In this document: positions 1-64,000 of the stretch, one piece after another | Numbering within the stretch: position 1 is the stretch's first letter | Layout of the letters: every line of letters begins with the position of its first letter | NCBI RefSeq assembly: GCF_902833045.1 | Contig: NZ_CADFDU010000002.1 | Coordinates: 496,001 to 560,000 of the forward strand | Length of the DNA: 64,000 bases | Direction of reading: 5' to 3' | From: Burkholderia sp. BCC0322 | GTDB taxonomy: Bacteria > Pseudomonadota > Gammaproteobacteria > Burkholderiales > Burkholderiaceae | The notes under the pieces: model-generated | The model's database searches: none | Told to the model about the DNA's origin: nothing | Seen by the model: only the letters and a program-made list of their open reading frames with translations | Translations under genes and position numbers: made by a program

Positions 1-912
1 CTGGTCCTTGAACTTCGTGTTGGTCGGGTTCTTCACCGACATGAAGTAATTCCACGCGGCGAGGTGGCCGACGAGCGGCTTCGTGTCGATCCCGCGCAGC
101 TCTTCCTCGCCGACCGAGAACGCGACGACCGGCACGTCGGTCGCCTTGATCCCCTGGTTGCCGAGCTCCTTGTAGAACGGCACGTTCGAGTCGCCGTTGA
201 TCGTCGAGATCACGGTCGTCTTGCCGCCTTGCGAGAAGGTCTTGATGTTCGCGACGATGGTCTGGTAATCGCTGTGGCCGAACGGCGTGTAGACCTCCTG
301 AATATCGGCATCCTTCACGCCCTTCGATTTCAGGAACGCGCGCAGGATCTTGTTGGTCGTGCGCGGATACACGTAGTCCGTGCCGAGCAGGAAGAAGCGC
401 TTCGCGCCGCCGCCTTCCGCGCTCATCAGGTACTCGACGGCCGGGATCGCCTGCTGGTTGGGCGCCGCGCCCGTGTAGAACACGTTGCGCGACATTTCCT
501 CGCCTTCGTACTGCACCGGGTAGTAGAGGAGGCCGTTCAGTTCCTCGAATACCGGCAGCACCGACTTGCGCGACACCGACGTCCAGCAGCCGAACACGCA
601 TGCGACCTTGTCCTGCGTGAGCAGCTGGCGCGCCTTCTCGGCGAACAGCGGCCAGTTCGACGCGGGATCGACCACCACGGGCTCGAGCTTGCGGCCCATC
701 ACGCCGCCGCTCTTGTTGATGTCGGCGATCGTCATCAGCGCGGTGTCCTTCAGCGACGTCTCCGAGATCGCCATCGTGCCCGACAGCGAATGCAGGATGC
801 CGACCTTGATCGGGCCGGTGCCGGCATCGGCCGCGTGTACGAACGGGCTCTTGCCCGCGAGCGCGAGTGCGCCGGCCATCGAACCGAACTTCAACAGACT
901 GCGACGTTTCAT
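1..912 (-). CDS. urtA: Urea ABC transporter substrate-binding protein UrtA (3' end cut by window)
   Basis: Periplasmic binding component of the UrtABCDE urea importer; in this family it hands urea to the UrtBC permeases. About 304 codons are visible from the ATG at 912; the C-terminus lies beyond base 1. The N-terminus has a twin-arginine-like stretch (KRRSLLKFG) and a hydrophobic segment ending near residue 27. The mature part starts with an amide/urea-binding fold (IKVGILHSLSGTMAISE) and contains FGCWTSVSRKSVLPVFE and LYYPVQYEGEE, both typical of UrtA. It is the first gene of a minus-strand operon whose permease genes should lie outside the window. No gene occupies the upstream 400 bp. The identity is secure from these blocks, although the protein is incomplete here. 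Confidence 0.93.
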   Translation of the reverse strand, partial: MKRRSLLKFGSMAGALALAGKSPFVHAADAGTGPIKVGILHSLSGTMAISETSLKDTALMTIADINKSGGVMGRKLEPVVVDPASNWPLFAEKARQLLTQDKVACVFGCWTSVSRKSVLPVFEELNGLLYYPVQYEGEEMSRNVFYTGAAPNQQAIPAVEYLMSAEGGGAKRFFLLGTDYVYPRTTNKILRAFLKSKGVKDADIQEVYTPFGHSDYQTIVANIKTFSQGGKTTVISTINGDSNVPFYKELGNQGIKATDVPVVAFSVGEEELRGIDTKPLVGHLAAWNYFMSVKNPTNTKFKDQ

Positions 913-1318
913 CGGGTTCCCCTTGACGTGTTGGATATGCGTGCGCCGTGAAGGCGTCGGCCAAGGGGTAACGCAAGGCATGTGCCAGTCGTGCGGATGC
1001 ACGTCCGGCGTGCCTGCACGGGGCGGTGCGTGGCGTCGGGACGGTGCGCATGACGCGTCGTGCAGCATGCCCGGTCCGTCGCGGTGCAGGTTCACGGGCG
1101 CAAATGGTGCACGGTCGGGTTTCCCTGTTCCGGTGCCTGCACCTGCACGTCGTGCGGGAACGGCCGTGCACCATGACTTCGCGCCACGATCGACGACGCC
1201 GAAGCAAACCGGAGCGGGAAAGAGAAACGGGCGCGCCATGCGCGCCCGTTCGGCGGATCGGTGTGACCGTCGGCAGGGTGCCGGCCGGTGCGGCGGCGCG
1301 TGTGCGCCGCCGGCAGGA
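913..1318. other. Intergenic region between urtA and the rhodanese gene
   Basis: About 400 bp with no supportable gene. The half near the rhodanese gene holds a minus-strand intrinsic terminator (1227-1249). The rest should carry the minus-strand urtA promoter, but I see no convincing -35/-10 pair or NtrC-type (sigma-54) box. Short open frames here look like composition noise. Confidence 0.6.
1227..1249 (-). terminator. Intrinsic terminator of the rhodanese operon
   Basis: A perfect 9-bp inverted repeat (ACGGGCGCG / CGCGCCCGT) surrounds a 5-nt loop. Read on the minus strand it is followed by a pyrimidine run beginning TTCTCTTTC. It lies 70 bp past the stop of the rhodanese gene, as expected for the end of that transcript. 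Confidence 0.75.
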
Positions 1319-1642
1319 TCAGTAACGCGGCACGGACGGATCGACGTCGCGCGACCACGCGTCGATCCCGCCTTGCAGGTTGTACAGCTTCGTGAAGCCG
1401 CGCGATTCGAGGAACATGGCGACCTGCGCGCTGCGCATCCCGTGATGGCACACGCAGACGATTTCCGCCTCGTCGTCGAGCTCTTCGCTGCGCGCGGGAA
1501 TCTGCTGCATCGGGATCGACACGCTGCCGGCGATGTGCGCGGTCGCGATTTCCCACGGTTCGCGCACGTCGAGCACGACCGGCGCGGGGCGCGCCTTGTC
1601 GCCGAGCCATTGCGCGAGCATCGCGGCCGTCAGGATCTGCAT
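1319..1642 (-). CDS. Single-domain rhodanese-like protein
   Basis: A 107-residue stand-alone rhodanese domain, a family that transfers sulfane sulfur through a cysteine persulfide. The sequence shows the CH2-type entry LDVREPWE (about residues 24-31) and the active loop C-H-H-G-M-R-S with the candidate catalytic Cys65. The six-residue loop fits sulfurtransferases rather than Cdc25-like phosphatases. There is no signal peptide, so it should be cytoplasmic. It starts 14 bp downstream of the methyltransferase gene and probably shares its transcript. The physiological sulfur acceptor cannot be read from sequence. Confidence 0.9.
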   Translation of the reverse strand: MQILTAAMLAQWLGDKARPAPVVLDVREPWEIATAHIAGSVSIPMQQIPARSEELDDEAEIVCVCHHGMRSAQVAMFLESRGFTKLYNLQGGIDAWSRDVDPSVPRY

Positions 1643-1656
1643 GGTGGCTCCGTCGC

Positions 1657-2310
1657 TCAGAACTTGAAGCGCGACGGCTCGATCGCGTTGACGAGGTGGT
1701 CGATGTACGTTTCGAACACGTCTGCGACGCGGTACTGCTTGTCGTCGATGCGCGTGATGATCTGCGCCTTCATCACCGGACGGCCGCCGACGAATGCCGA
1801 GAGGCGGCCGCCGACCTTCAGTTGTTCGAGCATTTCCTGCGGCACGGCGGGCAGGCCGCCCGCGACGCAGATCACGTCATACGGCGCCTTGCCGGCCCAG
1901 CCGCGCGAACCGTCGCCGAGCACGACTTCCGCGTTGGTCACGCCGTCGTTGCGCAGGTTGTCTTCCGCGAACTTCGCGTTGGTCGGATCGATCTCGACGG
2001 CCGTCACGTGCTGCGCGCGGTGCGCGAACAGCGCAGCCAGGTAGCCCGAGCCGGCGCCGATGATGAGCACGTTCTCGTGCTTCTTGACCGTCAGCTCCTG
2101 CAGCACGCGCGCTTCGACGCGCGGGAACAGCATCTTGCTGCCGCCCGGCAGCGGGAGTTCGAGGTCGGCGAACGCGAGATCGCGGTATTCGGCCGGCACA
2201 TAGTTTTCACGCTTGACGATCGACAGCAGGCCCAGGACGTCGAGATCCAGCACGTCCCACGGCCGGATCTGTTGTTCGATCATGTTGAAACGCGCGTTTT
2301 CGATATTCAT
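1657..2310 (-). CDS. Protein-L-isoaspartate O-methyltransferase family protein
   Basis: A 217-residue class I SAM-dependent methyltransferase of the Pcm type. The SAM-binding motif I is VLIIGAGSGYLAALFA (residues 81-96), followed by VTAVEID at the end of the second strand. The N-terminus (FNMIEQQIRPWDV) is that of the betaproteobacterial Pcm-like branch, which lies apart from the canonical repair enzyme encoded with surE and nlpD. Repair of isoaspartyl residues is the family activity; whether this branch retains it is an inference. It forms a short operon with the rhodanese gene. Confidence 0.85.
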   Translation of the reverse strand: MNIENARFNMIEQQIRPWDVLDLDVLGLLSIVKRENYVPAEYRDLAFADLELPLPGGSKMLFPRVEARVLQELTVKKHENVLIIGAGSGYLAALFAHRAQHVTAVEIDPTNAKFAEDNLRNDGVTNAEVVLGDGSRGWAGKAPYDVICVAGGLPAVPQEMLEQLKVGGRLSAFVGGRPVMKAQIITRIDDKQYRVADVFETYIDHLVNAIEPSRFKF

Positions 2311-2414
2311 GGTGTGGTCACGCAGCCAGGTCGGCCATCAGCGGGGATAGAGAAACTTCGTGATTGTACCAAACGGGGCGGCCGGGAAGCCTTCAGGCGG
2401 CCTGCAACAGACCT

Positions 2415-2672
2415 TTACCCCTTGCTCTTCTTGATCTGCGCCTCGAACGCGAGGTCGAGCTTGCTCGCCTTGCGCGGCTTTTGGGGACCGAATTCGTCGA
2501 CGAACTTGACGAACTCGTCGAGCGGCAGCGGCTCGCAGCGCTTCTCGGAGGCGCCGCCGGAGCGGTCGACGAGATAGAACAGGCCGCCCGCCGTCGCGAC
2601 GGCCGCGAATTGCGGGTTGCCGGAGCGGGTCTTCAGGCGTTCGACCGCGTGGGTCGCTTTGGTGGTGCGCAT
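2415..2672 (-). CDS. Small uncharacterised protein, 85 aa
   Basis: I chose the ATG at 2672 because the reading from there has balanced amino-acid composition, whereas the upstream in-frame extension is arginine-rich out-of-frame noise. The product is charged, with no signal peptide or membrane segment. Visible features are a central GGLFYLVDRSGG stretch, an acidic helix (LDEFVKFVDEFG) and a basic C-terminus ending KKSKG. I do not recognise a family. Nearby genes give no functional hint. Codon use matches the genuine genes around it, which is the main reason for calling it real. Confidence 0.65.
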   Translation of the reverse strand: MRTTKATHAVERLKTRSGNPQFAAVATAGGLFYLVDRSGGASEKRCEPLPLDEFVKFVDEFGPQKPRKASKLDLAFEAQIKKSKG

Positions 2673-2752
2673 CGTGCGGATTCTGGCGGGGGCGTAAGCC
2701 CCACACTGTATCAAACCGGCCGCCCGCGTGCGGCCGGCCGGGGCCGTCCAAT

Positions 2753-4144
2753 TCAGACCGTGCGCGAATAGCGCTGCTGCTGCGCCTGGCCGAGATACGC
2801 GTCGAATGTCATCGCGATGTTGCGCACGACCATCCGGCCGGCCGGATGGATCGTCAGGCGGTCGGCCGCGATCGTCAGCAGCCCGTCGCGCTCGAACGGG
2901 CGCAGTGCGTCGAGTTCGCGCGCGAAATGATCGGCGAAGCGGATGCCGTGCGCGGCCTCGACGTGCGAGAACGGCAGGTCGAGGTTGCACATCAGTTGCG
3001 TGATCACGTCGCGGCGCAGCCGGTCGTCGGGCGTGAGCCGTACGCCGCGCGCGATCGGCAGCCGGCCCGCGTCGAGCGCGGCGCCGTACGCGGGCAGGTC
3101 TTTCGCGTTCTGCGCGTAGACGTCGCCGACCTTGCCGATCGACGACACGCCGAACCCGACGAGGTCGGTATCCGCACGCGTGCTGTAGCCCTGGAAATTG
3201 CGCTGCAGCGTGCCGTTGCGCTGCGCGCGCACGAGCTCGTCGGACGGCCGCGCGAAGTGGTCCATCCCGATGTACACGTAGCCGGCCGACGTCAGCATGT
3301 CGATCGCGAGGCCGAGCAGCGCGATGCGCGTCTCCGGCGGTGGCAGTGTCGCGTCGTCGATCTGACGCTGCATCTTGAACAGGTGCGGCATGTGCGCGTA
3401 GCCGAACACCGACAGGCGGTCGGGCGCGAGTTCGATGATCGTTTCCAGCGTGCGTGCGAACACGGAGACGGTCTGGTGCGGTAGCCCGTAGATCAGGTCG
3501 ACGCTCACCGAATGAAAGCCCGTCGTGCGCGCGGTGGAGAGCAGGTCGGCCGTGATCGCGAGCGGCTGGATGCGGTTGATCGCCTGCTGCACGACCGGAT
3601 CGAAATCCTGCACGCCGAGGCTCAGCCGGTTGAAGCCGATGTTGCGCAGGTGGACGAGCGTCGCGGGCGTGACCGTGCGCGGGTCGATCTCGATCGAGAA
3701 TTCGGCGTCGGCGTCCGGCGCGAGCGCGAAGTGCTCACGGGTGGCCGCCATCAGCTCTGCCGTTTCGTCGTCCGACAGGAAGGTCGGCGTGCCGCCGCCC
3801 CAGTGCAGCTGCGTGACCGGGCGCGCGGGATCGAACAGCGCGGCCTGCAGCGCCATCTCGCGCTTGAGCTGGTCGAGATACGGGCGCGCGCGGCGGCGGT
3901 TGTTGGTCGCGATCCTGTTGCAGCCGCAGTAGAAGCACGCGGTGTTGCAGAACGGGATGTGGAAGTACAGCGACAGTTCGCTCGACGACGCGCCGGGGTC
4001 GCTGGCCGCGCGGACATAGTCGGCCGGGTCGAAATCGTCGCGGAACTGCAGCGCGGTGGGGTACGACGTATAGCGCGGCCCGTTCGCGCCGTACTTCGCG
4101 AGCAAATCGGGACGGAACATTGTGTCGGCAGAACCGGAATGCAT
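2753..4144 (-). CDS. hemN: Oxygen-independent coproporphyrinogen III oxidase
   Basis: Radical SAM enzyme that oxidatively decarboxylates coproporphyrinogen III to protoporphyrinogen IX without oxygen, a late heme step in the cytoplasm. The 463-residue protein carries the cluster motif C66-x3-C70-x2-C73 followed by G-C75, within YFHIPFC, the exact HemN arrangement; HWGGGTPTF and the SIEIDPR segment follow. Length agrees with the family (about 457). The open frame extends another 380 codons upstream, but that part is antisense to the neighbouring genes, so I set the start at 4144. It is divergent from the cysteine-cluster gene. I see no FNR/Anr box in the 160-bp gap. Confidence 0.95.
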   Translation of the reverse strand: MHSGSADTMFRPDLLAKYGANGPRYTSYPTALQFRDDFDPADYVRAASDPGASSSELSLYFHIPFCNTACFYCGCNRIATNNRRRARPYLDQLKREMALQAALFDPARPVTQLHWGGGTPTFLSDDETAELMAATREHFALAPDADAEFSIEIDPRTVTPATLVHLRNIGFNRLSLGVQDFDPVVQQAINRIQPLAITADLLSTARTTGFHSVSVDLIYGLPHQTVSVFARTLETIIELAPDRLSVFGYAHMPHLFKMQRQIDDATLPPPETRIALLGLAIDMLTSAGYVYIGMDHFARPSDELVRAQRNGTLQRNFQGYSTRADTDLVGFGVSSIGKVGDVYAQNAKDLPAYGAALDAGRLPIARGVRLTPDDRLRRDVITQLMCNLDLPFSHVEAAHGIRFADHFARELDALRPFERDGLLTIAADRLTIHPAGRMVVRNIAMTFDAYLGQAQQQRYSRTV

Positions 4145-4304
4145 GATGGTCTCGCGCTTTTTAGATGCTTTCGAGTATATAAACGCGCGATTGGACCGCA
4201 TTGTGTAATAACGTCGCAGCCGGCGATGGCACAATGCGGGGTGGGGCTGCCGGCACCGCGTCCGGTTGCCGCACCGTTTTTTGTTGTTCGTCCGAGAGAG
4301 CCGA

Positions 4305-4634
4305 GTGTCCGTCGAAATGCCTGTCCGCCCGGCGCCTGCCGATGTCCCGCCGCCGCATGCGTGCCGCGAGGGCTGCGGCGCGTGCTGCATCGCGCCGTCG
4401 ATTTCCAGCCCGATACCGGGCATGCCCGACGGCAAGCCGGCCGGCGTGCGCTGCGTGCAGCTCGGCGACGACCTGCGCTGCCGGATCTTCGGCCGCCCCG
4501 AGCGGCCCGCGTGCTGTTCCGGGTTGCAGCCGGCCGCGGACATGTGCGGCGCGTCGCGCGACGACGCGCTTGCGTGGCTTACGCGTCTCGAGGCCGCGAC
4601 GCGGCCGTCGCAACCAGGAGAGTGTTCAGCATGA
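4305..4634 (+). CDS. YkgJ-type cysteine-cluster protein
   Basis: Small protein with two cysteine groups: C-R-E-G-C-G-A-C-C near the N-terminus and a later C-x(n)-ACC-x(n)-MCG set, the pattern of the YkgJ/UPF0153 family, thought to bind zinc or an iron-sulfur centre. Biochemical role unknown. I start at GTG 4305 because GAGAG sits about 7 nt upstream; ATG 4317 is the alternative. Its stop overlaps the next start by four bases (ATGA), so it is translationally coupled to the lipoprotein gene. Confidence 0.82.
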
Positions 4635-5212
4635 CCGCACCTTGCGCGCCCGGCCGGCGCCGTTTTCTCGCCGCAACCGTCGGCGCCATCGGCGTGACGC
4701 TCTCGCTCGCCGCGTGCGCGTCGACGTTCCCGTTCATCCCCGATCACTACACGTTCTCGCGCGGTGACGTGCAGAAAGCCGTCGCGCGCAAGTTCCCGTA
4801 CCAGAAGACGGTCGCGCAGGTCGTCGACGTGTCGCTTGCGAACCCGGCCGTCAACCTGCTGCCCGACCAGAACCGCGTGGCCGTGCAGCTCGACGCGCAT
4901 TTCGCGAGCCCATTCCTGCGCGCGCCCGTCAGCGGCAAGTTCACGGTGTCGGGCCAACTGGCTTACGACGCGCCGAGCCGCTCGGTCGTGCTGAAGTCGC
5001 CGGCCGTCGACAGCCTCGCGCTCGACGGCGACGCGCAGATGTACGCGCAACAGGTCGGCGCGGCCGCCGGCCTGCTCGCGACGCAGTTGCTGACCAACTA
5101 TCCGATCTACACGTTCAAGCCCGAACAACTGCAATTTGCCGGGGTGAACTACGAACCCGGTACAATTACGATTCTTACAAACGGCATACGCGTGGCGATC
5201 GTCGAAAAATGA
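4631..5212 (+). CDS. DUF1439-type lipoprotein
   Basis: A 193-residue predicted lipoprotein. The N-terminus has a basic segment (PGRRRF), a hydrophobic core and a lipobox L-A-A-C, so the mature chain should start at that cysteine and be membrane anchored in the periplasm. The mature domain ([15 protein letters not shown], then [14 protein letters not shown]) resembles the DUF1439/YceB lipoprotein family, whose function is unknown. It overlaps the preceding gene by four bases and precedes uppP by about 80 bp, which suggests an envelope-related context. Confidence 0.83.
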
Positions 5213-5292
5213 CGACGAACCGCGCTCGGCCGTAGGGGGTCGCGCGCGAGTGAGTGGCCCATTCATTCGACCATTTCGGAGTTGGGCCACGG

Positions 5293-6123
5293 ATGGACTG
5301 GATCCTGATCTGCAAGGCTTTGATCCTCGGCGTCGTCGAGGGGCTGACGGAATTCCTGCCGGTGTCGAGCACCGGCCACCTGATCGTCGCGGGCAGTTTC
5401 CTGAATTTCAACGATTCACACGCGAAGACGTTCGACGTCGTGATCCAGTTCGGTGCGATCCTCGCGGTCTGCTGGGAATACCGGCAACGGATCGCGTCCA
5501 TCGTGTCCGGGCTGCCGAGCCGGCCCGACGCGCGGCGCTTCACGCTGAACGTCGTGATCGCGACGATTCCCGCGATCGCGCTCGGCCTCCTGTTCGAGAA
5601 GAAGATCAAGGCTGTGCTGTTCTCGCCGGTGCCTGTCGCGTTCGCACTCGTCGTGGGCGGCGCGATCATCCTGTGGGCCGAGGCGCGGCAGCGCGAGCGC
5701 AGCGAGCCGCCGCGCGTGATGTCGGTCGATGCGCTGACGCCGCTCGATGCGCTGAAGGTCGGTATCGCGCAGTGCTTCGCGCTGGTGCCCGGCATGTCGC
5801 GGTCGGGTTCGACGATCATCGGCGGGATGCTGTTCGGCCTCGACCGGCGCGTCGCCACCGAATTCTCGTTCTTCCTTGCGATCCCGATCATCTTCGGCGC
5901 GACGCTCTATGAAACCGTCAGGGACTGGCAGGCATTCACCGTCGATTCGCTCGGCCTGTTCGCGCTTGGCCTCGTCGCGGCGTTCGTCAGCGCGTTCGTG
6001 TGCGTGCGCTGGCTGCTGCGCTATGTCGCGACGCACGATTTCACGGTGTTCGCGTGGTACCGGATCGCGTTCGGGCTGTTCGTGCTGCTGGTCGGGTATA
6101 GCGGCTGGCTGAACTGGGCGTGA
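5293..6123 (+). CDS. uppP: Undecaprenyl-diphosphatase UppP/BacA
   Basis: Integral membrane phosphatase that recycles undecaprenyl pyrophosphate to the monophosphate carrier for peptidoglycan and other glycans; associated with bacitracin resistance. The two family motifs are present: [12 protein letters not shown] near residue 17 and [10 protein letters not shown] near residue 170. Length 276 matches the family. I choose ATG 5293 (MDWILICKA) rather than the in-frame ATG at 5254, because the extra 13 residues would sit outside the conserved first helix. A bidirectional terminator follows. Confidence 0.96.
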
Positions 6124-6158
6124 CGCGGGCGCCGGTGTCCGGCGCGCTTTCATAAGCA

Positions 6159-6192
6159 AACGGCCCGATCGGCAGATGCCGGTCGGGCCGTT
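6159..6192. terminator. Bidirectional terminator between uppP and trmB
   Basis: Inverted repeat AACGGCCCGATCGGC / GCCGGTCGGGCCGTT with a 4-nt loop and one mismatch. TTTT follows on the plus strand (through TTTTGTCGTT), and the convergent trmB gene ends 45 bp further on. Confidence 0.8.
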
Positions 6193-6237
6193 TTGTCGTT
6201 GGGGGCGGTGCGACGTGTGCCGCCTCGGCGGAAGGGC

Positions 6238-7005
6238 TCAGCCTGCGCGCTTGCGGAACACCAGGTCCCACACGCCGTGGCCCAGCCGCAGCCCGCGCCG
6301 TTCGAACTTCGTCACCGGGCGATAGTCGGGGCGCGGCGCATAGTCGGCAGCCGTGTTTTCGAGCGTCGGTTCCGCGCCGAGCACTTCCAGCATCTGTTCC
6401 GCGTAGTTCTGCCAGTCGGTCGCGCAGTGAATGTACGCGCCGGGTTTCAGGCGCGACGCGAGATGCGCGACGAGCGGCGGCTGGATCAGCCGGCGCTTGT
6501 GGTGGCGCGCCTTGTGCCACGGATCGGGGAAGAAGATGTGCACGCCGTCGAGGCTTTCCGGCGCGAGCATGTGCTCGAGCACCTCGACCGCGTCGTGCTG
6601 GATGATGCGGATGTTCGGCAGGTCCTGCTCGCCGATCAGCTTCAGCAGCGCGCCGACGCCCGGCTCATGCACTTCGACGCCGAGGAAGTCGTCGCCGGGG
6701 CGGTTCGCGGCGATTTCCGCGGTCGATGCGCCCATCCCGAAGCCGATCTCGAGGATGCGCGGCGCGCTGCGGCCGAACACCGCATCCCAGTCGGGCATCT
6801 CCGGCGCATACGGGACGACGAAGCGCGGGCCGAGTTCGTCGAGCGCGCGGCGCTGGCCGGTCGACACGCGGCCGGCGCGCGTGACGAAGCTGCGGATGCG
6901 GCGGTGGTGAAGCGGATTGACTTCGTCGGCGCCGTCGGTGGCTTCGTCGGGAATGGCGTCGTCGTGCGGCGGCAGGCCGGCTTCGTTCGGATCGTCGTGC
7001 ATCAT
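6238..7005 (-). CDS. trmB: tRNA (guanine-46-N7)-methyltransferase
   Basis: SAM-dependent enzyme that forms m7G46 in tRNA variable loops. The 255-residue product shows the SAM site [15 protein letters not shown], then [14 protein letters not shown], the catalytic/tRNA motif [15 protein letters not shown] and [12 protein letters not shown], all diagnostic of TrmB. The first 40 residues are an acidic, probably disordered extension. ATG codons at 7005 and 7002 are adjacent and I start at the first; the longer open frame runs into tRNA-Gly and is unlikely. The gene lies just downstream of tRNA-Gly on the same strand but is separated from it by a terminator. Confidence 0.95.
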
Positions 7006-7083
7006 CGGTACAGAGAAAGGCTTTGTTGCGGGCGAAGGCCCGTTGTGCGCAGCAGTGCGCCGGGGAACCGGCACATGGTACAA

Positions 7084-7111
7084 AAAAGCCGCCTTCGACG
7101 AGGCGGCTTTT
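7084..7111 (-). terminator. Terminator downstream of tRNA-Gly
   Basis: Ten-bp perfect stem AAAAGCCGCC / GGCGGCTTTT with an 8-nt loop; on the minus strand it runs into six T residues. It lies 27 bp beyond the tRNA 3' end and would separate tRNA-Gly from trmB. Confidence 0.85.
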
Positions 7112-7137
7112 GCGCAGGCTGCGATGCAGCCGGAAAG

Positions 7138-7212
7138 TGGAGCGGGCGATGGGAATCGAACCCACGTCATCAGCTTGGGAAGCTGAGGTAATGGCCATTA
7201 TACGACGCCCGC
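7138..7212 (-). tRNA. tRNA-Gly (anticodon CCC)
   Basis: Reads on the minus strand as a full cloverleaf. Acceptor arms are GCGGGCG (7212-7206) and CGCCCGC (7148-7142), with discriminator T and an encoded CCA (7140-7138). The anticodon stem TCAGC/GCTGA frames loop TTCCCAA, giving anticodon CCC. The T arm contains GGTTCGATTCC. 75 nt including CCA. Its 5' flank borders the atypical patch holding the broken immunity gene. Confidence 0.95.
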
Positions 7213-7543
7213 AGAACGGGTGATTCTACAGGGTTTGACGTGGGGATGGCAAGCGGGTGGTTTGGGGCGGTGGCAGCGAAACTGGCATGGCTCGATGCTG
7301 GAGCGGTGGCGTCGCGGGCCGTGTCGGGCGAGCCCCTCACTATTCGCGGGATCACCCATCCAGGCTGAACGCACATCCCTTTGGCGCGCTGTAGCATCGG
7401 GGCCGAATTTCAACGGCCCAACGGATGGGTCGAATACGATCGGCGAGACCGTCGTCGGCGCCGTCGCGGGGGCGTTCTCGCAAAGGCTATGCGCGGCGAA
7501 CTCTCGCCGATGTCGGAAAACAATCGACGGAAGAGCAGAACCC
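7213..7543. other. Gene-poor flank between tRNA-Gly and the broken immunity gene
   Basis: About 330 bp with no recognised gene. A 40-codon plus-strand frame (ATG at 7246, stop at 7366-7368, ending ITHPG) is open but has no visible ribosome binding site. It could be a relic of a gene that once preceded the immunity gene, or chance. The tRNA-Gly promoter must lie close to 7213, but I see no strong boxes. Confidence 0.45.
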
Positions 7544-8447
7544 ATGATGCTGAATACTCTGACCATGACGCCCGAGCAGGAACTGGATGCGCGCGCCAAA
7601 GCGTTTTACCTGCTCAAGAAATGGACGAGCGTGACGTTCCTGGATCATGCAGTGAGTCTGTTCAGGGATTTCCTTCACGCGTACGCCAGGCAGTTGGACA
7701 CGCCGAGCCCGAATCAGGCGGAATTGGCGGCAGCGTATGCCAGCGATTTCCTGAATGCGCTGGTGAGGATGGAGCAAGGCATTGAGACCTTGCGACAAGG
7801 TGCCGACAAGCGATCGGCTTACGGTGCGCTCATAACGGGTAGCGAGAAGGGGGCGAACTGTTGTTCGGGCGGAGCGTGCACGAGGTCGGTCGAACATATG
7901 ACCCGTTTTTCCACGCGCTTGGCGTGAGGGATACGAGATTGTCGGATTTCGAATATGCAACGGGGTATGCGGAAGGGGCGTGGATTGAAGAGTTGAGCTG
8001 TCAGGTGCTCAAGTGCACGGTCGGGCTCGATTTTTCCGAATACCTTACCTATGGCAAGCGTGCCGACGGCGGCACGCGGGTGTTCAAGCGCTGGACCTAT
8101 GAATCCATGTTCGAAGATGCGCCCCTTCCGGCTTGGCGGTATTGGCCACCCGGTCGTACCTATCCCGCATCGCTTCCCCCTGTCCGCCCAGGAACGAATC
8201 CGGCAGCGGCGAGATTGATAGCGATCAGGCGATTCCAGTCGAGGGTATCTGGGAGCCTTGGTTTCCGGCCGGCAAGGTGGGCTGTCCGAGTTACTTCCTC
8301 AAGGGCAGTGTTGCCCACAAGTACCTTTTGGAAGGGACCAACGACGAACAGGTGGTGCGCTGGCGGCTGCTTTGGGAGGACACGCGTTACCGGGATGGCA
8401 GCATTCCGGCGGAGGAGGGAACTTACTTCCCCAAGCCTGTCGCGTAA
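7544..8447 (+). pseudogene. Imm71/Imm72-like immunity protein, broken by two frameshifts
   Basis: Three consecutive reading frames join into one protein. The first starts at ATG 7544 (MMLNTLTMTPEQE) and runs to about 7850; the second runs from about 7852 (ELLFGRSVHEVG, then FEYATGYAEGAWIEEL) to about 8176; the third ends at 8447 (GIWEPWFPAGKVGCP, then HKYLLEGTNDEQVVRWRLLWED). Each break sits in a five-base homopolymer, GGGGG at 7849-7853 and CCCCC at 8176-8180. Adding one base to each restores about 301 codons. Family resemblance (Imm71/Imm72, cognate to type VI or polymorphic toxins) is from recognisable C-terminal blocks and is not certain. No toxin gene is adjacent. Base composition is lower in GC than neighbours, suggesting transfer. 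Confidence 0.65.
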
Positions 8448-8756
8448 CCGAGGCTACGGATCCTGCCCGGAGCGCCTTGTCCGCGCACCGGTTGCTGGCA
8501 TAGCCCGGCTGTGAAAGATCCGGTTTATGTCGAGGCCGGAGCGTCCGTGCCGGGGCCGCCCCGCGCAGCGTGGGGGAGGTTCATTTGGCATGATGGCGAT
8601 CCTCAACCGGACAATCGAATCGGCTGCCGAGGCGGAGTGCCCGCAAGCAAGCCCGTGTCGAAAATAGACGGGTCGGTGTCGGAAGCATGCAAGTCGCGAC
8701 AACGCTTTCGAACTAACGTGACAGGCCTCTCATACGATCGTCAGTCTGGAGCCGAC
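8448..8756. other. Non-coding spacer before the cupin gene
   Basis: About 310 bp without a supportable gene. An in-frame upstream extension of the cupin frame exists but shows no conserved composition. No terminator hairpin or clear promoter boxes stand out. Confidence 0.5.
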
Positions 8757-9101
8757 ATGTCCGATTTCATCACCGTTCTGCGCAAAACCTGCCCGACGCC
8801 TGTCGTTGACGCGACCAAGTGGAAACGCATCGGCGGCGATCCGCATACCGTGAACCTCAACGCGTACGTCTCGAAGGACGGCAGCAAGATCATGGGCACC
8901 TGGATCTGCACGCCCGGCAAGTTCGAGGTGAACTACGAAAAGTGGGAGTACTGCCACTTCCTCGATGGCTACTGCATCATCACGCCGGAAGGCGAGGAGC
9001 CGGTGCACTTGAAGGCCGGCGACGTGTTCGTGATCGAACCCGGCATGAAAGGAACGTGGGAAGTGGTGGAGACGGTGCGCAAGTACTTCGTCTTCGCCTG
9101 A
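8757..9101 (+). CDS. Cupin-domain protein (DUF861-like)
   Basis: A 114-residue single-domain cupin. The second half contains the cupin-2-like block EEPVHLKAGDVFVIEPGMKGTWEV, and GTWICTPGKFEVNY with EYCHFLDGYCIITPEG makes the first strand block, the layout of the DUF861/EutQ-like cupin_3 group. The metal ligands are only partly evident, so enzymatic activity is uncertain. The start at 8757 is supported by GGAG seven bases upstream. Monocistronic; a long hairpin follows. Confidence 0.82.
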   Translation: MSDFITVLRKTCPTPVVDATKWKRIGGDPHTVNLNAYVSKDGSKIMGTWICTPGKFEVNYEKWEYCHFLDGYCIITPEGEEPVHLKAGDVFVIEPGMKGTWEVVETVRKYFVFA

Positions 9102-9113
9102 GCGACATGGCGC

Positions 9114-9146
9114 GCATGAACGGCCCGACAGCGGGGCCGTTCATGC
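9114..9146. terminator. Long hairpin between convergent cupin and sulfatase genes
   Basis: Perfect 13-bp stem GCATGAACGGCCC / GGGCCGTTCATGC around a 7-nt loop. It lies 12 bp after the cupin stop and between two convergent genes. There is no T run, so it could terminate weakly or protect a 3' end. Confidence 0.55.
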
Positions 9147-9201
9147 GTCACGAACTATCTGCGTTACGTCCGGCGGGGCGTCGTCGCGCCGTGCCGCCTC
9201 G

Positions 9202-11172
9202 TCACATCCACAACGCCAGCGGCATCAACGGTTCGACGCCGCCGACCCGCGTCATGTAATCGCTCCACTGCCGGACGAGCGTATCGACCAGATCAGGGTG
9301 CTGGGCGGATACGTCGTTCGTCTCGCCGCGATCCGCGGCCAGGTCGAACAGTTCCCAGTGACCGTCGGCCGGCCCCGTCGGTGGTGCGGTCCACAGCGCT
9401 TTCCAGCGGCCGTCGGCGCTGCGCAGGTAGCCCGCGCCGTATGCTTCGTCGCCGAATGGCGCCGCGTGCGGCGCCGCGCTCGTCTTGCCCGTGAGCAGCG
9501 GCAGCAGCGACGTGCCGGTCACCGGATACACGTAGCGGTTGCCGTAGACGACCTTGCCCGCATTCTGGTCGACGCCTGTCAGCGTATTGACGAGCGGCGG
9601 TGCCGGCTGGCTCGGCGGTGCGACGCCGGCAAGATCGAGGAATGTCGCGGTGTTGTCGGTCACGTGCGAGAACGTGCGCAGGGTCGGAAGCTGCGTGTGT
9701 TGGCCGGGCAGGCGCACGATCAGGGGCGTCGATACGCCGCCTTCGCCCGACGACATCTTCGTCATCCTGAACGGCGTGGCGCTGACCTCCGCCCAGCGGA
9801 TTCCGTACGTCACGTGCTGCGCGGTGGCCTGACCGTTGTCGGTGCCGAGCGCCGAATAAACCGGTTCGCTCGCGTTCTGGACGTCGACGGCAGTCGGGTC
9901 CCCGATCGGGTCGATCGGCTGGCTCTCCGCGCCGTTGTCCGACTGGAACATGATGAACGTGTTGTCGTATTCGCCGATGTCCTTCAGGTGCTGTATCAAG
10001 AGGCCGATGTTGTGGTCGAGGTTGTCGACCATCCCCGCATAGATCTCCATGTAGCGCGCCTGCGCCTTCTTCTCGGCCGGCGACAGGCTTGCCCACTTTT
10101 TCTTGACGAGGCCCGGCCCGTAGTCGACGTAGCCGTCCGCGGGTCCGTGCACCGCGCTGACGTATTTCGCGCCGGGTTTGCCATAGCCCGTCGTCGGCGC
10201 TTGCATCGTCAGTCGCTCGGGTGCGCCCGGATACGGCGTGAAGTCGGCGGGAATGATGCCGAGCGCCTTCTGGCGCGCGACGCGGGCGTCGCGAATCGCG
10301 TCGTAGCCGGCGTCGTAGCGGCCCGCGTATTTGTGCAGATAGGGTTCGGGCACCTGCAGCGGCCAGTGCGGCGACGTATAGGCGGCGTATGCGAAGAACG
10401 GCTTGCCGTCGCCCCGGTTCGAATCGATGTACTCGATCAGCTTCTGCGTGTAGAAATCCGTCGAGTAGAACACCGAAGGCCGGCCGCCGGCACCGCCCGG
10501 CTGCCCGGGCTGGCCGGGCTGAACCGCGACGCCGTTCTCCGTATAGTTGCGCGAGCCGGCCGGTTCGTGCGCGAAATGGTTGGTCGCCGCGCCGTGCAGC
10601 AGCACGAAACTTCGTTCGAAGCCCCATTGCTCCGGCCCGTGCCCGCCGTTGACGGTCGCATCGACGATGCCGCCGAGATGCCATTTGCCGGAGATGTACG
10701 TGTGGTATCCGTTGTCTTTCAGCAATTGCGCAACCGACAGCGCGCGATCGTTCAGATAGCCTTCGTAGCCCGGCAGGCCGCGACGTTCGTCGTCGGGCAC
10801 GCCCATCGTGCCTTCGCCCACGAAATGGTGGTCGGTGCCCGAGATCAGCATCGCGCGCGTGATCGCGCAAACCGTGCCGACGTGATGGTTCGTGAGGATG
10901 CGGCCTTCGCGCACGAGCGCATCGAGGTTCGGCGTGTCGATCTCTCCGCCGAATGCGCCGATGTCGGAGTAGCCGAGATCGTCGGCCATGATGTACAGGA
11001 TATTGGGTCGTTTTGCCGCAATCTGCGGCGCGTCCGTTGCGCCGCCGGAATTCGTGTCGCCGCAGGCGGCTGCCAGAAGTGCCGCGCCGATTGTCGCCGC
11101 GCAGGCTGCAGCGCGGGCGCGCCGCGGCCGAAATCCCCGATACAGTGTCATTCCGTCGGTCGTCCGATTCAT
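9202..11172 (-). CDS. Sulfatase-family lipoprotein with atypical catalytic motif
   Basis: A 656-residue member of the alkaline-phosphatase/sulfatase superfamily, closest in layout to arylsulfatases of the AtsA type. The N-terminus has a basic region and a lipobox L-A-A-A-C with Cys37, so it should be an exported lipoprotein; ATG 11151 is an alternative start. NILYIMADDLGYSD supplies the metal aspartates 64 and 65, and SGTDHHFVGEGTMG follows the catalytic loop. The residue normally converted to formylglycine is Cys102, but the motif reads C-A-I-T-R instead of C-x-P-S-R. Late blocks (FIMFQSDNGAESQ, VSTPLIVRLPG) are intact. Substrate unknown. It is divergent from the dehydratase gene. Confidence 0.88.
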   Translation of the reverse strand: MNRTTDGMTLYRGFRPRRARAAACAATIGAALLAAACGDTNSGGATDAPQIAAKRPNILYIMADDLGYSDIGAFGGEIDTPNLDALVREGRILTNHHVGTVCAITRAMLISGTDHHFVGEGTMGVPDDERRGLPGYEGYLNDRALSVAQLLKDNGYHTYISGKWHLGGIVDATVNGGHGPEQWGFERSFVLLHGAATNHFAHEPAGSRNYTENGVAVQPGQPGQPGGAGGRPSVFYSTDFYTQKLIEYIDSNRGDGKPFFAYAAYTSPHWPLQVPEPYLHKYAGRYDAGYDAIRDARVARQKALGIIPADFTPYPGAPERLTMQAPTTGYGKPGAKYVSAVHGPADGYVDYGPGLVKKKWASLSPAEKKAQARYMEIYAGMVDNLDHNIGLLIQHLKDIGEYDNTFIMFQSDNGAESQPIDPIGDPTAVDVQNASEPVYSALGTDNGQATAQHVTYGIRWAEVSATPFRMTKMSSGEGGVSTPLIVRLPGQHTQLPTLRTFSHVTDNTATFLDLAGVAPPSQPAPPLVNTLTGVDQNAGKVVYGNRYVYPVTGTSLLPLLTGKTSAAPHAAPFGDEAYGAGYLRSADGRWKALWTAPPTGPADGHWELFDLAADRGETNDVSAQHPDLVDTLVRQWSDYMTRVGGVEPLMPLALWM

Positions 11173-11425
11173 GAAAGCTGTCGATGCTAGCAGTCGGCAC
11201 AAGGCCACCAAATCTGCATTTCTTCGATGCAATGCAAGTCCTGCGCGATGGCGGGCGGCGGGCGAATCGCGACGGGGCGCGTCGTTCGCCGCACGCCGGC
11301 CACGCCGGCCGACGGCAGGGCAAGCAAGTTGCCGCGCAAGCGCCTATGATGCTGCGATTCACCTGCCGTGCGGGCCGCGCCGCGACTCATGCGCATGCGT
11401 CCACCGCGTTACCGGAGCCCCAACC

Positions 11426-12586
11426 ATGCGCATCACCGCGATCCACGAACGCGCGATTCCCGTGTCCCGCTATGCCGATCCGGCGATCCCGTCCGGCGGC
11501 CTGACGACGAGCGTCGTCGCGGTCGTCACCGACGTCGTGCGCGACGGTCGTCCGGTGACAGGCTATGGCTACGCGTCGATCGGCCGTTTTGCGCAGGGCG
11601 GCCTGATCCGCGAACGGTTCGCGCCGCGCCTGCTGGCCGCCGCCGACACGCTCGCCGACGAAGCCGGCACGAACCTCGATCCGTTCCGCGCATCGCGCGC
11701 GATGATGGCCGGCGAGAAGCCCGGCGGACATGGCGAACGATGCGTCGCGGTTGGTACGCTCGACATGGCGATCTGGGATGCCGCCGCGAAAATCGCCGGC
11801 CTGCCGCTCCATCGCTTTCTCGCCGACCGGCTTGAACGCACGGCCGCACCACGCGTGCGCGTGTACGCGGGGGGCGGCTACCGCTATCCGCATGACGACC
11901 TCGCGCGTCTGTCGGACGAGATACGCCGCATTGCCGATCTTGGCTACACGCACGCGAAGATCAAGATCGGAGGCGCGGATCCTGATCAGGACCGCAGGCG
12001 CATCGAAGCGGCTGCCGCGCAACTGGCGGACAGTTCGCATCTCGCGGTCGACGCGATGAACACATACGATGCGATGACCGTCGAAGTTGGCGCCGCGATG
12101 CTCGCGCCGTTCGATCTCTGGTGGTTCGAGGACATTTGCGATCCGCTCGACCTGCCGCTCCAGGCAGATCTCGCCGCGCGCTACGCAGCGCCGATCGCGG
12201 CCGGCGAAGCGCTGTTCTCGCTCGCGGAAGCCAAACTGCTCGACCGCTACGGCGGCCTGCGTCCCGAGCGCGACGTGCTCGTGTTCGATCCGGTCCATTG
12301 CTATGGACTGCCGGGCTATCTGCAGATCGTGGATCACTTCGCATCGCGCGGCTGGCGGCGCGACGCATTCTGGCCGCACGGCGGCCACCTGTTCTCGCTG
12401 CACGTCGTCGCGGCGCTCGGGCTCGGCGGGGCGGAAGTCAGTCCATTCGCGTTTCACCCATTCAGCGGACTGGCTGATGGCGCAAGCGTCGACGCCGGAT
12501 ACACACGGGTACCGCAGGCACCGGGCATCGGCTTCGAACTGCATGCCGGCGCGCACGACCTGTTTCGCAGCTTATCGAGCCGCTGA
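11426..12586 (+). CDS. D-tartrate dehydratase-like enolase-superfamily enzyme
   Basis: A 386-residue mandelate racemase/muconate lactonizing family member. Candidate active-site residues are Lys178 and Lys180 in AKIKIGG, metal ligands Asp209 (VDAMN), Glu235 (WFEDICDP) and Glu261 (AGEALFS), and His318 in PHGGH. From memory of the characterised Bradyrhizobium D-tartrate dehydratase, these fall at a constant offset of four residues, and the C-terminal PHGGHLFSLH block also matches. Dehydration of D-tartrate or a similar 2-hydroxy acid to an oxo acid is therefore the best inference; the exact substrate is untested. It is convergent with the exporter gene, overlapping it by 15 bp. Confidence 0.87.
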   Translation: MRITAIHERAIPVSRYADPAIPSGGLTTSVVAVVTDVVRDGRPVTGYGYASIGRFAQGGLIRERFAPRLLAAADTLADEAGTNLDPFRASRAMMAGEKPGGHGERCVAVGTLDMAIWDAAAKIAGLPLHRFLADRLERTAAPRVRVYAGGGYRYPHDDLARLSDEIRRIADLGYTHAKIKIGGADPDQDRRRIEAAAAQLADSSHLAVDAMNTYDAMTVEVGAAMLAPFDLWWFEDICDPLDLPLQADLAARYAAPIAAGEALFSLAEAKLLDRYGGLRPERDVLVFDPVHCYGLPGYLQIVDHFASRGWRRDAFWPHGGHLFSLHVVAALGLGGAEVSPFAFHPFSGLADGASVDAGYTRVPQAPGIGFELHAGAHDLFRSLSSR

Positions 12587-13216
12587 CGCCTGAAGCGCGT
12601 CGATCGCGAAACGCACCGCGAAGCCGAGCATCATCGCCGCGACGAAGAAATCGAGCACGCGCCATGCGAGCGTACGGGTGAACCACGCACGGCAAGCACG
12701 TGCGCCATAGGCGAGCATCAGGAACCATACGAGCGACGCCGCCATCGCACCGAACGCAAACGGCGCCCGTGCGGCCGGCACGTGACTCACGATCATCGTG
12801 CCGAGCAGCAGCACGGTGTCGATCCACGCATACGGGTTGAGCAATGAGACGGCGGCGGTTGCGAGCACCGTGCGCGAGAGCGTGGGCTCATTGCCCGTGT
12901 GTGGGCCATCGACGTGCCCGGGTCGTCGCCGCCAGATCGCCGAGCGCAGCGCGAGCAGGCCATAGCCGGCGAGATACGCGATGCCGGCCCACAGCGCGGC
13001 CGACACCACACCGGGATGCCGCGATAGTATCGCCGACAACCCGTGCGCGCCGAGCGCGATCAGCAACGCGTCGCTGCCTGCGCAGACGAGGGCAATGGAA
13101 AGCAGATGGGGGCTCGAGATCGAGCGCTTGATGACGAACGCGTCCTTGGGGCCGACCGACGTGAACAGTGCGGCGCCAAGCAGCAGGCCTTCGACGAAGG
13201 CAGAGGTGTCGAGCAC
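12572..13216 (-). CDS. LysE/ArgO-family amino-acid exporter
   Basis: A 214-residue inner-membrane exporter with six predicted hydrophobic segments. The N-terminal block LLLGAALFTSVGPKDAFVIKRSI and the later SLLNPYAWIDTVLLLG are the two family signatures, closest to ArgO/LysE exporters of basic amino acids. The frame starts at GTG 13216. The 3' end overlaps the convergent dehydratase gene by 15 bp. No adjacent LysG/ArgP-type regulator is present, so the substrate is inferred from family only. Confidence 0.87.
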   Translation of the reverse strand: MLDTSAFVEGLLLGAALFTSVGPKDAFVIKRSISSPHLLSIALVCAGSDALLIALGAHGLSAILSRHPGVVSAALWAGIAYLAGYGLLALRSAIWRRRPGHVDGPHTGNEPTLSRTVLATAAVSLLNPYAWIDTVLLLGTMIVSHVPAARAPFAFGAMAASLVWFLMLAYGARACRAWFTRTLAWRVLDFFVAAMMLGFAVRFAIDALQASAAR

Positions 13217-13340
13217 GAGCGGGCCGACAACCTCTTAAGCTGAACCGGTGATGGTTACGATGCGAGCAACGTTAAGGGGCGCCGGGGGAGGTTGTCAATG
13301 CCCCCGGTGCCCGCGTGCCGGCAACCGGCGGTGATCACGG

Positions 13341-13682
13341 TCAGCGCGTCGCCGCCTCGCCGAGGTTGAGCGCGACGAGCGCACAAACGGTCAGCGCGAT
13401 GCCGGCGAGCTTCAGCGACGACACCGATTCATCGAAGCAGACGATACCGATCACGGCCGTGGCCGCGGTGCTGGCGGCGGCCCAGCTCGCGTACGCGAGT
13501 CCCATTTCGAGCCGCTTCGTCGCGAGTGCCATCAGCCAGACCGCGCATGCGTAACAGACTACGGTGAGCGCGGAGGGGAGCGGGCGGGAAAAGCCGGCCG
13601 AATATTTCAGGCCGACGGAGCCAAGTACTTCGGCGAGGACACTGACGCCCAGCAGAAGCCAGGCAGACTGGAACGGGGACAC
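13341..13682 (-). CDS. Small multidrug resistance (SMR) family transporter
   Basis: A 113-residue protein with four transmembrane segments. It contains the essential membrane glutamate in helix 1 (SVLAEVLGSVGLKYS), the Tyr/Trp pair in helix 3 (LAYASWAAAS) and the family C-terminal helix. It starts at GTG 13682 behind a strong AAGGAGG site. EmrE-like proton-coupled export of cations, or guanidinium export of the Gdx type, are both possible; I see no guanidine riboswitch motif upstream. It lies between the ArgO-like gene and a LysR gene on the same strand. Confidence 0.88.
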   Translation of the reverse strand: MSPFQSAWLLLGVSVLAEVLGSVGLKYSAGFSRPLPSALTVVCYACAVWLMALATKRLEMGLAYASWAAASTAATAVIGIVCFDESVSSLKLAGIALTVCALVALNLGEAATR

Positions 13683-13812
13683 GAACGGCCTCCTTCCCCC
13701 GACGCTTATACCGAGCGGCGAGGAGGAGTGGAGGTGTCAGCGGTACCCAGGATGAACGCAGCTTAGTACGCGCGGCTTCGCAGCACAAGGCGCAACGCAC
13801 GCGGCGCTCCGG

Positions 13813-14742
13813 TCACGCACGGCCGGCCTGCCCGGCCGCCCACTCCGGCCGCTGCCCGAGCGTGTCGAACAGCCGGACGATCTCCGCTTTCACTTTCTGT
13901 ACCGCGTTGCTGACGAGCGCCGTATCGTGCCAGCACAGCGACAGGTCGCGCGCGAACAGCCGGTGCGCGACCGTCGACAGCTTGAGCTTGCGTTCCTCGA
14001 TCTCGATGTGCGCGGCCGTCCACGGCAGGATCGTCACGCCGAGCTGCGCCATCACGGCCGCGAACAGCAGCCCGGTCGAGCTTGCCTCGAAGCTGATTTC
14101 GTACGACAGCCCGGCCTCGCGCATCGCCCAGTCGACACGGTTGCGGATCGTGTTCGGCGCGCTCGGCAGCACGAGCGGCATCTGCGCGATCGCGTCGAGC
14201 GGCACGGGATCGTCCGGCACCTGGAACCCGGGCCACGTGATCAGGTACAGCGTTTCCGTCAGCAGCCGGTGGATCGCGATGCCGCGCGTGTCGACTGCGT
14301 CGACGACGATCGCGAGATCGAGCCGCGCGCGTTCGAGCAACGTGTCGAGATCGGCGCTCGGCGCCTCGATCAGTTCCAGCATGATGCCCGGGTAGCGGTC
14401 GCGCACCGCGCGGGCGAGCGGAATGGCCAGCACGCGCGCGGTGCTCGACGGCATGCCGACCGTCACGCGGCCCTGCGGCGTGTCGGCATCGCGGCGCAGC
14501 AGCTCGCGCGTGCCGTCGGCCTGGCGCAGCAGTTCGAGCGCGTGCTGGTACAGCGTGCGGCCGGCAGCGGTCGGCGCGACGCCGCGCACGCTGCGTTCGA
14601 GCAGCTGCATCCCGAGATCCTGTTCGAGATTGCGCATCTGCTGGCTGACCGCCGGCTGCGCGACATGCAGCGCCTCGCTCGCATGCGTGACGTTGCCGTA
14701 TTCGACGACCTTCACGAAATAGCGCAACTGCCTCAAGTCCAT
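13813..14742 (-). CDS. LysR-family transcriptional regulator
   Basis: A 309-residue LysR regulator. The winged helix-turn-helix is at residues 1-60 (LRQLRYFVKVVEYGNVTHASEALHVAQPAVSQQM). The effector domain follows, with the typical VTVGMPSSTARVL opening of a NAC/CynR-like co-inducer fold. It is divergently transcribed from the MFS - CoA transferase - decarboxylase operon, the classical layout for a LysR activator of an adjacent catabolic operon. The effector is probably the transported acid or its CoA ester, by inference. Confidence 0.92.
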   Translation of the reverse strand: MDLRQLRYFVKVVEYGNVTHASEALHVAQPAVSQQMRNLEQDLGMQLLERSVRGVAPTAAGRTLYQHALELLRQADGTRELLRRDADTPQGRVTVGMPSSTARVLAIPLARAVRDRYPGIMLELIEAPSADLDTLLERARLDLAIVVDAVDTRGIAIHRLLTETLYLITWPGFQVPDDPVPLDAIAQMPLVLPSAPNTIRNRVDWAMREAGLSYEISFEASSTGLLFAAVMAQLGVTILPWTAAHIEIEERKLKLSTVAHRLFARDLSLCWHDTALVSNAVQKVKAEIVRLFDTLGQRPEWAAGQAGRA

Positions 14743-14788
14743 CTCCGCCCCTTCCGATTCGAGTCATAAGTGAATCCGATCGAGCAAG

Positions 14789-14799
14789 ATGAATATCAT
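14789..14799. promoter_or_regulatory. Candidate LysR operator and promoter in the divergent region
   Basis: The 169-bp gap between the LysR and MFS genes holds an 11-bp palindrome ATGAATATCAT at this position. A TATACT -10-like hexamer follows at 14825-14830. The spacing is suitable for a LysR activator binding just upstream of the MFS promoter. The -35 is weak, as expected for an activated promoter. No second half-site was confirmed. Confidence 0.4.
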
Positions 14800-14911
14800 A
14801 TTTTTCCGCGATCGATGGTGTTTCTATACTCGTCTCACACAAGAGCCTGCGTGCCGGCCATTCCGGACCGGACGCGGCAAAAGCGCCGGCCACGCCGGCA
14901 AGGAGACGAAG

Positions 14912-16234
14912 ATGTTCAAGGCGATCGACGCGCCGGCGGCCGGCGCGAAGCCGCGGCGCACGCCGCTCACGCGCGAGCAGGTCAAGGGCTTCTGGGCCGT
15001 GTATGCGGGCTGGGTGCTCGACGGCGTGGATTCGGTGATCTATGCGCTGGTGCTGATTCCCGCGCTGACCGAGCTGCTGCCGGCGTCCGGCATCGCGGCG
15101 ACGCCCGCGAATCTCGGGATGTACGGCTCGATCCTGTTCGCGCTGTTCCTGATCGGCTGGGGGCTGTCGTTCATCTGGGGGCCGCTCGCCGACCGCTTCG
15201 GCCGCGTCCGCACGCTCGCGGCGAGCATCCTGATCTACTCGGTGTTCACCGGCGCGGCCGCGTTCGTGCACGACGTGTGGGCGCTGGCCGCGTGCCGGCT
15301 GATCGCCGGGATCGGCGTCGGCGGCGAATGGGCGCTCGCGGGCACCTACGTCGCCGAGAGCTGGCCGGAGGACCGCCGCAAGATGGGCGCCGGCTATCTG
15401 CAGACGGGCTACTACTTCGGCTTCTTCATCGCGGCGTGCCTGAACTACACGATCGGCGCGACCTACGGCTGGCGTGCGATGTTCCTGTGCGGCCTCGCGC
15501 CTGCGCTGCTCGCGGTGTTCACCGTGATGCGCGTGAAGGAGCCCGGCCAGTGGCGCCGGCATGACGCACGCGACGGCGACGCGGCCGACGCACGGCGCGC
15601 ACATCCGCTGCGCGAGATCTTCGCGCCGGCCTTCCTGCGCCGCACGCTGACGAGCGCGAGCCTCGTCGGCGTCGCGATCGTCGGGCTGTGGGCCGGCTCC
15701 GTCTACGAGGCGAGCGCGGTCAGCACGCTGGCCGCGCGCGCGGGCATCGACCACATCGGTGCGATGCGGCTCGCATCGATCGGCGCGGCGATCCTGTCGT
15801 GCGCGACGATCGCCGGCTGCCTGGTGGCGCCGTGGCTGTCCGAACGGCTCGGCCGGCGTGCGGCGCTCGGCGTGTATTTCGCGGGCATGGCCGCATCGAT
15901 CGTGTTCGCGTTCGGCTGGGCGTTCTACCAGCCGAACGGGCTCGCGGCGTTCATGGTGTCGCTCGTGTTCCTCGGCTTCTTCGGCGGCAATTTCGCGATC
16001 TTCTCGCTCTGGCTGCCCGAGCAGTACCCGACGCGCGTGCGTGCCACCGCGTTCGCGTTCAACGCGTCGGTCGGCCGCTTCATCGGCGCGGGCGTGAACT
16101 TCCTGCTCGGCGCCGCGATTCACGGTTACGGATCGCTCGGCGTGCCGGTTGCATGGACCGCGGCCGTGTTCGGGCTCGGCATACTGATCCTGCCGTTCGC
16201 GGTCGAAACGCGCCACCAGACGCTGCCCGAATGA
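14912..16234 (+). CDS. MFS transporter, sugar-acid/carboxylate type
   Basis: A 440-residue major facilitator protein with 12 predicted membrane segments. The inter-helix motif GPLADRFGRVRTLA (loop 2-3) and RLIAGIGVGGEWALAGTYVAE (helices 4-5) place it with the sialate/lactate:proton symporter (SHS) and aromatic-acid symporter branches. The start at 14912 has AAGGAG five bases upstream. It opens a three-gene operon with a CoA transferase and a methylmalonyl-CoA decarboxylase, so a short dicarboxylate such as a malonate derivative is the most plausible cargo. Confidence 0.9.
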   Translation: MFKAIDAPAAGAKPRRTPLTREQVKGFWAVYAGWVLDGVDSVIYALVLIPALTELLPASGIAATPANLGMYGSILFALFLIGWGLSFIWGPLADRFGRVRTLAASILIYSVFTGAAAFVHDVWALAACRLIAGIGVGGEWALAGTYVAESWPEDRRKMGAGYLQTGYYFGFFIAACLNYTIGATYGWRAMFLCGLAPALLAVFTVMRVKEPGQWRRHDARDGDAADARRAHPLREIFAPAFLRRTLTSASLVGVAIVGLWAGSVYEASAVSTLAARAGIDHIGAMRLASIGAAILSCATIAGCLVAPWLSERLGRRAALGVYFAGMAASIVFAFGWAFYQPNGLAAFMVSLVFLGFFGGNFAIFSLWLPEQYPTRVRATAFAFNASVGRFIGAGVNFLLGAAIHGYGSLGVPVAWTAAVFGLGILILPFAVETRHQTLPE

Positions 16235-16295
16235 GCGGCACGCCGCGAACGCCCGGCAACCAGCCACCCCCAGTCATCAATATCAGGAGTCCGGA

Positions 16296-17519
16296 ATGCA
16301 GGCATTACAAGGAATCAGGGTCGTCGATCTGAGCCGCGCGCTGTCGGGGCCGTTCTGCTCGATGGTGCTCGCCGATCTCGGCGCCGACGTGATCAAGGTC
16401 GAATCGGGGCCGCACGGCGACATGAGCCGTGCATGGGGGCCGTTCGATCGCGGCGTGAGCACGTACTACCTGTCCTGCAACCGCAACAAACGCGGCATCT
16501 GCGTGGATTTCCGGCAGCCGGCAGGACTCGACGTCGTGCGGCGGCTGATCGCGCAGGCCGACGTCGTGATCGAGAATTTCAAGGCCGGCACGATGGACGC
16601 GATGGGGCTCGGCTATTCGACGCTGAGTGCGCGCGACCCGCGGCTCGTGATGGGCAGCGTCACCGCGTTCGGCCCGCGCGGCCCGTTGCGCGACTGGCCG
16701 GGCTTCGACCAGATCGCGCAGGGCTATGCGGGGTTGATGAGCCTCACCGGCTTTCCCGATGGCGAGCCGACCCGCACGGGTACCGCGATCGGCGATCTCA
16801 GCTCGGGGATGTGGGTCGCGACCGGCGTGATGGCCGCGCTGTACGAGCGCGAGCGCACGGGGCGCGGCCAGCATGTCGGCACGTCGCTGCTCGAAAGCCT
16901 GGTTTCGCTGCTGAGCGTGCACGGGCAACGCTACCTGAGCCTCGGCGACGTGCCGCGCCGCACCGGCAATGCGCACGCGGTGATCGCGCCGTACGGCGTG
17001 TTCGAGACGGCAGACGGGCCGCTCAATCTCGCGCCGATCACGTCCGACATGTGGCTGCGGCTGTGCCAGTTGCTGGATCTGCCCGAGCTGCCGAACGATC
17101 CGCGCTTCGCGACCAACGACGCGCGCGTCGCGCACCGCGACGAACTGAAAGCGTTGCTCGAAAGCCGGTTGCGCACGCGCGGCAAGCGCGAATGGACACA
17201 GCGTTTCGTCGACGCCGGGCTGCCGGCCGGGCCGATCAACACGCTCGATGAAGTGTTCGACGATCCGCAGCTCGCGCATTGCGGGCTGGTCGAGCCGGTT
17301 GCGCATCCGACGCTCGGCACGCTGCGCCAGGTCGTCACGCCGCTCGGCGGGATGGGTGACGCCGTGCCGGCGCCGCGCACGCGCCATGCGCCGCCGCTGC
17401 TGGGTGAGCATACGATCGACGTGCTGCGCGAAGCGGGCTATGGCGACGACGCGATCGACGCGCTGCTGGCCGGGCGCGCGATCTTCCAGGCGGAAGCAGT
17501 GACGGAGGCCGTGCAATGA
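16296..17519 (+). CDS. CaiB/BaiF (family III) CoA transferase
   Basis: A 407-residue family III CoA transferase; such enzymes exchange CoA between acids through an aspartyl-CoA intermediate. The N-terminal block LSRALSGPFCSMVLADLGADVIKVE and the GTAIGDLSSGMWVATG segment, with the candidate catalytic Asp near residue 168, are both intact. AGGAG lies eight bases before the start. It overlaps the next gene by four bases (ATGA). In context it would activate the imported acid, possibly with succinyl-CoA as donor. Confidence 0.92.
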   Translation: MQALQGIRVVDLSRALSGPFCSMVLADLGADVIKVESGPHGDMSRAWGPFDRGVSTYYLSCNRNKRGICVDFRQPAGLDVVRRLIAQADVVIENFKAGTMDAMGLGYSTLSARDPRLVMGSVTAFGPRGPLRDWPGFDQIAQGYAGLMSLTGFPDGEPTRTGTAIGDLSSGMWVATGVMAALYERERTGRGQHVGTSLLESLVSLLSVHGQRYLSLGDVPRRTGNAHAVIAPYGVFETADGPLNLAPITSDMWLRLCQLLDLPELPNDPRFATNDARVAHRDELKALLESRLRTRGKREWTQRFVDAGLPAGPINTLDEVFDDPQLAHCGLVEPVAHPTLGTLRQVVTPLGGMGDAVPAPRTRHAPPLLGEHTIDVLREAGYGDDAIDALLAGRAIFQAEAVTEAVQ

Positions 17520-18325
17520 ACCACACGACGAAACACGACGGCGCGTCGCGCGTGACGGTCGACATGGCTGGCGAGCGGATCGCGCGGGTGCGGTTCGCGA
17601 ATCCGGCGCGACGGCATGCGCTCGACGCGCCATTGCTCGAAGCGCTCGTCGCGCGCCTCGACGCGCTGGCCGGACACCGTCCGCCACCCGTCGTGATCCT
17701 GTCGAACGACGGCAGCGGCGACGTGTGGAGCGCGGGGCACGACCTGCGCGAACTGGCCGACGATCGCGATCCGCTCGCGTACGGCAAGCCGCTCGAACGC
17801 GCGCTGCGGCGCGTGCGGACCTATCCGGGCGCGGTGATCGCGGCGGTGTCGGGCTCGGCGTGGGGCGGGGCGGTCGATCTCGTGATGAGCTGCGACCTGG
17901 TGGTGGCGGCGCGCGACGCGCGCTTCGCGATGACGCCCGCGAACATCGGTCTGCCGTACTCGACGAGCGGCCTGCTGCGCTTCTACGACAATCTGCCGAT
18001 CCACGTGCTGAAGGAGATGTTCTTCTGCGCGCAGCCGCTCGATGCGGAGCGCGCCGCGCATCACGGGCTCGTGAACCGGCTGGTCGATGCGGGGGGTGTC
18101 GACGATGCGGCGCTCGACGTCGCACGCACGATTGCCGCGAAGGCGCCGCTTGCGGTGCACGCGGTGAAGGAGCAGTTGCGCGTGCTGCAGGACGCGCGGC
18201 CATTGCCGGCCGACGCGTTCGAACGGATTGCCGAGCTGCGCCGGCAAGCGTGCGAAGGCGCGGATTTCGACGAAGGGCTGCGCGCGTTCGAGGAGCGGCG
18301 CACGCCGGCGTTTCGCGGCGTCTAG
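17516..18325 (+). CDS. Methylmalonyl-CoA decarboxylase-like crotonase
   Basis: A 269-residue crotonase-superfamily protein that resembles E. coli YgfG/ScpB throughout. It has SAGHDLREL with the active-site His, VSGSAWGGAVDLVMSCDL for the oxyanion hole, ANIGLPYSTSG with the conserved Tyr, HVLKEMFF, and the C-terminal FDEGLRAFEERRTPAF. YgfG decarboxylates (R)-methylmalonyl-CoA to propionyl-CoA. The glutamate pair of true enoyl-CoA hydratases is absent, which supports decarboxylase over hydratase. It is the last gene of the operon and is coupled to the CoA transferase. Confidence 0.88.
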   Translation: MNHTTKHDGASRVTVDMAGERIARVRFANPARRHALDAPLLEALVARLDALAGHRPPPVVILSNDGSGDVWSAGHDLRELADDRDPLAYGKPLERALRRVRTYPGAVIAAVSGSAWGGAVDLVMSCDLVVAARDARFAMTPANIGLPYSTSGLLRFYDNLPIHVLKEMFFCAQPLDAERAAHHGLVNRLVDAGGVDDAALDVARTIAAKAPLAVHAVKEQLRVLQDARPLPADAFERIAELRRQACEGADFDEGLRAFEERRTPAFRGV

Positions 18326-18393
18326 GCGATGGGTTGCACGAGCCGGGCGAACCGGCGGCGAAAAGTGCGCGGACGTGCTCGCGTCGCCGCGTC

Positions 18394-18933
18394 TCACATG
18401 CCGAGCGCGTGCACGCCGACGAGCAGCAGCGCGCCGATCGCGATCAGCAGCAGCGCGTGTACGCGCGTATACATCACGCACAGCGTCGACGCGACCGCTA
18501 TCGCGCGCGCGGCCCAGCCGCCGTCGAGCGCCTGCAGCAGCACCCACACCGACGCGAGGATCATGCCGGCCGCGACCGGGCGCAGGCCGGCCTCGAGCGC
18601 GATCTGCCAGCGCGCGCCCTGGTGCCGCCGCCACAGATGCGCGACGCCGTAGATCAGGAACGCGGTCGGGCCGAACAGCGCGAGCGTCGCGATCACCGCC
18701 CCCCAGAAGCCGGCCACCTGCCAGCCGATCAGCGTCGCCAGCAGCGAGCCGGGGCCCGGTGCCATCCGCGCGATCGCGAAATCGTTCACGAATTGCGTGG
18801 CGGTCATCCAGTGATGCACGTCGACCACTTGCCGCTGGATGTCGGCGATGATCGCCTGTCCGCCACCGATCGTCGCGATCGACAGCGGCGCGAACACGCC
18901 GAACAGCGCGGCGTAGCGTTGCGATGCGGTCAT
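18394..18933 (-). CDS. Chromate transporter, second half (short-chain CHR)
   Basis: A 179-residue CHR-domain membrane protein. It contains FAPLSIATIGGGQAII and ARMAPGPGSLLATLIGWQVAG, the conserved signatures of the second CHR repeat. Short-chain CHR proteins act as pairs of homologous halves that export chromate (or transport sulfate-like anions). Its ATG overlaps the stop of the upstream half by four bases, so the two are translated together and probably assemble one transporter. Confidence 0.9.
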   Translation of the reverse strand: MTASQRYAALFGVFAPLSIATIGGGQAIIADIQRQVVDVHHWMTATQFVNDFAIARMAPGPGSLLATLIGWQVAGFWGAVIATLALFGPTAFLIYGVAHLWRRHQGARWQIALEAGLRPVAAGMILASVWVLLQALDGGWAARAIAVASTLCVMYTRVHALLLIAIGALLLVGVHALGM

Positions 18934-19541
18934 GGCTTGTCGCTCCCGGCGGGCGCGGTGGCCGCGCGGCGGTATTCGAGCGCGACGCTCAGCGTGCCGC
19001 CGATGAGCACGGTCCATACGAGCGGCCAGTGGAGCACCGCAACCGACACGAAGGTGAGGGCCATCACCCCGAGCGGCAGCACGCGGCGCGGCAACCGGCG
19101 CACGGCCGTGATCGCCATCGAGATCGACAGCCCGATCGCCGCGGCCGCCGCACCGGCGAGCGCGACATGCGTGAGCGGGAAGCGCGTGAGGGTCGAGAAC
19201 GCGACGCCGAACAGCACGATCAGCACGGCCGGCGGCGCGATGATGCCGGTGAAGCCGGCCATCGCGCCGCGCCATCCGGCGAGCCGGTAGCCGATCCAGA
19301 TCGCGAGGTTCTTCACGTTGACGCCCGGCAACGCCTGCGACAGCGCGAGGCCGTTGAGGAACGCTTCCTCGTCGAGCCAGCGCCGCTCGTACACGAAGTC
19401 GCGCATCATCCGTCCGCTGAGCCCGCCGCCGAAGCTGGTCAGGCCGATCTGCGAGAACGCGATGAACAGCGCGAGGACGCCGGGCGGCGTTGCTTCGCCT
19501 GCAGGCAGTGCAGGTGAGGTGGCGGCGGAGGGCGGGGGCAT
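18930..19541 (-). CDS. Chromate transporter, first half (short-chain CHR)
   Basis: A 203-residue CHR-domain protein. It has FSQIGLTSFGGGLSGRMMRDFVYERRWLDEEAFLNGLALSQALPGVN in pieces along its N-terminal half, the first-repeat signature, and six predicted membrane segments. I start at ATG 19541 (MPPPSAATS), because the much longer open frame upstream crosses a tandem repeat and an antisense regulator gene. It forms a coupled pair with the downstream half. Confidence 0.9.
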   Translation of the reverse strand: MPPPSAATSPALPAGEATPPGVLALFIAFSQIGLTSFGGGLSGRMMRDFVYERRWLDEEAFLNGLALSQALPGVNVKNLAIWIGYRLAGWRGAMAGFTGIIAPPAVLIVLFGVAFSTLTRFPLTHVALAGAAAAAIGLSISMAITAVRRLPRRVLPLGVMALTFVSVAVLHWPLVWTVLIGGTLSVALEYRRAATAPAGSDKP

Positions 19542-19692
19542 CGGGTGGGCGGCGCGTGGCGGTTGGGCGATCGCCCATGTTAGCAAGCGGACCCTGTCAG
19601 CACGCTGACATGGGTGCGGCGGCGACGCGATGAAAGCCCCGCGGCCGAGTCGACGGGTGCGTTCCGGCGCATCCGGCAAATCCGCAAGTCTG

Positions 19693-19740
19693 CAAATCCA
19701 CAAATCCACAAATCCACAAATCCACAAATCCACAAATCCC
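19693..19740. repeat. Tandem repeat, six copies of an 8-bp unit
   Basis: Unit CAAATCCA repeated five times, plus a sixth copy ending in C instead of A. It is AT-rich in a GC-rich context and lies between the convergent-facing ends of the regulator gene (stop at 19763) and the chromate transporter start (19541). Just before it, at 19681-19692, degenerate copies are visible. Perfect copies of an 8-bp unit make copy-number change by slippage likely. Confidence 0.95.
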
Positions 19741-19762
19741 TCATGGGCGCGCCCCGTCACCG

Positions 19763-20518
19763 CTACGCGCGCACGACCGTCACCCCTGCCGCCTCGATCG
19801 GCTTCGTCAACGCGGCGTCGGTTTCCTTTTCGACCACCACGGTATGCGCCAGCGTGATTTCGCCGATCACGAACTGCGACGCCGCGCGCAGCTTCGACTG
19901 CGACGCGAGCACGACCGTCTCGGCCGCTCGTTCGGCCAGCGCGCGCTTGATCGCCGCTTCCTCGAAATCGCCGGTGCTGAGCCCCGCGACCGGATGCACG
20001 CCCGTGACGCCCATGAAGTACAGGTCCGCATGGATGCGCGCAATGCCTTCCATCGCCGCCGCGCCGACGGCGACGATCGAATGCTTGTAAAGCCGCCCGC
20101 CGATCAGGATCACGTCGATCGACGGATGCGCGGCGAGCGCCACCGCGACACTCGGGCTGTGCGTGACGATGGTCGCGCGCAGGTCGGCCGGCAACTGGCT
20201 GACGAGCAGTGCGGAAGTCGTGCCGCCGTCGACGATCGCCACCTGCCCGGGCGCGATCATTTCCGCGGCCCGCCGTGCGATGCGCCGCTTTTCGGCCGTC
20301 TCGAGCGCCTCGCGCTGCGCGAACGGCGCAACGGCCGGCGACGCCGGCAGCGCGCCGCCATGCACGCGCTGCAGCAGGCCTTCGGCCGCGAGCTCGCGCA
20401 GGTCGCGGCGGACCGTGTCTTCGGACACGCCGAATTGCGCGCTCAGCTCGACCGCCAGCACCTGGCCGTCGCGCGCGAGTGCGTCGAGGATCGCTTTCTT
20501 GCGTTGTGTCGTCAGCAT
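19763..20518 (-). CDS. DeoR/GlpR-family transcriptional regulator
   Basis: A 251-residue repressor-type regulator. The N-terminal DeoR helix-turn-helix is RKKAILDALARDGQVLAVELSAQFGVSEDTVRRDL in consecutive segments (residues 6-40). The DeoRC sugar-phosphate sensor domain follows, with IVDGGTTSALLVSQLP, VILIGGRLYKHS and DLYFMGVTGVHPVAGLST. It is divergent from the Nudix gene, and a pair of direct repeats in the gap is a plausible binding site. The effector is probably a phosphorylated sugar or nucleoside derivative, by family. Confidence 0.93.
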   Translation of the reverse strand: MLTTQRKKAILDALARDGQVLAVELSAQFGVSEDTVRRDLRELAAEGLLQRVHGGALPASPAVAPFAQREALETAEKRRIARRAAEMIAPGQVAIVDGGTTSALLVSQLPADLRATIVTHSPSVAVALAAHPSIDVILIGGRLYKHSIVAVGAAAMEGIARIHADLYFMGVTGVHPVAGLSTGDFEEAAIKRALAERAAETVVLASQSKLRAASQFVIGEITLAHTVVVEKETDAALTKPIEAAGVTVVRA

Positions 20519-20523
20519 CGTGT

Positions 20524-20553
20524 TTGCACGAATTTTCTTGAAATTGCACGAAT
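20524..20553. promoter_or_regulatory. Direct-repeat pair, candidate DeoR operator
   Basis: TTGCACGAAT occurs twice, at 20524-20533 and 20544-20553, with a 20-bp period (about two helical turns). It lies immediately upstream of both divergent starts (20518 minus, 20600 plus). Several DeoR-family repressors bind tandem direct repeats, so autoregulation and control of the Nudix operon are likely. Confidence 0.55.
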
Positions 20554-20599
20554 ATACACGTTACCATGGGCGCCGTCTTTTGTCGAACCGGAGGCTGGG

Positions 20600-21199
20600 A
20601 TGGCTGCAACGCGGGACCGTGTCCGCATCGTCGATACGACGGTGCTGTCCGATGACTGGTATGTGCTGAAGAAGGTGACGTTCGATTTCCTGCGCCGCGA
20701 CGGAACGTGGCAGCGCCTGAGCCGCGAGACCTACGATCGCGGCAATGGCGCGACGATCCTGCTGCGCAAGGCCGGGACGGGCGATGTGCTGCTGACGCGG
20801 CAGTTCCGGATGCCGGCGTTCGTCAGCGGGCACGACGGCATGCTGATCGAGGCCGCTGCCGGCCTGCTCGACGACGCGACGCCCGAAGCGCGCATCCGCG
20901 CCGAGGCCGAGGAGGAAACCGGCTTTCGCGTGCGCGGCGTGCGCAAGGTGTTCGAGGCATTCATGAGCCCGGGCTCGGTGACGGAGAAGCTGCATTTCTT
21001 CGTCGGCGAATACGATGCGTCGCTGCGCACCGGCGACGGCGGCGGCGTCGCGGAAGAGGGCGAGGATCTCGAGGTCGTCGAGATGCCGCTGCAGGCGGCG
21101 CTGGATGCGGTCGAGCGCGGCGAGATCGTCGACGCGAAGACGATCATGCTGCTCCAGTACGTCGCGCTGCGGGAAACCGCCGGCGTGCGCCCGGCATGA
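20600..21199 (+). CDS. Nudix hydrolase, NudK/ADP-ribose pyrophosphatase-like
   Basis: A 199-residue Nudix hydrolase. The box GLLDDATPEARIRAEAEEE (then TGFRV) keeps the EAxEEET glutamate cluster, with Ala replacing the usual Arg before it. The following segment VFEAFMSPGSVTEKLHFFVGEY closely resembles E. coli NudK (GDP-mannose hydrolase) and the ADP-ribose pyrophosphatase branch. The start at 20600 has GGAGG seven bases upstream. It is the first gene of a short operon and overlaps the DUF4406 gene by four bases. Confidence 0.9.
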   Translation: MAATRDRVRIVDTTVLSDDWYVLKKVTFDFLRRDGTWQRLSRETYDRGNGATILLRKAGTGDVLLTRQFRMPAFVSGHDGMLIEAAAGLLDDATPEARIRAEAEEETGFRVRGVRKVFEAFMSPGSVTEKLHFFVGEYDASLRTGDGGGVAEEGEDLEVVEMPLQAALDAVERGEIVDAKTIMLLQYVALRETAGVRPA

Positions 21200-21576
21200 C
21201 GCCGCTGCTCGTGCTGGTCGCCGGCCCCTATCGCAGCGGCACGGACGGCGACCCCGCGCGCATCGTCGCGAACCTGCGCCGGCTGGAGGAGGCGGCGCTC
21301 GCCGTGTATCGCCGCGGGCACGTGCCGATGATCGGCGAGTGGGTGTCGCTGCCGCTCGCTGTCGCGGCCGGGTCGCGACAGGTCGGCGACGCGATCAGCG
21401 AGGCGTTCCTGTACCCGGCCGCGCACCGGCTGCTGTGCCGCTGCGACGCGGTGCTGCGCATCGACGGCGCGTCGCGCGGGGCGGACGCCGATGTCGCCCT
21501 CGCGCGGCAGCTTGGCAAGGCGGTCTATTTCGCGGTCGACGACATTCCGGTCGCACCGGACGATTCGGATAGCTGA
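21196..21576 (+). CDS. DUF4406-like protein, nucleoside deoxyribosyltransferase fold
   Basis: A 126-residue protein. It opens LLVLVAGPYRSGTDGDP and continues ANLRRLEEAALAVYRRGHVPMIGEW, a pattern of DUF4406 and nucleoside 2-deoxyribosyltransferase-fold proteins that bind nucleotides or N-glycosidic bonds. DAVLRIDGASRGADADVALA completes the Rossmann-like core. No catalytic activity is established for this family. The ATGA overlap with the Nudix gene indicates linked translation and suggests a related nucleotide substrate. Confidence 0.72.
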   Translation: MTPLLVLVAGPYRSGTDGDPARIVANLRRLEEAALAVYRRGHVPMIGEWVSLPLAVAAGSRQVGDAISEAFLYPAAHRLLCRCDAVLRIDGASRGADADVALARQLGKAVYFAVDDIPVAPDDSDS

Positions 21577-21758
21577 GCAGGCGGGGGCGCCCGGTCGCGG
21601 CGCCTCAGGCTGCATCCTGCATCGCCTGGCCGCCTGTATCGCCCACGGCCGGACGAGCTGCGCGTCGTGCCGTTGCATCGCGCACGCCGCGCTGCACGCG
21701 ATCCGGCGTATGATCGCGACGCCACCCGCGCACCGCTCGACACTACCGCCGCCGCACC

Positions 21759-22634
21759 ATGCCGTTTTCCGATTCCGCTGACTCCACTGCTGCTGCTGCC
21801 GCTGCCGCGCAACTGCCCGACGATCTCGTCGCCTCCGCCGTTGGCGCGCTCGCGCGCGCCGACGCGTTGCTCGTGACGGCCGGCGCCGGTATCGGCGTCG
21901 ATTCCGGGCTGCCCGATTTTCGCGGCACGGACGGGTTCTGGCGCGCGTATCCGGCGCTGCGCCACGAGCGTTTCGAATTCCACGAGATCGCATCGCCGCA
22001 CGCGTTCCGTGCGCGTGCGCCGCTCGCGTGGGGCTTCTACGGGCACCGTCTCGCGCTCTACCGCGCGACGGTGCCGCATGAGGGCTTCGCGATCCTGCGC
22101 CGCTGGATCGACGCGATGCCGAACGGCGGCTTCGTCCTGACGAGCAACGTCGACGGCCAGTTCCAGAAAGCCGGCTTCGATCCGGCGCGGATCGTCGAGA
22201 TCCACGGCTCGATCCACGCGATGCAGTGCCTGCGCCCCTGTTCGGACGACACGTGGGACGCGGCGCCGTTCGTGCCGGACGTCGACGAAGCCACCTGCCG
22301 CCTCGTCGGCGACATGCCGCGCTGTCCGCACTGCGGCGGCCTCGCGCGGCCGAACATCCTGATGTTCGGCGACACCGGCTGGCTCGGTGCGCGCTACGAC
22401 GCGCAGGAGCGCGCGCTGGAGGACTGGATCGCGCAAGCCGGGCGGATCGCGGTGGTCGAGATCGGCGCGGGCACCGCGATTCCGACCGTCCGCCTGCTGA
22501 GCGAACGGTTCGGCGCCGACGTGATCCGCATCAACGCGCGCGAAGCGCATGCGCGCCGTGCGGACGTGATCGGCTTGAAGGGCGGCGCGCTGGCAACGCT
22601 GAGCGCACTCGACGCAGCCTGGCAACGCGCGTGA
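21759..22634 (+). CDS. Sir2-family NAD-dependent deacylase
   Basis: A 291-residue sirtuin. Motifs in order: LLVTAGAGIGVDSGLPDFRG (NAD site), TSNVDGQFQKAG (ribose site), EIHGS with the catalytic His, zinc ligands C-x3-C and C-P-H-C, and VEIGAGTAIPTVR near the end. The N-terminal 20 residues are Ala-rich and probably disordered. It cleaves NAD to remove acyl groups from lysine and releases O-acyl-ADP-ribose. It follows the Nudix/DUF4406 pair by 180 bp on the same strand. Confidence 0.9.
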   Translation: MPFSDSADSTAAAAAAAQLPDDLVASAVGALARADALLVTAGAGIGVDSGLPDFRGTDGFWRAYPALRHERFEFHEIASPHAFRARAPLAWGFYGHRLALYRATVPHEGFAILRRWIDAMPNGGFVLTSNVDGQFQKAGFDPARIVEIHGSIHAMQCLRPCSDDTWDAAPFVPDVDEATCRLVGDMPRCPHCGGLARPNILMFGDTGWLGARYDAQERALEDWIAQAGRIAVVEIGAGTAIPTVRLLSERFGADVIRINAREAHARRADVIGLKGGALATLSALDAAWQRA

Positions 22635-22828
22635 GCCCGCGGGCGGGCGAGACGACCTGAACGAGCGGGTATCCCGCCGGCGGTCGCCGTTGCAGGGGCG
22701 CGGTGAATCCGCATACAGTTCAGCGTGTGCCGCCCGCGCACGCGCCGGAGGGGGCCGGGATCGGACATCGCCCCGGGCAACCGGGGGCCGGCGGCCGAAT
22801 CCAGCCGCCTCATCGACCGGGAGCGCCC

Positions 22829-23215
22829 TTGTTCTATTCGATCGTCGCGATCTTCGTCGGCGCCGGGCTCGGCGCATTGCTGCGCTGGTTCCTGAGCCTC
22901 GCGCTCAACGCATTCTTTCCCGCCGTGCCGCTCGGCACGCTTGCCGCGAACCTGATCGGCGGCTACGTGATCGGCATCGCCGCCGTCGTGTTCACGACCC
23001 GCGTCGGGCTGCCGCCCGAGTGGCGGCTGTTCGTGATCACGGGCTTTCTCGGCGGCCTCACGACGTTCTCGACCTATTCGGTCGAAGTGATGACGCATGC
23101 GGTGCAGGGCGAATTCGGATGGGCGTTTGCGGTGGCTGCCCTACACTTGACTGGATCGTTCGCGCTGACGGCGCTCGGCATGTGGACCGCGCGCGTATGG
23201 CTCGCGGCGGCCTGA
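22829..23215 (+). CDS. crcB: Fluoride channel CrcB/Fluc
   Basis: A 128-residue four-helix fluoride channel. It starts with [13 protein letters not shown] and carries the conserved [14 protein letters not shown] and [15 protein letters not shown] (Phe-box and Na+ site). The start is TTG at 22829; the in-frame upstream stretch is composition noise. Dimeric Fluc channels expel fluoride from the cytoplasm. I looked for a fluoride riboswitch in the 190-bp upstream region and see no match to its core. DUF190 follows 23 bp later, a frequent partner of crcB. Confidence 0.95.
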
Positions 23216-23238
23216 GCGTGCCGCCATCGGAGGGTGCG

Positions 23239-23589
23239 ATGGACAAGATCTTCCTGCGCTTCTATGTGCACGAGAAGGATCGGCTGCACTGGAAACCGCT
23301 GTGGGAATGGCTGCTGGAGGAGGCGAACCGGATGGGCGTCGCGGGCGGTTCCGCGTTTCGCGCGATGGCCGGGTTCGGCCAGCATCGCGTGCTGCACGAG
23401 GATCGCTTCTTCGAACTGCAGGGATCGCTCGCGATCGAGATCGAATTCATCGTCACCGAGGACGAGGCGCAGCGCTTGCTCGACCGCCTGTCGCACGAGA
23501 AAGTACGCGTGTGCTACGCGATGATGCCGGCGCGCTTCGGTGTGATCGACACGCTCGGCCCACCACCGGCGCAAGGGCCGGCGGCGTAG
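23239..23589 (+). CDS. DUF190-family protein
   Basis: A 116-residue member of the DUF190 family, which has a PII-like ferredoxin fold. Visible family blocks: LRFYVHEKDRLHWKPLWEWLLEEA in two parts, GVAGGSAFRAMAGFG, and IEFIVTEDEAQRLLD. The 23-bp spacing after crcB, with the start behind GGAGGG, marks an operon. DUF190 proteins are commonly linked to crcB and may modulate fluoride export; that role is inference. Confidence 0.87.
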   Translation: MDKIFLRFYVHEKDRLHWKPLWEWLLEEANRMGVAGGSAFRAMAGFGQHRVLHEDRFFELQGSLAIEIEFIVTEDEAQRLLDRLSHEKVRVCYAMMPARFGVIDTLGPPPAQGPAA

Positions 23590-23598
23590 GGGGCGGCG

Positions 23599-24162
23599 TC
23601 AGATGCCGAATATCGTCAGCGACACGGCGGCGCGCGTGACGATCATCAGCAGCACCTGCACGATCACGAACAGCAGGATCGGCGACAGGTCGATGCCGCC
23701 GAGGTTCGGGATGATGCGGCGCAGCGGGTTCAGGAACGGCGCGGTGAGCTGGAAGAGGATCGGCATCGCCGGCGAGCGCGGGTTGAGCCACGACAGCAGC
23801 GCCATCAGGATCGTCATCCAGATCACGAGGTTGAGCGCCCACTTCACGACGGTGAGCAGCGCGACCACGACGAGCGTCGCGATCACCGACGCCGGGTCGA
23901 AGCCGGCCATCACGACCATCAGCACGACATAGACGAGCGCGGTGAGCAGCGCGGCGACGACGCTGGCCCAGTCGATGCCGCGTACGCCCGCGATCACGCG
24001 ACGCAGCGGCAGCACGAGCCAGTTGGTCGCCTGCAGCACGGCTTGCGTGACGGGGTTGTACGGTGGTACGCGGACGGCCTGCATCCAGACGCGCAGGATC
24101 AGCGCGGCGCCGAACAGCGTGAAGACGGTATTGAGCAGAAAACGGGCGATCTCGCCGAACAT
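23599..24162 (-). CDS. YggT-family membrane protein
   Basis: A 187-residue inner-membrane protein with two tandem YggT repeats, each with a helix pair ending in the N/P-rich motif: VPPYNPVTQAVLQATNWLVLPLRRVI and WLNPRSPAMPILFQLTAPFLNPLRRIIP in pieces. I prefer ATG 24162 because AAGGA stands eight bases upstream; ATG 24171 is three codons earlier. YggT proteins have been linked to osmotic or cell-division functions in other bacteria, but the mechanism is unknown. It is convergent with the DUF190 gene. Confidence 0.9.
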   Translation of the reverse strand: MFGEIARFLLNTVFTLFGAALILRVWMQAVRVPPYNPVTQAVLQATNWLVLPLRRVIAGVRGIDWASVVAALLTALVYVVLMVVMAGFDPASVIATLVVVALLTVVKWALNLVIWMTILMALLSWLNPRSPAMPILFQLTAPFLNPLRRIIPNLGGIDLSPILLFVIVQVLLMIVTRAAVSLTIFGI

Positions 24163-24237
24163 CGTTGGCATCCTTTTTATACAGTCAGTAGCGTGCGGCC
24201 GCCAACGCCGGATGGCGGCGCATCGGCCGACACCTTA

Positions 24238-25167
24238 TCACGCCTCGTCTCGCGACGGGGAGGGGGGCGCGGCGGTGCGCGCGAGCGACGTTTCGACGGC
24301 TTCGGCGAGCGCCGCCAGCGACGCCGGCGGCGTGGCCCGCTGCGCCGCGAGCGCGACCGCGCGGCGCGTCAGCAGCGCGTACAGCGTCGCGTGATCGCCG
24401 CCGCGCGCTTCGAGCAGTGCCAACTGGCGTTCGACGATACCCGTATCGCCGCGCGACACCGGGCCGGAGAGCGCGTTCGCGAGCCCCTTGTCGCGTGCGG
24501 TCTCGATCGTGCCGGCCAGCATCGGCAGCAGCGCGCGCAGCGCGGCGTCCTCGTCGAAGCCGAGGCCGCGCCACAGCTCGACCGCTTCCGCCAGCCCGCA
24601 CAGCGCGAAGCTCGCCGCATAGTGCGCGGCCGCGTGATAGAGCATCCGGCCGCCGGCCGGAATCGACAGCGGATGGCAGCCGAGTGCGGCAGCAAGTCGC
24701 ATCAGCGTCGCGTGCAACGCGCCGTCGGCTTCGATCGTGACCGAGCAGCCGTCGATGCGGGCGAGGTCGGCGTCGGCGCCGCCGAACAGATAGAGCGGAT
24801 GGAAGCCGCCGGTAGCCGCGCCTTGCTGCTTCGCCGGATCGAGCAGTGCGACCGCCGACGCGCCGCTGCAGTGAACGACGGCCTGCTGCGCCGCGCGCGA
24901 AGCATCGAAGTGCAGCGCCGCGGCGGTCGACGCGAGATGGTCGTCGGGCACCGTCAGGAAGATCAGGTTCGCGGCGTCGGCGACCTGCTGCGGCGTGTCG
25001 ACCGCCTGGCAGCCGTCGATGCGCGCGGCGAGCGCCGCGGCGGACGCGGGCGTGCGGCTCGCGATCGCGACGACCGGAAAGCCGGCCAGCGCGAAGCGCT
25101 GCGCGACGCAGCGCGCGAGACGGCCGGCGCCGATGAAGCCGAGGCGGGGTGTGTCGGGGAGGGACAT
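24238..25167 (-). CDS. DUF2520 / Rossmann-fold NAD(P)-binding protein
   Basis: A 309-residue protein. The N-terminal domain has the nucleotide-binding motif LGFIGAGRLARCVAQRFA, and the C-terminal DUF2520 helical domain is visible in HPLYLFGGADADLARIDGC and HYAASFALCGLAEAVELW. The architecture is that of F420-dependent-reductase-like or 2-dehydropantoate-reductase-like proteins; the reaction is unknown. I start at ATG 25167 (MSLPDTPRLGF). The longer frame to 25323 adds an arginine-rich leader unlike the family. Confidence 0.85.
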   Translation of the reverse strand: MSLPDTPRLGFIGAGRLARCVAQRFALAGFPVVAIASRTPASAAALAARIDGCQAVDTPQQVADAANLIFLTVPDDHLASTAAALHFDASRAAQQAVVHCSGASAVALLDPAKQQGAATGGFHPLYLFGGADADLARIDGCSVTIEADGALHATLMRLAAALGCHPLSIPAGGRMLYHAAAHYAASFALCGLAEAVELWRGLGFDEDAALRALLPMLAGTIETARDKGLANALSGPVSRGDTGIVERQLALLEARGGDHATLYALLTRRAVALAAQRATPPASLAALAEAVETSLARTAAPPSPSRDEA

Positions 25168-25683
25168 GGCAGCGGGCGTAAGCGAAAACGAAGCAACCGC
25201 CAGTATCGCAGGAATGACGGCGGGGCCGCGCAACGGCCGGTTCCATGTAGGCAAGTGCCTGGCCGACCGGTATGCGACGCGATATCGAGCGCGTATCGGC
25301 GCCGGGCGTCGCGGTCGATTCACGATCCTGGAATCCGACCCCGAAACATGTCATACCCGTATCCGGCTTGAAATGTCGGCATCTTGTCTCAAATTTGTAA
25401 TCGTTCATTACGGTTGCGTGCCTGCCGCACGCGCCGTATCCGGTAAGACTGACCGGCCATGATGTTGCGACCCGACTCGTCGGACGGAATCGCGCGGCCC
25501 GCAAGGATCGCCGCAGGCGCTGCAAGCCACGCCGCACGGCGGCGCCGGCCGCGTGCAATTGCAATTTGCAACAAATGCACGACACGTGAGGGGCGGGTTT
25601 TCGCTACATTGCTTCCATGCGACGTGCATGCCCGCCGTTGCCGACAGGGGCGCATAAAATACCGCTCCAGCAGGAGAATCGAA
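25168..25683. other. Gene-free divergent region
   Basis: About 515 bp between the DUF2520 gene and the Tyr/Pro-rich protein gene. It is locally less GC-rich near 25380-25415, where an inverted repeat GTAAT-n5-ATTAC (25397-25411) occurs. A TAAAAT -10-like hexamer at 25656-25661 precedes the GTG start by 23 bp and may serve it. No open frame here has coding character. Confidence 0.5.
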
Positions 25684-25986
25684 GTGAAAAAGCTCATTCC
25701 GTTCATCGCCGCCGCCGCGCTGGGCCTGGGTGCCGCAAGTGCTGCGCAAGCTCACGTGTCGATCGGGGTCGGCATCGGTATCCCGGTCGCGCCCGCGTAT
25801 CCCGTCTATGCACCGCCGCCGCCCGTGTACTACGCGCCGCCGCCTCCGCCCGTCTACTACGCACCGGCGCCGGCCTACTACGCGCCGCCGCCCGCCGTGG
25901 TCGTCGGTGGCTACTATGGTCGTCCGTACTGGCATCATGGTTATGGTTACGGCGGCTGGGGCCATCACGGCTACTGGCGTCGCTGA
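25684..25986 (+). CDS. Secreted Tyr/Pro-rich repeat protein
   Basis: A 100-residue exported protein with GTG start at 25684 behind CAGGAG. It has a signal peptide (MKKLIPFIAAAALGLGAASAAQA, cleavage after AQA near residue 23), then VYAPPPPVYYAPPPPPVYYAPAPAYY-type repeats. The C-terminus is Gly/His/Tyr/Trp-rich (GGYYGRPYWHHGYGYGGWG in part). Such short YXPPP proteins are frequent in Burkholderia and probably lie in the envelope or outer surface; no function is known. A strong terminator follows. Confidence 0.82.
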   Translation: MKKLIPFIAAAALGLGAASAAQAHVSIGVGIGIPVAPAYPVYAPPPPVYYAPPPPPVYYAPAPAYYAPPPAVVVGGYYGRPYWHHGYGYGGWGHHGYWRR

Positions 25987-26016
25987 TTCGTGCCGCGCGG
26001 CCAGGCCGCGCGTGGC

Positions 26017-26056
26017 AAAACGGCGCAACGTCCCGAGTGGGGCGCTGCGCCGTTTT
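26017..26056. terminator. Terminator after the Tyr/Pro-rich protein
   Basis: Stem AAAACGGCGCA / TGCGCCGTTTT, followed by further T residues on the plus strand, and A-rich on the left side so it can act in both directions. It lies between convergent genes. Confidence 0.82.
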
Positions 26057-26110
26057 TCTTTTGGGGCCGCGGCCTGACATCGTCGCGCGGCCCATGCAGG
26101 CCGGCCTCGA

Positions 26111-26779
26111 TTACACCGCGTGCACGATCAGGTCACGGTAGCCGCCGACGATCACGCTGTACGAGAAATACGCGAACAGCAGCGCCGACGCGATGTGACA
26201 CGCGCGCATCAGCCCGGCGCCCGCGCGCTTGCGGCCCTGGCTCGCGAGCGTGCACATGAAGAGCGTCCATGCGAGGCCGCCGAGAAAAAAGCCCGACAGG
26301 AACACCGACGCGGTGGCGGGCGTGGTCGCGCCGGCTTTCGCGATCAGCGCGCCGCCGACCGCCGCGAACCACAGGATCGCGCTCGGCGACGACATCGCGA
26401 GCAACATTCCGCGCAGGAAACTGCGCCGTGCGCTGGCGCGCGGCTGCGGCGCGTCGTCGGCATCGTCGCCGGTCGCCTTGGCCGGCGTGAGCGCTTCGCG
26501 CGCCATCTTCCACGTAAGGAACAGCAGTACCGCACCGCCGCCGATCCACACGATCCAGCGCACCGGCTCGAATTGCAGCAGCACGGCCATCCCCGCGAGC
26601 GCGAGCGCCGCGTAGACGAGATCGCCGACGCACGAGCCGATGCCGAGCCAGAAGCCCGGCCGGAAGCCGTGCGACAGCGTCAGCGACAGCATCGCGACGT
26701 TCACGAGGCCGATGTCGAGACACAGCGACAGCGACAGAAAGAAACCGTCGGACAGCATGGAGGCGGGCGGAAAGGTCAT
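26111..26779 (-). CDS. LysE-family exporter
   Basis: A 222-residue LysE/RhtB-type membrane protein with about six hydrophobic segments. Visible family features are LSLTLSHGFRPGFWLGIGSCVGDLVYAALALAG near the N-terminus (spanning helices 1-2) and SSPSAILWFAAVGGALI (the helix 4 motif). A charged loop (KATGDDADDAPQPR) separates the halves. ATG 26758 is an alternative start. Substrate is unknown. It lies 68 bp after the end of ubiD on the same strand. Confidence 0.85.
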   Translation of the reverse strand: MTFPPASMLSDGFFLSLSLCLDIGLVNVAMLSLTLSHGFRPGFWLGIGSCVGDLVYAALALAGMAVLLQFEPVRWIVWIGGGAVLLFLTWKMAREALTPAKATGDDADDAPQPRASARRSFLRGMLLAMSSPSAILWFAAVGGALIAKAGATTPATASVFLSGFFLGGLAWTLFMCTLASQGRKRAGAGLMRACHIASALLFAYFSYSVIVGGYRDLIVHAV

Positions 26780-26847
26780 CAGCTTTGTTCTTGTGGCGAT
26801 TTGTGGCAATGGCACGCCATGGGCCGGCAGGCGCCGGCCGCATGGCC

Positions 26848-28404
26848 TCAGAGACCGATCTCCTGCCAGAGCCGGTCGACGCGCGCCTTCACTGCCGCAT
26901 CCATCTCGATCGGGCGGCCCCATTCGCGGCTGGTCTCGCCGGGCCACTTGTTGGTCGCGTCGAGCCCCATCTTCGAACCGAGGCCGGCAACCGGCGACGC
27001 GAAGTCGAGATAGTCGATCGGCGTGCTGTCGACCATCACGGTGTCGCGTACCGGGTCGACGCGCGTCGTGATCGCCCAGATCACTTCCTTCCAGTCGCGG
27101 ATGTTCACGTCCTCGTCGACGACCACGATGAACTTCGTATACATGAACTGCCGCAGGAAGCTCCACACGCCGAACATCACGCGCTTCGCGTGGCCCGCGT
27201 AGCTCTTCTTCATCTGAACGATGGCCATCCGGTAGCTGCAGCCTTCGGGCGGCAGGTAGAAGTCGGTGATCTCGGTGAACTGCTTCTGCAGCAGCGGCAC
27301 GAACACCTCGTTGAGCGCGACGCCGAGCACCGCGGGCTCGTCGGGCGGCTTGCCCGTGTAGGTCGAGTGGTAGATCGCGTCGCGCCGCATCGTGATGCGC
27401 TCGACGGTGAACACCGGAAACCACTCCTGCTCGTTGTAATAGCCGGTGTGGTCGCCGTACGGGCCTTCGAGCGCGTGCTCGTACGCGGCCGAAGCATTGC
27501 CGGCCGGGCGCGGCGGTGCGCCGGCCGGAGCGGGGGCGGGCGCGCCTTCCTGCGGATAGATGAAACCTTCGAGCACGATCTCCGCGCGCGCTGGCACCTG
27601 CAGCGTGTCGACGCCGGGCGTCAGGCACTTCGCGAGCTCCGTGCGGCTGCCCCGCAGCAGGCCGGCGAACTGGTACTCGGACAGCGAATCGGGCACTGGC
27701 GTCACCGCGCCGAGCGTCGTGGCCGGATCGGCGCCGAGTACGACCGCGACCGGATACGGCTTGCCGGGGTTTTGCAGCGCGAATTCGCGGAAGTCGAGTG
27801 CGCCGCCGCGATGCGCGAGCCAGCGCATGATCAGCTTGTTGCGGCCGATCAGCTGCTGGCGGTAGATCCCGAGGTTCTGCCGCGACTTGTTCGGTCCGCG
27901 CGTGACCGTCAGGCCCCACGTGACGAGCGGTCCCGCGTCGCCGGGCCAGCAGGTCTGGATCGGCAGCCTGTTCAGGTCGACGTCGGCGCCTTCCCAGACG
28001 ATCTCCTGGCACGGCGGCGACGACACCGACTTTGGCGCCATGTCCCACACGGCCTTCGCGAGCGACAGCAGCTTGCCGGCGTCCTTCAGGCTCTTCGGCG
28101 GATCGGGTTCCTTCAATGCGGACAGCAGGCGTCCGAGATCGCGCAGCGAATCGAGCGCGGCGTCGTCACCCGCATCGACGCCCATCCCGAGCGCGACGCG
28201 GCGCGGCGTGCCGAACAGGTTGCCGAGCACCGGGAAGTCGTAGCCGGTCGGCGCGTTGAACAGCAGCGCAGGGCCGCCGGCGCGCAGCACGCGGTCGCAT
28301 AGCTCGGTCATTTCCAGCACGGGCGACACGGGCTGCGTGACGCGCCGCAGTTCGCCGAGCGCCTCGAGGCGCTGGATGAAATCGCGTAAGTCTTTGTATT
28401 TCAT
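26848..28404 (-). CDS. ubiD: Prenylated-FMN-dependent decarboxylase UbiD
   Basis: A 518-residue UbiD: decarboxylates 3-polyprenyl-4-hydroxybenzoate in ubiquinone synthesis and uses prenylated FMN from UbiX. Motifs: [21 protein letters not shown] at the N-terminus (first blocks), [37 protein letters not shown] (substrate/metal region) and the [20 protein letters not shown] segment with the catalytic E-x-R-type charges. I start at ATG 28404 (MKYKDLRDF); eight residues upstream are unlikely. An unusual Ala/Pro-rich loop ([14 protein letters not shown]) is inserted around residue 300. Confidence 0.94.
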
Positions 28405-28618
28405 GAAGAAGGTCCGGGCCACCCGCAAGGCGGGCAGCGATGGGCGGGCGCAGCGGCCGGCTGCGACCCCGAATCGACCGACGATTTTACCCGCGCGGCC
28501 GCTTGCCCGCCCGACGGAGAAAAAAGTCGACTGCGCGCAAACCCTCTACGGCACGGGGATTGCGATCTTGAGAGTGCCTGTAAATTACTTTTTGTTATGA
28601 TTTCAATGTTTTATAGTG

Positions 28619-28646
28619 TTGACGATCTATAAAACCCTGCTAGAAT
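28619..28646 (+). promoter_or_regulatory. Sigma-70 promoter
   Basis: TTGACG (28619-28624), a 16-bp spacer, then TAGAAT (28641-28646), in an AT-rich tract unlike the flanking GC-rich DNA. Transcription should begin near 28653 on the plus strand, about 350 nt ahead of the lytic transglycosylase gene. Confidence 0.7.
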
Positions 28647-28652
28647 CCGCTC

Positions 28653-28792
28653 ACATTGGCTGCAGGGTAAAAGGCTTCGAGCCGCCAATCACCGATCTTT
28701 GACGCAGCGCGTCACCGTCCGCCGAATCCTGCACGGCGTATCCGACGGCTTTAGTCGTAGTCTCAGCCAGCGCCACCAGACGCTGGTTTTTT
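28653..28792 (+). ncRNA. Candidate small RNA or attenuated leader
   Basis: A promoter at 28619-28646 and an intrinsic terminator ending at 28792 delimit a transcript of about 140 nt with no credible protein. It includes GCTGCAGGGTAAAAGGC near its 5' end and several short complementary GC blocks. It may be an independent sRNA or a leader whose terminator controls read-through into the transglycosylase gene. I recognise no Rfam family; it is not 6S, tmRNA or an FMN/fluoride riboswitch. Confidence 0.4.
28767..28792 (+). terminator. Intrinsic terminator inside the leader
   Basis: Stem CCAGCG / CGCTGG with an 8-nt loop, followed directly by TTTTTT. A textbook plus-strand terminator, located between a promoter and the next gene rather than after a gene. 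Confidence 0.82.
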
Positions 28793-29000
28793 GCGTGGGT
28801 GCCACCGCGTATGCCCGCCTCGCCCAGTGTGCGAAGGTGCCGGCCCTCTTACACCGTGGCCTCGAACGGTACTTATACCGTTTCCCCGATGCCTGCACGC
28901 CCCAACCAAAGCGTGCGGCGTCGTGATTCCGCGGCGCGTTACCTGTCTCGCCTTCGAGCTGAGCGAGCCGCACGAGTCATGTTCATGGGAGATGATCTGA

Positions 29001-30110
29001 ATGAACGCTTGGTTATCGTGGCGTCCTTGTGAGCAGCATGCGCAATTCGTGCGCAGCATGCTGCGTCGCGGGACGCGTGTCAGTCACCATCTATTCAGCG
29101 TTGTCGGCTGTCTCGCTGTCGCAGTTGCGCTCGCACTGTGGCTGCTGCCAACCGTCCGCGGCACGCTCGCCGCGAAGCTGATGCCGGTCGTATCCGCGGC
29201 CGTGCAAGCCGGTCCGGCACGCCTGCTGACCGGCCATCCGCTGCCGAACTTCGCGCCCGCCGGCGCGCAGCCGCAGCAGGAAGACAGCCCCGAAACGGAC
29301 GCGCTTGCGGTCGGCCTCGACGTCGCACCGGAAGCCACCGGGCAGCAGGGCGATGCGTCCGATCCGGCCCGCAACGGCCCGTCGCCCGTCGCGCTCGCCA
29401 AACTGATTCCGACCCAGCGCGTGGCGGCCGATGCGCGTGACGACCGTGCGCTCGCATCGAATCGCGAGCAGGCGCTCGTCGCGACCTACCTGTCGCGTCG
29501 CTACCGCGTCGCACAGGAGCCGCTCGGCCAGCTCGTCAAGGCCGCGTTCCAGACCGGCCGTGACGTCGGCCTCGATCCGCTGCTGCTGCTGTCCGTGATG
29601 GCGATCGAGTCGGGCTTCAATCCGTACGCCGAAAGCGGTGTCGGCGCGAAGGGCCTGATGCAGGTCATGTCGAAGGTCCATTCCGACAAGTTCGAGTATT
29701 TCGGCGGCACCGATACCGCACTGCAGCCGCTCGCGAACCTCCAGGTCGGCGCACTCGTCCTGAAGGACTGCATCGCACGTGGCGGCTCGCTGGCGAGCGG
29801 CCTGCGCTTGTACAACGGCTCGACGAACCCCGACGACACCGCTTACGGCGCGAAGGTGATGGCCGAGCGTGCCCGCCTGCGCGACGTGGCGCACGGCCGC
29901 AGCGTGCCGGTCAACGCGCCGCAGGCGCCGGCGAAGCCGATCGTCACGGCTGCCGCGATGACGGCAGCCGCGGGCGGCGCAAAGCGCGTGCATGCGACGC
30001 TCGAAACGTCGCCGAAATCGACGGCATCGAAGGAAGCCACGTCCCAGGACGACGCGAGCGTCGATACCGCGAAGCAGTCGCACGGCGACCATTCGGAGCT
30101 TGGCGCGTAA
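29001..30110 (+). CDS. Lytic transglycosylase (SLT domain)
   Basis: A 369-residue membrane-anchored or exported murein transglycosylase that would cleave MurNAc-GlcNAc bonds with 1,6-anhydro product. The N-terminal hydrophobic segment is at about residues 33-50 (VVGCLAVAVALALWLLP). A low-complexity linker leads to the SLT domain at 165-280, with the catalytic Glu in AIESGFNPYAESGVGAKGLMQVM (in two parts), and LRLYNGSTNPDD near its end. The C-terminal 90 residues are Ala/Lys/Ser-rich and probably disordered. GGGAGA lies upstream of ATG 29001; a later start at MLRRGT is possible. Confidence 0.9.
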   Translation: MNAWLSWRPCEQHAQFVRSMLRRGTRVSHHLFSVVGCLAVAVALALWLLPTVRGTLAAKLMPVVSAAVQAGPARLLTGHPLPNFAPAGAQPQQEDSPETDALAVGLDVAPEATGQQGDASDPARNGPSPVALAKLIPTQRVAADARDDRALASNREQALVATYLSRRYRVAQEPLGQLVKAAFQTGRDVGLDPLLLLSVMAIESGFNPYAESGVGAKGLMQVMSKVHSDKFEYFGGTDTALQPLANLQVGALVLKDCIARGGSLASGLRLYNGSTNPDDTAYGAKVMAERARLRDVAHGRSVPVNAPQAPAKPIVTAAAMTAAAGGAKRVHATLETSPKSTASKEATSQDDASVDTAKQSHGDHSELGA

Positions 30111-30155
30111 CGTGCGGCGGTAACGTACCGCACGGCTGCAGCCGGCAGGCAATGA

Positions 30156-30182
30156 AAAAGGCACCCGATCCGGGTGCCTTTT
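30156..30182. terminator. Bidirectional terminator
   Basis: Stem AAAAGGCACCCG / CGGGTGCCTTTT with a 3-nt loop. A run on the left and T run on the right let it serve both the transglycosylase (plus) and the convergent aminotransferase (minus). Confidence 0.88.
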
Positions 30183-30224
30183 CGTTTTTGCCGTGCGCGG
30201 AACGGCCGCCGCACCGCCCGCGTG

Positions 30225-31421
30225 TCAGTGCTGCCCGAACAGTGTCGCGAGTCGGTCGACCGCCTCCTCGAGCCGGGAGTAGGCCGTCGCATAGGACAGG
30301 CGGATATAGTCGCGCGGTGCATGGACACCGAAGTCCATGCCGGGCACCAGCACGACCCCCGCGTCGTGCAGCATCGCCGTCGTGAGCGCGGCGCTGTCGC
30401 CGGCCGCCGGGTGGGCGACGCCGCCGCAGTGCGCATACACGTAGAACGCGCCGTCCGGCATCACGGGCACCGTGAAGCCGAGCCGTTCGAGCGCCGGCGC
30501 GATGAAGTCGCGGCGGCGCTTGAATTCGAGCCGGCGCGCCTCGTAGATGTCGAGCGCGGCCGGCTCGAAGCACGCGAGTGCCGCGTGCTGCGCGAGCGCG
30601 GACGGGCAGATGAACAGGTTCTGCGCCAGCTTTTCGAATGTGCCGACCAGCGCGGGCGGCACGACCAGCCAGCCGAGCCGCCAGCCCGTCATGCTGAAAT
30701 ACTTGGAGAAGCTGTTCACGGTGACGACGTCGTCGCCGAACGACAGCGCCGACACGGGCGCCGCGTCGTAGCTGAGCCCCTGGTAGATCTCGTCGACGAT
30801 CGTGAAGCCGCCGCGTGTGCGCACGGCTTCGACGATCCGCTTCAGCTCGTCGGGTTCGAGCGACGTGCCGGTCGGGTTCGACGGCGACGCGAGCAGCACG
30901 CCGCGCGTGCGATCGCCCCAGCGCGTGCGGACGTCGTCCTCGGTGAGCTGGAAGCGCGCGTCCGGGCCGCTCGGCACGAGCACCGCGCGGCCCTCGGCCG
31001 CCGCGACGAAGTGCCGGTTGCACGGATACGACGGGTCGGGCATCAGCACCTCGTCGTCACGCCCGACGAGCGCGAGGCACGCGAGCAGCAGCGCGGCCGA
31101 TGCGCCGGCCGTCACGACGATCCGTTCCGGACTGATCGTGAGGCCGTAGGCGCGCGCGTAGTGCGCGGCGATCGCCTCGCGCAGCGGTGCAATGCCGAGC
31201 GCGCTCGTATATTGCGTGACGCCGCGGCGCAGCGCGGCCGCGGCCGCTTCGACGACCGGCTCCGGCGCAGTGAAATCCGGCTCGCCGATGCCCATGTGGA
31301 TAACGTCGCGCCCGGACGACTCGAGACGCTGTGCCTCCTTCATCAGTTCCATCACGTAGAAGGGCTGGATCGCATCGACGCGTGCGGCGAGTCTGACGAG
31401 CGAATCGGTGGCGGTATTCAT
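30225..31421 (-). CDS. PLP-dependent class I/II aminotransferase
   Basis: A 398-residue aminotransferase of the AspC/AlaC branch. The cofactor lysine is in NSFSKYFSMTGWRLGW (about residue 238). The substrate block MGIGEPDFTAPEP, LASPSNPTGTSLEP and FTIVDEIYQGLSYD are typical of fold type I. No adjacent pathway genes identify the amino acid; it lies downstream of nusB on the same strand, past a terminator. Branch assignment (aspartate, alanine or aromatic donor) needs phylogeny. Confidence 0.9.
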   Translation of the reverse strand: MNTATDSLVRLAARVDAIQPFYVMELMKEAQRLESSGRDVIHMGIGEPDFTAPEPVVEAAAAALRRGVTQYTSALGIAPLREAIAAHYARAYGLTISPERIVVTAGASAALLLACLALVGRDDEVLMPDPSYPCNRHFVAAAEGRAVLVPSGPDARFQLTEDDVRTRWGDRTRGVLLASPSNPTGTSLEPDELKRIVEAVRTRGGFTIVDEIYQGLSYDAAPVSALSFGDDVVTVNSFSKYFSMTGWRLGWLVVPPALVGTFEKLAQNLFICPSALAQHAALACFEPAALDIYEARRLEFKRRRDFIAPALERLGFTVPVMPDGAFYVYAHCGGVAHPAAGDSAALTTAMLHDAGVVLVPGMDFGVHAPRDYIRLSYATAYSRLEEAVDRLATLFGQH

Positions 31422-31458
31422 CGGGCGGGCAGGGCGAGGGGGCGGGGCAAAAGAAAAA

Positions 31459-31478
31459 ACGGGCGCATGTGCGCCCGT
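31459..31478 (-). terminator. Terminator of the rib-nusB operon
   Basis: Inverted repeat ACGGGCGCA / TGCGCCCGT. On the minus strand it is followed by TTTTTTCTTTT, 16 bp past the nusB stop, so it ends the ribB-ribH-nusB transcript. Confidence 0.85.
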
Positions 31479-31493
31479 TCCGGATCAACGGTA

Positions 31494-31931
31494 TCAGCCG
31501 TTGCGGCGCGCCTGCGTTTCGGCGGGGCGCAGCTTCGCGGCGAGCTTGTCGAGCACGCCGTTCACGTACTTGTAGCCGTCGGAGCCGCCGAACGTCTTCG
31601 CGAGTTCGACAGCTTCGTTGATAATCACGCGGTACGGCGTTTCGACGTGGTGCGTGAGCTCGAACGTCGCGATCAGCAGCACGGCGCGTTCGACCGGCGA
31701 CAACTGGTCGATCGGACGGTCGAGCGACGGCGTCAGTGCTTCGACGAGCGTGGCGTGCTCGCGGATCACGCCGTGCAGGATCGCGTCGAGCAGCTCCTTG
31801 TCAGCCTTGTCGTAACCGAGCGCGCCGCGCAGTTGCGCGTCGATCTCGCCGGAGGACGCGTTCGACAGCAGCCACTGGTACAGCCCCTGCGTCGCCAGCT
31901 CGCGCGATTGTCGGCGGGCGCTCTTCTTCAT
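31494..31931 (-). CDS. nusB: Transcription antitermination protein NusB
   Basis: A 145-residue all-helical factor that, with NusE (S10), binds boxA RNA in rRNA antitermination. The N-terminus [18 protein letters not shown] and the C-terminal [41 protein letters not shown] block are family-specific (quoted here in part). It overlaps the ribH stop by four bases (ATGA), the common ribH-nusB arrangement. Confidence 0.96.
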
Positions 31932-32446
31932 GCGCGCTCCTCTTCGTCGTCTTCGTCTTCCTCTTCGTCCTCGTCGTCGTCGCCGAGCTGGTCGAGGGCC
32001 ATCGTCAGGTTGGCCATCTCGACGGCGACGCGTGCTGCGTCACGACCCTTTTCGGTCATGCGCGCGACGGCCTGCTCGTCGTTTTCGGTCGTCAGGACCG
32101 CGTTCGCGATCGGCAGGTTGAAGTCGAGGCCGATGCGGGTGATGCCCGCGCCGCTCTCGTTCGACACGAGTTCGAAGTGGTAGGTCTCGCCGCGGATCAC
32201 CGCGCCGAGTGCGATCAGCGCGTCGAACTGGCCGCTTTCCGCGAGCTTCTGCAGCGCGAGCGGGATTTCCAGCGCGCCGGGCACCGACACGAGCAGCACG
32301 TCTTCACCGGTGACGCCGAGGCGTTCCAGTTCCTCGACGCACGCGTCGGCGAGGCCGTTGCACACCGGCTCGTTGAAGCGCGATTGCACGATGCCGATAC
32401 GCAGGCCGTCGCCTTCGAGATTCGGTTGGTATTGTCCGATTTCCAT
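31928..32446 (-). CDS. ribH: 6,7-dimethyl-8-ribityllumazine synthase
   Basis: A 172-residue lumazine synthase that condenses 5-amino-6-ribitylaminouracil with dihydroxybutanone phosphate. Motifs: [51 protein letters not shown] (substrate and catalytic His region, quoted in part) and [14 protein letters not shown]. The C-terminus adds an acidic tail with almost only Asp/Glu over about 17 residues; lumazine synthases normally end soon after the last helix. The tail is translated from a repetitive tcttcgtc-type tract. It overlaps nusB. Confidence 0.96.
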
Positions 32447-32499
32447 GATCTTGTCCGTGGTGTGGATGAACGGTTATAGGGCGAAAGCGCCGTGGCGGG

Positions 32500-33642
32500 T
32501 TACGCGTGGGACGCCGGGCAGGACTTGGCTTCGGCGCCGGGCATCGGGATGAAGCCCGTGACTTCCAGGCCGTAGCCGGACATGCTGCCCAGCTTGCGCG
32601 GATTCGACAGCACCTGCATCTTGCCGACGCCGACATCGCGCAGGATCTGCGCGCCGATGCCGAACGTCTTGAAATCAACCGGCCGGCGCTTGAGCGCAGC
32701 GGCCTTTTCTTCCTCGTCGAACGCCTTGAAGACGTCGATCAGGTGTTCCTTCGTGTCGCCGCAGTTGAGCAGCACGATCACGCCGAGGTCGCGCTCCGCG
32801 ATCTCGCGCATCGCGGCGTCGAGCGTCCACGAGTGCGTCGACACGCCCGTTTCGAGCAGGTCGAGTACCGAAAGCGGCTCGTGCACGCGCACCGGCGTAT
32901 CGACGTCGGGCGACGGCGCACCGCGCACCAGCGCGATGTGCGGTGAGCCGCTCGGCTGGTCACGGTACAGCACCGCGCGGAACGTGCCGTGCGCGGTCTG
33001 CATCGTGCGCTCGGCGATCCGCTCGATGATCGATTCGGTGCGGCTGCGGTACTGGATCAGGTCGGCGATCGTGCCGATCTTCAGGTTGTGTTCCTGCGCG
33101 AACTCGATCAGGTCGGGCAGGCGCGCCATCGTGCCGTCGTCCTTGATGATCTCGCAGATCACCGCGGCCGGCGTGAGGCCCGCGAGCGCGGTGAAGTCGC
33201 AACCGGCCTCGGTGTGGCCGGCACGCACGAGCACGCCGCCCGGCTGCGCCATGATCGGGAACACGTGACCCGGCTGCACGATATGCTCGGGGCGTACGTC
33301 GTGCGCGACGGCCGTGGCGATCGTGTGTGCACGGTCGGCAGCCGAGATGCCGGTCGTCACGCCTTCTGCCGCTTCGATGCTGACCGTGAAGGCGGTGCCG
33401 TACTGCGTGCCGTTGCGGTAGGTCATCAGCGGCAGGTGCAACTGCTTGCAGCGTTCCTGCGTCAACGTCAGACAAACCAGGCCGCGGCCGTACTTGGCCA
33501 TGAAGTTGATCGCTTCCGGCGTGACGAATTCGGCGGCGATCACGAGGTCGCCCTCGTTTTCGCGGTCTTCTTCGTCGACCAGGATCACCATCCGGCCGGC
33601 TTTCAGCTCGGCGATGATGTCGAGCGTGGAGGCGAGCGTCAT
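32500..33642 (-). CDS. ribB: 3,4-dihydroxy-2-butanone-4-phosphate synthase with degenerate GCH II domain (RibBX type)
   Basis: A 380-residue protein. Residues 1-205 are the RibB domain ([33 protein letters not shown] region, [22 protein letters not shown]), which forms dihydroxybutanone phosphate from ribulose 5-phosphate. The C-terminal half aligns with GTP cyclohydrolase II, but the zinc cysteines C-x10-C-x-C are missing: the region reads [14 protein letters not shown]. The domain is therefore very probably catalytically dead, as in the RibBX class known in proteobacteria. A separate ribA is expected elsewhere. First gene of ribB-ribH-nusB. Confidence 0.93.
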
Positions 33643-33832
33643 AAGGGGGCGAGAAAGAGGAAAGTGCGTATTTTACGCCAGCCGGACGGCGTTTCGGCTG
33701 GCATGGGTCGCGCGCCGCCAGCAAGCGCTCCGGAAAGCGCTGCGGCCGGCTTGCGCGGCAGACCTGGCGCCGCCGTGCGCTGTCTGCCCGCGGGGGCCGG
33801 CGGCGGCGGGCCGGGCATTGCCCGGCCGCGCG

Positions 33833-34351
33833 TCAGGCGTGCTGGTCGCGCCCGCCCAGGTAGTCGAGCTTGCCGAGCTCGACGCCGCTGTGGCGCAGGA
33901 TGTCGTACGCGGTCGTCACGTGGAAGAAGAAATTGGGCAGCACGAAATTCAGCAGGTACGACTGGCCGCTGAACTCGATCGGGCCGACACGCATCTTCAG
34001 CACGATCTGGCGCGCCTCGCTGCCGTCGATCTGCGCGGCGTCGAAGCTTTTCAGGTAGTCGATCGTCTTCTGGATGCGTGCGTGCAGTTCGTCGAAGGTC
34101 TGCTCGACGTCCGGGAAGCTCGGGATCTCGACATCGGCGAGGCGCGCGGCGCAGCCCTTGGCCGTGTCCGTCGCGATGTAGACCTGGCGGACGAGCGGCA
34201 GCATGTCCGGGTACAGGCGGGCGCCGATGAACACCGACGGATCGATCTGCTTTTCGGCCGCGTGCGCCTGCGCCTTGCCGAGGATGTGCTGCAGGTTGGT
34301 CAGGCCACGGATCAGCACGGGCACGGAAGCTTGGTACATCGAGATGGACAT
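33833..34351 (-). CDS. DUF1993-family protein
   Basis: A 172-residue helical protein of the DUF1993/YcgM-like group. It starts [17 protein letters not shown] and includes [21 protein letters not shown] and [25 protein letters not shown]. Some metal-binding DinB-like relatives have a His triad, but here only one His in the C-terminal helix is evident. ATG 34351 is chosen because AAGGAG lies about nine bases upstream. No function is known. It lies upstream of ribB on the same strand but is separated by 190 bp with a hairpin. Confidence 0.85.
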
Positions 34352-34614
34352 GGGGACGACTCCTTGAAGAAGAGGGTGGCCGCTACGCGGCGCGCCGTGC
34401 GTTGCGGCGTTGAATCCGCTGTCGACGCATCTTAGCGCGGCGGCGTGACCCGTGCGCGTCGTTGGCCATTCGGTCAGGTGTTGGCTGAGCGAATGGCCGG
34501 TGGATCCGACACAGTCGTCCCGATTGCACCGGAATACCGCCCCTCGCAGGCATCGCGCATCCGTCCGCAAAAAGTCGTATCATGAAACACGAAACATGAA
34601 GTAATGGAGACCCC

Positions 34615-35217
34615 ATGATCGAACTCGACCGCGCCGCAGCGGCTGTCCTTGCCCGGCTGGCGTCTTTCGGCCAGGCAAACGATGCGCGGATGGACGACCG
34701 CAGCCGCAAGATGCTTAACCTCGAGCCGGCCACGGCCGAACTGCTGTACCTGCTCGTCACCGGCGCACGGCGCAGGCGCGTGCTCGAGATCGGCACGTCC
34801 AACGGCTACAGCGCGATCTGGCTCGCCCATGCGCTGCGCGAAACGGACGGGCAGCCGCTCGTCACCGTCGAGTACGCGCCCGACAAGGCCGAGCAGGCGA
34901 GGGCCAACCTGCGCGCGGCAGCGCTGCAGGATTGGGCGCAGGTGATCGAAGGCGATGCGACGCAAGTCTGCGCGGCCGTGACGGGCCCGTTCGACTGCGT
35001 GTTCTTCGATGCCGACCGCGTGAGTGCGCCGCGGCAGCTCGCGCACCTGTTGCCGAAGCTGACGGCCGACGCGCTGCTCGTCGCGGACAACGCGCTGTCC
35101 CATCCGGACGAAATCGCCGGCTATCTCGCCGCGGTCGATGCATCTCGGAAGTTCGACACGACGATCGTGCCGGTCGGCAAGGGGCTCCACATCGCGCGTC
35201 GCCGGCGGTTCGCATGA
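34615..35217 (+). CDS. SAM-dependent O-methyltransferase (catechol/caffeoyl-CoA-like)
   Basis: A 200-residue class I methyltransferase. Motif I is VLEIGTSNGYSAIWLAHA, motif II VTVEYAPDKAEQARANL, and the metal-proximal FDCVFFDADRVSAPRQL follows, as in small bacterial O-methyltransferases of the catechol/caffeoyl-CoA type. Its stop overlaps the GntR gene by four bases, so they form one unit. Substrate unknown. It is divergent from DUF1993. Confidence 0.87.
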   Translation: MIELDRAAAAVLARLASFGQANDARMDDRSRKMLNLEPATAELLYLLVTGARRRRVLEIGTSNGYSAIWLAHALRETDGQPLVTVEYAPDKAEQARANLRAAALQDWAQVIEGDATQVCAAVTGPFDCVFFDADRVSAPRQLAHLLPKLTADALLVADNALSHPDEIAGYLAAVDASRKFDTTIVPVGKGLHIARRRRFA

Positions 35218-35897
35218 CGCGGGCCATACTCGAGCGCACGACGCTGGGGCGCGACGCGTACGGGGCGATCCGCGAGATGCTGGTCGACGACGGGCGCTTC
35301 GCGGCGGGCGAGAAGATCAGCATCGAGGCGCTGTCCCGTGATCTCGGCATCAGCCGGTCGCCTGTGTGGGCAGCGGTCTCGCGCCTGGAAGCGGAGGGGC
35401 TGCTGCAGGTCGTGCCGCGGCAGGGCGTGTTCGTCATCGCATTCGACCGCGCGCGGATCGTGGCCATCTTCGAGGCGCGGGAAGCCCTCGAAGGGATGGC
35501 CGCGCGCCTGGCGGCGCAGCGCATGACGCCTGACGATCATGCGGCGCTGAATGAAGCGTTGACGCGGCAGGCGAATGCGGTCGACACGCGCGACGGCCAC
35601 GCATACCGGATCGCCAATCTCGATTTCCACCACGGGCTGCTCGCTGCTGCGCGCAACACGACGATCGAGACGTCGCTCAGGGCGCTGTATGCGCAGGTGC
35701 AGACGATGTGTTCGGGCGGCGCGAGTCCGATGGACGACTGGGCGCGACTGGGCGGGAATGTCGCCGAACACCGGCAGGTGTTCGACATGATCGCGAAGCG
35801 CGATGTGGACGGTGCCGAGCGCGCGGCACGCGAGCATGTGCGGCAGTTGCTCGGGACGATTTTGGCGCGCGCGGAAGGGGATGAGGCAGACGCGTGA
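35214..35897 (+). CDS. GntR-family regulator (FCD/FadR subfamily)
   Basis: A 227-residue regulator. The N-terminal winged helix is at residues 10-75 (EALSRDLGISRSPVWAAVSRLEAEGLLQVV in parts, PRQGVFVI wing). The C-terminal FCD all-helical effector domain has the Asp/His metal-binding pattern (ANLDFHHGLLAAARN; GGNVAEHRQVFDMI; RAAREHVRQLL). FCD regulators sense carboxylates. Translation is coupled to the methyltransferase upstream, which is its most likely target by inference. Confidence 0.9.
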   Translation: MTRAILERTTLGRDAYGAIREMLVDDGRFAAGEKISIEALSRDLGISRSPVWAAVSRLEAEGLLQVVPRQGVFVIAFDRARIVAIFEAREALEGMAARLAAQRMTPDDHAALNEALTRQANAVDTRDGHAYRIANLDFHHGLLAAARNTTIETSLRALYAQVQTMCSGGASPMDDWARLGGNVAEHRQVFDMIAKRDVDGAERAAREHVRQLLGTILARAEGDEADA

Positions 35898-35932
35898 TCG
35901 GCTGCGGGCGACGGCGCGAAGGATGGAGAAAA

Positions 35933-35961
35933 GCGGCGGCCGTCAGCATGCCGGCCGCCGC
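35933..35961 (-). terminator. Terminator originally serving the ribD-ribE transcript
   Basis: Stem GCGGCGGCCG / CGGCCGCCGC with a 9-nt loop. On the minus strand it runs into TTTTCTCC. It lies 20 bp past the stop of the ribE remnant, showing where the intact ribE gene once ended. Confidence 0.72.
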
Positions 35962-35981
35962 GTCGGAGACCGTCCGCGCGA

Positions 35982-36106
35982 TCAGTCCGGATGCATGCCC
36001 TGCGACGTCGACAGCATCCGCTCGACGTAGCGCGCAATCATGTCGACTTCGAGATTGACCTTGTCGACTCGATGCAGCCGCCGGCCGCGACAATGCCGGT
36101 AACCGT
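35982..36106 (-). pseudogene. ribE: Riboflavin synthase (ribE) remnant with large internal deletion
   Basis: Directly after the ribD stop, minus strand, the reading T-G-I-V-A-A-G-G-C-I-E-S (from 36106, after TV) matches the N-terminus of riboflavin synthase (consensus MFTGIVAAVGxIES), but the start ATG reads ACG. After 15 codons the sequence jumps, out of frame, to DKVNLEVDMIARYVERML, the riboflavin synthase C-terminal motif, ending at a TGA at 35982 (HPD*). The junction lies near GTCGAC (36063-36068). About 160 central codons of a roughly 200-codon gene are gone. The position between ribD and its terminator is where ribE stands in related genomes. This copy cannot be functional. Confidence 0.85.
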
Positions 36107-36120
36107 CGTGACGATCCCGT

Positions 36121-37242
36121 TCAGTGAGCAACGTCGGGCGGCGTGAAGCGCGCGAGGATCCGCAGATCGTCGCCGACCCGCTCGAACCCGTGGAACGACA
36201 GCCGCGTACGCGCCTCGAGGTTCGCCGGCGCGGCGAGGTCGAACATGCCGGCCGCATCGGCGCCCAGCAGGCTCGGCGCGAGGTAGACGAGCAATTCGTC
36301 GACGCACTGCTCGCGCAGCAGCGAGCCGTTCAGCTTGTGGCCGGCCTCGACGTGCAGCTCGTTGACGCCGCGCGCGCCGAGCGCCGCCAGCATCGCGGGC
36401 AGGTCGACCTTGCCTTGCGCATTCGCGATCGGCACGATTTCCGCGCCCCGCGCCTTCAGCACGTTCGCGCGCATTTCGCCGGCGGCGTCGAGCCGGCCGC
36501 AGAAGATCAGCAGCGGCGCGCCTTCGAGCAGCCGTGCGTCGAGCGGCAGGTCGAGGCGGCTGTCCACCAGGATGCGCTGCGGCTGGCGCGGCGTGTCGAT
36601 GCCGCGCACGGTCAGCAGCGGATTGTCTTCGCGAACGGTGCCGATGCCGGTCAGTATCGCGCAGGCGCGCGCACGCCACGCGTGCCCGTCGAGGCGCGCG
36701 GCCTCGCCGGTGATCCACTGGCTTTCGCCGGACGGCAGCGCGGTGCGGCCGTCGAGCGACGCAGCGGTCTTCATTCGCACCCACGGGCGGCCGCGCGTCA
36801 TCCGCGACACGAAGCCGATGTTCAGTTCGCCCGCTTCATGCGCGAGCAGCCCGCAGCGCACGTCGACGCCCGCATCGCGCAGCATGCCGAGGCCGCGCCC
36901 CGACACCTGCGGGTTCGGGTCTTCCATCGCGGCGACGACCTTCGCGACGCGCGCGTCGATCAGCGCGTTCGCGCACGGCGGCGTGCGGCCGAAATGGCTG
37001 CACGGTTCGAGCGTCACGTAGACGGTCGAGCCCGCGACGTCGTAGCCGCGCGAGCGCGCGTCCTTCAGCGCCTGCACTTCCGCGTGATCCTGGCCGGCCG
37101 GCTGCGTGAAGCCTTCGCCGATCACGTCGCCGTCCTTGACGATCACGCAACCGACACGCGGGTTCGGTGCCGTCGTATACATGCCGCGCGCGGCAAGCGC
37201 GAGCGCACGCTGCATGTGGGCGAAATCGATATCGGAAAACAT
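36121..37242 (-). CDS. ribD: Bifunctional riboflavin biosynthesis deaminase/reductase RibD
   Basis: A 373-residue bifunctional enzyme: N-terminal deaminase (residues 1-150) and C-terminal reductase acting on the pyrimidine intermediate of riboflavin synthesis. Zinc motifs HAEVQAL and PCSHFGRTPPC are intact; RVGCVIVKDGDVIGEG precedes them. The reductase half carries RPWVRMKTAASLDGRTALPSGESQWITG (in part) and ELHVEAGHKLNGSLL. It lies immediately upstream (minus strand) of the ribE remnant and 15 bp downstream of hemL. Confidence 0.96.
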   Translation of the reverse strand: MFSDIDFAHMQRALALAARGMYTTAPNPRVGCVIVKDGDVIGEGFTQPAGQDHAEVQALKDARSRGYDVAGSTVYVTLEPCSHFGRTPPCANALIDARVAKVVAAMEDPNPQVSGRGLGMLRDAGVDVRCGLLAHEAGELNIGFVSRMTRGRPWVRMKTAASLDGRTALPSGESQWITGEAARLDGHAWRARACAILTGIGTVREDNPLLTVRGIDTPRQPQRILVDSRLDLPLDARLLEGAPLLIFCGRLDAAGEMRANVLKARGAEIVPIANAQGKVDLPAMLAALGARGVNELHVEAGHKLNGSLLREQCVDELLVYLAPSLLGADAAGMFDLAAPANLEARTRLSFHGFERVGDDLRILARFTPPDVAH

Positions 37243-37257
37243 GCGCGCGGACCCGGG

Positions 37258-38541
37258 TCAGGCGGCGAGTGCCGCGAATGCGCGGCGCGCGGCCGCGAGC
37301 GTCGCGTCGATCACCGCGTCGTCGTGCGTGCTCGACACGAAGCCGGCCTCGTACGCGGACGGCGCGAAGTACACGCCTTCGTCGAGCATCAGGTGGAAGA
37401 AGCGGTTGAAGCGCTCGGTGTCGCTCTTCGTGACTTCCGCGAAGCTGGTCGGCACGCGTTCGGCGAAGTAGAGGCCGAACATCGCGCCGATCGAGTCGGC
37501 CGCGAACGGCACGCCGGCCGCGCGCGCTTCGGCGGCGAGGCCGTCGGCGAGGCGCTTGGTCTGCGCGGTGAGCGCGTCGTAGAAGCCGGGCGCCTGGATC
37601 AGTTGCAGCGTCTTCAGGCCCGCGGCGACCGCGATCGGGTTGCCAGACAGCGTGCCGGCCTGGTAGACGCCGCCGAGCGGCGCGAGGTGGGCCATGATGT
37701 CGCGGCGGCCGCCGAACGCGGCAGCCGGCATCCCGCCGCCGATCACCTTGCCGAGGCAGGTGAGGTCGGCCGTGATCCCGTAGTAAGCCTGCGCGCCGCC
37801 GAGTGCGACGCGGAACCCGCACATCACTTCGTCGAAGATCAGCACGGCGCCGTGCTTCGTGCACAACGCGCGCAGCGCGTTCAGGAATTCGGGCGTGCCG
37901 CGCACGAGGTTCATGTTGCCCGCGACCGGCTCGACGATCACGGCGGCGATCTCGTCGCCGAACGCGCCGAACGCTTCTTCGAGCGCGGCGACGTTGTTGT
38001 ATTCGAGGACGGTCGTGTGCTTCGCGATGTCGGCAGGCACGCCGGCCGACGTCGGGTTGCCGAACGTCAGCAGGCCCGAGCCGGCCTTCACGAGCAGGCT
38101 GTCCGCGTGGCCGTGGTAGCAACCTTCGAACTTGACGATGCGGCTGCGGCCCGTGAAGCCGCGCGCGAGACGCAGCGCGCTCATCGTGGCCTCGGTGCCG
38201 CTCGACACCATCCGCACCTGCTCGATCGACGGCACGAGCTTGCAGATTTCCTCGGCGATCTCGATCTCGGCTTCGGTCGGCGCGCCGAACGAGAAGCCGT
38301 CGGCGAGCACGTTCTGCACGGCCGACAGGACTTCCGGATGGACGTGGCCGACGATCATCGGGCCCCACGAGCCGATGTAGTCGATGTACTGCTTGCCGTC
38401 GGCATCCCAGAAATACGGGCCTTGCGCGCGCGCGACGAAGCGCGGCGTGCCGCCGACCGAACGGAATGCACGCACCGGCGAGTTGACGCCGCCGGGAATG
38501 GTCTTCTGGGCGCGTTCGAAGAGGATCTGATTGTTGGACAT
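37258..38541 (-). CDS. hemL: Glutamate-1-semialdehyde 2,1-aminomutase
   Basis: A 427-residue PLP/PMP enzyme that makes 5-aminolevulinate in the C5 heme pathway. Length is the family norm. Motifs: [70 protein letters not shown] (quoted in part), and [17 protein letters not shown] with the PLP lysine. I start at ATG 38541; the frame extends far upstream through antisense sequence. It runs on into ribD with a 15-bp gap. Confidence 0.97.
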
Positions 38542-38717
38542 GGACGAAACCTGCGAGAGAAGGGCGCGGGGGCCGGTGCACGGGCCGCGGCGCCTGGGCG
38601 GAACGATCGTCTGATTGTACCGGAGACGCGTGCGGCGGGCCCGCGGCGCGGTCTGCGGCCTTTCGGCGCGTGAAGGATCGCGCAGTCCGGGACGGAAGAC
38701 GGCGCGATTCGGCCCCG

Positions 38718-39182
38718 TTACCGACCAGGCAACGGTAGCGGCTTGCGCTTGCCGGTCAGCTCGGCCCAGCGCTTCTCGAGCGGGCCTTCGACCATCGGCT
38801 TGATCACCGTGCCGGAGCTCTGCGCATCCCAGGTCTGCACCGAGTACGGATGGACGCGCAGCGCGTCGCGCGCGATCACCACGTCCTGGTGCGCATCGAC
38901 CAGCCAGTCGTACACGAAGTCGATGCACAGCCGGTAGCCGCGCTTCGTCGACGGATCGGGCACCTCGTACGGCGCGCGCGTCACGTAGCCGGAGCCGAAC
39001 ACGCCCTTGGGCGCCTTCGCGGCGCGATGCAGGAACACGCGGTCGCCCGGCAGGATGCCGCGCGCGAAGCCGCAGCCCCACACGTCATGCACGGCCTCGC
39101 CGGCCTTCACGCGCGCGGCGACGTCGGGCAGTTCGGGCCATGGCCATTTCTTGGGGCTCCAGATCAACAGGAAAGCGGTCAT
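38718..39182 (-). CDS. EVE/PUA-fold-like protein of unknown function
   Basis: A 154-residue soluble protein. It starts [17 protein letters not shown], then [33 protein letters not shown] in sequence, the arrangement of EVE/PUA-like domains that recognise modified bases. The rest has [20 protein letters not shown] and ends [11 protein letters not shown]. Family assignment is by pattern and moderate. It lies 180 bp downstream of hemL's start on the same strand and is monocistronic. Not recognised as any characterised protein. Confidence 0.7.
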
Positions 39183-39427
39183 CGGTTCGGGCGTGCGTCG
39201 AATTAGTCAGACAAGAGAGGGAGGCGTTGCAAGCTTAATCGAATCCCGGCGCGCGATCCCGCGCGGCGGGCGTCGCAGAGGGTTTTCCAGCCAGCCGCGC
39301 ACTTGGCCGCCAGCGCGCAAAAAAGTTGCGCGTACAATCATGGGCCTGGGCGCGCCGTTCGCGGCGCGGCTTCCCGTCTTCACCGCCACGCGCGCCCCGA
39401 TGCGCGCGGGCTCCAATCCGGATACCC

Positions 39428-40645
39428 ATGTCTCACGTCATCCGACGCCGGCCCGATGCCCGGCTGATCCTGTTGCTCGGCGCGCTTGCCGCCTGCGGGC
39501 CGATCGCTACCGACATGTACCTGCCGAGCCTGCCGTCGATCGCCGAAGGCTTCTCCGTCAGCCCCGGCGCCGCGCAGCGCACGCTGACGAGCTTCATGGC
39601 CGGTTTCTCCGTCGGCATGCTGCTGTACGGCCCGCTGTCCGACACGTGGGGGCGACGCCCCGTGCTGCTCGGCGGCATCGCGTTGTTCACGCTTGCGAGC
39701 ATCGGCTGCTTCGTGTCGACTTCGATCGACATGCTGATCCTCGTGCGCTTCCTGCAGGCGCTCGGCGCCGGCGCGGCGTCGGTGCTGTCGCGTGCGATCG
39801 CGCGTGATGCGCACGAGCCGACCGACGCGGCGAAGGTGCTGTCGATGGTCGCGATCGTCACCGCGGTCGGGCCGTTGCTCGCGCCGCTGATCGGCGGGCA
39901 GATCCTGCGCTTCTCCGGTTGGCGCGGCGTGTTCGTCGTGCTGGCCGTGTTCGGCGCGGTGTGCGCGGCGACCGCGTACCTGCGCGTGCCCGAAACCTGG
40001 CCGAAGGAGCGGCGCAAGAGCGCGGCCGTGCTCGCGTCGTTTGCGTCGTACGGGCGCATCCTGTCCGATCCCGTCGCCTGGGGGCACATGCTGTGCGGCG
40101 GGATGGCGTTCGCGTCGATGTTCTCGTACATCACCGCCACGCCATTCGTGTACATCGAGTATTTCCACGTGTCGCCGCAGCACTACGGGTTGCTGTTCGG
40201 CCTGAACGTCGTCGGCATCATGATCGGCAACTTCACGAACACGCGGCTCGTCGGCCGCATCGGCTCGCTGCGCATCATCTCGGCCGCGTCGCTCGTGAGC
40301 TGCGTCGCGTCGCTCGCGGTCGCGCTCGTCGCGCTGACCGGGTGGGGCGGGCTGTGGTCGATCGTCGTGTGCCTGTTCTTCGTGGTCGGCGTGGTCGGGA
40401 TCCTGTCCGCGAACTGCACGACCGATCTCATGCATCGCTATCCGCACAACGCGGGCGCGTCGGCGGCCGTGTTCGGCGCGATGCAGCTCGCGCTCGGCGC
40501 GCTCGCGAGCGTCGCGATCGGCGCACTCGCGGACGGCACGCCGTTCGCGATGGGCGTGACGATCGGCGTCACGGGCGTGCTGTGTTTCGCCGGCCGCTAC
40601 CTCGTGCTGCGCTGGCACGGGCGGCCCGTCAAAGCGGGCGCGTGA
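39428..40645 (+). CDS. Bcr/CflA-type multidrug MFS transporter
   Basis: A 405-residue drug:proton antiporter of the 12-helix DHA1 family. The Bcr/CflA signature ACGPIATDMYLPSLPSIAEGF is at residues 20-40. The loop 2-3 motif GPLSDTWGRRPVLLGGI and the helix 4 block ILVRFLQALGAGAASVLSRAIARD (quoted in part) are intact. The start at 39428 (MSHVIRRRP) gives a normal length; the longer frame upstream is noise. A bidirectional terminator follows. Confidence 0.92.
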   Translation: MSHVIRRRPDARLILLLGALAACGPIATDMYLPSLPSIAEGFSVSPGAAQRTLTSFMAGFSVGMLLYGPLSDTWGRRPVLLGGIALFTLASIGCFVSTSIDMLILVRFLQALGAGAASVLSRAIARDAHEPTDAAKVLSMVAIVTAVGPLLAPLIGGQILRFSGWRGVFVVLAVFGAVCAATAYLRVPETWPKERRKSAAVLASFASYGRILSDPVAWGHMLCGGMAFASMFSYITATPFVYIEYFHVSPQHYGLLFGLNVVGIMIGNFTNTRLVGRIGSLRIISAASLVSCVASLAVALVALTGWGGLWSIVVCLFFVVGVVGILSANCTTDLMHRYPHNAGASAAVFGAMQLALGALASVAIGALADGTPFAMGVTIGVTGVLCFAGRYLVLRWHGRPVKAGA

Positions 40646-40667
40646 ACCGCGGCCTGACGGCAGAATG

Positions 40668-40703
40668 AAAAACGCCACCGCGCGCTGCGCCGGTGGCGTT
40701 TTT
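40668..40703. terminator. Bidirectional terminator
   Basis: Perfect 13-bp stem AAAAACGCCACCG / CGGTGGCGTTTTT with a 10-nt loop, between the convergent MFS and glk-hexR genes. Confidence 0.9.
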
Positions 40704-40740
40704 GTTTCGAGCGGCGGAAAGCGGCTGCCGCCGTGCGGTG

Positions 40741-42669
40741 TCAGTCGCGCGTGACGTCCTTCGCCGCCGGCGATGCGCCGTGGCTCAGCCAGTCGAGCAC
40801 GTCGGCCGTATCGTCGTCGCTCGCGCGCGCCTTCGCCTGCGCGACGGCCTCGGGCAGTTCGCCGTTCGTCGACGCACGGCGGATCGCGACGCCGACCGCG
40901 AGGATGTCGATCATCAGCAGGTGCAGGATCCGCGAGATCATCGACAGCTGCGATTCGCGCATCTCGATGTGGTCGGTTTCGAGCGCGACGGTCGCGCGCT
41001 TCGCGAGCGGCGTGTTGCTCGACGTGATCGCGATCACCTTCGCGCCGGCCTGCATCGCGACGTCGAGCACGCGCAGCAGCTCGGGCGCGCGCCCCGACTT
41101 CGACACCGCGACGATCACGTCGCCCTTGCCGAGCAGCGCGGCCGACGCGGCCTGCATGTACAGGTCGCCGTACGCGATCGTCGGGATCCCGAAGCGGAAG
41201 AACTTGTAATGCGCGTCCTGCGCGACGATGTTCGAGTTGCCGAGCCCGTAGAACTCGATGCGCCGTGCGCCGTTCAGGATCTCGATCGCGTTCTCGACGT
41301 GCTCGAAATTCAGGTGCTCGCGCAGTTGCAGGATCGCCGACACCGTGTTGTCGAGCACCTTCGCGCCGAAGTCGGTGGCCGTGTCGCCGAGATGCACCTG
41401 GCTGTGGCTCATCGGGATCGTGCCGGTGAGGCCGGTGGCGAGCTTCAGCTTGAAGTCGGACAGCCCCTGGCAGCCGAGCGAGCGGCAGAAGCGGATCACC
41501 GTCGGCTGGCTCACGTCGGCCTTGCGCGCGATGTCGACGATCGGATCGTTGATGATCGAGCGCGGATGGTTCAGCGCGAGATCGGCGACGCGGCGCTCGG
41601 CCGGGGTGAGCGCGTCACGCATCTGGCGGATCCGCTCGAATACCGCCGACGACGCTCCGCCCGAGCGGTTCGACAGTTGCTCCGCGAGGATCGCCGACAC
41701 GCCGAGGAACGCCGGGTATTCGGCGGTGATCAGGTAGGTCGGGATGTTCTCGAGATAGTGCGTGAAACGGCCCTTCGCCTCGAAGCGTGCGCGGAACGAC
41801 GAGCGCGTGAACAGTTCGCCGAGCTTCAGCGCGACACCGCCGCCGATGTAGACGCCGCCAAGCGCGCCGAGCGTCAGCGCGACGCTGCCCGCGAACGCGC
41901 CGAGAATCCCGCAGAAGCATTCGACCGTCTCGAGCGCGAGTGCGTCGCCCGCATGCGCGCGTTCGACGATCTCGACCGTGTCGACGGTCGCGGCGACGCG
42001 CTTCTTGTCGCGCGCGGCGAGCGCGCGATAGATGATCTCCATGCCCGGGCCCGCGCACACGCGCTCGAACGACACGTGCGGAAACTTCTTGCGCGCGTAC
42101 TGCAGCACCAGGTCCTCGCGCTCGTCCTGCGGCGCGAACGATGCGTGGCCGCCTTCGCTGCCGAGCGCGATCCAGCGGTCGTCGGCCGGGATCAGCCCCG
42201 ACACGCCGAGCCCGGTGCCGGGCCCGAGCAGCCCGATCACGCTGTTCTGACGGCGCGTGCCGCCGCCGACCTGCACGCGCTGCGCGTCGGTCAGGCCCGG
42301 CAGCGCCATTGCGAGCGCGGTGAAATCGTTGACGACGAGCAGCGTGTCGAAGCCGAGCGCACGGCGCGTCGCCTCGATCGAGAAGCTCCAGTCGTGGTTG
42401 GTCATCGTGACCTGGTCGCCGTCGACCGGATTGGCGATCGCGATCGCCGCGTGGTTCACGCGGCTGATCTTCACGTCCTTCAGGTACTTGCGGATCGCGT
42501 CGGTGATCGTCGGATAGTCGGCGCCGGGATACACGCGGATCTGCGTGATCTCGCCCGGGCCGGTTTCCAGCGCGAAGCGCGCGTTGGTGCCGCCGACGTC
42601 CGCGAGCAGGCGCGGGCCGTCGGCATGCTGACCTGCGACGACCGCCTTACTTTGCGCACCAGTAGACAT
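40741..42669 (-). CDS. glk: Glucokinase fused to RpiR/HexR-type regulator
   Basis: A 642-residue two-part protein. Residues 20-340 are a glucokinase ([16 protein letters not shown] phosphate loop, [37 protein letters not shown]). Residues 355-640 are an RpiR regulator with a helix-turn-helix ([25 protein letters not shown]) and a SIS sugar-phosphate domain ([39 protein letters not shown]). HexR-like regulators respond to 2-keto-3-deoxy-6-phosphogluconate. The start overlaps the pgl gene by 23 bp. The fusion joins the first glucose kinase step and its own regulator; it is an established Burkholderia arrangement. Confidence 0.94.
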
Positions 42670-43327
42670 CGAGCTGGGTCCCCTTGTCGTTGGCCAGTTG
42701 GGAAATCGCGTTCTTCTGCAGCGATGCGGCCGCGGCGTCGAGCACCGCGCGCTTGCGTTCGCCCGCGATCAGCAGGAACAGCCGGTCGACGCGCTTGAGC
42801 GCATCGAGCGAAAAGCTCACGCGCGCGTGCGGCGCGGCGCCCGGATGCACGGCGACGAAACGCTCGGGCGTCGTGATCGCGTGATCCCATTCGGGCGCAT
42901 CGGCGAAGATCGACGCGGTATGGCCGTCCTCGCCCATGCCGAGCACCGCGACGCTCGGCACGCGGTAGTCGGCGTTCGCGTTCAGCGCGGCGACGTGCGC
43001 GTCGAGCGCGGCGCGCGTGTCGACGAGCGGCAGGAAGCGGGTAGGGGCGGCTGCATGCTGCAGCAGCGTGTCGCGCACGAGATGCGCGTTGCTGGCTGCG
43101 TCGTCCTCCGGCACCCAGCGGTCGTCGACCAGCGTCACGTCGACGCCGGCCCAGTCGAGCGCCGCATGCGACAGCGTTTGCAGGAACGGCCGCGGGCTCG
43201 TGCCGCCGGACACCGCGAGCGTCGGGCGCGCGGGGCCGGCGAGCGCGGCGCGCAGCGCATCGCCGACGGCGCGCGCGAGCGCTTCGCTTTGCGCTTCCTG
43301 GGTGTCGAAAGCGTGGATCTCGATCAC
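42647..43327 (-). CDS. pgl: 6-phosphogluconolactonase
   Basis: A 226-residue DevB-type lactonase that hydrolyses 6-phosphoglucono-lactone in the Entner-Doudoroff/pentose phosphate entry. Motifs: [35 protein letters not shown] and [22 protein letters not shown]. The start is GTG 43327 behind CCGGAGGAGAT. Its 3' end overlaps glk-hexR by 23 bp, and zwf lies 88 bp upstream on the same strand, giving a zwf-pgl-glk/hexR operon. Confidence 0.95.
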
Positions 43328-43415
43328 ATCTCCTCCGGACTGCTTTGTCTGTTCAAATCGTACGAATCGTGGGGCACGTTGCCGCGTACGGTGGCGCGCG
43401 CGGCAACGGCTTGCA

Positions 43416-44885
43416 TCAGTTTTCTTCTTCGAGCCAGCAGGTGTCGTGCTGCGCGAGCATCGCGCTCGCCGCGGCCGGCCCCCAGGTGCCCGCCGCGTAC
43501 GGCTTCGGCGGCTTCAGCGAGCGCGCCCATTCGTTCAGGATCGGCTCGACCCAGCGCCAAGCGGCTTCCTGCTCGTCGCGACGCACGAACAGCGCGAGCC
43601 GGCCGTTGATCACGTCGAGCAGCAGGCGCTGGTACGCCTCCATCTGCCCTTCCTTGAAGAACCGGTCGAACGCGAGGTCGAGGTGCACGCTCGCGAGGTT
43701 CATCCCTTCGCCGGGCTGCTTCGCGAGGCAGTACAGGCGGATCGTCTCGTTCGGCTGCAGCCGGATCACGAGGCGGTTCGAGCCGGGACGCAGCGCGGTG
43801 GGGCCGAGCGCCGAATGCGGCACCGGGCGGAAATTGACGACGATCTCCGCGACGCGATCGGCAAGCCGCTTGCCGGTGCGCAGGAAGAACGGCACGCCGG
43901 CCCAGCGCCAGTTCTCGATCTCGACCTTCAGCGCGACGAAGGTTTCGGTCTGGCTGTCGGGCTTCACGCCCGGCTCGGTCGCGTAGGCCGGCACCTGCGC
44001 GCCCTTGATCACGCCCGCATGATACTGGCCGCGCACGGCAACCTTGCCGATGTCGCGCGGATCGACCGGCTTCAGCGCGCGCAGCACGCGCAGCTTCTCG
44101 TCGCGCACCGAATCGGAATCCATCGAATGCGGCGGCTCCATCGCGACGATCGACAGCAACTGCAGCAGGTGGTTCTGCACCATGTCGCGCAGCGCGCCCG
44201 TATTGTCGTAGAAATCGCCGCGCGCCTCGACACCGAGCTCCTCGGCGATCGTGATCTGGATGCTCTCGACCCATTCGCGGCGCCACAGCGGCTCGAACAG
44301 CGCATTGCCGAAGCGCAGCGCGAGCAGGTTCTGCACGGGTTCCTTGCCGAGGTAGTGGTCGATCCGGTAGATCTGGCCTTCCGCGAAGATCTCGCCGACC
44401 GCGTCGTTGATCGCGTTCGACGACTTCAGGTCGTAGCCGAGCGGCTTCTCGAGCACGATGCGCGAGCCTTCGCTCAGGCCGACCGATGCGAGTGCGTTGC
44501 AGATCGGCACGAACAGCGACGGGCCCGTCGCGAGATAGAACACGCGGATGCCGGGCAGCGATGCGATCGCGTCGCGCAGCACGGCGTAGTCTTCCGCGCG
44601 GCCGAGGTCGAGCTTCACGTACTCGATGCGCTGGAGAAAGGACTTCCACGCGGCTTCGTCGAAGGCCTTGCCGGCCGCCTTGACCGCATGCGGCTTCACA
44701 TGCGTGTCGACCCACTCGAGATAACCCGCCTGATCCGATTCGTGCCGTGCCACGGCGACGATCCGGCCGCTTTCCGCCAGCATGTTCGCACGATGCGCCT
44801 CGAACAGCGCGGGCAGGATCTTGCGCATCGACAGATCGCCGGTGCCGCCGAAAAGTACGAAGGTAAAGCTGGAATCGGTATGCAT
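43416..44885 (-). CDS. zwf: Glucose-6-phosphate 1-dehydrogenase
   Basis: A 489-residue NADP(H)-linked enzyme. Motifs: FVLFGGTGDLSMRKILPALF (nucleotide site), the active-site signature YRIDHYLGKEPVQNLLALRFGN (IDHYLGKE is diagnostic) and the C-terminal LFVRRDEQEAAWRWVEPIL. It converts glucose 6-phosphate to the lactone for Pgl. It is the first gene of the operon and is divergent from the ABC transporter, with a HexR-like palindrome in the intervening 430 bp. Confidence 0.97.
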   Translation of the reverse strand: MHTDSSFTFVLFGGTGDLSMRKILPALFEAHRANMLAESGRIVAVARHESDQAGYLEWVDTHVKPHAVKAAGKAFDEAAWKSFLQRIEYVKLDLGRAEDYAVLRDAIASLPGIRVFYLATGPSLFVPICNALASVGLSEGSRIVLEKPLGYDLKSSNAINDAVGEIFAEGQIYRIDHYLGKEPVQNLLALRFGNALFEPLWRREWVESIQITIAEELGVEARGDFYDNTGALRDMVQNHLLQLLSIVAMEPPHSMDSDSVRDEKLRVLRALKPVDPRDIGKVAVRGQYHAGVIKGAQVPAYATEPGVKPDSQTETFVALKVEIENWRWAGVPFFLRTGKRLADRVAEIVVNFRPVPHSALGPTALRPGSNRLVIRLQPNETIRLYCLAKQPGEGMNLASVHLDLAFDRFFKEGQMEAYQRLLLDVINGRLALFVRRDEQEAAWRWVEPILNEWARSLKPPKPYAAGTWGPAAASAMLAQHDTCWLEEEN

Positions 44886-44942
44886 GTGTCTCCGCCGGTT
44901 TTGGGGTGCTGGGAAGCGATCCGTAGTGCGATAAAAATATTT

Positions 44943-44971
44943 TTGACACTGAATTGTAGTTTAACTACAAT
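44943..44971 (+). promoter_or_regulatory. Sigma-70 promoter for the sugar ABC operon
   Basis: TTGACA (44943-44948), a 17-bp spacer, then TACAAT (44966-44971). This is the strongest consensus promoter in the window. It points at the gtsABCD-like operon. Confidence 0.72.
44954..44970. promoter_or_regulatory. HexR-type operator (inverted repeat)
   Basis: A perfect 8-bp inverted repeat TTGTAGTT-T-AACTACAA, matching the shape of the published HexR sites (TTGTAAT-www-ATTACAA type). It covers the spacer and five of six -10 bases of the plus-strand promoter, so binding would block RNA polymerase. The fused glk-hexR gene in this window encodes the likely binder, which could also control zwf on the other side. 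Confidence 0.65.
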
Positions 44972-45316
44972 CCGCCGCAAGGGGTAGCACCTGGGTGAAG
45001 AAAAAAAGAAGTGCGGTCGATGAACTGCGCGAGCTTCGCCTTCGGGAGCGCCTTGTGCCGAATGTTATCGGACATTGACGGCGCGCATCGTCAGCGCGAC
45101 GTCGGCCCCGGGCTTGCGCCGCATCATCGCGGCGGGCCAGAAACACAAAGAGGAGACACGCCGTTGAATCTCGATTCACGCTTTCTGTAAGAGCCCGGCC
45201 GGTCATCGGCCCCGTACGCTGCATGCGTCCCGCGGCTCGATTTCCCCGTCGTTATCAAGAAGCCGGTTCCCGGTCAGGGAACCTCACGAGTTGATTCAGT
45301 CTGGAGGAGATAAGTA

Positions 45317-46564
45317 ATGAAAGTTCGCTCGATCATGGGCGCGCTCTGCGCCGCAGGCCTGATGGCTGGCGCCGTGGCGGCGCAGGCAGCCGAGAATGTG
45401 ACGGTGCTGCACTGGTGGACCTCGGGCGGCGAGTCGAAGGCCGTCGGCGTGCTGAAGGACGACTTGCAGAAGCAGGGCTACGTGTGGAAGGACTTCGCGG
45501 TCGCAGGCGGTGCCGGTGCCGCGGCGATGACCGCGCTGAAGACCAAGGTGATCAGCGGCGACGCACCGTCGGCCGCGCAGATCAAGGGCCCGCTGATCCA
45601 GGACTGGGCCGACCAGGGCGTGCTCGTCAACATCGATTCCGCTGCCGGCGACTGGAAGCAGAACCTGCCGCCGGAAATCGACAAGATCATCAAGTACAAG
45701 GGCCACACCGTCGCGGCGCCGTTCTCGGTGCACCGCGTGAACTGGCTGTACATCAACAAGGCCGCGCTCGACAAGGTCGGCGCGAAGGTGCCGACCACCT
45801 GGCCTGAATTCTTCGCGGTGGCCGACAAGCTGAAGGCCGCGGGCATCCAGCCGGTCGCGATGGGCGGCCAGCCGTGGCAGGACCTGACGCTGTGGGAAGA
45901 CGTCGTGCTGTCGCAGGGCCCGGCGTTCTACAAGAAGGCGCTGGTCGACCTCGACCAGGCGACGCTGACGTCGCCGCAGATGCTGTCCGTGTTCGACACG
46001 GTGCGCAAGATCCAGGGCTATTTCGATACCGGCCGTAACGGCCGCGACTGGAACCTCGCGACCGCGATGGTGATCAACGGCAAGGCCGGCATGCAGTTCA
46101 TGGGCGACTGGGCGAAGGGCGAGTTCGAGAACGCCGGCAAGAAGGCGGGCAAGGACTACATCTGCGCGGCGGTGCCGGGCACGGCGAATTCGTACACGTT
46201 CAACGTCGATTCGTTCGTGTTCTTCCAGCAGAAGGGCGAGAAGGCGGCGACGCCGGGCCAGCTCGCGCTCGCGAAGACGATCATGACGCCGGACTTCCAG
46301 GAGCAGTTCAGCCTGCTGAAGGGGTCGGTGCCGGTGCGCCTCGGCGTCAAGATGGACAAGTTCGACGACTGCGCGAAGAAGTCGTATGCCGACGAGCAGA
46401 CCGCGATCAAGTCGGGCGGCTTCGTGCCGTCGCTCGCACACGGGATGGCGCAGAGCGATGCGACCGCCGGCGCGATCACGGATGTCGTGACGAAGTTCAT
46501 GAACTCGCAGCAGGATTCGAAGAGCGCGGTCGCCGCGCTCGCGAAGGCCGCGAAGGTCAAGTAA
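45317..46564 (+). CDS. Sugar ABC transporter substrate-binding protein (glucose/mannose-type)
   Basis: A 415-residue family 1 solute-binding protein. The signal peptide is MKVRSIMGALCAAGLMAGAVAAQA (cleavage near residue 24). The mature part has VTVLHWWTSGGESKAVGVLKDDLQKQGY and later AAPFSVHRVNWLYINKAALDKVG, closely resembling GtsA of Pseudomonas glucose uptake. It opens a four-gene operon with two permeases and an ATPase, downstream of a HexR-type operator. The GGAGG-like site GGAGGAGATAAGTA precedes the start. A hairpin follows the gene. Confidence 0.93.
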   Translation: MKVRSIMGALCAAGLMAGAVAAQAAENVTVLHWWTSGGESKAVGVLKDDLQKQGYVWKDFAVAGGAGAAAMTALKTKVISGDAPSAAQIKGPLIQDWADQGVLVNIDSAAGDWKQNLPPEIDKIIKYKGHTVAAPFSVHRVNWLYINKAALDKVGAKVPTTWPEFFAVADKLKAAGIQPVAMGGQPWQDLTLWEDVVLSQGPAFYKKALVDLDQATLTSPQMLSVFDTVRKIQGYFDTGRNGRDWNLATAMVINGKAGMQFMGDWAKGEFENAGKKAGKDYICAAVPGTANSYTFNVDSFVFFQQKGEKAATPGQLALAKTIMTPDFQEQFSLLKGSVPVRLGVKMDKFDDCAKKSYADEQTAIKSGGFVPSLAHGMAQSDATAGAITDVVTKFMNSQQDSKSAVAALAKAAKVK

Positions 46565-46575
46565 CGCGCGACAGG

Positions 46576-46612
46576 CGCCCGGCCGGACACGCTTCATCGG
46601 CCGGGCGTTTTT
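46576..46612 (+). terminator. Intra-operon hairpin with T run after the binding-protein gene
   Basis: Perfect 10-bp stem CGCCCGGCCG / CGGCCGGGCG with a 12-nt loop and TTTTT. It lies between the binding-protein gene and the first permease. Partial termination or 3' protection here would give more binding protein than permease, as is common in ABC operons. Confidence 0.75.
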
Positions 46613-46702
46613 GCATGTGCAGCAAACGGGCTCGCCCGCGGGCTCGTGCCGTACCTGGCGCCGGCCCGGCCTGCGTCGCCCTCGTTCCAGGAGTCGAATC
46701 AA

Positions 46703-47641
46703 GTGGCTGCCCCTCTTAGCGGAAACGGATCCGGCGCTGCCGCCGCACGGCGTACGTCGCCGATGTCGGCGTTCGCCGATCGCTGGATCCCGAAGCTCGT
46801 GCTTGCGCCGAGCGTCGCGATCGCCGTGGTGTTCATCTACGGCTTCATCCTGATTACCGGCTATCTGTCGCTGACCAATTCGCGACTGCTGCCGAACTAC
46901 GAATTCGACGGCTTCGGCCGTTACACGGACCTGTTCCAGAACGACGTGTGGTGGACCTCCGCCGCGAACCTCGGCTGGTTCGGGATTCCGTTCATCGCGA
47001 TCTGCGTCGCGCTCGGGCTGTTCCTCGCGATCCTGCTCGACCAGCGGATCCGCAACGAAGGCGCACTGCGCGCGGTCTTCCTGTATCCGATGGCGCTGTC
47101 GTTCATCGTGACCGGCACCGCGTGGCAGTGGATCCTGAACCCGGGCCTCGGCCTCGAGAAGGTGATGCACGACTGGGGCTGGACGGGCTTCTCGTTCGGC
47201 TGGCTCGACGATCCGGACAAGGCGATCTTCTGCGTGGTGATCGCGGCCGTGTGGCAGTCGACCGGCTTCGTGATGGCGCTGTTCCTGGCAGGGCTGCGCG
47301 GCGTCGACGCGGAGATCTTCAAGGCCGCGCAGGTCGACGGCGCGACGCTGCCGACCATCTACCGCAAGATCGTGATCCCGAGCATGCGCCCGGTGTTCTT
47401 CTCGGTGCTGCTGATCCTCTGCCACATCACGATCAAGACCTTCGACCTCGTCGTCGCGCTGACGGCAGGCGGCCCGGGCACGTCGTCGTCGCTGCCGGCC
47501 ATGTTCATGTACACGTTTTCGTTCAACCGCGGCCAGCTCGGGCTCGGCGCGGCGTCGTCGGTGATGATGCTCGCGACCGTGGTCGCGGTGCTGGTGCCGC
47601 TGATGTATATGGAATCGAGGAGCACCCGCAATGCAGCCTAA
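46703..47641 (+). CDS. Sugar ABC transporter permease (MalF/UgpA-like)
   Basis: A 312-residue inner-membrane subunit with about six helices. The family EAA loop is AAQVDGATLPTIYRKIVIPSMRPVF. WIPKLVLAPSVAIAVVFIYGFIL is helix 1. I start at GTG 46703, with AGGAG about ten bases upstream. The in-frame ATG at 46646 would add a non-conserved leader overlapping the terminator region. It overlaps the next permease gene by 11 bp. Confidence 0.92.
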   Translation: MAAPLSGNGSGAAAARRTSPMSAFADRWIPKLVLAPSVAIAVVFIYGFILITGYLSLTNSRLLPNYEFDGFGRYTDLFQNDVWWTSAANLGWFGIPFIAICVALGLFLAILLDQRIRNEGALRAVFLYPMALSFIVTGTAWQWILNPGLGLEKVMHDWGWTGFSFGWLDDPDKAIFCVVIAAVWQSTGFVMALFLAGLRGVDAEIFKAAQVDGATLPTIYRKIVIPSMRPVFFSVLLILCHITIKTFDLVVALTAGGPGTSSSLPAMFMYTFSFNRGQLGLGAASSVMMLATVVAVLVPLMYMESRSTRNAA

Positions 47642-48488
47642 GATGACGATCAGCCGGGCAGTGATCTACGCGGCGCTGATCCTGTTCGCGCTGTATTTCC
47701 TGTTCCCGATCTACGTGATGCTGTCGACGTCGTTCAAGGATCTCGACCAGCTGCGCACCGGCAACCTGCTGACGCCGCCCACCACATGGACCGTCGACCC
47801 GTGGGTGAAGGCCTGGAGCGGGGCGTGCACCGGCGTGCGCTGCGACGGCATGAAGCCGTTCTTCCTGAACTCGCTGCAGATGGTGATCCCGGCCGTGCTG
47901 ATCTCGTCGCTGATCGGCGCGTTCAACGGCTACGTGCTCACGCACTGGCGCTTTCGCGGCGCGGATGCGCTGTTCACGATGATGCTGGTCGGCTGCTTCA
48001 TCCCGTTCCAGGTGATCCTGCTGCCGATGGCGCGCCTGCAGGGGATGCTCGGCCTCGCCAATACGATTCCGGGCCTCGTGTTCGTGCACGTCGTGTACGG
48101 CATCGCGTTCACGACGATGTTCTTCCGCAACTTCTATGTGAGCGTGCCGGCCGAACTGGTGAAGGCCGCGCGCATCGACGGCGCGGGCTTCTTCACGATC
48201 TTCACGAAGATCCTGCTGCCGGTGTCGCTGCCGATCTTCATGGTGTGCCTGATCTGGCAGTTCACGCAGATCTGGAACGACTTCCTGTTCGGGATCGTGT
48301 TCTCCGGCGTCGATTCGATGCCGATCACGGTTGCGCTGAACAACCTCGTCAACACGTCGACGGGCGTGAAGGAATACAACGTCGACATGGCCGGCGCGAT
48401 CATCGCCGCGCTGCCGACGCTGCTCGTCTACATCGTCGCCGGCCGCTACTTCGTGCGCGGGCTGACGGCGGGCGCGGTGAAGGGGTAA
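47631..48488 (+). CDS. Sugar ABC transporter permease (MalG/UgpE-like)
   Basis: A 285-residue second permease subunit. It has FLFPIYVMLSTSFKDLDQL (periplasmic loop after helix 1) and the EAA loop AELVKAARIDGAGFFTIFTKILLPVSLP. It starts within the preceding gene's 3' end, using GAGGAG as the ribosome site, which indicates coupled synthesis of the two permeases. Closely resembles GtsC. Confidence 0.93.
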   Translation: MQPKMTISRAVIYAALILFALYFLFPIYVMLSTSFKDLDQLRTGNLLTPPTTWTVDPWVKAWSGACTGVRCDGMKPFFLNSLQMVIPAVLISSLIGAFNGYVLTHWRFRGADALFTMMLVGCFIPFQVILLPMARLQGMLGLANTIPGLVFVHVVYGIAFTTMFFRNFYVSVPAELVKAARIDGAGFFTIFTKILLPVSLPIFMVCLIWQFTQIWNDFLFGIVFSGVDSMPITVALNNLVNTSTGVKEYNVDMAGAIIAALPTLLVYIVAGRYFVRGLTAGAVKG

Positions 48489-48600
48489 GCGCGGCTTCAT
48501 CCGATACGACGAACCGGCCGCGCTTCGCGCGCGGCGCATCGAAACGAACCCGACGCGGCGCCGGAGTGCGCCGCGCGAGACGAGACAGAGGATTCACAGC

Positions 48601-49719
48601 ATGGCAAGCCTTTCCATCCGTGACGTGTACAAGACCTACCCGAACGGGGTGCCGGTCCTGAAGGGTGTCGACATCGAGATCGAGGACGGACAGTTCCTGA
48701 TCCTGGTCGGCGGGTCGGGCTGCGGGAAGTCGACGCTGCTCAACATGATTGCCGGGCTCGAAACCGTGACGAGCGGCGAGATCTGCATCGACGGCAAGGT
48801 CGTCAACGACCTGTCGCCGAAGGATCGCGACATCGCGATGGTGTTCCAGTCGTATGCGCTGTATCCGTCGATGACGGTGCGCGAGAACATCTCGTTCGGC
48901 CTGAACATCCGCAAGGTGCCGAAGAGCGAACAGCAGCAGATCGTCGACCGCGTGTCGCAGATGCTGCAGATCCAGCACCTGCTCGATCGCAAGCCGGGCC
49001 AGCTGTCGGGCGGCCAGCGCCAGCGTGTCGCGATGGGCCGTGCGCTCGCGCGCGATCCGTCGCTGTTCCTGTTCGACGAGCCGCTGTCGAACCTCGACGC
49101 GAAGCTGCGCATCGAGATGCGCGCGGAAATCAAGCTGCTGCACCAGCGCCTCGGCACGACGATCGTCTACGTGACGCACGACCAGATCGAGGCGATGACG
49201 CTCGGCGACCGGATCGCGGTGATGAAGGACGGTGTCGTCCAGCAGTTCGGCGCGCCGCAGGACATCTACGATTCGCCGTCGAACCTGTTCGTCGCGGGCT
49301 TCATCGGCGCGCCGCCGATGAACTTCATCAACGGCAAGCTGGTCGAGCAGGGCAGCGGGATCGCGCTCGAGATCGACACGGGCGTCAAGCGCGGCGCGCT
49401 GAACCTGCCGTTCGACGCGGCGAAGCTGAAGTCGCACGTCGGCCGTGAGGTGATCCTCGGCCTGCGCCCGGAGCGCATCACCGACGTGCGCCACGCGCAC
49501 AACGGCGACGCGTCGCACCTGCAGCCGTTCGACGTGCGCGTCGACGTGACCGAGCCGACCGGGCCGGACACGCACGTGTTCGCGCAGGTGAACGGCAAGC
49601 GCATCGTGAGCCGCGTACATCCGGCCGCGAACCCGCAGCCGGGGCAGACGCAGTCGCTGCTGTTCGACGTGTCGAAGGCGGTGCTGTTCGATCCGGCGTC
49701 GGAAGAGCGGATCGCGTAA
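48601..49719 (+). CDS. Sugar ABC transporter ATP-binding protein (UgpC/MsmX-like)
   Basis: A 372-residue CUT1-type ATPase. Walker A is GGSGCGKST (residues 38-46), signature LSGGQRQRVAMGRALARD, Walker B LFLFDEPLSNLDAKLR, H-loop YVTHDQIEAMTLGDR. The C-terminal 130 residues form the TOBE/MalK-like regulatory domain (LGLRPERITDV). It completes the four-component glucose/mannose-type importer. An intrinsic terminator with a UUCG loop follows. Confidence 0.95.
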   Translation: MASLSIRDVYKTYPNGVPVLKGVDIEIEDGQFLILVGGSGCGKSTLLNMIAGLETVTSGEICIDGKVVNDLSPKDRDIAMVFQSYALYPSMTVRENISFGLNIRKVPKSEQQQIVDRVSQMLQIQHLLDRKPGQLSGGQRQRVAMGRALARDPSLFLFDEPLSNLDAKLRIEMRAEIKLLHQRLGTTIVYVTHDQIEAMTLGDRIAVMKDGVVQQFGAPQDIYDSPSNLFVAGFIGAPPMNFINGKLVEQGSGIALEIDTGVKRGALNLPFDAAKLKSHVGREVILGLRPERITDVRHAHNGDASHLQPFDVRVDVTEPTGPDTHVFAQVNGKRIVSRVHPAANPQPGQTQSLLFDVSKAVLFDPASEERIA

Positions 49720-49748
49720 CGGTGCGCGCGCGCTGAATGAAGCGAGGA

Positions 49749-49773
49749 GGGGCCGTCTTCGGACGGCCCCTTT
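49749..49773. terminator. Terminator of the sugar ABC operon
   Basis: Stem GGGGCCGTC / GACGGCCCC closed by a TTCG tetraloop and followed by TTTGCCTTT. It lies 30 bp past the ATPase stop. Confidence 0.8.
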
Positions 49774-49805
49774 GCCTTTGCGCTGCGCTGTCGCTGCGTT
49801 GGCGG

Positions 49806-50429
49806 TCAGTGCGGCAGCCGCACGTCGAACTTGAACGTCGCGAGCCGTGCGACGAGGATGAAGCCGGTCGCGAGCAGCACGCTGTACACCGAGTCGAACT
49901 GCAGCCACGCGAGCAGCAGGTAGAACCAGCAGCCGACGAACGCGCAGGTCGCGTACGGCCGCGAATCGCGCAGGATCAGCGGGATGTCGTTGCACAGCAC
50001 GTCGCGTACGATCCCGCCGACCACGCCGGTGATCACGCCCATCATCACCGCGATGAAGCGCGGCATCTCGGCATCGAGCGCGATCGCCGTGCCCGAGATG
50101 CTGAAGATCCCGAGCCCGATCGCATCGGCGACGAGCAGCAACCGTTCGGCCGACAGCCGCGACAACATTCGCAGCACGAACGGCGCGAACAGCGCGAGCA
50201 CGAAGATCGCGATCACATAGTCGTCGTGCACGACCCAGTAGAACGGCCGGCGCTCGAGCAGGATGTCGCGCAGCGTGCCGCCGCCGAACGCGGTGGCGAG
50301 CGCGACGACGAACGTGCCGACCGAGTCGAGGCGGTTCTTGCGCGCCTCGATGAAGCCCGAGATCGCAAAGGCCAGCGTGGCGATCGCTTCCAGTATCGCG
50401 ATCGCGAGCGTCAGCCTAGGATGCGGCAC
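49806..50429 (-). CDS. TRIC/YadS-type membrane protein
   Basis: A 207-residue seven-helix protein with the duplicated UPF0126/TRIC domain: FAISGFIEARKNRLDSVGTFVVALATAFGGGTLRDILLERRPFYWV (glycine-rich, in pieces) and FSISGTAIALDAEMPRFIAVMMGVITGVVGGIVRDVLCNDIP (second repeat). Prokaryotic TRIC homologues are monovalent cation channels. I start at GTG 50429; the frame reaching 50498 overlaps the Smr gene more and adds a Cys/Arg-rich non-family leader. It overlaps the Smr gene by 14 bp. Confidence 0.85.
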   Translation of the reverse strand: MPHPRLTLAIAILEAIATLAFAISGFIEARKNRLDSVGTFVVALATAFGGGTLRDILLERRPFYWVVHDDYVIAIFVLALFAPFVLRMLSRLSAERLLLVADAIGLGIFSISGTAIALDAEMPRFIAVMMGVITGVVGGIVRDVLCNDIPLILRDSRPYATCAFVGCWFYLLLAWLQFDSVYSVLLATGFILVARLATFKFDVRLPH

Positions 50430-51195
50430 GCGGCCCCCGGTCGCCAGGCGCCGCGAACGGCTGCAGCAGCACCAGCACCGCGCCCGCGCCGCCGTCATGG
50501 CCGCGCGCCTCGCAGAACGCGATCACTTCTTCCTTCTGCACGAGCCACGCGCGCACCTTGCCTTTCAGCACGGGTTCCTTGCCGATCGAGCCGAGCCCCT
50601 TGCCGTGGATCACGCGCAGGCAGCGCAGCCCTTTCTTGCCGGCTTCGCGGATGAACTCGGCGAGCGCGTCGCGCGCCTCGTCGCGCCGCATCCCGTGCAG
50701 GTCGATCTGGGCCTGCACGATCCAGGCGCCGCTGCGCAGCTTGCGCACGACATCGCGGCTGATGCCGGGACGGTGGTAGTACAGCGAGTCGTCGCTGTCG
50801 AGCAGCGTCTCGGGATCGAATTCGTCGGACAGCGTCGCGTTCAGCACGGCTTCCTCGTCGCGCTGCGTCTGCTTCGGCACCGGGTCGGGCGGCGTGCGGC
50901 CGGCCGCCGCGCGCGGCGGCGCCTTCAGCGGCTGGATCGCGCCGATCTCGTTGCGGAACAGGTTCGCGTCGGCTTCCGCCTTGCGCTCGGCCTTGGCCGT
51001 TTCGATGCGCTCGCGGTCGCGGCGATCGGCTTCGCCTTGCAGCGACTTGCGCAGCGCGCCGAGGCCGGCGAGCCCCTGGCCGCGCAACGCGGCGGGATCG
51101 GGCGCGGGCGCCGGTGCAGCGGGCGCGGGGTTCGTGGGACGGGCGGCGATCTGCCGCTTCGCGGGATCGCTCGGATGGGGCTGGTTCTTCGCCAT
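50416..51195 (-). CDS. Smr-domain protein
   Basis: A 259-residue protein with a C-terminal Smr domain (IDLHGMRRDEARDALAEFI, RCLRVIHGKGLGS), the fold of MutS2-type nucleases that cleave branched DNA or mRNA/ribosome targets. The N-terminal 100 residues are Pro/Ala-rich and then charged. Substrate unknown for this type of stand-alone bacterial Smr protein. The start at 51195 is the first methionine of the conserved part (MAKNQPHPSDP). Confidence 0.87.
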   Translation of the reverse strand: MAKNQPHPSDPAKRQIAARPTNPAPAAPAPAPDPAALRGQGLAGLGALRKSLQGEADRRDRERIETAKAERKAEADANLFRNEIGAIQPLKAPPRAAAGRTPPDPVPKQTQRDEEAVLNATLSDEFDPETLLDSDDSLYYHRPGISRDVVRKLRSGAWIVQAQIDLHGMRRDEARDALAEFIREAGKKGLRCLRVIHGKGLGSIGKEPVLKGKVRAWLVQKEEVIAFCEARGHDGGAGAVLVLLQPFAAPGDRGPRAAS

Positions 51196-51234
51196 GATTC
51201 GGTACGCAGAGCAGGCGCGTTCGGGCGCGCGGGC

Positions 51235-51266
51235 AAAAAAAAGCCGCTGCACGGCGGCAGCGGCTT
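51235..51266 (-). terminator. Terminator downstream of trxB
   Basis: Stem AAGCCGCTGC / GCAGCGGCTT with a 6-nt loop, running into eight T on the minus strand. It lies 67 bp past the trxB stop and overlaps the leader of the Smr gene. Confidence 0.85.
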
Positions 51267-51332
51267 GTCCGGCCAGACCCGCTTCGCGGCAGCGGACGCC
51301 ATTGTAGCGCCCGGCGCGACAGGTCTCGCGGC

Positions 51333-52734
<1,402 letters not shown>

Positions 52735-55044
52735 ATGGCAAAAGCTCCTTATTCCGCCCAGGCACAGGCGTTGCCGCACCGGATGTCGAAGCTCCTCACG
52801 GAGATCCGCTGGATTCTCCAGGTCGCGCTCTGCGCATTTCTGGTGATGGCCCTGCTGAGCTACAGCCGGCGCGATCCGAGCTGGACGCACGCGGCCCAGG
52901 TGGACCACATCACGAACTGGGCCGGCCGCGTCGGCGCCTGGACGGCCGACATCATCCTGCTGCTGTTCGGCCTGTCGGCCTACTGGCTGATCGTGCCGCT
53001 CGCGCGGCGCATCGCCGTCAACTATCGCCGCATCACGCGCCACGAGGCGGTCTCGGAGGAATCCGAGCGGCCGATCGGCTGGCTCACCGAAATCCTTGCG
53101 TTCATGCTCGTCGTGCTGGCGTGCGACGGCATCGAGGCGCTGCGCATGTGGTCGCTGAAGGTGCAGTTGCCGCGTGCGCCCGGCGGCGTCGTCGGCGAGG
53201 CCGTAGCGGGCGCGATGTCGCATGCGTTCGGCTTCACGGGCGGCACGCTGCTGCTGCTGATCGCGCTGGCGATCGGCCTGTCGCTGTATTTCCGCTTCTC
53301 GTGGCTGTCGGTGGCCGAGCGTGTCGGCGGCGCGATCCTGTCCGCCGTCAACGTCGCGAAGCTGCGCCGCGAGGCCGAGCGCGACCGCAAGCTCGGCGAG
53401 GCCGCCGCCGTGCGCCGCGAAGGCAAGGTCGAAGAGGAACGCGTGCGCATCGAGGATCACGAGCCGGTGACCATCGTGCCGCCGGTCGTCACGCCGGTGA
53501 AGTCCGAGCGCGTCGAGCGCGAGCGGCAGGTGCCGCTCTTCACCGACCTGCCGGGCGATTCGACGCTGCCGGCGGTGTCGCTGCTCGATCCCGCGCCGAA
53601 GGCCCAGGAGGCGATCTCCGCGGACACGCTGGAATTCACGTCGCGCCTGATCGAGAAGAAGCTGAAGGACTTCGGCGTCGAGGCGAGCGTCGTCGCCGCG
53701 TATCCGGGCCCGGTCGTCACGCGCTACGAGATCGAGCCGGCCACCGGCGTGAAGGGCAGCCAGATCGTCAACCTCGCGAAGGATCTCGCGCGCTCGCTGT
53801 CGCTCGTGTCGATCCGCGTCGTCGAGACGATTCCCGGCAAGAACTACATGGCGCTCGAGCTGCCGAACCAGCGCCGCCAGACGGTGCACCTGTCCGAGAT
53901 CATCGGTTCCGAGGTGTACGCGGCCGCGTCGTCGGCGCTGACGCTGAGCCTCGGCAAGGACATCGGCGGCAAGCCGGTGTGCGCGGATCTCGCGAAGATG
54001 CCGCACTTGCTCGTCGCCGGCACCACCGGTTCCGGTAAGTCGGTCGGGATCAACGCGATGATCCTGTCGCTGCTGTACAAGGCGACGGCCGATCAGGTGC
54101 GCCTGATCCTGATCGATCCGAAGATGCTCGAAATGAGCGTCTACGAAGGCATTCCGCACTTGCTTTGCCCGGTCGTCACCGACATGCGCCAGGCCGGCCA
54201 CGCGCTGAACTGGACGGTCGCCGAGATGGAGCGCCGCTACAAGCTGATGAGCAAGCTCGGCGTGCGCAACCTCGCCGGCTACAACAACAAGATCGACGAG
54301 GCCGCGAAGCGCGAGGAGAAGCTGCCGAATCCGTTCAGCCTGACGCCGGAGGATCCGGAGCCGCTCGGCCGCCTGCCGAACATCGTCGTGGTGATCGACG
54401 AACTGGCCGACCTGATGATGGTCGTCGGCAAGAAGGTCGAGGAACTGATCGCGCGGATCGCGCAGAAGGCGCGCGCGGCCGGCATCCACCTGATCCTCGC
54501 GACGCAGCGCCCGTCCGTCGACGTGATCACCGGCCTCATCAAGGCCAACGTGCCGACCCGGATCGCGTTCCAGGTGTCGTCGAAGATCGACTCGCGCACG
54601 ATCCTCGACCAGATGGGCGCCGAATCGCTGCTCGGGATGGGCGACATGCTGTACCTGCCGCCGGGCTCCGGGCTGCCGGTGCGCGTGCACGGCGCGTTCG
54701 TCGGCGACGATGAAGTCCATCGCGTCGTCGAGAAGCTCAAGGAGCACGGCGAGCCGAACTACGTCGAGGGCCTGCTCGAAGGCGGCACCGCCGACGGCGA
54801 CGAGGGCTCGGCCGGCGCGGGAACCGGCGAAGGCGGCGGCGAGTCTGATCCGCTGTACGACCAGGCGGTCGAGATCGTCATCAAGAACCGCCGCGCGTCG
54901 ATCTCGCTGGTGCAGCGCCATCTGCGCATCGGCTACAACCGCGCGGCACGCCTGCTCGAGCAGATGGAGCAGTCGGGGCTCGTGTCGGCGATGTCGTCGA
55001 GCGGCAACCGCGAAATTCTTGTGCCGGCGCGCGACGCGGAATGA
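52735..55044 (+). CDS. ftsK: DNA translocase FtsK
   Basis: A 769-residue septal DNA pump coordinating chromosome dimer resolution and division. The N-terminus has four membrane segments ([33 protein letters not shown], and two further ones before residue 210). A short linker follows, then the motor: [14 protein letters not shown] (about residue 428), [17 protein letters not shown] and [17 protein letters not shown]. The C-terminal winged-helix gamma domain (residues 705-769) recognises KOPS and activates XerD. It precedes lolA by 46 bp. Confidence 0.96.
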
Positions 55045-55090
55045 GTCCGCGGCGCCCGCAGCGCCGGCCACCCAGGGAGAAAACCGCAAT

Positions 55091-55780
55091 ATGCAGCAAC
55101 ATTCGTTCGCAATGCCCCTTCGTTCGACGCGGCGCTGGCTCGGCGCGGCGCTTGCCGGCGCATCGCTGATGCTCGCGGCGACGCACGCGTTCGCGGGCGG
55201 CACCGAGCAACTGAAGGCGTTCGTGTCGCAGGTGCGTTCGGCGAAGGGCGACTTCACGCAGCAGATCGTCAAGGCGCCGGCCAAGGGGGCCAGCGCCGCG
55301 CAAGCTGTGCCGAAGCCCACCGACAATTCGAGCGGCACGTTCGTGTTCGCGCGCCCGGGCAAGTTCATCTGGACATACCAGAAGCCGTACCAGCAGGTGC
55401 TGCAGGCCGACGGCGAGAAGCTCTACGTGTACGACCGCGACCTGAACCAGGTCACCGAGCGCAAGCTGAACGGCGCGCTGGGCGCGAGCCCGGCCGCGAT
55501 CCTGTTCGGCAGCAACGATCTCGACAAGAACTACACGCTGCGCGATGCCGGCGAGAAGGGCGGCATCGAGTGGCTCGAGATGCTGCCGAAGGCGCAGGAC
55601 ACGCAGTTCCAGCGGATCGGCATCGGCTTCAAGAACGGCACGCTCGCCGCGATGGAACTGCACGACGTGTTCGGCAACGTCACGCTGCTGACGTTTACGA
55701 ACATCCAGACGAATCCGCCGCTGAAGGGCGATACGTTCAAGTTCGTCGTGCCGAAGGGCGCCGACGTGATTACCGGTTGA
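55091..55780 (+). CDS. lolA: Outer-membrane lipoprotein carrier LolA
   Basis: A 229-residue periplasmic chaperone that carries lipoproteins from LolCDE to LolB. The signal peptide is residues 1-35 ([23 protein letters not shown]). The mature half-barrel region has [38 protein letters not shown] and [20 protein letters not shown] precedes the start. It sits between ftsK and rarA, the conserved proteobacterial order. A hairpin follows. Confidence 0.94.
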
Positions 55781-55809
55781 CCGGCGCCGCGCGCTGCTGT
55801 TTCCCCGAC

Positions 55810-55833
55810 GGGCCTGCCGGCGACGGCAGGCCC
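55810..55833 (+). terminator. Hairpin after lolA
   Basis: Perfect 10-bp stem GGGCCTGCCG / CGGCAGGCCC with a GCGA loop, then GTGTTGTTT. The T content is modest, so termination may be partial before rarA. Confidence 0.6.
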
Positions 55834-55953
55834 GTGTTGTTTCCGGGGGGTGCGGGCACGGGCGCCCGGTGCGGCGGTGCTTTCGCGCGGCTGTCATAAT
55901 GTCGGGTCCGGCGGCCGGTTCGGCCGCCATTGTTAGATGTGGAGCGAGGGTTC

Positions 55954-57264
55954 ATGTCCGACCTGTTTCAAGTCGAGCCGCGCCGCCCGCTCGCCGAGGC
56001 GCTGCGGCCGAAGACGCTCGCCGAGGTGATCGGCCAGACGCATTTGCTGGGCGAAGGCAAGCCGTTGCGGCTCGCGTTCGAATCGGGCAAGCCGCATTCG
56101 ATGATCCTGTGGGGGCCGCCCGGCGTCGGCAAGACGACGCTCGCGCGCCTCACGGCGCTCGCGTTCGACTGCGAGTTCATTGCGCTGTCCGCTGTGCTCG
56201 GCGGCGTGAAGGACATCCGCGAGTCGATGGAGCAGGCCAAGGACACGCTGAACCGCACCGGCCGCCACACGATCCTGTTCGTCGACGAGATCCACCGCTT
56301 CAACAAGGGGCAGCAGGACGCGTTGCTGCCGTTCGTCGAGTCGGGGCTCGTGACCTTCATTGGCGCGACGACCGAGAATCCGAGCTTCGAGGTCAACTCG
56401 GCCTTGCTGTCGCGTGCGCAGGTGTACGTGCTGAAGTCGCTGGACGACGACGAGATGCGCCAGTTGCTGAAGCGCGCGCAGGAAATCGCGCTCGATGGCC
56501 TTTCGTTCGACGACAAGGCGATCGATACGCTGGTCGGCTATGCGGACGGCGACGCGCGGCGCTTCCTGAACCTGCTCGAGCAGGCGCAGACGGCGGCCAC
56601 GTCGGCCGGCACCGCGACGATCGACGCCGAATTCGTCAGCAGCGCGATGACGCTGAACGCGCGGCGCTTCGACAAGGGCGGCGACAACTTCTACGACCAG
56701 ATCTCGGCGCTGCACAAGTCGGTACGCGGTTCGAGCCCGGACGGTGCGCTGTACTGGTTCTGCCGGATGATCGACGGCGGCGCGGATCCGAAGTATCTCG
56801 CGCGGCGGATCGTGCGGATGGCGTGGGAAGACATCGGCCTCGCCGATCCGCGCGCGCTGCAGATGGCGAACGACGCGGCCGAAACCTACGAGCGGCTCGG
56901 CTCGCCTGAAGGCGAGCTTGCGCTCGGGCAGGCGGTGATCTATCTCGCGTGCGCGGCGAAGAGCAACGCGGGCTACAACGCATTCAACCAGGCGATGGCG
57001 TTCGTGAAGCAGGACAAGTCGCGCGAGGTGCCCGTGCATCTGCGCAACGCACCGACCAAGCTGATGAAGGAACTCGGCTACGGCCACGCTTACCGTTACG
57101 CTCACGACGAGCCGAATGCGTATGCGGCCGGCGAGACGTACCTGCCGGACGGGATGCGCGAACCGCGCTGGTACAAGCCGGTGCCGCGCGGGCTCGAATC
57201 GAAGATCGCCGACAAGCTCGCGTGGCTGCGCGAACTCGACCGCGAGGCCGGCAAGAAGGACTGA
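55954..57264 (+). CDS. rarA: Replication-associated recombination protein RarA
   Basis: A 436-residue AAA+ ATPase (MgsA/WRNIP1 family) acting at stalled forks. Walker A is GPPGVGKTTLARL, Walker B ILFVDEIHRFNKGQQD, sensor 1 FIGATTENPSFEVN. The C-terminal tetramerisation domain has KGGDNFYDQISALHKSVRGSSPDGALYW (quoted in part) and QAMAFVKQDKSREVPVHLRN. I choose ATG 55954 (MSDLFQVEPRRP), with GGAGCGAGGG upstream. Confidence 0.96.
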   Translation: MSDLFQVEPRRPLAEALRPKTLAEVIGQTHLLGEGKPLRLAFESGKPHSMILWGPPGVGKTTLARLTALAFDCEFIALSAVLGGVKDIRESMEQAKDTLNRTGRHTILFVDEIHRFNKGQQDALLPFVESGLVTFIGATTENPSFEVNSALLSRAQVYVLKSLDDDEMRQLLKRAQEIALDGLSFDDKAIDTLVGYADGDARRFLNLLEQAQTAATSAGTATIDAEFVSSAMTLNARRFDKGGDNFYDQISALHKSVRGSSPDGALYWFCRMIDGGADPKYLARRIVRMAWEDIGLADPRALQMANDAAETYERLGSPEGELALGQAVIYLACAAKSNAGYNAFNQAMAFVKQDKSREVPVHLRNAPTKLMKELGYGHAYRYAHDEPNAYAAGETYLPDGMREPRWYKPVPRGLESKIADKLAWLRELDREAGKKD

Positions 57265-57309
57265 CGGGCAGGCGCACGGTGCGGTCAGGCCGGCGCCGTC
57301 GCGAACGCG

Positions 57310-59141
<1,832 letters not shown>

Positions 59142-59195
59142 GCGCGCGCTTCGGCAAGCGCCTCGAGTCCTCGCAAAAAATTTTGAAAAAAGGGC

Positions 59196-59225
59196 TTGTG
59201 CGTTTCGAAGAGATCGTTCTATAAT
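59196..59225 (+). promoter_or_regulatory. tRNA-Ser promoter
   Basis: TTGTGC (59196-59201), an 18-bp spacer and a perfect TATAAT (59220-59225). Preceded by an A/T-tract (59174-59191) that resembles an UP element. It starts transcription about 45 bp before the tRNA. Confidence 0.72.
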
Positions 59226-59277
59226 CTTTTCTTTCGCGGAAACGACCAGCCGCGAAATGCAGTAAAGCAGCAAGGAA

Positions 59278-59368
<91 letters not shown>

Positions 59369-59378
59369 AAATACGAAG

Positions 59379-59409
59379 CCCCTTGATCCGGAAGGATCAA
59401 GGGGTTTTT
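59379..59409. terminator. Terminator of tRNA-Ser
   Basis: Perfect 11-bp stem CCCCTTGATCC / GGATCAAGGGG with a GGAA tetraloop, followed by TTTTT; ten bases past the tRNA 3' end. Confidence 0.92.
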
Positions 59410-59570
59410 CGTTTTAGGCTTGCGGTGCGTGTGTCGTGTCGCAAGCCATTGCAGCGGCAACAGCTCGACCATCGACACATCGGATCGTGCTGATACGATG
59501 CGACTCACTGCGTGCATGATCGTGCCGCGGCCTCGATGCAGTTGCGCTGAACGGCATCCACCCCAATCCG

Positions 59571-60524
59571 ATGACGAACCGAGTGTCGAAAGTCCTGACG
59601 GGCATAACGCTGCTGACTGCCGTCATTGCCGTCGTGGACATCCTCGGCGCGCACGGCATCGGCATGGCGCTGGCGCTCGGTAACGCGGCGTATTTCGCGG
59701 GGTTGGCAGGATGCGTGGCCATCGCAGTTGCGGCGGTATTGATCGTGCTGTCGCACACATCGCGCTATCGCGAGCGCGCGCTCGCCTGGCGATGGCGTGA
59801 GTTGGCGCTCGCGTTGCTTTGCATCGTGACGATCGCCGCCTTCAGCCAGGCGATCGTGGTACTCGACTACTTGTGCGTGGCGCTCGCCCCGCCGTCGATC
59901 GAAGCCGATCTCGTCCGGTTCGATGCGTTGCTCGGCTTTCACTGGCCCGACCTGTATCGCTGGGTGAGGGCCCATGCCGAGTGGCAGCGCGTGCTGGCGT
60001 TCGCGTATCACGGCAGCATCGTGCAGCTGATCGCCGTCCCGTTCATTCTCTCGACCGCACGGCGACATGACGACCTCGCCGAATTCATGGCGCTGTTCGC
60101 ATTTGCGTTGCTTGTCGTTGTCGTCGTCTCGACGCCGTTTCCCGCGCAAAGCGCATTCGTCCATTTCGGTATCGCGGATGCAGACACCGCGTCGACCGTG
60201 TCTCACTACGACCTGCTGCGCAGCGGGCAGCTTCGGCGGTTCAACCTGTCCGAATCGCAGGGGCTCGTGTCGTTGCCGTCGTTCCACGTGATGCTGGCGC
60301 TGCTGTTCGCGTATGCGGTCCGACATGTCCGTTACGTGTTTCCCGCATCGATCGTGCTGAATGCCGCGATGATCGTGTCGACGCCGACGCAGGGCGGCCA
60401 TTACCTGGCCGACGTGATCGCCGGGATCGCATTCGGCGTGCTGTCGATCGTTGTCGTGCACCGCTGGATGGCGGGCCCGCGCAGGGCCGCGACCACCGCG
60501 CCGAGCGCGACGCATCCGACCTGA
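59571..60524 (+). CDS. PAP2-like membrane phosphatase (inositol-phosphotransferase-like)
   Basis: A 317-residue membrane protein with about six hydrophobic segments. The C-terminal active region has SLPSFHVMLALLFAYAVRHV (PSxH type) and STPTQGGHYLADVIAGI, where the second His and Asp are placed as in the PAP2_3/IPC-synthase-like branch (TQGGHYxxD). This branch hydrolyses or transfers phospho-head groups of lipids. The exact substrate is not evident. It lies downstream of tRNA-Ser. Confidence 0.85.
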   Translation: MTNRVSKVLTGITLLTAVIAVVDILGAHGIGMALALGNAAYFAGLAGCVAIAVAAVLIVLSHTSRYRERALAWRWRELALALLCIVTIAAFSQAIVVLDYLCVALAPPSIEADLVRFDALLGFHWPDLYRWVRAHAEWQRVLAFAYHGSIVQLIAVPFILSTARRHDDLAEFMALFAFALLVVVVVSTPFPAQSAFVHFGIADADTASTVSHYDLLRSGQLRRFNLSESQGLVSLPSFHVMLALLFAYAVRHVRYVFPASIVLNAAMIVSTPTQGGHYLADVIAGIAFGVLSIVVVHRWMAGPRRAATTAPSATHPT

Positions 60525-60670
60525 TGACCGGATGCGCGGCCGGCCTTTTCGCACGCGTCCGGTCTTTACCGATTTCTTCAGCTTTAAGCGCGCGCTTCCG
60601 GCGCCGTTAACACGGTGCGGCGGCCGGCGCTCGTGCCGAGCCGCGTCGCTCCCCGTCGATTCAAGGTCCC

Positions 60671-62206
60671 ATGAAGCTGAGCTACAAGATTCCCCTTGCA
60701 TTCGCCGTCGCGCTGCTGCTGATGTTCTGTGGCGCGCTGTACGGTATCCATATTCTCAATCGGTCGATCGATACGTTCGCCGAAGACGTGCAGACGAACG
60801 TCGGCAACGAACGGCTCGTGTCGGCCACGCTTGTGCAGTTCAAACTGCAAGTGCAGGAATGGAAGGACACGTTGTTGCGCGGCAAGCAGCCCGACAAGCT
60901 CGACCGGTATTGGCAGGCGTTCCAGACGCGCGAGCGGACGGTCGATACGCTCGCCGCGCAACTCGTTCATCAGTTGCCGCCCGGCGAGAGCCGCTCGCTC
61001 GTCGAGCAGTTCATGCGCGCACACACGGCGATGGGTGAAGGTTACCGGCGCGGCTTCGACGCGTTCAAGGCCGCAGGCTTCGAGCCGTCGGCCGGCGATG
61101 CCGCGGTGGCGGGCGTGGACCGCGAACCGGCGGCGCTGCTGGAGCGCGCCGCGAAGTCGATCGCCGACGAGAGTGCCGCCGTGTCGGCGCAGGCGAGCCG
61201 CGACGCGCAGCACGCCACCACCGCGAGCCTCGTGCTGATGCTGGTCGTGCTCGGCGTCGCGATGGTCGGCGCGTTCCTGTTCAGCCGCGCGATCCTGCGT
61301 CCGCTCGACCGTGCGGTGGCGTGCGCGCAGGCCGTCGCCGAAGGCGACCTGACCCGTGACGTCGAAGCGGCCGGCCGCGATGAGATCGCCGATCTGCTGC
61401 GCGCGTTGCAGACGATGCAGGCGAGCCTGTCGGGCGTCGTGCTCGAAGTGCGTACGCACGCCGAAGCCGTCGCGACGGCGAGCGCACAGATCGCATCGGG
61501 CAATCATGACCTGTCGGCGCGTACCGAGGCGCAGGCTGCGTCGCTCGAGGAGACGGCCGCCAGCATGACCGAACTCACGGGCATCGTCCGCCAGTCGGCC
61601 GAGCACGCGCAGCACGCGGCGCAGCTTGCGCGCGACGCGTCGAATATCGCGTCCGCGGGCGGTGGCGTGATGACGGATGCCGTCCACACGATGAACGGCA
61701 TCGCCGACAGCGCGGCAAAGGTCGGCGAAATCATCGCGGTGATCGACGGCATCGCGTTCCAGACCAACATCCTCGCGCTGAACGCGGCGGTCGAGGCGGC
61801 GCGCGCGGGCGAACAGGGGCGTGGTTTCGCGGTCGTCGCGGCGGAAGTGCGTACGCTCGCGCAGCGGAGCGCCGCCGCCGCCAAGGAGATCAAGGGGCTC
61901 ATCGAGCAGTCGACGAAGCGGGTCGACGAGGGCGCCGTGCTGATCGGCCGCGCGGGCGAATCGATTCACGAGATCGTCGGCGCGGTGCAGCGCGTCACGA
62001 CGATCGTCGGCGAGATCTCGTCTGCGTCGCAGGAGCAGAGCGGCGGCATCCAGCAGGTGAACGTCGCAGTCACGCAGATGGACGAAGCGACGCAGCGCAA
62101 CGCGGCACTCGTCGAGCAGGCCACGGCCGCGACGCAGGCGCTGGCCGAGCAGGCGAGCGCGCTGCGGCATGCGGTGGCGGTGTTCAGGCTGCCGGAAATG
62201 GCGTGA
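60671..62206 (+). CDS. Methyl-accepting chemotaxis protein
   Basis: A 511-residue chemoreceptor. Membrane helices are at about 7-29 and 188-210, framing a 160-residue periplasmic helical sensor domain. HAMP follows (about 212-265). The signalling domain has the hairpin tip [29 protein letters not shown]-type sequence (quoted in part) and flanking methylation helices with [10 protein letters not shown]. No C-terminal CheR-docking pentapeptide is seen (ends FRLPEMA). It sits next to alkB; a link to alkane taxis is possible but untested. Confidence 0.93.
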
Positions 62207-62308
62207 CGGCTGCGCCGCCGCGCCGGACGTCGACGGAGCCGGGATGCGGCGCGGCACCGGCTTTGAGCGGCGCGTCGGCGCCAGTCTCCACCGGCCCTTC
62301 CCCCACGA

Positions 62309-63469
62309 TCACGCCGCGGCCGGATATTGCGCGAGCACCCTGTCTCGGATCGACGGCTTGATGTTCGATTGCGCCATGTTGCCGCCATAGTGCGCGACGA
62401 CGCGCGGATTCATCACGCGATACCAGAGCGGCGGCACATAGGCGAACAGGATCATCGTCGCGTAGCCGGCCGGCAGTTGCGGCGAATCGTCGAAGTGACG
62501 CAGCGCTTGATACGAGCGCGTCGGATTCGCGTGATGGTCGGCGTGCCGCTGCAACTGGTACAGGAACAGGTTGGTGACGACGTGATTGCTGTTCCACGAA
62601 TGCTGCGGCGTGCAGCGTTCGTAGCGGCCGCTCGGCAGCTTGCGGCGGCCGAGCCCGTAATGTTCGACGTAGTTCACGACTTCGAGCAGCGACGCGCCGT
62701 AGACGGCCTGGATCACGAGGAACGGAATCACGACCTTGCCGGCCAGCGCGATCGCGATGCCCCATACGACGACGGTCATCGCCCACGCGTGCAGCACCTC
62801 GTTGCGCCAGGTCCACGGCGAATGCCCGAGCCGTTCGAGGCGGGCCTTTTCCAGCCGCCACGCCGAGCGGATGCTGCCGGTCACGGTGCGCGGCAGGAAT
62901 GCCCAGAACGATTCGCCGTAGCGCGCGCTCGCCGGATCCTCGGCCGTCGCGACGCGCACGTGGTGCCCACGGTTGTGCTCGACGTAGAAGTGGCCGTATG
63001 CGACCGGCGCGAGCGTGATCTTCGCGAGCCAACGCTCGAAGCGGTTGGTCTTGTGCCCGAGTTCGTGCGCGGTATTGATCGAGATGCCCGTCGCGGCGCC
63101 GAGCGACAGCGCGAAGCCGACGTAGTCGTACCACGCGAGCGCGTGCGTGCCGACGATCCATACGCACACGAAGAACGCGACGTATTCGACGAGGGTCGCG
63201 AGATAGACGATCAACCGGTAGTAGCGCTCCTGTTCGAGGTGCGGCACGACGTCCTCGGGCGGGTTGTCGCGATCGTCGCCGATCAGCGTGTCGAGGACCG
63301 GGATCACGCCGAACGCGAACAGCGGGCCGAACCACCAGAACACGTGCAGGCCCGTCGACAGCGCGAGCTGGGCGGCGAGGATCGGCAGCGTGATCGTCAG
63401 CGCGCCGAGCAGCCACAGGTAACGCTTGCCATCCGTCCAGCCCGAAGCCGATCCGTCGATGATTGCCAT
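62309..63469 (-). CDS. alkB: Alkane 1-monooxygenase
   Basis: A 386-residue integral membrane non-haem di-iron hydroxylase for medium-chain alkanes. All four His motifs are present: HELGHK, EHNRGHH, NYVEHYGL and LQRHADHHAN. Membrane helices occupy most of the N-terminal half. I start at ATG 63469 (MAIIDGSASGW) with GGAGGG upstream. It needs rubredoxin and rubredoxin reductase, which are not in the window. It is convergent with the chemoreceptor, 102 bp apart. Confidence 0.95.
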   Translation of the reverse strand: MAIIDGSASGWTDGKRYLWLLGALTITLPILAAQLALSTGLHVFWWFGPLFAFGVIPVLDTLIGDDRDNPPEDVVPHLEQERYYRLIVYLATLVEYVAFFVCVWIVGTHALAWYDYVGFALSLGAATGISINTAHELGHKTNRFERWLAKITLAPVAYGHFYVEHNRGHHVRVATAEDPASARYGESFWAFLPRTVTGSIRSAWRLEKARLERLGHSPWTWRNEVLHAWAMTVVVWGIAIALAGKVVIPFLVIQAVYGASLLEVVNYVEHYGLGRRKLPSGRYERCTPQHSWNSNHVVTNLFLYQLQRHADHHANPTRSYQALRHFDDSPQLPAGYATMILFAYVPPLWYRVMNPRVVAHYGGNMAQSNIKPSIRDRVLAQYPAAA

Positions 63470-64000
63470 TGTCTCCCTCCTGTCGGCGGGCCCGCGGGCG
63501 GCCGCCTGTACGGTTGTTCGAATTCTCGTCAATCCGCGACGCACGCACGGTAGTGCCGGATCGTCACCCGGTTCTGCCTGTTATACGACCCATGAGCACG
63601 CTTGCCAAACTCCGGCACTAGGCACGCGGCTCCAAACGGAGGAGCGCGTGCGGCGCAGTCAGGGATGGGCCCGCGCAAGCTGATTGAAACATGCCGGAAT
63701 CGCCGGATCGACCTGCACGGGCGGCCGGTTCGTCAGACGGATCGGGTGCCATGACGCGTGCGGGTGTCGATGCCAGTGGGTCGCAACAAATGGTGCGACG
63801 CAATATAAGGAGGGCGGCAGGTTCCCGCGAGACATGTTTTCGGGTTGCCAATCTTACGGATCGTGACGACTTCCGCGCTGAATTCCGGAGGGCCCGACGG
63901 GCAACTGCCGCATGTCGCAAGGCGACAGGCGTCATGCGTCGAATGAAGCCGTCGCAACCGTCTTTCAGCGGCATGCATCGACATGGCGATGCTGCACTTG
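63470..64000. other. Gene-free right end
   Basis: About 530 bp upstream of alkB in which I see no gene. Open frames of up to 118 codons here lack coding composition and family features. The segment 63790-63900 is lower in GC. The alkB promoter should be in the left part; no confident -35/-10 or regulator site was found. Confidence 0.5.

Follow-up and report, generated by a model that had tools for sequence, protein, structure and literature searches.

The riboflavin synthase gene that follows ribD in Burkholderia sp. BCC0322 (ribE1) has become a pseudogene by deletion and decay, in a genus where RibE1 was probably lost repeatedly, and the last step to riboflavin is most likely taken over by a second synthase, RibE2, encoded elsewhere in the genome. 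In the scenario that we favour, RibE2 would have entered this part of the genus, presumably by transfer, and its presence would have made RibE1 redundant and dispensable, so that RibE1 could then be lost more than once. The strain studied here would rely on a RibE2 of the E. coli/Vibrio type (NF009566), which we presume to be both present and active in it. The evidence comes from a stretch of 64,000 nucleotides of this strain (the window) and from 65 genomes of the genus.

What is left of ribE1 in the window is a short stub (Table 1). As the initial annotation had recognised, the N- and C-terminal ends of the gene are joined out of frame: the alignment gives a net loss of 505 bp with respect to two relatives with an intact gene (G032 and G020) and a frameshift of 1, and the change of the start codon from ATG to ACG can be read directly in the sequence. 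Regarding the junction, the initial annotation had proposed six shared letters (GTCGAC), a proposal that has to be corrected, because the flanks of the deletion in the intact relatives (ATCGAATCGA followed by TCC in G020, and GGCGACAAGG) have around 3 bp (CGA) in common instead. The stub is the remnant of the native RibE1 (NF006767/PRK09289) of the ribD-ribE order, that is, the same gene at the same place, differing in that the copy of the window is deleted and out of frame. The 14 nt between the ribD stop codon and the stub are also the spacing found before the intact ribE1 in most relatives.

Table 1. Features of the window around the ribE1 stub, with the evidence for each of them
Feature	Positions	Strand	Evidence
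Out-of-frame stub (125 nt) of the riboflavin synthase pseudogene ribE1	35982..36106	-	Sequence reading and alignment
ribE1 5' remnant, about codons 1 to 13/14; start ATG to ACG, Phe2 to Val	36069..36106	-	BLAST over codons 2-13, 82% identity, E 0.003
ribE1 3' remnant, codons 182-209 and stop	35982..36066	-	97.6% identity to G032 over 85 nt, E 1.1e-28
ribD, intact	36121..37242	-	TIGR00326, 361.8 bits (cut-off 156.35)
Hairpin then UUUUCUCC, probable terminator after the stub	35925..35961	-	Stem of 10 bp, G+C; loop of 9 nt
GntR-type regulator gene, convergent with the stub	35217..35897	+	GntR-family model matches, all below curated cut-offs
ribBA-type gene	32500..33642	-	NF010626, 641.6 bits (cut-off 513)
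ribH (lumazine synthase)	31928..32446	-	TIGR00114, 134.5 bits (cut-off 84.6)

The two remnants have diverged to different extents. Phe2, which is Val in the stub, is invariant across the 54 intact RibE1 copies. In its first 40 nt the stub has 6-8 differences with each of 15 intact copies, and these copies differ from each other by 1.97 positions on average (maximum 5), which makes the divergence of the 5' remnant 3-4 times that of the intact pairs. The 3' remnant (84 nt) shows no excess of change, with 2-19 differences to 12 intact copies whose 3'-ends differ pairwise by a mean of 9.65 over 81 nt; relaxed constraint was thus found for the 5' part alone. Given the changes in the 5' remnant, ribE1 in the window is a pseudogene in decay and not the product of an assembly error. 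Accordingly, we give next to no credence to an assembly or sequencing artefact hiding an intact ribE1. Only one assembly represents the strain, and the exact junction had no match among other genome contig records in a search from which near relatives were perhaps excluded; against an artefact stand the changed start codon and Phe2, the excess divergence of the 5' remnant and the lesions of the same gene in nine relatives.

On the minus strand the order is ribD, stub and hairpin and, past the convergent GntR-type gene and other genes, ribBA and ribH. The initial annotation had placed the stub between ribD and a terminator, and a hairpin, probably a terminator, does follow the stub: the stem-loop at 35961..35933 has a z of -2.88 and only 2 of 200 shuffled sequences fold equally well. 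A scan for consensus terminators, limited to loops of 8 nt, reported none after the stub, where the loop of the hairpin has 9 nt. The persistence of this terminator-like hairpin 3' of the stub could speak for continued expression and use of the stub, for instance in the form of a short peptide or of RNA ending the rib transcript, and a frame of 91 codons does extend into the C-terminal remnant. Such a role is hardly credible, because this frame and ribD overlap in different phases, the 5' remnant is decaying, and other relatives retain different pieces of the gene or none. The initial annotation had also considered ribD, ribB and ribH to be intact. ribD and ribH pass their NCBIfam cut-offs, and this part stands; the ribB gene is actually of the RibBA type and passes NF010626, with a RibA half (45.4 bits) far under the ribA cut-off of 205.85. 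A weak RibA half would fit a RibB fusion that has no GTP cyclohydrolase activity.

As further observations on the neighbourhood, the methyltransferase and GntR-type genes (34615-35897 of the window) are, judged by eye, apparently missing from this place in six relatives with a broken ribE1 (G001, G012, G009, G024, G064 and G065); in these, the ribE1 remnant is soon followed by the beginning of the gene that lies at 34354 in the window. The Burkholderia sRNA Bp1_738 was matched in the window. We also considered a plasmid origin of the locus and rejected it, the region 34600-37300 having no match in a plasmid collection.

The initial annotation had concluded that the cell must have another synthase elsewhere or take up riboflavin. 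This was the right reading as far as the relatives go, and for the strain itself it is an extrapolation from them. A profile search matched PF00677 in all 65 genomes, and 43 of them carry an intact RibE2, a protein of 237 aa with two lumazine-binding domains that is 34-38% identical to RibE1. RibE2 of G001, the single one tested, scored over the cut-offs of three riboflavin synthase equivalog models, the best being NF009566 (293 bits, cut-off 180), and the nearest solved structure to RibE2 is E. coli riboflavin synthase (1I8D, residues 1-201, E 9.5e-46). By this alignment and by its NF009566 score RibE2 is of the same type as the E. coli enzyme (TIGR00187, NF009566/PRK13020 type), from which it differs in a longer C-terminal tail (237 vs 213 aa) and in having Glu and Asn, in all 43 copies, where E. 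coli has Asp, at positions that we take to be 185 and 143 respectively. These substitutions count against our reading; the Asn at the second position is shared with RibE1 of G032. F2, S41, C48, T50, both His of the GGH..SGH region, K137 and S146 are invariant in the 43 copies. These include residues described as important in PMC10012899 (Phe2, Ser41, His102), with the His pair at 98 and 103 in RibE2. Furthermore, eight genomes have RibE2 as their only synthase, which suggests that RibE2 has riboflavin synthase activity.

The site of RibE2 is conserved, with an ABC transporter gene upstream in 40 of the 43 genomes and a ClC-type channel gene downstream in 42; in the one record titled complete, RibE2 is on the contig titled chromosome 2. 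Our search of the RibE2 context covered 13 of the 22 genomes without RibE2, and in 6 of these 13 the coordinates show a tight empty site, with flanks 19-142 bp apart. Regarding its origin, we found 52 RibE2 homologue loci, close relatives only, in a genome contig collection. Half of them (26) are titled Burkholderia, and the other 26, with 55-60% identity, belong mostly to Vibrio, Photobacterium, Salinivibrio and Motilimonas and include Allopusillimonas soli, Comamonas denitrificans and two metagenome-assembled genomes. This distribution suggests that RibE2 was acquired by horizontal transfer.

We considered control of RibE2 by an FMN riboswitch and rejected it: an Rfam scan of six loci, four of them with RibE2, found no FMN riboswitch before RibE2 and gave a fluoride riboswitch only. 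The latter was present in three of the six loci (L123, L129 and L131), all among the four RibE2 loci and all holding the ClC-type gene as well. Of the 10 genomes searched for FMN riboswitches, nine had a single one and G050 had two. Judged by eye, the extra riboswitch of G050 (L242), a genome without convincing trace of ribE1, precedes a gene similar to lumazine synthase. Another candidate reason for a second synthase was immunity of the type described for flavophos, a Burkholderia phosphonate with a gene cluster in which a second copy of lumazine synthase serves for immunity (PMC12871164); it was discarded because it concerns lumazine synthase and not RibE.

An intact RibE1 frame could be read in 54 of the 64 genomes examined, and RibE1 is broken in nine: G001, G009, G011, G012, G024, G028, G050, G064 and G065. 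Both copies are present in 35 genomes, RibE1 alone in 19 (21 with G022 and G026, scored as intact on both domain matches alone), RibE2 alone in 8, and neither in G011. The RibE1 locus of G026 was partly covered, the rib locus of G022 was outside the 64, and G058 showed part of ribD only. Eight of the nine genomes with a broken RibE1 have an intact RibE2. The association is weak in the strict count (RibE1 lost in 8 of 43 genomes with RibE2 vs 1 of 22 without it, p 0.15). Only by counting G011 among the RibE2 lineages does it become 9 of 44 vs 0 of 21 (p 0.026), and the species are not independent in either count.

Regarding selection, the median dN/dS in the 35 two-copy genomes was 0.159 for RibE1 and 0.145 for RibE2, with 0.113 for RibD in 34 of them. 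In the eight RibE2-only genomes it was 0.198 for RibE2 (27 pairs) and 0.123 for RibD, and in the RibE1-only genomes 0.223 for RibE1 (19 sequences) and 0.261 for RibD (16 sequences). RibE2 is thus under purifying selection, alone or beside RibE1, and RibE1 is under purifying selection in the two-copy genomes, where it is not simply useless. Since both copies are constrained where both exist, redundancy permits the loss of RibE1 without making it neutral everywhere.

The broken genes retain different parts of ribE1. The window keeps both ends, and so does G001, with a shorter 5' piece and the ATG retained. G012 keeps codons 138-167; G024, codons 3-33; G028, codons 142-202 in degenerate form; and G064 and G065, codons 1-49 and a tail that by eye resembles the last dozen codons. 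In G009 about codons 1-93 remain, less 7 bp; G011 retains almost the whole gene, interrupted by a stop at codon 57 and a deletion of 7 bp; and G050 has no convincing piece. The 3' breakpoint is common to the window and G001 within about 3 nt, and both deletions may be one event followed by a loss of 21 bp. The kept pieces alone leave the independence of the losses unproven, and the tree is more informative.

We built this tree from 17.9 kb; its 21 tips are the window plus 20 genomes from the set of 65. The window falls in a clade with (G001,G012), (G019,G002) and (G032,G020), in which G019, G002, G032 and G020 have an intact RibE1. Supports in this clade are 42-61, except for G001+G012 with 100; elsewhere, G009+G011 also has 100. 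If loss is irreversible, the best tree needs at least five losses of RibE1, whichever root is chosen, and at least four are needed in 995 of the 1000 bootstrap trees; if regain is allowed, three changes suffice on the best tree. The ribD tree parts G064 from G065 although they have one lesion in common, which indicates that recombination occurs at this locus, and it could lower the number of losses.

It is therefore conceivable, although we consider it unlikely, that most losses are not independent events: a single older inactivation would have been followed by growing deletions, and recombination would have spread broken and intact alleles. The breakpoint common to the window and G001 fits this, and so do the separation of G064 and G065 in the ribD tree, the weak nodes near the window and the three changes needed with regain. 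Moreover, codons 108-137 are missing from every broken ribE1 except that of G011, and the kept pieces of all but G011 are compatible with a shared first deletion there. Nevertheless, four intact copies stand amid the broken ones in the clade of the window, the sisters G009 and G011 have no lesion in common within the part that both retain, and five irreversible losses are counted on the best tree. Repeated loss of RibE1 is the reading that we keep.

G011 is the exception to the rule, and with it uptake or another enzyme has to be considered. In this genome of three contigs (completeness 100) the sole riboflavin synthase gene is the broken RibE1, with no RibE2 and no other PF00677 match at E<=10. 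At the empty RibE2 site, the 400 bp of G011 can be aligned over their full length with those of G063, another genome without RibE2, at 94.75% identity. The sister of G011, G009, carries RibE2. The flanks of the site are nearest to G050 and G009 (92-94%) and not to G063 (91-92%), which argues against a wide exchange; we read this as a short recombination that probably brought in the empty allele, and an exact deletion or an empty allele retained from the start are possible too. By analogy, the strain of the window might have no riboflavin synthase and import riboflavin, as G011 may do, and in Vibrio cholerae the ribC/D/E genes were dispensable on rich medium (PMC3799429). We find such auxotrophy improbable for the window, however, because intact RibE2 accompanies nearly all the broken RibE1 genes, and because ribD, ribBA and ribH of the window are open and score over their family cut-offs, which is unexpected for an old auxotroph. 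Still less probable is that some Burkholderia (G011 and possibly the strain of the window) make riboflavin without a member of the known synthase family, through an unknown last-step enzyme, or live wholly by uptake despite the kept rib genes. For the window we hold to a RibE2 encoded elsewhere.

A redundant ribE pair is already known. In Aeromonas salmonicida ribE1 and ribE2 are 33% identical, each single deletion mutant grows without riboflavin and the ribE1 mutant is attenuated in fish; Shewanella oneidensis and Pseudomonas putida are named alongside for the same pair (PMC10012899). According to that paper, an operon-linked ribE1 goes together with a separate monocistronic ribE2, around one third identical, as in Burkholderia. 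However, both copies are intact in Aeromonas, whereas several Burkholderia genomes have naturally lost the operon copy, and the Burkholderia RibE2 occupies a mostly fixed site elsewhere. New here are the several losses of the operon copy inside a single genus, and a genome that has neither copy. Our literature search (titles and abstract starts, few subscription papers) returned no description of duplication, essentiality, pseudogene or displacement of riboflavin synthase in Burkholderia. For B. cenocepacia, metabolic modelling predicts an essential RibE that would be a drug target (PMC3123600).

Actually, this would be the replacement, still under way, of an enzyme that is normally essential by one distantly related to it, with some species having the operon copy only, some both copies, some the other copy only and one neither. 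It is a caution against relying on the ribE of the rib operon in the Burkholderia group, and the natural single-copy strains are material to compare the two enzymes; in other respects this is a common case of redundant genes of which one is lost. Finally, RibE1 of G019 (L066) has an open frame with T3S, A115E and E188K at otherwise invariant sites, the most among the 54 copies, and may be in early decay and on its way out.
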